Shown piece by piece: positions 1 to 22,631 of a stretch of DNA of 22,631 nt (its first letter is position 1; every line of letters begins with the position of its first letter). Both the position numbers and the translations under genes were made by a program. This stretch comes from a virus: IMG/VR virus record IMGVR_UViG_3300034272_000415, positions 1 through 22,631 of that record; one strand, 5' to 3'. Below the pieces are notes generated by a model. That model made no database searches, was not told the origin of the DNA, and worked only from the letters and a program-made list of their open reading frames with translations.

Positions 1-1
1 C

Positions 2-910
2 TCGATCAAGGTTCGTGGTGTCAATCGTCGGGTTCGGGAGCTGATCCCGGTGATGCCTGGGAATTGGGATGTCCAGCGCGTTGGCCGTTATGAGGTCATA
101 TACCGGTGCTGGGATGAATGGGGTCTGATCGGGACGTTTTCCCCTGATGAGGTTTTCGTCATCAACGGTGTCCAGTGGGACTGGGTCAAGAGCATGAATG
201 CCGTGAGGCTTGCTGCCTCAAGCATTGGTCTGGCGATGGCGACTGAGCGCTCACAGGCTTCGATGCACAAGAACGGCATGAGGCCTGCTGGCGTCTACTC
301 TGTGTCTGGTGGTCTTACCGAGGAACAACATGCAAGGCTGACCAAGTGGCTTTCCAAGCGGTTTCAGGGTTCCGAGAATGCTGGGACTCCTTTGGTTCTT
401 GATCGAGACGCGAAGTGGACGCCAACTTCAAGCACTTCGGCCGACGCGCAGCATGTGGAGACCCGGAGGTTACAGGTCGAGGAAATTTGCCGCGCCTATG
501 GGGTTTTCCCGATCATGGTCGGGCACTCGGACAAGTCCTCGACCTTTGCTTCGTCGGAGGCGTTTTTCTCTGCCCACGTCAAGCACACTTTGGCCCCGTG
601 GCATAAGGCATGGACTCAGAAGCTTGATGAGATGCTGCTTGATGGTTCTGGCCCCCTGTTCGCTGAATTCGATGTCCGGTATCTGATGGCTGGTTCAATC
701 CGGGATCGGGCGCAGTGGGCGCGAACGATGGCCGAGATGGGTATTTACACGCGGAACGAGATTCGTGACGAAGAGGGTAAAGACCCGTTGCCTGGGCTTG
801 ATGTGCCTTTAACCCCGATGAATATGGTTTCTGGAACAGCCGAAGTTGAGGGGCCGGAAGAGCCGGATGAAGAAAATGAAGATACGGAAAATGACGAGGA
901 TTCGTCTTGA
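2..910 (+). CDS. Phage portal protein, HK97 gp3 family (5' partial)
   Basis: The reading frame is open to the left edge, so the N-terminus is missing (family members are usually about 400 residues; about 302 are present). Internal GTG/ATG codons at 50 and 53 are not the true start, because coding-like sequence continues upstream. Portal proteins form the dodecameric ring at one capsid vertex through which DNA is packaged and to which the neck attaches. Typical family sequences are visible: an RYEV...WGLIGTFSPDEVFVI stretch, the ERSQASMHKNGMRPAGV segment, and the VEEICRAYGVFPIMVG block, followed by the SSEAFFSAHVKHTLAPW helix. The tail is very acidic (EEPDEENEDTENDEDSS), common at portal C-termini. 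It begins the late operon in this window; the terminase genes are presumably just upstream. Family assignment is by motif recognition. Confidence 0.93.
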   Translation, partial: SIKVRGVNRRVRELIPVMPGNWDVQRVGRYEVIYRCWDEWGLIGTFSPDEVFVINGVQWDWVKSMNAVRLAASSIGLAMATERSQASMHKNGMRPAGVYSVSGGLTEEQHARLTKWLSKRFQGSENAGTPLVLDRDAKWTPTSSTSADAQHVETRRLQVEEICRAYGVFPIMVGHSDKSSTFASSEAFFSAHVKHTLAPWHKAWTQKLDEMLLDGSGPLFAEFDVRYLMAGSIRDRAQWARTMAEMGIYTRNEIRDEEGKDPLPGLDVPLTPMNMVSGTAEVEGPEEPDEENEDTENDEDSS

Positions 911-974
911 TTTGATTTAATCGTGACTTTTCATTCTGTTTATTGGAAAATTGTTTTAACACTGGAGTATTGTT
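911..974 (+). other. AT-rich intergenic leader before the 699-aa protein
   Basis: These 64 bases between portal and the next gene are clearly AT-richer than their surroundings and are one of the few real gaps in the head operon. A GGAG ribosome-binding site lies at 964-967, 7 nt before the ATG at 975, which fixes that start. I looked for a promoter and saw only poor -35/-10 pairings. Confidence 0.5.
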
Positions 975-3074
975 ATGACCACACAGGCCGGATCGGGAAC
1001 AAGTATTGCTTTAGTTGATGACCGGGGCGACGGGACGCATGTTCCGATTGTCAAGGCTGAGTCAAGCAATATTACGACCAAGTTTCGTGAGGCATTTGAG
1101 GTATATAACCCAGCATCGCCAGATTCTCCTTGGGTTGAGGTAAGGCACGCAGACGATCTGGCTTTTGTTGACGGCAATACTGGCGGCGCTTCGTATTTGG
1201 TGCTTAGTAAGTCTCCGTGGGCAACCGGTTCCGAAACTATAATTGAGTCCAAGGCTTCGTTTAGGCTCCCGCTTGAGGTTTCTTTTGGCGCTCACATGTC
1301 GCAGCGCGTTGTCGGGCAAGAATTTTCCATCGAAATTGTTGACACTGGAACGCCACTGCCGGAACCCGCTGATCTTGCAATCGCTTCGATTTCGCAGGCC
1401 ACTACGGTTTTGACCGTCAATACGACCTTGCCGCACGGTCTGACGATTGGTCGATGCGTCGGTGTTCGAGGCGTTTCGAACTCGTCCGCGAACTATCCTC
1501 AGTTGGTTGTGGCGACGGTTCCAACGCCGACACAGTTTACTTGCACGGTGGCAACCGGCACGATCACGACGGTCAATAACAGCGGATTCGTATATTTTCG
1601 TGAGCGATTCGGTCGGGCAAGTAACGGCGTATCGCAGATCTTTGAAAACGCTACTGTCACCAACGCCAACCTTTATATCCGGTCTGAGTCTGGCGATTCG
1701 CTGCCGTCTGGGACGATTGCAGGTAGTCAATCGGTGACGGTTGGAACGACAGCATCTGTGCAACTGGCAAACTCACCTTATTCCTACTCTTTCGTTCCTA
1801 CGACAGAGTTTCGGATCAATGTCCAGGCTGACAGGACTCAATGGTATGACTCTGGGGTTGATTCGCTTTCTCCGACAACTAGCCGTTTGCTTCGGACGCA
1901 AATTTGCCCAGATCCAAGCGAAAATTATAAATTTCGCATTCGAGCCAACAACGCGAAGAGCCTCACCGTTCCGGTCGCGCAAATCGTCTCGGCGGTCAAG
2001 AGCGGCACCACCACGGCGCAGATCACATGCGACCGTGAGCATGGGTTGACTACTTCTGATGTGGTCGTGGTGTACGGTATCCGGGCGCAGGGCGCAACGG
2101 AATTTCCGAACCTTATCACCGCCACCGCAGTTGCCTCAATTGTTTCCCCGACGGTCTTTACGATTGTCATTGGAACGGCTGGCACGATCACCTCATACGG
2201 AGGTTATGTCGCCCGGGTCAACGGCAGTAACCTAACGTCGGCTCTCGGTGGTATCGCGCAGGTGGCGCAAGCTGCTGTGCTTTCCACGCTGGCTGACGGC
2301 ACACGGCAACTGGTTTTGACCGGTTCTGCCAACTGGACTGGATCGGTGATTGGCGATCTGGTTGAGTTGGTTGGCGTACGCAACGATACGACCGGCGCAA
2401 CTCTGGGCGTCGATGGCCCTTGGAAAGTGGCCAACCTTTCCACTACAGCGCTTACGCTGGTGCTGCCGTTCAGCGGCCAGCGTACATTGCCTGCCGATTT
2501 TGGTTCGATCAACTGCGGCGGCGGTGTGATCCGACGCACAGACCTGCGCGTGTCGTTTGTCCGTGTGTTTGACTATGAGCGTCAGCGTGTAGAGGCTCTT
2601 GCTCGTCCATCTTCTGACGTTGCAGGCGCGTTCCCTGTTGCTGTTCAAAACACGGTCACAACGACATTCACGCAACCGGCTCTCGTGGCTGGTACGGCGT
2701 TGATCGGTGACGTGGGCGTTCAGTACAGAACAACGGCCTCTGGCGCATCTGCAACCCACCTTGTAGCGGCGGCTTCTGCCAATCCGACGCTCGTGAAGGC
2801 GTCAGCAGGTAAGGTCTTGGGATGGTTCTTCGCCAACACAACTGCGGCTTGGGTGTACGTCAAGCTGCACAATCAAGCTACCGCCCCGACCGCTGGAACG
2901 GGTGTTGTGCGAACAATTGGCATCCCGCCGAACGGCATTTCAGAGTTCTTTAGCGAGGGTGGCGCGTTTACTTTCGCAACAGGTATCGGTCTGACCACGG
3001 TCACTGGAGCGGCAGACGCAGATGCAACTGCGGTGGCGGCAAATGCGATTGTTGGTGAATTGGTTTGGGCTTAA
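975..3074 (+). CDS. Large virion-associated protein with repeated beta-domains, between portal and protease
   Basis: A 699-aa protein rich in Thr, Val, Ala and Gly, with beta-structure character and no enzyme motif. Residues about 133-212 and 332-416 are two copies of a module with a Thr-rich strand, an HGL turn (LPHGLTIGR; REHGLTTSD), a V-V-x-GV/GI strand and a P-T-x-F-T strand, similar to the FCCH-type beta-domain in many phage virion proteins. A third, weaker copy is at about 426-520. Residues 545-699 form a different domain (NPTLVKASAGKVLGWFFANT, KLHNQATAPTAGTGVVRTI) that I associate with phage structural or decoration proteins. The start is fixed by GGAG 7 nt upstream. Its place between portal and prohead protease is unusual, since those genes are normally adjacent in HK97-type heads. 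Likely a head decoration, head-fibre or neck component (inference); no specific family is certain. Confidence 0.6.
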   Translation: MTTQAGSGTSIALVDDRGDGTHVPIVKAESSNITTKFREAFEVYNPASPDSPWVEVRHADDLAFVDGNTGGASYLVLSKSPWATGSETIIESKASFRLPLEVSFGAHMSQRVVGQEFSIEIVDTGTPLPEPADLAIASISQATTVLTVNTTLPHGLTIGRCVGVRGVSNSSANYPQLVVATVPTPTQFTCTVATGTITTVNNSGFVYFRERFGRASNGVSQIFENATVTNANLYIRSESGDSLPSGTIAGSQSVTVGTTASVQLANSPYSYSFVPTTEFRINVQADRTQWYDSGVDSLSPTTSRLLRTQICPDPSENYKFRIRANNAKSLTVPVAQIVSAVKSGTTTAQITCDREHGLTTSDVVVVYGIRAQGATEFPNLITATAVASIVSPTVFTIVIGTAGTITSYGGYVARVNGSNLTSALGGIAQVAQAAVLSTLADGTRQLVLTGSANWTGSVIGDLVELVGVRNDTTGATLGVDGPWKVANLSTTALTLVLPFSGQRTLPADFGSINCGGGVIRRTDLRVSFVRVFDYERQRVEALARPSSDVAGAFPVAVQNTVTTTFTQPALVAGTALIGDVGVQYRTTASGASATHLVAAASANPTLVKASAGKVLGWFFANTTAAWVYVKLHNQATAPTAGTGVVRTIGIPPNGISEFFSEGGAFTFATGIGLTTVTGAADADATAVAANAIVGELVWA

Positions 3075-3086
3075 CGCGAGGGCAAC

Positions 3087-3254
3087 ATGGCAGGCATTCA
3101 AAATCAAATTGTTGAAATGCTGGAAAAGCGGCTGAACTTTAATGTTCAGCAGCGCCAAGCAGCATTCAACCGTGGGGACGTTTCCGAGGTTGCCAGATTG
3201 GATGCCGACACAGCCGAAACAGATCGACTTCTTGGCCTGATTCGACAAGATTGA
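3087..3254 (+). CDS. Small 55-aa protein of unknown function
   Basis: A short frame starting MAGIQNQIVEMLEKRL and ending LLGLIRQD. It is predicted to be almost wholly alpha-helical, with heptad-like hydrophobic spacing and many charged residues. A GAGGG ribosome-binding site at 3078-3082 lies 4 nt before the ATG. The gene begins 12 nt after the 699-aa gene stops and ends 13 nt before the protease start, so it fills the gap in the operon, which supports it as real. It could be a small head-assembly or scaffold-like accessory, but nothing in the sequence shows that. I do not recognise a family. Confidence 0.65.
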   Translation: MAGIQNQIVEMLEKRLNFNVQQRQAAFNRGDVSEVARLDADTAETDRLLGLIRQD

Positions 3255-3267
3255 TGGGGTTCCGATA

Positions 3268-3936
3268 ATGGAAATCAAAAAGTCAGCGCACGAAATCCGG
3301 TCGTATTCATTTGAAGTGAAAATGACTGGCGAGGATGGCGAGATCGAGGGCTACGGCTCCGTTTTCGATATCGTTGATTCATACGACGATGTGATCGCCA
3401 AGGGTGCTTTTGGAAAGACCTTGGGGGAGCATAAATCGAAAGGTTCCATGCCTGCGATGCTTTGGCAGCATGACGCCAGCCAGCCGGTGGGTGTCTGGAC
3501 TGAGATGTCCGAGGACTCCCACGGGCTGAGGGTCAAGGGCAAATTGGCAATGAACACTGCCAAGGGCAAAGAGGCTTATGAACTGATGAAGATGGGCGCA
3601 ATTACTGGTCTGTCAATCGGGTTTATGTCGAAGCAGTGGGCCTATGACCGGGAAACCGAAGTCAGGACATTGACCGAAGTCGATCTGTGGGAGGTGTCGC
3701 TTGTGACTTTCCCTGCCAACGATAAATCGAGGGTGACAAGTGTCAAGTCGGTTGACGAGATTCTGTTGCCCAAGGATGCTGAGAATGTCTTGCGTGATGC
3801 AGGATTTTCAAAGTCTGACGCGACTGCATTTGTGTCGCGTGTCATGCGGATGGGCGAGGCGCGGAGTGATTCTGCGGACGATGCTTCCGTGAAAGATGCG
3901 GCTGAAAGGCTGCTCCGTTCCCTAAAATCCAATTGA
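3268..3936 (+). CDS. HK97-family prohead protease (peptidase S78/U35)
   Basis: A 222-aa maturation protease that is packaged inside the procapsid and cleaves the delta domain from the major capsid protein, then digests itself. The N-terminal block EGYGSVFDIVDSYDDVIAKG is characteristic. The family catalytic His is His68 in MLWQHDASQPVG and the nucleophile Ser is Ser116 in ITGLSIGF. The conserved EVDLWEVSLVTFPAN strand follows at about 137-151. The C-terminal 70 residues are charged and helical, and may bind inside the prohead. A G-rich sequence at 3255-3258 precedes the ATG. It sits directly before the capsid gene, as expected, and its stop overlaps the capsid ribosome-binding site. Confidence 0.95.
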   Translation: MEIKKSAHEIRSYSFEVKMTGEDGEIEGYGSVFDIVDSYDDVIAKGAFGKTLGEHKSKGSMPAMLWQHDASQPVGVWTEMSEDSHGLRVKGKLAMNTAKGKEAYELMKMGAITGLSIGFMSKQWAYDRETEVRTLTEVDLWEVSLVTFPANDKSRVTSVKSVDEILLPKDAENVLRDAGFSKSDATAFVSRVMRMGEARSDSADDASVKDAAERLLRSLKSN

Positions 3937-3945
3937 GGTGAAAAA

Positions 3946-5214
3946 ATGAGTGATGTGACCAAAGTTCTTGACGAGATCAAGACGGCATTTGAAGAGTACA
4001 AGACCACGAACGATGCGCGTCTCGACGCCATCAAGAAGGGCAACTCCACGAGCGATTTCGATGCGAAACTCGCCAAGATGGACGATGCTCTGAACAAGCT
4101 GGAAGAGCAAAAGTCGGAGCTTGAGAAGCTTCAGACCAAGCTTTCCCGTCCCGGCAATTTCGACAGCACCAAGCGTATCGACGACGAGAGCAAAGAGCAG
4201 GCCGAGTACCGCGCTGCTTTCATGTCATGGGTTCGCAATCCTTCCGACCTTGAGCGACACGCAGCCCTTCAACAGCGCTCGAAGCTTCTGGCCGGTGTCG
4301 AGCAGCGTGCCGTTCAGACCGTGACCTCTACGGGTTCCGCTGGTGGCTTTGCTCTGCCCGAGATCATCGAGCGCCAGATCGCCCGTCTGTCGGTTGACAT
4401 CTCCCCGATCCGTCAACTGGCTACCGTTCGCACGGTCGGTTCCTCGGACTACAAGGAACTGTTCGACATCAACGGCGCGGCCTTTGAGTGGGTGGGTGAG
4501 GCTGGAACTCGCAACCAGTCCAACACTCCTGATCTGGCCGAAGTTGTCCCGACGATGGGTACTGCTTCTTCCCGTCCCCGTGCTTCTGAAGAGTCGCTCG
4601 ACGACTTGTTTTTCGATGTCGAGAACTGGTTGGTCACTTCTGCCGCCGAGGCGATGGCACAAGGTGAAGGTGCTGCCTTCGTGAGCGGCAACGGCACGAA
4701 CCGTCCAACAGGCTTCCTGCAAGGCCCGACCCCGGTGACGACCGCTGACGCGACCCGTGCTTTCGGAACGCTTCAGTTTACCCCCTCGGGGCAGGCCGCT
4801 GCTCTGCCGACATCGGCTGACATCTTCTACGACGTGGTGTACGCACTCCGCGCTCGGTATCGCGCGAATGCGACATGGGTGACCTCAAAGCTGGTTCTTG
4901 CTGCCCTGCGTAAGTACAAGGACACGACCAACCAGTATCTGTGGCAACCGAATGTTGCAGCTGGTCAGCCCTCGACGTTTATGGGCTTTCCTGTGGTCGA
5001 GGCAGAGGACATGCCTGCTGTAGCCGCCAACGCCTTCTCGGTGGCTTTCGGTGACTTCCGCGAGGGATACCTGATTGCTGACCGCGTTGGAATGCGGATC
5101 ACCCGTGACGAGATCACCCTCCCCGGTTTCGTCCAGTTCTACATCCGCAAGCGTGTTGGTGGTCGTATCCGCAACTCCCAAGCTATCAAACTGCTTCGCA
5201 TTTCCACAACCTGA
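3946..5214 (+). CDS. Major capsid protein, HK97 fold with N-terminal delta domain
   Basis: A 422-aa precursor of the shell subunit. Residues 1 to about 120 are a charged helical region with a coiled-coil stretch at about 36-66, corresponding to the HK97 delta (scaffold) domain; the protease upstream should remove it, probably close to residues 118-130 near the Gly/Ser-rich GSAGGFALPEI sequence (inference). The mature part has the usual family sequence: the IRQLATVRTV strand, FEWVGEAG, the long ESLDDLFFDVENWLV helix and the FVSGNGTNRPTGFLQ segment before the A-domain, then the KYKDTTNQYLWQP and FMGFPVVEAEDMP stretches. A strong GAGGTG ribosome-binding site at 3935-3940 overlaps the protease stop. 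An intrinsic terminator follows 12 nt after the stop, fitting a highly expressed gene. Confidence 0.96.
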   Translation: MSDVTKVLDEIKTAFEEYKTTNDARLDAIKKGNSTSDFDAKLAKMDDALNKLEEQKSELEKLQTKLSRPGNFDSTKRIDDESKEQAEYRAAFMSWVRNPSDLERHAALQQRSKLLAGVEQRAVQTVTSTGSAGGFALPEIIERQIARLSVDISPIRQLATVRTVGSSDYKELFDINGAAFEWVGEAGTRNQSNTPDLAEVVPTMGTASSRPRASEESLDDLFFDVENWLVTSAAEAMAQGEGAAFVSGNGTNRPTGFLQGPTPVTTADATRAFGTLQFTPSGQAAALPTSADIFYDVVYALRARYRANATWVTSKLVLAALRKYKDTTNQYLWQPNVAAGQPSTFMGFPVVEAEDMPAVAANAFSVAFGDFREGYLIADRVGMRITRDEITLPGFVQFYIRKRVGGRIRNSQAIKLLRISTT

Positions 5215-5226
5215 TGATGTGAAGTG

Positions 5227-5260
5227 ACCCCGGCACTCACAAGGTGCTGGGGTTTTTGTT
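5227..5260 (+). terminator. Intrinsic terminator after the major capsid gene
   Basis: A 10-bp stem (5227-5236 with 5244-5253; one G-U pair) and a 7-nt loop, followed at once by a T-rich run. It lies 12 nt after the capsid stop and before the next ribosome-binding site, so it probably ends a part of the transcripts or protects the 3' end of capsid mRNA. Downstream genes lack an obvious nearby promoter, so read-through must occur. Confidence 0.8.
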
Positions 5261-5270
5261 GGAGAGACAA

Positions 5271-5447
5271 ATGATTATCAAGCAAACGTTTCAATGGGCG
5301 CACGAAGGATGCTTCGTGAAAGAGTATGTTGCTGGCGAGAAACTTGAGACGGATGACGAAGACCTGATCCGCGTTGCCAAGCAAGAGGGATGGATTTCGG
5401 ATAAGCCGGAATCGAAAGCAGTGAAATCCGCACCTGAGAACAAGTAA
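5271..5447 (+). CDS. Small 58-aa head-region protein
   Basis: Starts MIIKQTFQWAHEGCFVKEY and ends KSAPENK. GGAG at 5261-5264 lies 6 nt before this ATG. A longer reading from 5244 would begin inside the terminator hairpin and lacks a ribosome-binding site, so I reject it. The first 50 residues look like a compact alpha/beta domain with a central acidic patch (LETDDEDLIRVAKQEGW); the tail is Lys/Ser-rich. Short proteins with this layout often lie between capsid and connector genes, sometimes as capsid- or neck-associated factors, but I cannot name the family. The stop overlaps the next start (TAATG), indicating translational coupling. Confidence 0.75.
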   Translation: MIIKQTFQWAHEGCFVKEYVAGEKLETDDEDLIRVAKQEGWISDKPESKAVKSAPENK

Positions 5448-6004
5448 TGGGTCTTCGCCGAACGACTCTCCCCGCAGCCGAGCCTCTGACACTTGCAGAG
5501 GCCAAGTTGCATTTGAGGGTGGACGATGCCTCTGAGGACACTCTGATTGCGTCTCTGATCACCGTGGCAAGGATGGCGTGTGAAGAGCGCACACAGACGA
5601 CCATGATCAATTCTGGGTGGACTCTGACGCTGAATTCGTTCGATGATCTGGAATACCTTTCCCGCCCCCCTGTTGTTTCGATTGTTTCGATTTCGTATGT
5701 AAACCCGTCCGGGACGACCGTCATAATGTCGTCTGGTGATTACATGCTTGAGGCTACGAACGACAAGCCGATGGTCATGCCGGTTACCGACTGGCCCGAG
5801 ACAAAAGACCAGCTGAATGCCGTGACGGTGGTTTACACCGCTGGATATGGGGCAAGTGGGGCCAATGTCCCGGCCCCGCTCAAGCAATGGATGCTTTTGG
5901 CAATTGGGGACATGTACGCGAACCGAGAGACATCGTCCGACCGTCCTGTGGTTCCTCAAGATTTCGCTGTCAGGCTTCTCGACCCGTGGATCGCTTACCC
6001 ATGA
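5447..6004 (+). CDS. Head-tail connector protein, gp6-like / phiE125 gp8 family
   Basis: A 185-aa protein opening with the family signature PLTLAEAKLHLRVDDASEDT, then a helix ending near CEERTQTTMINSGWTLTL. Further conserved pieces are the PPVVSIVSISYVNPSG strand, VVYTAGYGASGANVPAPLKQW, and the MLLAIGDMYANRE helix. This family forms the ring that docks below the portal (the adaptor of HK97 gp6 / SPP1 gp15 type). It is the first of four genes linked by overlapping stops and starts. Start by TAATG overlap with the 58-aa gene. Order and motif agree well. Confidence 0.9.
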   Translation: MGLRRTTLPAAEPLTLAEAKLHLRVDDASEDTLIASLITVARMACEERTQTTMINSGWTLTLNSFDDLEYLSRPPVVSIVSISYVNPSGTTVIMSSGDYMLEATNDKPMVMPVTDWPETKDQLNAVTVVYTAGYGASGANVPAPLKQWMLLAIGDMYANRETSSDRPVVPQDFAVRLLDPWIAYP

Positions 6005-6321
6005 TTGCAGCTGGAAAGCTCAATAGCAGGATCACGATTCAATCCCGGACAGCCGGGGTTGATGCCATTGGGCAGCCCGTCGAGACATGGACGACCTATG
6101 CCCAGGTGTGGGCTAATTTGAAGTTCAACTCCGGGTCTGAGGCAATGAAGGCCGGGATGGAGGTTTCCATTTCTCGGGTGTCGATGCTGATCCGCCTGCG
6201 CGATGACATCACCTCCGGGATGCGGGTTTCATTCAAAAGCAAAACATATGACATCGTTTCTGTCCTACCGGATGAGTCTGCCGGCGACAGGATGTATCTG
6301 GTCTGCGAGCTGGTGGGATGA
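6001..6321 (+). CDS. Head closure / head-tail joining protein (SPP1 gp16-like)
   Basis: A 106-aa beta-barrel-type protein beginning MIAAGKLNSRITIQ, the usual start of the phage head-tail joining family, followed by the GQPVETWTTYAQVWANLK strand, the acidic/hydrophobic central strands and a final MYLVCELVG strand. It binds under the connector ring and stops DNA leakage before tail joining. The frame extends upstream to 5887, but the ATG at 6001 overlapping the previous stop (ATGA) is the right start, as the upstream residues are a shadow of the connector gene and do not resemble the family. Confidence 0.88.
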   Translation: MIAAGKLNSRITIQSRTAGVDAIGQPVETWTTYAQVWANLKFNSGSEAMKAGMEVSISRVSMLIRLRDDITSGMRVSFKSKTYDIVSVLPDESAGDRMYLVCELVG

Positions 6322-6914
6322 AAGGCCGAAACAGCTTCACAATGAGCGTTGACACGTCGGCGCTCAACAAGCAATTGCAAGGGATTGCCGAGGCCATTGA
6401 TGGGGTTGTTCGCCCTGCTGCACAGGCCGGGGCGCAGGTTCTGTACGAAGAGGTCAAGCGGAACGCATCAAGGCTGGGTAGGGTCTCTGGGAGACTCCAA
6501 AACGCGATATATCAGGCTTTCTCGACGGACAATTCGAGCGAAAAGACCGCGACCTATCATGTGTCCTGGCGAACCAAGAAGGGGTTCATTGATGACAACG
6601 GGAAGAAAGTTGAGCTTTCCCGCGCACCTCACGGTCACCTGATTGAGTACGGCCACCTGATGCCATATCGGGTGGTGTTCAACAAAAAGACCGGGAAGTT
6701 TGTCACGCTGCGCCGCCCTGAGAGCAAGGGCAAGCCTCCACCGAGCCCAAGAGCGTCAAAATCGGTCAAGGACGCGTATTACATGCCTTGGCCTGATGGC
6801 AAAGTTCGTGTTGCGCCGCCTAAACCATTCGTCCGGCCTGCCGCAGCGAAATTCGGTGATGCCCTTGACGCCGCAGAGAAGAAGGCGTTTGATCTGATCC
6901 GGGAGAAACTGTGA
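6318..6914 (+). CDS. HK97 gp10-like neck / tail-completion protein
   Basis: A 198-aa protein whose first part matches the HK97 gp10 family: VRPAAQAGAQVLYEEVKRNA, a short loop, and RLQNAIYQAF, followed by the HGHLIEYGH segment where the family carries a conserved aromatic-Glu-x-Gly element. Residues about 120-165 form a Lys/Pro-rich insertion (RRPESKGKPPPSPRASK) that makes it longer than the usual 110-150. The C-terminal RPAAAKFGDALDAAEKKAFDLI helix is typical. Such proteins act at the neck or tail terminator during head-tail joining. Starts in an ATGA overlap with the closure gene. Confidence 0.85.
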   Translation: MKGRNSFTMSVDTSALNKQLQGIAEAIDGVVRPAAQAGAQVLYEEVKRNASRLGRVSGRLQNAIYQAFSTDNSSEKTATYHVSWRTKKGFIDDNGKKVELSRAPHGHLIEYGHLMPYRVVFNKKTGKFVTLRRPESKGKPPPSPRASKSVKDAYYMPWPDGKVRVAPPKPFVRPAAAKFGDALDAAEKKAFDLIREKL

Positions 6915-7264
6915 GCATTGAATCTGATCTGTATTCGATCATCTCTGGTATCTGCCCGAGGGTCTATCCTGATATTGCCCCGGCAAATACTGCCATGCCA
7001 TACGTGACATGGAGTCTGTACGGTGGCAACACAATCAAGCCGCTGGCGAAAGAAGTGCCGGACAAGCGCAATGCCATGATTCAGGTCAACGTCTGGTCAA
7101 AATCGAGGCTCGAAAGCATAAATACCATGCTTGCGATTGAATCCGCGCTGATTACTGCGACTCAGTTTGTCTGTAAACCGATGAATGCCATGTCCGCGAC
7201 ATTCGACGACGACACCGATATCCGAGGGATTATGCAGGATTTCTCAATCTGGGGGCCGAGGTAA
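6911..7264 (+). CDS. Tail completion / tail terminator protein, DUF3168 (gp17-like)
   Basis: A 117-aa protein with the DUF3168 outline: an N-terminal helix (SIESDLYSIIS), the VYPDIAPANTAMPYVTW strand, then the RNAMIQVNVWSKSRLES strand-turn and a helix leading to a C-terminal strand (DIRGIMQDFSIWG). The family caps the tail tube at its head-proximal end. The start is GTG in a GTGA overlap with the gp10-like gene. This closes the head-to-tail joining block; a 79-nt gap follows before the tail tube gene. Confidence 0.85.
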   Translation: MSIESDLYSIISGICPRVYPDIAPANTAMPYVTWSLYGGNTIKPLAKEVPDKRNAMIQVNVWSKSRLESINTMLAIESALITATQFVCKPMNAMSATFDDDTDIRGIMQDFSIWGPR

Positions 7265-7268
7265 CGTA

Positions 7269-7297
7269 TTGCGGAACCCGAGAAACAGTAATAGAAT
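7269..7297 (+). promoter_or_regulatory. Possible sigma70-type promoter for the tail genes
   Basis: TTGCGG (7269-7274), a 17-nt spacer, then TAGAAT (7292-7297, 5 of 6 consensus bases). It is in one of the few intergenic gaps and upstream of the abundantly needed tail tube gene. The -35 matches only 3 of 6, so this is a candidate only. Confidence 0.35.
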
Positions 7298-7312
7298 TCA
7301 ATTGGTATTCAA

Positions 7313-7326
7313 TGTCCGGCCGGACA
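7313..7326. repeat. Perfect 14-bp palindrome in the tail tube leader
   Basis: TGTCCGGCCGGACA reads the same on both strands. It is 4 nt before the AAAGGAG ribosome-binding region of the tail tube gene and just after the promoter candidate. It could be a dimer-protein operator or a short self-pairing RNA element; no run of T follows, so it is not a terminator. Confidence 0.6.
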
Positions 7327-7343
7327 CTTAAAGGAGATTTATC

Positions 7344-7994
7344 ATGGCGTATGCGTTCCCCGAGGGGTCAAAATTTCAATTTTCTACCACTTTTGCAGCT
7401 GCAAAAACCATTTCTGCGATGACAAACGCCAATCCAACGGTTTGCACATCGACAGCTCATGGTTACGCTGACAACGACGAAATTCTTCTGACTTCCGGTT
7501 GGGAAGATGCGACCGACACGGTGTGGCGTGCCGACCAACTGACCGCTGACACTTTCAGTCTGGTTGGCTTGGATACGACGAGTACTTCGTTTTACGCTGC
7601 TGGAGGTGGCGCGAACTCAAGCGCCCAGCGAATTACTGGATGGACAGACATTCCTCAGGTTCTGTCGATTGCGACTTCCGGTGGTGATGCCCGGTTTACG
7701 ACCATCAGCCCTCTGGCGAGGCGCAATGCAATCAACGTGCCGACCGGATTCAACCCCACCACGATCACGCTTACTCTGGGCCACGACCCAGCGTTGGCTG
7801 CTTATGCGACCATGCTTAACATCTCCCGCGCACTGTCAAAGGTGGCCTTCAAGATGGTGATCTCTGGTGGCGGCACTACTTACGGCTTCGGTTACATGAG
7901 CGTGTCTGAGGCCCCGTCGCTGAACGTGAACCAAGCCAACACTGTTCAGGCCGCAATCACGCTGCTCGGACGCTCGATCTCGTATGCAACCTGA
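7344..7994 (+). CDS. Major tail tube protein
   Basis: A 216-aa protein with a strong AAAGGAG ribosome-binding site (about 7330-7336). Residues about 22-92 form a beta-module with TSTAHGYADNDEILLTSGW and the later TADTFSLVGLDTT, the same pattern as the repeats in the 699-aa gene. Residues about 95-216 are the tube domain: GWTDIPQVLSIATSGGDARF, an RRNAINVPTGFNPTTITLTL strand pair, the ALAAYATMLNISR helix and the final strands (AAITLLGRSISYAT). Subunits stack as hexamers to form the tail. A gene of this size, with terminator immediately after and the tail chaperone next, is in the expected position. Confidence 0.9.
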   Translation: MAYAFPEGSKFQFSTTFAAAKTISAMTNANPTVCTSTAHGYADNDEILLTSGWEDATDTVWRADQLTADTFSLVGLDTTSTSFYAAGGGANSSAQRITGWTDIPQVLSIATSGGDARFTTISPLARRNAINVPTGFNPTTITLTLGHDPALAAYATMLNISRALSKVAFKMVISGGGTTYGFGYMSVSEAPSLNVNQANTVQAAITLLGRSISYAT

Positions 7995-8015
7995 TCGGAT
8001 CTGATCTGTTTCAAG

Positions 8016-8039
8016 CCCGGTCAATTGGCCGGGTTTTTC
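8016..8039 (+). terminator. Intrinsic terminator after the tail tube gene
   Basis: A 7-bp stem CCCGGTC / GGCCGGG (one T-G pair) with AATT loop, followed by TTTTTC. It is 22 nt after the tail tube stop and partly precedes the chaperone ribosome-binding site, matching the arrangement found behind the capsid gene. Confidence 0.78.
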
Positions 8040-8058
8040 TTTGCCTAAAGGAGAAGTA

Positions 8059-8448
8059 ATGAAAGTCAAACTTGGAATGCGGCCTAAGAATTTCAAGCGT
8101 ACCGTGAAGTTCCCGATGCTTGATGGGACGGAAGGTGTGATCGAGGTTGTGTTCAAGTACCGGACTCGGACTGAGTTCGGGAAGTTCATTGATGACATGA
8201 TGAATGCCGCGAATGAGCAGGCTGACGGTCAGACGGCTGAAGATCAGCGAGTTTCGCTTGGTCGAGCGCTGGAAAAGACCAAGGAAGCGAATGCGGACTA
8301 CATTCTTCAGATTGCCGAGGGCTGGAACCTCGAGGAGTCATTCGACCGGGATAATCTTGCTCAACTGTGCGACGAGATCCCTGGGGCTGCGATGGCGATT
8401 ATGGACGTTTATCGTGCGGCGATTGTCGAGGGCCGGATGGGAAACTGA
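8059..8448 (+). CDS. Tail assembly chaperone, short form (lambda gpG-like)
   Basis: A 129-aa protein starting MKVKLGMRPKNFKRTVKFPM, with ribosome-binding site AAGGAG 6 nt upstream of the ATG at 8059. The beginning (beta strands, GVIEVVFKYRTRTEFGKFID) and the later helical half (LQIAEGWNLEESFDRDNLAQ; IPGAAMAIMDVYRAA) fit the phage tail assembly chaperone family (TAC_4 type). These proteins bind the tape measure protein before the tube polymerises and are absent from the finished virion. The gene ends one codon after a GGGAAAC heptamer, allowing a fraction of ribosomes to continue into the next frame, as lambda G and GT do. A TTG at 8041 is in frame but lacks a ribosome-binding site. Confidence 0.88.
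   Translation: MKVKLGMRPKNFKRTVKFPMLDGTEGVIEVVFKYRTRTEFGKFIDDMMNAANEQADGQTAEDQRVSLGRALEKTKEANADYILQIAEGWNLEESFDRDNLAQLCDEIPGAAMAIMDVYRAAIVEGRMGN
8439..8445 (+). promoter_or_regulatory. Programmed -1 ribosomal frameshift site (GGGAAAC)
   Basis: In the zero frame the codons are ATG GGA AAC TGA, so the heptamer is G GGA AAC, a canonical X XXY YYZ slippery site placed directly before the chaperone stop. Slippage by -1 continues as CTG AGG CGA into the frame ending at 8759. Lambda uses GGGAAAG at the same place. A GAGGG (8428-8432) lies just upstream and might act as an internal stimulator; no convincing downstream hairpin was found. Confidence 0.88.
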
Positions 8449-8759
8449 GGCGAGCTGCGGAATTACTGTATGAAAAGCAGGATGATTCTGCGGCTCAAAA
8501 TCCATTTATTGCGGCTGTTCTTAACGCCCAGGGCAAGGACGACGTAGAGGTGTGGCCGGAGAACTGGCCGGTGTTTGAAATCTTCGCCGGTGTTGGTACG
8601 CAATGGCGAATAGGTATGGCAGGGCCGACTGGATTGGACTACAATGCCATATACCCTTTGCTTGATAGGGTTTTTGACTGTCGGGATGATTGGGATGATG
8701 CGTTTTTGTGCATCCGCGTTATGGAATCTGCTGCGCTTGAGGTGCTGAATGGCCGGTGA
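8445..8759 (+). CDS. Frameshift extension of the tail chaperone (DUF1799-like; GT-type C-terminal part)
   Basis: A 104-residue -1 frame segment (LRRAAELLYEKQDDSAAQNP ... ESAALEVLNGR) expected to be made only as a fusion with the upstream chaperone, giving about 233 residues. It has the DUF1799-like aromatic and acidic motifs (VEVWPENWPVFEIF; TQWRIGMAGPTGLDY; CRDDWDDAFLCIRVME). In lambda the T part contacts tail tube subunits while the G part coats the tape measure protein, and this is presumed here. The only upstream in-frame initiator is a GTG at 8367 without a ribosome-binding site and inside the chaperone, so independent initiation is unlikely. It overlaps the tape measure start by 11 nt. 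Confidence 0.82.
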   Translation: MRRAAELLYEKQDDSAAQNPFIAAVLNAQGKDDVEVWPENWPVFEIFAGVGTQWRIGMAGPTGLDYNAIYPLLDRVFDCRDDWDDAFLCIRVMESAALEVLNGR

Positions 8760-11700
8760 TGACAAAAGAAAGGCCCAGTTAGAGATTGGCGTTAATGCTG
8801 ATCCTGCGGTCGACGGCTTAAAGAAAGTTGGCGATCAAGCCCTGAAAATGGGGCAGCAGGTCGAGCAGGGTGCTAATCAAGCCTCGAAGGGGATGGACAA
8901 ACTCCCCGAGCAGAGCAAGAAAGGTGCTGAGGGTTTTGATCGGGCAACCAAGAGCCTGATCAATTCGATTCAGAGAACGACTGCTGCGATGGATGCTGGC
9001 GGTCGGTCGAGTGCAGATTATTTCCGGTTGTTGGCGCAACAGAGGGGCGTTAGCACTGCTGCGCTTGATCCATATCTGAAGCAGCTTGAAGAGGTCAACC
9101 GGCGTCAGTTGCAGGTAAATGGTGCGATTGCTGGTGCATCTCGGGCGTTGGACGGCACGACGACATCTGCCAAGCAGTTGAACTTCGCTCTCCGGCAGGT
9201 TCCGGCGCAGTTTACGGACATTGTGACTTCTCTACAGGGTGGACAACCTGCTTTGCAAGTCCTGCTCCAGCAGGGTGGCCAGTTAAAAGACCTGTTTGGT
9301 GGGGTGGGCGCTGCGGTGCAGGCTTTGAGTCGGTACATGCTGACTCTGGTCACACCGCTCAATACGGTGCTTGCTGGTCTGGGTGTTTTGGCATTCGGAT
9401 TCGTCAAGGGGTCTCAGGAGGCGCAGGAGTTCCAGAAAACGCTTGTTTTGACCGGGAACTCGGTTGGGTTGACCGCCGATAGGCTGGTTGACATCTCGAG
9501 ATCGCTGGACAATTTTGGGACGACACAAGCAAAGGGTGCAGAAGCGCTGAATCGCTTTGCTCAGACAGGCTTGATTGCGGCATCGAACCTTGAGCGCTTC
9601 GCTTTGGCGGCAATCAAGTTTGAGCAGGTTGGTGGGCCTGCCGTCGAAGAAACCGCGAAGGCTTTTGAGGAACTTGGCAAAAAGCCTCTTGAAGCTGCGA
9701 TCAGGCTTAACGAGACAACAAACTTTCTCACGAAGTCGGTTTACGAGCAGATCAAGGCATTGACCGAGCAGGGGCGGGTTACTGAGGCTGCGACCGTTGC
9801 CCAGAATGCCTATGCTGACGCGGTGGAAAAGCGGACGCCTGAACTGGTGGCAAGGCTTGGTCTGCTTGAGCGAGTCTGGATCGGGATCAAGAACGCCACG
9901 AAGGAGGCTGGTGACGCAATTCTGTCGATTGGCCGCGCTGATACCCCTATTGATACACTTCGCAGGCTTCAGGATCAGGTCAACATTGCGGCCCAAAATA
10001 GGACGATTCTTGCCCAGCGCGGGATGAGTACCGAGAATCAGGATCGGTCGATTGAATCCCTGAATGAGCAGATTCGACTTTTGCAGAAGGCTATTTCTGC
10101 CGAAGAGGATCGAGCTGCTGCGGTTGCAAAGTCTGCGAAGGAAGTGAAAGACAAGATTCAGGCCGACAAGGAATACGAGAAGATTCTGAAAGAGGCCGAG
10201 AGTTGGATCAAGAAATTCTCGGATGCTCATACCCAGGCGCAAGGCGCGGTTGATGGTCTGACCAAGACTCAGGAGACGTTGATCGAGTTCCTGATGTCGG
10301 ATGCGTACAAGAAGATGGCCGAGCCGATGCGTCAGAAGGCGCTTGCTGCCGCCTATGCTGCCATCGAGATCGAGAAGCAGGTCATCGCCGAGAAGGAGTT
10401 GCAGAAGGCCAATGCCGAGGCAACGAAGGCTGAGTTTGAGCGCACGGCTGCCTATGAAAAGGCTGCTGAGACCGCAATCAAGAACCTTGACCGGATACGG
10501 ACTGAAAACGAGGCCTATGCTTTGTCGATTGAGCGCAATGTCTCTCTGGCCGAGGCGATTGAACTTGTGACGGTTGCGCGGTTGCGTGAGCAGCAGGTTT
10601 CATTGGGGCGTGAGGGCGATCGGGATGTCGAGATCCTGGCGATCCAGCGGGAGATTGACGCGAGGCTTGCGGCTGTTAGCGAGTTGCGCCAGAAAAAGAT
10701 CCGTGAGGATATTGAAAAGTCTGCGAAGGCGGCAGAAGAAGCATGGAAAAGGGCGGCGCAGAAGATCGAAGATTCGATTGTCGATGCGCTGATGCGTGGT
10801 TTCGAGCGTGGTGACGGGATCATTGAGAACCTGAAGCGCACGATTGAGAACACGTTCAAGACTCTGGTATTGAGGCCGATCATCCAAGCCGTTGTGTCCC
10901 CGTTCACGAGTTCCTTGATGGGCGGCGGAGCTGGTGGCATCTCCAACATTCTTTCTTCTGCAAGCGGGATTCAGAGCATTTACGGTGCGGTGACAGGTGG
11001 TCTTGGATCGTCGGTCGGAACCGCGATTGCAAATGCCGGAGGTCTATTTGGTTCGCAGGCTCTTCAAGCGTTTGGGCTTGGGATGCGCGGGTCGGTTCTC
11101 GGGCCGGGGATGATGGGGCCGACAACGATTGGCGCTCCGGGTGCGATGGGTGCTGGCGCTGCATTTGCTCAGGTTTTGCCGTATGTGGCTGCGGCGACTG
11201 TTGCCTATTCTGCGCTTGCAAGGCCCGGGGAGACTCGGGCTGGCGGTCAGTACGGGTTCAATTTTGGCGATGGATTGATCAACCAGCGGCGTGGAACCGT
11301 GGTAGGCAATGCGGCTCTCGGGGTCAACTTCCTTGAAGGCCCGAGCGGTGGGGCGACGAATGATCAGGCTGTCAGGGACGCGATTACAGCGACCGTAGGA
11401 ACTATCAATTCGATCTTGGCTGGTGTCGGTAGTCGGGCTTCTCTGACGGGCTTTCAGGCCGGTTTAGAGACTTCCAGCAAGGGTCGAGGTGGCGTCTTTG
11501 CCGGCGGTAGGCTTTCGACCGGGGCGTTGTTTGGTGAGTCTGGTCAGGGTGATAACTACGCCGGGACGCTTTTTGAGTCTTTCAGTACCCAGAGTCCTGA
11601 TGCTGCGACCGCTCTGAAGAACTTCTCCATCGACCTGAAGCAGGCGACGATTCAGGCATTGCAGGCGGCAACGGATATTCCCAAGTCGATTGCAGACAAG

Positions 11701-13461
11701 ATCAAGGATGTGGACGCTGAGGCTTTGTCCGAGCAGGCTGCGAATGCGCTTGTCGAACAGATCGCCACCATCGTCGACTCTGTTTCTGGGCTGAAGGCCG
11801 CTCTTGCTGGACTGCCTTTTGAGGATGTCAAGAATCTCAGTTTCGATGCGTCAGTCAGTTTGATCGAGTTTGCAGGTGGTCTGGACAAACTGACAGGGAA
11901 CCTTGCAACCTATTACGACAACTTCTTCACGGCGGCTGAGAAACAGGCTTCGTTACAAGACCAGATTGGCAGTGCGTTTGACAGCCTGAATCTTGCTCTC
12001 CCGGAGACTCGCCAGCAATTCCGCGACCTAGTAGAGGCGCAGGACTTGTCTACCGAGGCAGGTCGGAAGAACTACGCTGCGCTGCTTTCGCTGTCTGGTG
12101 CGTTTGCTACGCTGACGCAGGGTGCGGATGAACTGGCGCAGGCTTCGCGCAGGACTGCTGAACAGATCGCAAGCGAGCGCACTGGACTTGAAAACAGGCT
12201 GCTTCAGATCGTCGGCAACACCCAAGAACTCAGGGCGCGTGAACTTGCAACGATTGACGAGAGCAATAGGGCTTTGCAAGAAAGGATCTGGCTGATCGAG
12301 GATCAGATCGAGGCCGATCAGAGGGCGATTCAGTCTGCCGAGGCTGCATTGTCTGGCGCGAAAACGGCGACCGACGAGGCATTCAGCGTGTTGCAGGCGT
12401 CTGTGAATGCTCAGAAGCAGGCTGTTCAGGCTTCGATTGATGTTGCGCGGGAGCAGATCAACTCTGCAAACGGTCTGATTTCTCTTCTAAGGGCTACTGC
12501 TGGGGATTTTCGTCGGGGCGATGTTTCTACCGCAAGGGGTGCGAGATCTTTCCTAACGCGGTCGATTGAAGCGGCTCAGACAACTGGATATCTTCCCGGC
12601 CAAGACGACCTTGCGGAAGCAATTGATGCGATTCGGCAAGACGTTGAAACTACAACGTATGCGTCTGCGTTTGAGGCGAATAAAGACCGCGCTTTGTTGA
12701 TCAATCAGTTTGAGGAATTGGCGAGCCTTGCAGAAGATCAGATGACCGAGGCCGAAAAGCAGTTGAAGGCTTCCGAGGATCAGTTAAAGGCTTTGGATGA
12801 TGTCGTGAAGAGTGCGCAAGATCAGTTGAGCGCCTTGCGTAGTGTTGATATGAGCGTGAAGTCTGTTGAACAGGCTATTGTCTCTTTGTCTGCTGCGATT
12901 GAGGCCGAGCGTGCTGCAAGCCTTCAACTTCTCAATGCTCAGAATACAGCGACGACCAATGCCGCGAATAGGGCGAACCAGACATCTCCTGTATCGGCTT
13001 CGGCGAACAGTGAGCCTGCTGGCGTGACAGTTCGTGACTTGTATCAGAGCCTGTTCAATTGGAATGGCGATGCGGCTGGAATTGCTTATTGGGAGAACCG
13101 ATTCGGTTCTTCGATTGATCAGGCAGAGATTGACCTGTTCAAGTGGGCTGGCGAGAATACCTTGCGTGAGCGCGGGGTTCCGGGTTTTGCTGACGGTGGA
13201 TTCCATGCTGGTGGGCTTCGTGTTGTCGGTGAGCGTGGCCCGGAGATTGAGGCGACTGGCCCTGCGATGTACTGGGATGCGAACCAGACTTCGCGTATGC
13301 TGTCCGGCGGGAACATGTCCGATGAAATTCGGGGTCTGAGAGAGGAAGTCGCAATGCTGAGATACGAGACTCGGGCGACAGCTGTAAACACTGCCAAGAC
13401 ATCGAAGGTGCTTGAGCGCGTGACGCGTGATGGTGAATCTCTACTTGTGACGAACGCCTGA
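8749..13461 (+). CDS. Tail length tape measure protein (1570 aa)
   Basis: The largest gene; it sets tail length and is probably ejected or lies in the tube during infection. Residues about 138-230 contain the family signature NFALRQVPAQFTDIV, GGQPALQVLLQQGGQLKDLF and a hydrophobic stretch (about 197-219). Residues about 646-726 resemble the lambda gpH C-terminal domain (WKRAAQKIEDSIVDALMRGF ... LRPIIQAVVSPF). A Gly/Ala-rich hydrophobic region follows (about 755-825), then long coiled-coil segments (about 1130-1400). Residues about 1427-1473 look like a DUF4214 module (LYQSLFNWNGDAAGIAYW), followed by GFADGGFHAGG / VVGERGPEIEATGPA, usual at tape measure C-termini. A GAGGTG ribosome-binding site precedes the ATG by 4 nt. 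Scaling from lambda gpH (853 aa, about 135 nm) suggests a tail of roughly 235-250 nm (inference). Confidence 0.96.
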   Translation: MAGDDKRKAQLEIGVNADPAVDGLKKVGDQALKMGQQVEQGANQASKGMDKLPEQSKKGAEGFDRATKSLINSIQRTTAAMDAGGRSSADYFRLLAQQRGVSTAALDPYLKQLEEVNRRQLQVNGAIAGASRALDGTTTSAKQLNFALRQVPAQFTDIVTSLQGGQPALQVLLQQGGQLKDLFGGVGAAVQALSRYMLTLVTPLNTVLAGLGVLAFGFVKGSQEAQEFQKTLVLTGNSVGLTADRLVDISRSLDNFGTTQAKGAEALNRFAQTGLIAASNLERFALAAIKFEQVGGPAVEETAKAFEELGKKPLEAAIRLNETTNFLTKSVYEQIKALTEQGRVTEAATVAQNAYADAVEKRTPELVARLGLLERVWIGIKNATKEAGDAILSIGRADTPIDTLRRLQDQVNIAAQNRTILAQRGMSTENQDRSIESLNEQIRLLQKAISAEEDRAAAVAKSAKEVKDKIQADKEYEKILKEAESWIKKFSDAHTQAQGAVDGLTKTQETLIEFLMSDAYKKMAEPMRQKALAAAYAAIEIEKQVIAEKELQKANAEATKAEFERTAAYEKAAETAIKNLDRIRTENEAYALSIERNVSLAEAIELVTVARLREQQVSLGREGDRDVEILAIQREIDARLAAVSELRQKKIREDIEKSAKAAEEAWKRAAQKIEDSIVDALMRGFERGDGIIENLKRTIENTFKTLVLRPIIQAVVSPFTSSLMGGGAGGISNILSSASGIQSIYGAVTGGLGSSVGTAIANAGGLFGSQALQAFGLGMRGSVLGPGMMGPTTIGAPGAMGAGAAFAQVLPYVAAATVAYSALARPGETRAGGQYGFNFGDGLINQRRGTVVGNAALGVNFLEGPSGGATNDQAVRDAITATVGTINSILAGVGSRASLTGFQAGLETSSKGRGGVFAGGRLSTGALFGESGQGDNYAGTLFESFSTQSPDAATALKNFSIDLKQATIQALQAATDIPKSIADKIKDVDAEALSEQAANALVEQIATIVDSVSGLKAALAGLPFEDVKNLSFDASVSLIEFAGGLDKLTGNLATYYDNFFTAAEKQASLQDQIGSAFDSLNLALPETRQQFRDLVEAQDLSTEAGRKNYAALLSLSGAFATLTQGADELAQASRRTAEQIASERTGLENRLLQIVGNTQELRARELATIDESNRALQERIWLIEDQIEADQRAIQSAEAALSGAKTATDEAFSVLQASVNAQKQAVQASIDVAREQINSANGLISLLRATAGDFRRGDVSTARGARSFLTRSIEAAQTTGYLPGQDDLAEAIDAIRQDVETTTYASAFEANKDRALLINQFEELASLAEDQMTEAEKQLKASEDQLKALDDVVKSAQDQLSALRSVDMSVKSVEQAIVSLSAAIEAERAASLQLLNAQNTATTNAANRANQTSPVSASANSEPAGVTVRDLYQSLFNWNGDAAGIAYWENRFGSSIDQAEIDLFKWAGENTLRERGVPGFADGGFHAGGLRVVGERGPEIEATGPAMYWDANQTSRMLSGGNMSDEIRGLREEVAMLRYETRATAVNTAKTSKVLERVTRDGESLLVTNA

Positions 13462-13463
13462 TC

Positions 13464-14354
13464 ATGCAAGTTATCCAGCCGATCCCTTTTGTTACCTCGA
13501 TGCTGATCAGCAGCAATGCGACTGAGCTTTATCCTACATGGGCGGCTGGAACGACTTACGCAAAAGACGCTTTTGTTGACTATCAGACGCACATTTATCA
13601 ATCGTTGGTCAACAGCAATACGGGTAATGTGCCGTCGACAAGCCCGACGCAATGGGTGCTTGTTGGGCCGGACAACACTCACGCGATGTTTGACTCTGAG
13701 GTGCAGACCCAGACGACAAGGACAACTCCGCTGAATATTACGGTAGCGCCAGGGCAGGTGTTCAACTCGCTTGCCGTGATGAATGTGGACGCCGAGGATT
13801 TGACGATCAGTATCCGGGATGGCGCTGGTGGGCCGATTGTTTATACCCGAACGATTGACCTTGACGACACGCCGATTCTTGATTGGTACATGTACTTTTT
13901 TGAGCCGTATGACTTTCGGACAGATGTGGTTCTTACTGATCTGCCTTCATACTCAAACGGTCGAATTGAGTTGAGCGTTTCCAAGACCACAGGAACGGTC
14001 AAAGTGGGCTTGCTGACGTTTGGCAATATCTACACCATAGGCAAGGTGTTGCAGGGCGCTCCTGTGGGCATTCGTGACTACTCCGTGAAGGAAACCGACC
14101 AATTCGGCAACACGACATTCGTTCAGAGGGCGTTTTCAAAGCGGATGGAGCCATCTGTTTTCATGGACAACGAGCGGCTGAACTTTATATTCAAGCTCTT
14201 GAGCGAACTCCGAGCAACTCCTGCTGTCTGGATTGGGTCAACGAACTCGACTTATTCTCCGTTGGCAATGCTTGGTTTTTACCGTGACTTCAACATCGAC
14301 ATTGCATATCCTGACTATTCCTTGGTCAGACTTGAAATAGAGGGGCTTTCCTGA
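13464..14354 (+). CDS. Tail-tip protein with a CBM5/12-like carbohydrate-binding module
   Basis: A 296-aa protein immediately after the tape measure gene (2 nt gap, no clear ribosome-binding site, so translation is probably coupled). Residues about 23-69 have the chitin-binding-type CBM5/12 pattern: YPTWAAGTTYAKDAFVDY, HIYQSLVN, GNVPSTSPTQW. Residues 78-200 look like a beta-sandwich (FNSLAVMNVDAEDLTISI, GRIELSVSKTTGTVKVGLL), and the rest carries the DYSVKETDQFGNTTFVQRAF and SVFMDNERLNFIFKLL stretches seen in related phage tail proteins. It occupies the place where siphophages encode distal-tail or hub proteins. A role at the tail tip with glycan contact is inference. Its stop overlaps the fibre start (TGATG). 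Confidence 0.7.
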   Translation: MQVIQPIPFVTSMLISSNATELYPTWAAGTTYAKDAFVDYQTHIYQSLVNSNTGNVPSTSPTQWVLVGPDNTHAMFDSEVQTQTTRTTPLNITVAPGQVFNSLAVMNVDAEDLTISIRDGAGGPIVYTRTIDLDDTPILDWYMYFFEPYDFRTDVVLTDLPSYSNGRIELSVSKTTGTVKVGLLTFGNIYTIGKVLQGAPVGIRDYSVKETDQFGNTTFVQRAFSKRMEPSVFMDNERLNFIFKLLSELRATPAVWIGSTNSTYSPLAMLGFYRDFNIDIAYPDYSLVRLEIEGLS

Positions 14355-16696
14355 TGCCTATTACTCCGCTTCCTACGCCTCCGAGTCGTGCTGATTCGGC
14401 CAATTTTGCATCTCGTGCAGATTCGTTTCTCGCGGCTTTGCCGACGTTTGCAACCGAGGCTAATGCGACTGCAACCGAGGTAAATGACAATGCTTTGAGC
14501 GCTGCCGCCAGCGCTTTGTCTGCAAGCAATTCCGCTGCAATGACAACGATTGCTGGTACTGGGATCACCGGGACTTCAACGACATCCCTTACGATTGGAA
14601 CGGGATCGCGATCGCTCACTATTGAAACTGGAAGAACATTTGTTGCTGGTATGTCGGTGAGAGTTGGTAGCACATCCGCGCCGAACACGAACTTTATGGA
14701 CGGCACGGTCACGTCCTACAATTCCGGCACGGGCGCTTTGGTTGTCAATGTTTTGTCTATCGGAGGGTCTGGTACGTTCACGTCTTGGTCGGTTCGCGTC
14801 TCTTCTGGTGGAGCTGGTGGCGCACAGACGCAAACCACGACCGTCACTCTGACATCTGCAAGTCAATGCGTGCAGGTGTTGAACATGCCGGCATTCGGTC
14901 ATTCGGTGCAACTGCCAAGCGCCACGACGCTGTCCCGTGGCCCTGATCTGTTCATCCTCGACAACAGTTGGGGCCGATTCCCTGTCGGCGTGCTGGATGG
15001 GGCTGGGCGCGTCTTGGGTGCTGTCCTTCCGGGTGATGCGGTGGACTTCGATCTGATCGACAACACCACCACGGCAGGATCGTGGAGACATCGCGGAAAC
15101 CTTGATCCAGTGTGGGTTAACTTCGACGCCGGATTGAATTTGACTTTGGGGAGCAGCGGTTTAGGCTCTTCTTACAGCATTGACGCGACCCGAGGGTTGA
15201 TCACTTATCGAAACGCATCAAACTTTCCGTGCGCTCGTCTTGTAACTTACTCGGGGTCAGGCTCCCCAACTATTAGTGCTGAACTGGTTTTGCAAGCAGT
15301 CAACACAAACATATCATCGGTTGATTTGCTTGGGTCAACCAATCGTCTCGTTGTCGTGTTTGGAAATAACACGGTCGCGTGCGTTGATATTTCAAATTCG
15401 TCAACTCTCAGTGTTGGAACCGCTGTGTCGCTTACATGGACAGGTGGCTTTTTACATACCACTCGGGTTCTTGATAATCAGTACGTTGTGGCGATTGGAA
15501 GCGATACCAGCGTTGTTCGCGCAAGGTGCATTGATTGCGGATCGTCCGGGACAACGGTCACAATTGGAACTGAAGTAGCAACATCATCTATCTCTAATTA
15601 CTCACAAATATGGCGGACAAAAACCTCGTCTTCGACATCGGTTGGCGTCATGGCGTTAACTGTAAGTAGTAACATTTATTCTGTTGCCACTTTTACGGTT
15701 ACAAGAACGTCCGGCACGACGCTTTCTTGGTCGGGTAACGCTGGTGCGCCCACCGGAATTAGAACGGATTTAGCCGGCGATCTTTCGTGGCAGTTTTTTG
15801 ATTTGTCCTCTGATCGACTGCTTTTCTGCTACCGGGCAAACGGAGGTGGGCCGCGCTATGTTGTGATCACATTCATGACCACTCCGACGTACGGAACGGT
15901 TGCGTCAGGCAACATTTCTCGCTACGACGGATCTCTTAATGTTTCAGCGTCTCCAGACAGGACTCGTTTTGTTTCGTTCTACTCCGGTGTTTCCGGGGTC
16001 GTTAATCAACAGTGTGAAGCATTTACTGTCAGCGGAACTACAGTGACCGTGGGATCGGCAACAAATTTCACTGCTGATACAAGTATTTTTAATGCATCTA
16101 CAGTAGAAATGGCTGTTGACAATAATGGTCGTGGGTTTGTTACTTGGGCGTCATCTTATGCAAGCACAAACTCCCGTGACAAGTGGCGCACGTTCACATT
16201 GAGCGGAACCACGTTCACGTTCAGCACGGAAGTGGGTCGCGCTGATGCTCTCGCTGGGATGCAGCACAACAATACGGTCAGCCTATCGTCACGACAAGAT
16301 GCGTTAGGTTCTGGATTCTTTTCCGCAACTGCGTTTCGCTTCAACAGTTCCGGCCAAATATCTGAATCACGAAACATCATTTTTACGATCAATGCGGACA
16401 CGTCAATTAATGTTCTTGCCGTCATTGAATGCCCCGGCAGTTCTCTTTCGTTGCTTGGGATTCAGGGCACAGAAGATAGGGCGCTTTCGATGGCTTCTAA
16501 CAATCCCGGAAGCAACCCGGACACTGAAGCAATTGTATTTTTTAAGAGCGGTGGATTTAAGCGCGGTCGCCACGTTACTGGATTCAATAGTTTGGCTTTT
16601 TTAGCAAACAATCGATCTATGTTGCTTGGGATAAATATAGACGGACAGTTCGGACGAAACGTCACCATCAACACCTATCGCATCGCAGAGGCTTGA
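14354..16696 (+). CDS. Tail fibre / receptor-binding protein with probable beta-propeller
   Basis: A 780-aa protein. Residues 1-46 (TPPSRADSANFASRADSFLA, ALPTFATEANATATEVN) are the short helical anchor found at the start of many phage fibres. Residues about 68-153 (TSTTSLTIGTGSRSLTIETG, FVAGMSVRVGSTS, FMDGTVTSYN) are a common fibre beta-domain. Residues about 156-255 form a linking beta-domain. From about residue 290 to 700 a motif of the type SGTTVTVGSA recurs every 48-60 residues (near 298, 348, 396, 451, 508, 559, 616, 676), as expected for a 7-8-bladed propeller. The protein is Ser/Thr-rich, with few Lys. It probably recognises the host surface. No chaperone-like autocleavage or lyase motif was seen. 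Folding help may come from the next gene. Confidence 0.78.
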   Translation: MPITPLPTPPSRADSANFASRADSFLAALPTFATEANATATEVNDNALSAAASALSASNSAAMTTIAGTGITGTSTTSLTIGTGSRSLTIETGRTFVAGMSVRVGSTSAPNTNFMDGTVTSYNSGTGALVVNVLSIGGSGTFTSWSVRVSSGGAGGAQTQTTTVTLTSASQCVQVLNMPAFGHSVQLPSATTLSRGPDLFILDNSWGRFPVGVLDGAGRVLGAVLPGDAVDFDLIDNTTTAGSWRHRGNLDPVWVNFDAGLNLTLGSSGLGSSYSIDATRGLITYRNASNFPCARLVTYSGSGSPTISAELVLQAVNTNISSVDLLGSTNRLVVVFGNNTVACVDISNSSTLSVGTAVSLTWTGGFLHTTRVLDNQYVVAIGSDTSVVRARCIDCGSSGTTVTIGTEVATSSISNYSQIWRTKTSSSTSVGVMALTVSSNIYSVATFTVTRTSGTTLSWSGNAGAPTGIRTDLAGDLSWQFFDLSSDRLLFCYRANGGGPRYVVITFMTTPTYGTVASGNISRYDGSLNVSASPDRTRFVSFYSGVSGVVNQQCEAFTVSGTTVTVGSATNFTADTSIFNASTVEMAVDNNGRGFVTWASSYASTNSRDKWRTFTLSGTTFTFSTEVGRADALAGMQHNNTVSLSSRQDALGSGFFSATAFRFNSSGQISESRNIIFTINADTSINVLAVIECPGSSLSLLGIQGTEDRALSMASNNPGSNPDTEAIVFFKSGGFKRGRHVTGFNSLAFLANNRSMLLGINIDGQFGRNVTINTYRIAEA

Positions 16697-16699
16697 TCC

Positions 16700-17257
16700 A
16701 TGGACATCTTGATAACCGACACGAACGAAGTCGTCGCGCAATGCGAGTCGATCACGCGGATCGAGCAGGGCTGGCTGGTGGGGGAGTCCGTTTATCCCGG
16801 CTACCTGACCCGAGAGACTGGCGTCACGATCCCAGAGGAACTGCGGGGCAAGCGGCTTGCTTATGTGGGCGGCAAGTTCTCGGAACTGCCGCCACTGCAG
16901 ACCCCAGCCACGAAGGACGACAGAGACGCCAAGAAGGCGGCGCTTGCAGCGAAGCGATACGAAGTCGAGATCGGCGGGATCACGGTCGCCGGTGCGAAGG
17001 TCAAGACAGACCGCGAGTCGCAGGCCAGCCTGACGGGCGCTTACACGTCGCTGAAAGAGGGGATGTTGACCGGTATCGACTGGAAAACAGAGGATGGGTG
17101 GGTGACGCTGAACCTTGCGACTTGCGAAGCAATTGCCCAGGCTGTCGCGTCTCATGTCCAGCAATCTTTCTCGCGGGAGAAGGAACTCTCCGCGCTGATC
17201 GACGCCGCCGAGACTGTTGAGGATCTGCAAGCAATCGACATCAACTCCGGATGGTGA
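16700..17257 (+). CDS. DUF4376-containing protein, probable fibre-associated or fibre-assembly protein
   Basis: A 185-aa protein with GAGG 8 nt before its ATG. Residues 1-70 are a small beta-rich part (GWLVGESVYPGYLTRETGV, RLAYVGGKFSELPP). Residues about 82-185 match the DUF4376 pattern: KRYEVEIGGITVAGAKVKTD, RESQASLTGAY, IDWKTEDGWVTL, then AVASHVQQSFSREKELSALI and a final Trp. DUF4376 proteins commonly follow a fibre gene and are thought to help its assembly or join it; this is knowledge by position, not biochemical proof. The GC content is higher than in the fibre, so the two may have different histories. Confidence 0.8.
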   Translation: MDILITDTNEVVAQCESITRIEQGWLVGESVYPGYLTRETGVTIPEELRGKRLAYVGGKFSELPPLQTPATKDDRDAKKAALAAKRYEVEIGGITVAGAKVKTDRESQASLTGAYTSLKEGMLTGIDWKTEDGWVTLNLATCEAIAQAVASHVQQSFSREKELSALIDAAETVEDLQAIDINSGW

Positions 17258-17511
17258 AAATGCGCGACACAACACCCCGGCTGATCAAGATCGGTGATGC
17301 ATTCAGCCAGCTGGTGAACGTCGCCGTTTTGCCGAATCACAAGGACACAACTGCAAATGAGTCCATTTCAGGTCGGGCTTATCGGCAGGGATGGAAAAAC
17401 GCAAGGAAGGTGATCGACTTTCTCTTCCTGCCTTTTGAGCGAGACCACTGCAAGAAGAGTCACGAGGCCGACTTGCAGAGGGCCAGAGACCTTTTAGACA
17501 GGAGCCGGTGA
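17251..17511 (+). CDS. Small phage protein of the lysis region, unknown function
   Basis: An 86-aa protein (or 83 if it starts at the ATG at 17260, which has GGTG just upstream; the ATG at 17251 overlaps the previous stop). The sequence LIKIGDAFSQLVNVAVLPNH followed by ANESISGRAYRQGW and PFERDHCKKSHEADLQRA looks like a family of short phage proteins lying beside fibre and lysis genes in proteobacterial phages. No membrane segment or catalytic motif is evident; the conserved His-Cys near the end (DHCKKSH) could bind metal, but that is speculation. It overlaps the next gene region closely, consistent with co-translation. Confidence 0.72.
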   Translation: MVKMRDTTPRLIKIGDAFSQLVNVAVLPNHKDTTANESISGRAYRQGWKNARKVIDFLFLPFERDHCKKSHEADLQRARDLLDRSR

Positions 17512-17513
17512 AG

Positions 17514-17762
17514 ATGGACTGCCAAGACAACCCGAACTGCCAAGAAGCGGCAGACAGAGCCGTGAAGAAGGTGTTTGCGATCCTCGGAGTCGATGTTGAC
17601 AGGCCCGAGTCGGTCGAGAACTTCCGAGAGGATTTGAGATTCGGCAGGAAACTTCGCAAGGCTGCGGATCACGGTTTCCTTGCGTTGGTCGGACTTATCG
17701 TGGTTGCAATGGGCGCAGCTCTCTGGGCCGGGATCGTATCCAAGATCAATGGTGGCCACTGA
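17514..17762 (+). CDS. Small single-pass membrane protein
   Basis: An 82-aa protein. The start is set at ATG 17514, 9 nt after GGAG (17501-17504); a GTG at 17508 would be only 3 nt from that site. Residues 1-50 are soluble and charged with Cys3/Cys8 (MDCQDNPNCQEAADRAVKKV; RPESVENFREDLRFG), and residues about 54-78 form one hydrophobic helix (FLALVGLIVVAMGAALWAGI). The FAILGVD / FREDLRFGRKLRK pattern recurs in many short phage proteins near lysis genes. The single helix fits a holin partner or antiholin-like role, but this is not shown. The stop overlaps the next start by one base. Confidence 0.7.
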   Translation: MDCQDNPNCQEAADRAVKKVFAILGVDVDRPESVENFREDLRFGRKLRKAADHGFLALVGLIVVAMGAALWAGIVSKINGGH

Positions 17763-18688
17763 TGTCGCGAAAATACTCTGATCAGGAGTTCATTACCGCA
17801 TTCAGATCAATTGGAAGTCCTGCCGAAGTAGCCAAAAGCCTTGGGATGGCCGAAAGGGCCGTTTATAAGCGCAGAGCTTCGATTGAAAAGCGGCTTGGCA
17901 TTACGCTTGAGTCGAACCCGCAGCCTGAGTTTTCAAACGGGAGCAAGGTCATCCGCTACCAGATCGAAAGCGGGAATGTCTTGATTGGGTCGGATGCTCA
18001 CTACTGGCCGGGAATCATCACCGAGGCGCACAAGGCATTCGTGCGAATGGCGAAGAAGCTGAAACCGTCAGCGATCATCATGAATGGCGATGTGTTCGAC
18101 GGCGCAAGGGTTTCGAGGCATGACCCGCTTTTTAAGTCTCACTCGCCGACGGTGAAGCAGGAAATCGAGGCCTGCCGAGATCGACTGGACGAGATATCAA
18201 GCGCGTCGAAGAACTCGAAACTGTTCTGGACGTATGGGAATCACGACACCAGGATCTATCGGTATGTGATGAATGGCGCACCTGAACTCGCAGACCTGAC
18301 CGGGGCCGACCTGTTCTCGTACTTTCCCGGATGGCATCACGGGATGGTTGTCAACATCAATGACACGGTCGTGGTGAAGCATCGGTGGCACAATGGCGGC
18401 GTTACGGCCATTCATAACAATGTGCTGAAGTCTGGGAAAACGCTGATTACAGGCCACCTTCATCAACTAAAGGTTGTTCCTTGGAGTGACTATCTTGGCA
18501 GGAGATACGGGGTAGATTCTGGAACGCTTGCAGAGCCTTATGGCGAACAGTTCGACTACACCGAGGGCAACCCGGTGAATTGGTGTTCCGGGTTCGCTGT
18601 CCTGACCTTTAAGAATGGGAAGATGCTGCCGCCCGAACTCTGCGAGGTGATCGACGGCAAAGCGTATTTCCGGGGGGGCGAGGTGTGA
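17762..18688 (+). CDS. HTH-domain calcineurin-like metallophosphoesterase
   Basis: A 308-aa protein with an N-terminal helix-turn-helix (about residues 6-45: VAKSLGMAERAVYKRRASI) and a C-terminal phosphoesterase. The metal-binding motifs are complete and in order: D78-A-H80, GD109-110 with D113 (NGDVFDG), GNHD at 159-162, H207 (VVVKHRWHNGG) and GHLH at 231-234. It should therefore bind two metals and hydrolyse a phosphoester; the substrate is unknown. Proteins with this HTH-phosphoesterase architecture occur in other proteobacterial phages. It sits between fibre and lysis genes and is joined to the acetyltransferase gene by a GTGA overlap, suggesting linked expression. Cytosolic, as no signal peptide is seen. 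Possible roles are nucleic-acid end or cyclic nucleotide processing (speculative). Confidence 0.88.
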   Translation: MSRKYSDQEFITAFRSIGSPAEVAKSLGMAERAVYKRRASIEKRLGITLESNPQPEFSNGSKVIRYQIESGNVLIGSDAHYWPGIITEAHKAFVRMAKKLKPSAIIMNGDVFDGARVSRHDPLFKSHSPTVKQEIEACRDRLDEISSASKNSKLFWTYGNHDTRIYRYVMNGAPELADLTGADLFSYFPGWHHGMVVNINDTVVVKHRWHNGGVTAIHNNVLKSGKTLITGHLHQLKVVPWSDYLGRRYGVDSGTLAEPYGEQFDYTEGNPVNWCSGFAVLTFKNGKMLPPELCEVIDGKAYFRGGEV

Positions 18689-19110
18689 AATACACCATCC
18701 GCGAGGTTCAAGTCTACGACCTGAGAGCAGTCGCGGACATCAAGCGGATGCACAGGGTTTGCTTTCCGTATGATTCCTCATTTGAACCCAAGATCGGCCA
18801 TTGGTGGATCGCGTATCACGCCGGAGAGCCGGTCGGGTTTGCCGGCATGAAGCTGTCCTCGAGATGGATCGACTGCGGTTACCTGTGGCGATCTGGTGTG
18901 CTTGCAGACCATCGGGGCCGCGGGCTTCAGGTTCGATTCATCAAGGCGCGGGAGCGCAAGGCACGGAAACTCGGGTGGAAGTATCTGATCACCGACACAT
19001 CCGACAACCCGTCGAGTTCAAACAATCTGATCAAGTGTGGCTTTACAATCTATGACCCGTCGATTGAGTATGGGTTCAGGCACACGGTTTACTGGCGAAA
19101 GGCAATCTAA
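18685..19110 (+). CDS. GNAT-family N-acetyltransferase
   Basis: A 141-aa protein starting at GTG in a GTGA overlap with the phosphoesterase gene. It has the GNAT outline: an N-terminal strand-helix (YTIREVQVYDLRAVADIKRM), the HWWIAYHAGEPVGFAGM strands, the acetyl-CoA binding motif A (SGVLADHRGRGLQVRFIKAR at about 70-89), and the late LGWKYLITDTSDNPSSSNNL / KCGF element with an Asn for cofactor contact. The second position after RGRG is Leu-Gln rather than Gly-x, which occurs in some members. The target of acetylation is unknown. The stop overlaps a 22-aa membrane miniprotein start. Confidence 0.85.
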   Translation: MKYTIREVQVYDLRAVADIKRMHRVCFPYDSSFEPKIGHWWIAYHAGEPVGFAGMKLSSRWIDCGYLWRSGVLADHRGRGLQVRFIKARERKARKLGWKYLITDTSDNPSSSNNLIKCGFTIYDPSIEYGFRHTVYWRKAI

Positions 19111-19178
19111 TGGGCGCATGGGCTTGGTACTTTATCTTTTCCGCAGCATTCGTCGTTTTGTTTTCTTTCTTGGGGTGA
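19110..19178 (+). CDS. 22-aa membrane miniprotein before the holin
   Basis: A very short frame, MGAWAWYFIFSAAFVVLFSF plus LG, almost wholly hydrophobic, enough for one transmembrane helix. Its ATG overlaps the acetyltransferase stop (TAATG) and its stop is 3 nt before the holin ATG, with GGGGTGA across the stop serving as holin ribosome-binding site. The exact tiling supports real translation, whether for a product or only for coupling. It may be a holin modulator (inference); too short for any family assignment. Confidence 0.55.
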   Translation: MGAWAWYFIFSAAFVVLFSFLG

Positions 19179-19181
19179 CAA

Positions 19182-19661
19182 ATGATCGAGACCTTGCTTG
19201 GTGGTGTATTCGGTGGGCTTTTGAGGTTGGCCCCGGAAGCGTTCCGGCTTTTCGACAGGGCCAATGAGCGCAAGCACGAAATCGCCATGCTGAACGCCGA
19301 GATGGAGTTCGCGAAGATCCGTGGTGAGATTGCCATGCGCCAGACCGAGGCTCAGATGACAATGGCCGAGATGGATGCAATGGCCGAGGCATTCAAGGAG
19401 CAGTCTGCGACCGCCCAAGCTGCAGGGAAATTCATTGCCGGGATCTCCGCGCTGGTCAGGCCATCTGTCACATATGCTTTCGTGATCTGCTATTTCCTGG
19501 TCAAGTTCGCGTCATACCTGATGGCGCTGGAGCAGGGTGGTGAATGGAAGGATGTGATCATCCGTCTCTGGACGCAGGATGACGCCACGATCATGTTCAT
19601 GCTGATTTCGTTTTGGTTTGTCGGTCGGGCGCTTCATCATACAAATGGTGGCAGGGGCTAA
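19182..19661 (+). CDS. Holin, 3TM gene-transfer-agent type
   Basis: A 159-aa protein starting MIETLLGGVFGGLLRLAPEA, followed by FDRANERKHEIAM, the characteristic opening of the GTA holin 3TM family. A first hydrophobic segment lies at about 4-17, then a long charged amphipathic helix (28-80), and two clear membrane helices at about 94-116 (RPSVTYAFVICYFLVKFASY) and 134-151 (ATIMFMLISFWFVGRA). Holins form holes in the inner membrane at a set time, letting the endolysin reach the wall. The ribosome-binding site is GGGGTGA (19172-19178). The endolysin downstream is soluble, so a large-hole holin is required. Confidence 0.88.
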   Translation: MIETLLGGVFGGLLRLAPEAFRLFDRANERKHEIAMLNAEMEFAKIRGEIAMRQTEAQMTMAEMDAMAEAFKEQSATAQAAGKFIAGISALVRPSVTYAFVICYFLVKFASYLMALEQGGEWKDVIIRLWTQDDATIMFMLISFWFVGRALHHTNGGRG

Positions 19662-19663
19662 AA

Positions 19664-20296
19664 ATGAAATCTTGCACCAAGTGTAAGCAAGAAAGAGACC
19701 TTAGTTTTTTTAGAACAAAAACGAACGGGAAGTTGGACTCGTGGTGCAGAGAGTGTTACAAGAAAAATTCGAGAAACTATGAACAAAAGAACAAGGAAAA
19801 AATTGCCGAATACAAAAAAACCGATGCATACAAAGCCCTTAAAGCCAAATGGAATTTGGATTACACAAATCGAAACAAAGAGTCGCTGCTTGCAAAGAAA
19901 AGAGAAGGTTATTCAAGAATCCGTGATTCGCACCTAAAAAAAATGAAAGAGCACTATCAGAAAAATTCTGAAGCATACAAACAAAGAGCGAAAAAATGGA
20001 AGCAAGATAACCGCGCATTGCATAACGCAAGATGCATGGATCGGTACACTTCAAAAATCAAAAGATGCCCAGCATGGGCAAAAGAGCTTACTGATTTGGT
20101 CTGCAAAGAGGCTTATGATAAGGCTGTTAGGTTGTTTAAGCTTACTGGCGTTTCTTATGACGTTGATCACATTGTCCCACTTTTGGGAAAAACAGTAAGC
20201 GGTTTGCACGTTTACAACAACTTGCAAGTAATCCCGGCAAGCGTTAATCGAAGCAAAAAAAACCTGTATTGGCCTGATCAATGGCAAAACAATTGA
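19664..20296 (+). CDS. HNH homing-type endonuclease with N-terminal zinc ribbon
   Basis: A 210-aa protein starting at ATG 19664, two bases after the holin stop, with AGGGG upstream. The N-terminus is a zinc ribbon (CTKC at 4-7, CREC at 28-31), the middle (about 35-140) is a Lys-rich helical stretch likely to contact DNA, and the C-terminal HNH core has DVDHIVPLLG (D168-H169), LHVYNNLQVIP (N186) and NRSKKN (from 195). The gene is much richer in A and T than its neighbours, with many AAA codons, marking recent arrival. It splits the holin-endolysin cassette and overlaps the endolysin start by 16 nt. This is the pattern of a freestanding homing endonuclease. Confidence 0.9.
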   Translation: MKSCTKCKQERDLSFFRTKTNGKLDSWCRECYKKNSRNYEQKNKEKIAEYKKTDAYKALKAKWNLDYTNRNKESLLAKKREGYSRIRDSHLKKMKEHYQKNSEAYKQRAKKWKQDNRALHNARCMDRYTSKIKRCPAWAKELTDLVCKEAYDKAVRLFKLTGVSYDVDHIVPLLGKTVSGLHVYNNLQVIPASVNRSKKNLYWPDQWQNN

Positions 20297-20754
20297 CCAA
20301 AGCACTAGACATTGCAGCCGCGCTCTGCCGTCATTTTGAGGGGCTTGTCCTGCATCCATACCTTTGCAGCGCGGGGGTTTGGACTATCGGGTATGGAACG
20401 GTCTTTAAGCCTGACGGAACGAAGGTTTTGCCGACCGACCCTCCGATCACGAAAGAGACCGCAGAGGACTGGCTAATGAGTGAGTTGAGGTCGAACTATA
20501 TGGCCGGTGTTTTGAAGGCTTCTCCGGGCCTTTTGGCGCATCCTGAGGCACTCGGTGCGCTGTCGAGTTTCGCCTATAACTTGGGAGTCCCCAGATACAG
20601 GGCCAGCACACTCAGGCGGCGGGTGGACGAAGGCGATTTCGAGCAGGCGCGGGTCGAGATCATGCGATGGACTCGAGGTGGTGGTCGTGTCCTGCCGGGG
20701 CTAGTGAGGCGCAGGAAAGCAGAATCTGAATTTTTGAGGGCAGGAAATGGCTGA
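20281..20754 (+). CDS. Endolysin, GH24 lysozyme with Glu-Cys-Thr triad
   Basis: A 157-aa muramidase that cleaves peptidoglycan between MurNAc and GlcNAc. The active site is visible at E20 (RHFEGLVLHPYL), C29 and T35 (GVWTIGYGT), with T4-lysozyme spacing (E +9, +15), but Cys replaces the usual Asp, as in phage P1 Lyz. Later motifs EALGALSSFAYNLGV and RVLPGLVRRRKAESEFL are typical of the family. The N-terminus is not a signal-anchor segment, so it is probably cytosolic until the holin opens. There is no good ribosome-binding site before ATG 20281, which lies within the end of the HNH gene; translation may depend on coupling. A second Cys at position 16 may matter for redox effects. Confidence 0.92.
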   Translation: MAKQLTKALDIAAALCRHFEGLVLHPYLCSAGVWTIGYGTVFKPDGTKVLPTDPPITKETAEDWLMSELRSNYMAGVLKASPGLLAHPEALGALSSFAYNLGVPRYRASTLRRRVDEGDFEQARVEIMRWTRGGGRVLPGLVRRRKAESEFLRAGNG

Positions 20755-20956
20755 CGAAGCAGACAAAGCAGATGAGTTGATCGAACGCCAGATGGCGGCT
20801 GCGATCAAGGCAATTCAGGGAAATGCGCGGATGAGACCGATTGGGATTTGCTACTTCTGCCAATCCGAGGTCGAGGGTGACGCGAGATTCTGTGACAAGG
20901 ATTGCCTTGCAGACTGGCAAAAAGAGCAAGACTGCAAGGCGAGAAACGGGTCTTAG
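20747..20956 (+). CDS. Small zinc-ribbon protein
   Basis: A 69-aa protein starting with ATG overlapping the endolysin stop by 8 nt, with AGGA just upstream. The N-terminus is acidic/helical (ADEADKADELIERQMAAAI), and the C-terminal half has a four-Cys zinc site, C35-x2-C38-x10-C49-x3-C53 (ICYFCQSEVEGDARFCDKDC), plus C63. The spacing is more like a DUF2116-type zinc ribbon than the TraR/DksA finger. Small proteins with such fingers often follow phage lysis genes; function unknown. Its stop overlaps, tail to tail, the end of the minus-strand gene by 4 nt. Confidence 0.78.
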   Translation: MADEADKADELIERQMAAAIKAIQGNARMRPIGICYFCQSEVEGDARFCDKDCLADWQKEQDCKARNGS

Positions 20957-21168
20957 GGCATTCTTTCGTCCTGAAGCCTTCCGGGACGGTTCCAGAGCAT
21001 CATCGTCTGGCGTCTGGCGTCAGGCCGGTTAAACCGATCCTTGTGGTATTCCTTCCCGTCAGGCCCGACAAACAAGTCCTTGTTGGTGTAGTGCGGCAGG
21101 TATGGTACGCACTTCACAATGAAAACCGAGTACGGAAATGTCTCTGCTGCTGAGTTGAGTTCTTTCAT
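20953..21168 (-). CDS. Small 71-aa protein of unknown function
   Basis: Starts MKELNSAAETFPYSVFIVKC with a GGGGGA ribosome-binding region upstream; ends RPGRLQDERMP. The first half has a hydrophobic core with VPYLPHYTNKDLFVGPDG, the second half is Arg-rich (DRFNRPDARRQTMML). Its ATG overlaps the stop of the preceding 39-aa membrane gene by 4 nt (ATGA), so the two are co-translated. The open frame continues far upstream of this start, but those residues are out-of-frame shadows of the two preceding genes. Not recognised. Last gene of a minus-strand cluster that converges on the lysis genes. Confidence 0.7.
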   Translation of the reverse strand: MKELNSAAETFPYSVFIVKCVPYLPHYTNKDLFVGPDGKEYHKDRFNRPDARRQTMMLWNRPGRLQDERMP

Positions 21169-21284
21169 TTTTCCCCCGTGAAAATTCCGATGATGACAAC
21201 GGCGATCAGGAACAGCAAAAAGATTGCTGCATCCTGGGCATGAATATGCTCGACGGATCGAGCGATTTCGAGCTTCTGAATCAC
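21165..21284 (-). CDS. 39-aa single-pass membrane protein
   Basis: A short frame beginning at GTG (21284) with AGGAG 5 nt upstream; overlaps the previous stop (GTGA) and the next start (ATGA). Residues 1-19 are charged (QKLEIARSVEHIHAQDA) and residues 20-36 form a hydrophobic helix (AIFLLFLIAVVIIGIFTG). An in-frame ATG further upstream would need to be translated through the 55-aa gene and has no ribosome-binding site. Could be a small holin-like or membrane accessory protein; no family recognised. Confidence 0.68.
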   Translation of the reverse strand: MIQKLEIARSVEHIHAQDAAIFLLFLIAVVIIGIFTGEK

Positions 21285-21448
21285 TTGCACTCCTGATTGT
21301 AGATACCCTTGAAGTCGGGCCATTGCTTCGACTTGACTGCCTCGCAGTACTCCGCGAGCTGCCGGTCGAGTTCTTTTGAATCCTCGTGCCCCATGAAGGC
21401 AAGAGCCGCGAGAGCAAAGGTTGCAACTGCTGCGATTTTCATTTCCAT
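21281..21448 (-). CDS. 55-aa secreted or membrane-anchored small protein
   Basis: Starts MEMKIAAVATFALAALAF, a short signal-peptide-like stretch (positive residue, hydrophobic core, ALA site), with AGGAGG-type ribosome-binding sequence upstream; the second ATG at 21442 is an alternative start. The rest (DSKELDRQLAEYCEAVKSKQ WPDFKG) has two Cys, at 35 and 54, which may pair outside the cytoplasm. The YCE...WPD...C pattern is seen in short proteins of proteobacterial phages, function unknown. No lipobox, so not an Rz1-type lipoprotein. First gene of the minus-strand mini-operon. Confidence 0.72.
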   Translation of the reverse strand: MEMKIAAVATFALAALAFMGHEDSKELDRQLAEYCEAVKSKQWPDFKGIYNQECK

Positions 21449-21474
21449 TCTTCCTCCGTGTTGTAAGAGTCCTG

Positions 21475-21480
21475 ATCATA
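21475..21480 (-). promoter_or_regulatory. Possible -10 element for the minus-strand mini-operon
   Basis: The minus strand reads TATGAT (5 of 6 matches) 26 nt before the 55-aa gene start. No good -35 is seen at 16-18 nt, where the terminator stem and T-run lie. It is offered because the upstream terminator would otherwise isolate the three small genes. Confidence 0.3.
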
Positions 21481-21493
21481 CCTACGAACAGGC

Positions 21494-21519
21494 AAAAAAA
21501 ACCCCACGAGTTGTGGGGT
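21494..21519 (-). terminator. Intrinsic terminator of the SSB transcription unit
   Basis: On the minus strand a perfect 7-bp stem ACCCCAC / GTGGGGT with a 5-nt loop is followed by a run of seven T. It lies 47 nt after the SSB stop and separates SSB from the small-gene cluster. It faces only the minus strand; no T-run follows it on plus. Confidence 0.85.
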
Positions 21520-21566
21520 CAAGGCTCATGGCTGATGAGCAGGGGAGGAAACAGGGTAATTCTACA

Positions 21567-21995
21567 TCAAAATGGGATCGGATCGTTATCATCAAACGGA
21601 TCAGGCTCGATGTTCTTCTGCGCCGGTTTCTGGGCCTCTCTCGGGCGATCCTGGCCCTCGGGCTTGCCGCCGAGCATCTTCATCTCGTTGGCGCGAATGG
21701 TGTACGAGACGCGCTCTATGCCGTCCTTGTCGGTGTATTTTCTGGTGTTAATCTTTCCTTCTACATACACAAGCGAGCCTTTGTGCAGGTACTGGCCGCA
21801 TATCTCGGCCAGCTTTCCAAAAGCACTTATGCTTACCCATTCAGTCTGCTCTCGCGCTTCACCGGTTTGCTTGTCTTTGAACTTTTCAGAGCAAGCAATT
21901 CTAAAATTTGTCACAGCATCACCGCTTGGCAAATACTTAGTTTCTGGTTCTGCTCCAAGATTTCCAATTCCAATCCATTTATTTACTGACGCCAT
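21567..21995 (-). CDS. ssb: Single-stranded DNA-binding protein
   Basis: A 142-aa OB-fold protein that coats single-stranded DNA during phage replication and recombination. Family features: [20 protein letters not shown], the [13 protein letters not shown] strand, [20 protein letters not shown] (W53 and F59 in ssDNA-stacking positions), [18 protein letters not shown], and a disordered Pro/Gln/Lys linker ending in the acidic tip [11 protein letters not shown] used to recruit partner enzymes. AAGGAG lies 9 nt before the ATG. The start overlaps the end of the HNH gene by 17 nt. It ends at a strong terminator, indicating it is the last gene of a replication-type operon on this strand. Confidence 0.95.
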
Positions 21996-22443
21996 TTCTT
22001 TTTACTCCTTGCTTGATTGCGATTTGTCCTGCATGCTGTCGTGAAATTCCGAATTCCTTTGCAATTTTCTTATATGGTTCGCCAAGATTAGCGCGTGCAG
22101 CAATTTCGTCGCGCTGTATATCTGTCAATTTTGTGTGTGGTAGCGCAAAACCTTTGGCTTGGCGGTTCTTGCGCACGGCGTCTGCCATGTTTTCTGCTCT
22201 AGTGCCAAGGAAAAGATGTTGCGGGTTGATGCACGTTCGGACATCACATCTGTGGCAAACATCCATTCCTTTGGGGATTTCTCCGTAAGCGTGCCGATAC
22301 ATTACTCGGTGCGCATAATCTGTTTTCATTTTTTCTGTAATTCTGCCATACCCATTACCCTGACTACACCCAGCAAAAATGCGGCATCCGTTTGGTGATA
22401 ACACGGTTCTATCAAGTAGCTCGTCAACTCGTTTTGTATTCAT
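21979..22443 (-). CDS. HNH homing-type endonuclease with C-terminal HTH
   Basis: A 154-aa protein. Residues 14-90 form an HNH_3-type nuclease: [19 protein letters not shown] (H45-R46), then [20 protein letters not shown] (C63, H64, C66, D67, C71, N73, H76) and [12 protein letters not shown]. The C-terminal part, about 105-145, is a helix-turn-helix ([20 protein letters not shown] then [17 protein letters not shown]), resembling resolvase-type DNA recognition. The domain order nuclease plus HTH is typical of freestanding phage homing endonucleases. It lies directly upstream of, and overlaps by 17 nt, the SSB gene; the ribosome-binding site of SSB is inside it. Its own ribosome-binding site is weak (AGAG). 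Confidence 0.9.
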
Positions 22444-22517
22444 GCTGATGCTCTCTTTTTCATGTAAGGTTGTAATTTATGCCGCAAACTCGGTGCAACG
22501 GTCTATTTTAATCCATA
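22444..22517 (-). other. Intergenic stretch before the HNH gene
   Basis: A 74-nt AT-rich gap between the partial upstream gene and the HNH endonuclease. On the minus strand it holds a 14-codon frame and no convincing promoter or terminator. It may contain the left edge of the endonuclease insertion. Confidence 0.4.
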
Positions 22518-22631
22518 TCATTCCTTGATGAATGCGCCCGACGGCGACAGTTTCCCCTTGCGATCCTTGATCTCGTTGTAAGCAGATTCAAGGCAGTCAA
22601 CGATTCCGATTTTTCTGGTGGCGCAGTAGTT
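22518..22631 (-). CDS. C-terminal end of an unidentified protein (5' partial)
   Basis: On the minus strand the frame is open from the right edge and ends with TGA at 22518-22520, giving 37 residues: NYCATRKIGIVDCLESAYNE followed by IKDRKGKLSPSGAFIKE. The helical IVDCLESAYNEIKDR and the Gly/Ser-Pro turn look like true coding sequence and codon use agrees with the neighbours. Too little remains to identify it. It is probably part of the early/replication operon with SSB. Confidence 0.6.
   Translation of the reverse strand, partial: NYCATRKIGIVDCLESAYNEIKDRKGKLSPSGAFIKE

Follow-up and report, generated by a model that had tools for sequence, protein, structure and literature searches.

In phage lambda, low-level −1 frameshifting yields the proteins gpG and gpGT at a ratio of about 30:1; the binding partner of gpG is the tape measure protein, and that of the T domain is the tail tube protein (PMC5009743). 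Xu, Hendrix and Duda 2004, as cited in PMC3483164 and PMC5009743, deal with how this arrangement is conserved among dsDNA phages. In Burkholderia phage KL1, a GGGAAAC heptamer immediately before a TGA has been predicted as the shift site of gp18/gp19 (PMC3483164), and both elements were checked in the KL1 sequence during this work. In one cluster of phage tail chaperones, two members are reported to have measured frameshift efficiencies of 6-7% (PMC3711429).

The locus considered here lies in a virus DNA of 22,631 nucleotides (IMG/VR record IMGVR_UViG_3300034272_000415, positions 1 to 22,631), referred to below as the window, which takes up the whole of that record. Like lambda G/GT, it is placed between the tail tube and tape measure genes, its predicted shift has the same direction, an in-register XXXYYYZ heptamer is found near the end of the chaperone frame, and the second frame would form a C-terminal extension. 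It differs from lambda in that the heptamer directly abuts the stop codon and in the Z base, which is C in the window (G_GGA_AAC) and G in lambda (G_GGA_AAG). The analogy to lambda that the original prediction had drawn thus stands for position and mechanism but not for the identity of the heptamer. The protein families detected in the window are Phage_TAC_4 and DUF1799. KL1 has the identical heptamer at the identical place before TGA and a predicted −1 fusion of tail proteins; its chaperone sequence, compared by eye only, looks unrelated to that of the window and, unlike in the window, an extra gene separates the fusion from the tape measure gene. Also close are isolate phages with Phage_TAC_4/DUF1799 chaperones, which have homologous proteins in both frames and the same junction, with identities to the window proteins of 23-50% for the chaperone and about 29-37% for DUF1799. 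On the evidence given below, a lambda G/GT-type programmed −1 ribosomal frameshift very probably joins the chaperone and the DUF1799 segment at this locus.

Results

The genes that surround the predicted shift site form, as judged from their families, a siphovirus tail cluster in the standard order tube, chaperone and tape measure, where the tube and tape measure genes flank two frames that overlap (Table 1). The gene families, the gene order and the DUF1799 label that had been proposed from the bare sequence were borne out by the Pfam and PHROG matches. The chaperone matches PF08748 with 102.8 bits (gathering cut-off 21.1) over profile positions 4-124 of 124, and the second frame matches PF08809 with 84.3 bits (gathering cut-off 26) over positions 10-79 of 80. 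Both parts also align, separately and in order, to the 213-position profile of phrog_17368, the chaperone at positions 51-105 and the DUF1799 part at positions 151-208; in at least one family, the two thus count as one protein. A search for solved structures returned none recognisable by sequence for the chaperone or the DUF1799 part, and a nucleotide search with positions 7300-10300 against the phage collection gave no matches.

Elsewhere in the window, a 699-aa ORF without Pfam match (975-3074, + strand) follows the portal gene (2-910) and precedes the prohead protease gene (3268-3936), an unusual site for a large unknown gene. The late region contains a GNAT acetyltransferase gene (18685-19110, + strand) that adjoins a calcineurin-like phosphoesterase gene (17762-18688). 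A 227-aa ORF without Pfam match (19613-20296, + strand) shows, by eye, CxxC pairs and a DHIVPL motif resembling an HNH-type endonuclease.

Table 1. Coordinates of the tail genes and of the predicted frameshift elements in the window
Feature	Position	Strand	Basis
Major tail tube protein gene, 216 aa, upstream neighbour	7344..7994	+	Pfam PF08813 E 2.3e-32; phrog_584 E 8.2e-57
Zero-frame tail assembly chaperone, 129 aa, G-like product	8059..8448	+	Pfam PF08748 Phage_TAC_4 E 1.9e-29; ATG with AAAGGAG upstream
Slippery heptamer G_GGA_AAC, in register, abutting the zero-frame TGA	8439..8445	+	Sequence; kept in relatives
−1 frame DUF1799 segment, 104 aa, T-like domain; proposed C-terminal part of a 233-aa fusion	8445..8759	+	Pfam PF08809 E 6.8e-24
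Zero-frame TGA stop; in the −1 frame read through as (C)TG A..	8446..8448	+	Sequence
Predicted RNA stem-loop, putative stimulator; 18 pairs, 2-nt bulge, 7-nt loop, 6-nt spacer from the heptamer	8452..8496	+	
Tail tape measure protein gene, 1570 aa; lies downstream and overlaps the −1 frame at its end	8749..13461	+	Pfam PF06791 TMP_2 E 9.1e-66

Codon positions counted from the ATG at 8059 place the last chaperone codons at ATG(8437), GGA(8440), AAC(8443) and TGA(8446), which confirms the claim that GGGAAAC stands in exact zero-frame register directly before the stop. From 8445, the −1 frame is open for 104 codons up to the TGA at 8757-8759 and encodes the DUF1799 match, as had been expected, and the predicted fusion of about 233 aa proves to be exactly that length (129 + 104). 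As a bare string, GGGAAAC is not unusual in the window (four copies, 3.4 expected). However, the chaperone ORF contains no other in-register XXXYYYZ, and when the codons are permuted, a heptamer of this kind abuts the stop with P = 0.0035 and lies within three codons of it with P = 0.013. Taken alone, this rarity is modest evidence for a frameshift site.

The decisive part of the sequence-based case comes from the conservation of the site across relatives, for which an alignment of the heptamer in related phages had been suggested by the original prediction. We compared 94 loci (the window and 93 relatives from isolate phages and viral contigs) that were chosen by protein similarity and not by heptamer. 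In 93 of them, the chaperone frame has at its end an in-register site for a shift into DUF1799; the 94th (L038) is truncated where its contig ends. The sites are GGGAAAC in 70 loci, AAAAAAC in 21 and the non-canonical CCAAAAG in two, that is, 91 of 93 are canonical (L046, L051, L052 and L059 among them). In most loci the site abuts the stop, with one or three codons between in a few. Of the isolate relatives, Acidovorax phage Aval, Vibrio phage Vaitephage and Pseudomonas phage YMC11/02/R656, with the A_AAA_AAC types in Drexlerviridae, carry either G_GGA_AAC or A_AAA_AAC before the stop. After dereplication to loci with less than 75% identity over the DUF1799 part, 61 remain, with 44 GGGAAAC, 15 AAAAAAC and two CCAAAAG sites. 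Among the dereplicated GGGAAAC sites, the glycine codon is GGA in 44 of 44, versus 16 of 331 glycine codons (4.8%) elsewhere in the same ORFs. Since GGA is fixed at the site but rare elsewhere, selection appears to act on the nucleotides and not just on the amino acids.

Intact genes around a mutated heptamer had been named in advance as what would speak against a shift site. Across the relatives, only Klebsiella phage JVSB2 (L008:1377-1390) and Enterobacter phage ST22 (L014:991-1004) depart from the canonical types: they read CGC CAA AAG CCY before the stop, with CCAAAAG in register. Both genes are present in the two phages, the canonical heptamer is absent, and the annotated second ORF begins just upstream of the chaperone stop. 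CCAAAAG may be a non-canonical shift site or the second ORF may be initiated separately. The tool PRFect names a "twofour" shift motif (PMC10885494), and we take CCAAAAG, with its two-then-four repeat pattern, to be of this type. A search for viral relatives of this variant (that of ST22) confirmed none.

RNA structure downstream of the heptamer, which is common but not obligatory in G/GT-type systems, is also predicted here. The stem-loop listed in Table 1, which had gone unmentioned in the original prediction, has a folding energy of −24.4 kcal/mol (z −4.6), and none of 200 shuffled sequences was as stable. When the dereplicated loci (61) are folded, the 60-nt segment that follows the heptamer is more structured, with a mean z of −1.55 and 41% below −2, than its surroundings, with means of −0.06 to −0.46 for five upstream segments and −0.23 to −0.53 for three segments at least 120 nt downstream. 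With 50-nt segments, the paired Wilcoxon test gives p values of 6e-5 to 1e-4 against upstream segments at least 60 nt away and weaker ones (3e-4 to 0.01) against those at least 60 nt downstream. The stem-loops of the relatives share no one alignable structure and are not obviously homologous, and an Rfam search of the window gave no match. In the closest relative (L002), the chaperone is identical to that of the window and the heptamer is kept, while the start of DUF1799 has diverged after the junction. Within the stem of the window, L002 differs at two pairs by double, compensatory changes and at two by single changes, and a further two pairs are broken; a similar stem of −22.7 kcal/mol is predicted for it at the same place. 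On these predictions, the stem-loop is likely the second half of the shift signal.

Discussion

The main competing explanation is that the two frames are separate overlapping genes, with DUF1799 translated from its own start through reinitiation or a non-standard start codon. Several public records do annotate the DUF1799 part as a separate ORF that starts inside or near the overlap, and some relatives offer an ATG or TTG 20 nt after the stop. However, the sole ATG, GTG or TTG in the −1 frame of the window, from 100 nt upstream to about 104 nt downstream of the shift, is a GTG at 8367, whose pairing with the anti-Shine-Dalgarno sequence is weak (−4.1 kcal/mol versus −8.7 for the chaperone and tail tube starts), and the next one, a GTG at 8550, 104 nt downstream, would remove the first 35 DUF1799 residues, which align with those of relatives. 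Independent translation of DUF1799 is unlikely for these two reasons, and the claim that the second frame has no plausible start of its own has held up. In addition, homology in the alignment (A2) reaches the shift point, with the first leucine, encoded by the codon that starts at the last base of the heptamer, invariant in 11 of 11 sequences, and independent starts leave both the fixed GGA codon and the heptamer unexplained. We therefore rejected this explanation as very improbable.

A fusion arising from slippage of the RNA polymerase rather than of the ribosome was considered as well. AAAAAAC, present in about a fifth of the relatives, does offer a run on which the polymerase could slip, but the GGGAAAC of the window and of most relatives has runs of only three, which are too short for efficient polymerase slippage, and an RNA stem-loop placed about 6 nt downstream agrees with slippage of the ribosome. 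This origin was likewise rejected, with a probability that we place close to nil. Even less credit can be given to a chance heptamer, a sequencing indel or a mutation that breaks one gene, or two frames that are mere neighbours. The chance frequency of the GGGAAAC string in the window would agree with such an accident, but the same arrangement in dozens of independent contigs and isolate genomes and the strong codon bias at the site do not, and this reading is refuted by conservation. Programmed −1 ribosomal frameshifting is thus the preferred explanation: what had been observed at the end of the chaperone frame is confirmed, and its interpretation is supported.

From the sequence and its register, the homology and conservation of both parts and the predicted RNA structure, we infer the following course of events. 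Most ribosomes would stop at the TGA at 8446 and release the 129-aa chaperone. In a minority, the stem-loop that begins 6 nt further on would cause a pause at GGA-AAC, both tRNAs would slip back by one base (GGA to GGG and AAC to AAA), and translation would resume at CTG 8445 to give the 233-aa chaperone-DUF1799 fusion. By analogy with lambda, the part common to both products would attach to the tape measure protein, and tail tube subunits would be recruited by the T-like domain of the fusion. The rate of slippage at this site may be low, although lambda itself needs only about 1 in 30. For the A-type heptamer, a C at the Z base is reported to make shifting in E. coli less likely. The heptamers of the family belong to two strongly conserved types, both ending in AAC and placed directly at the stop, and the downstream hairpins are varied. 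It is conceivable, although we would not favour the idea, that proximity of the stop codon and hairpin strength, rather than the heptamer, set a low fusion ratio in each phage.

To conclude, the site in the window adds a well-supported case to a known mechanism: frameshifting is predicted in a further uncultivated phage. Both the fusion of 233 aa and the unmodified product of 129 aa can now be annotated correctly, whereas several public relatives give the pair as two separate ORFs. In Acidovorax phage Aval (L003:1432-1743), the DUF1799 part is labelled "FAD-dependent oxidoreductase", which is likely a misannotation. Besides, the conserved heptamer together with the stem-loop can serve as a signature by which to recognise this gene pair in phages from metagenomes.
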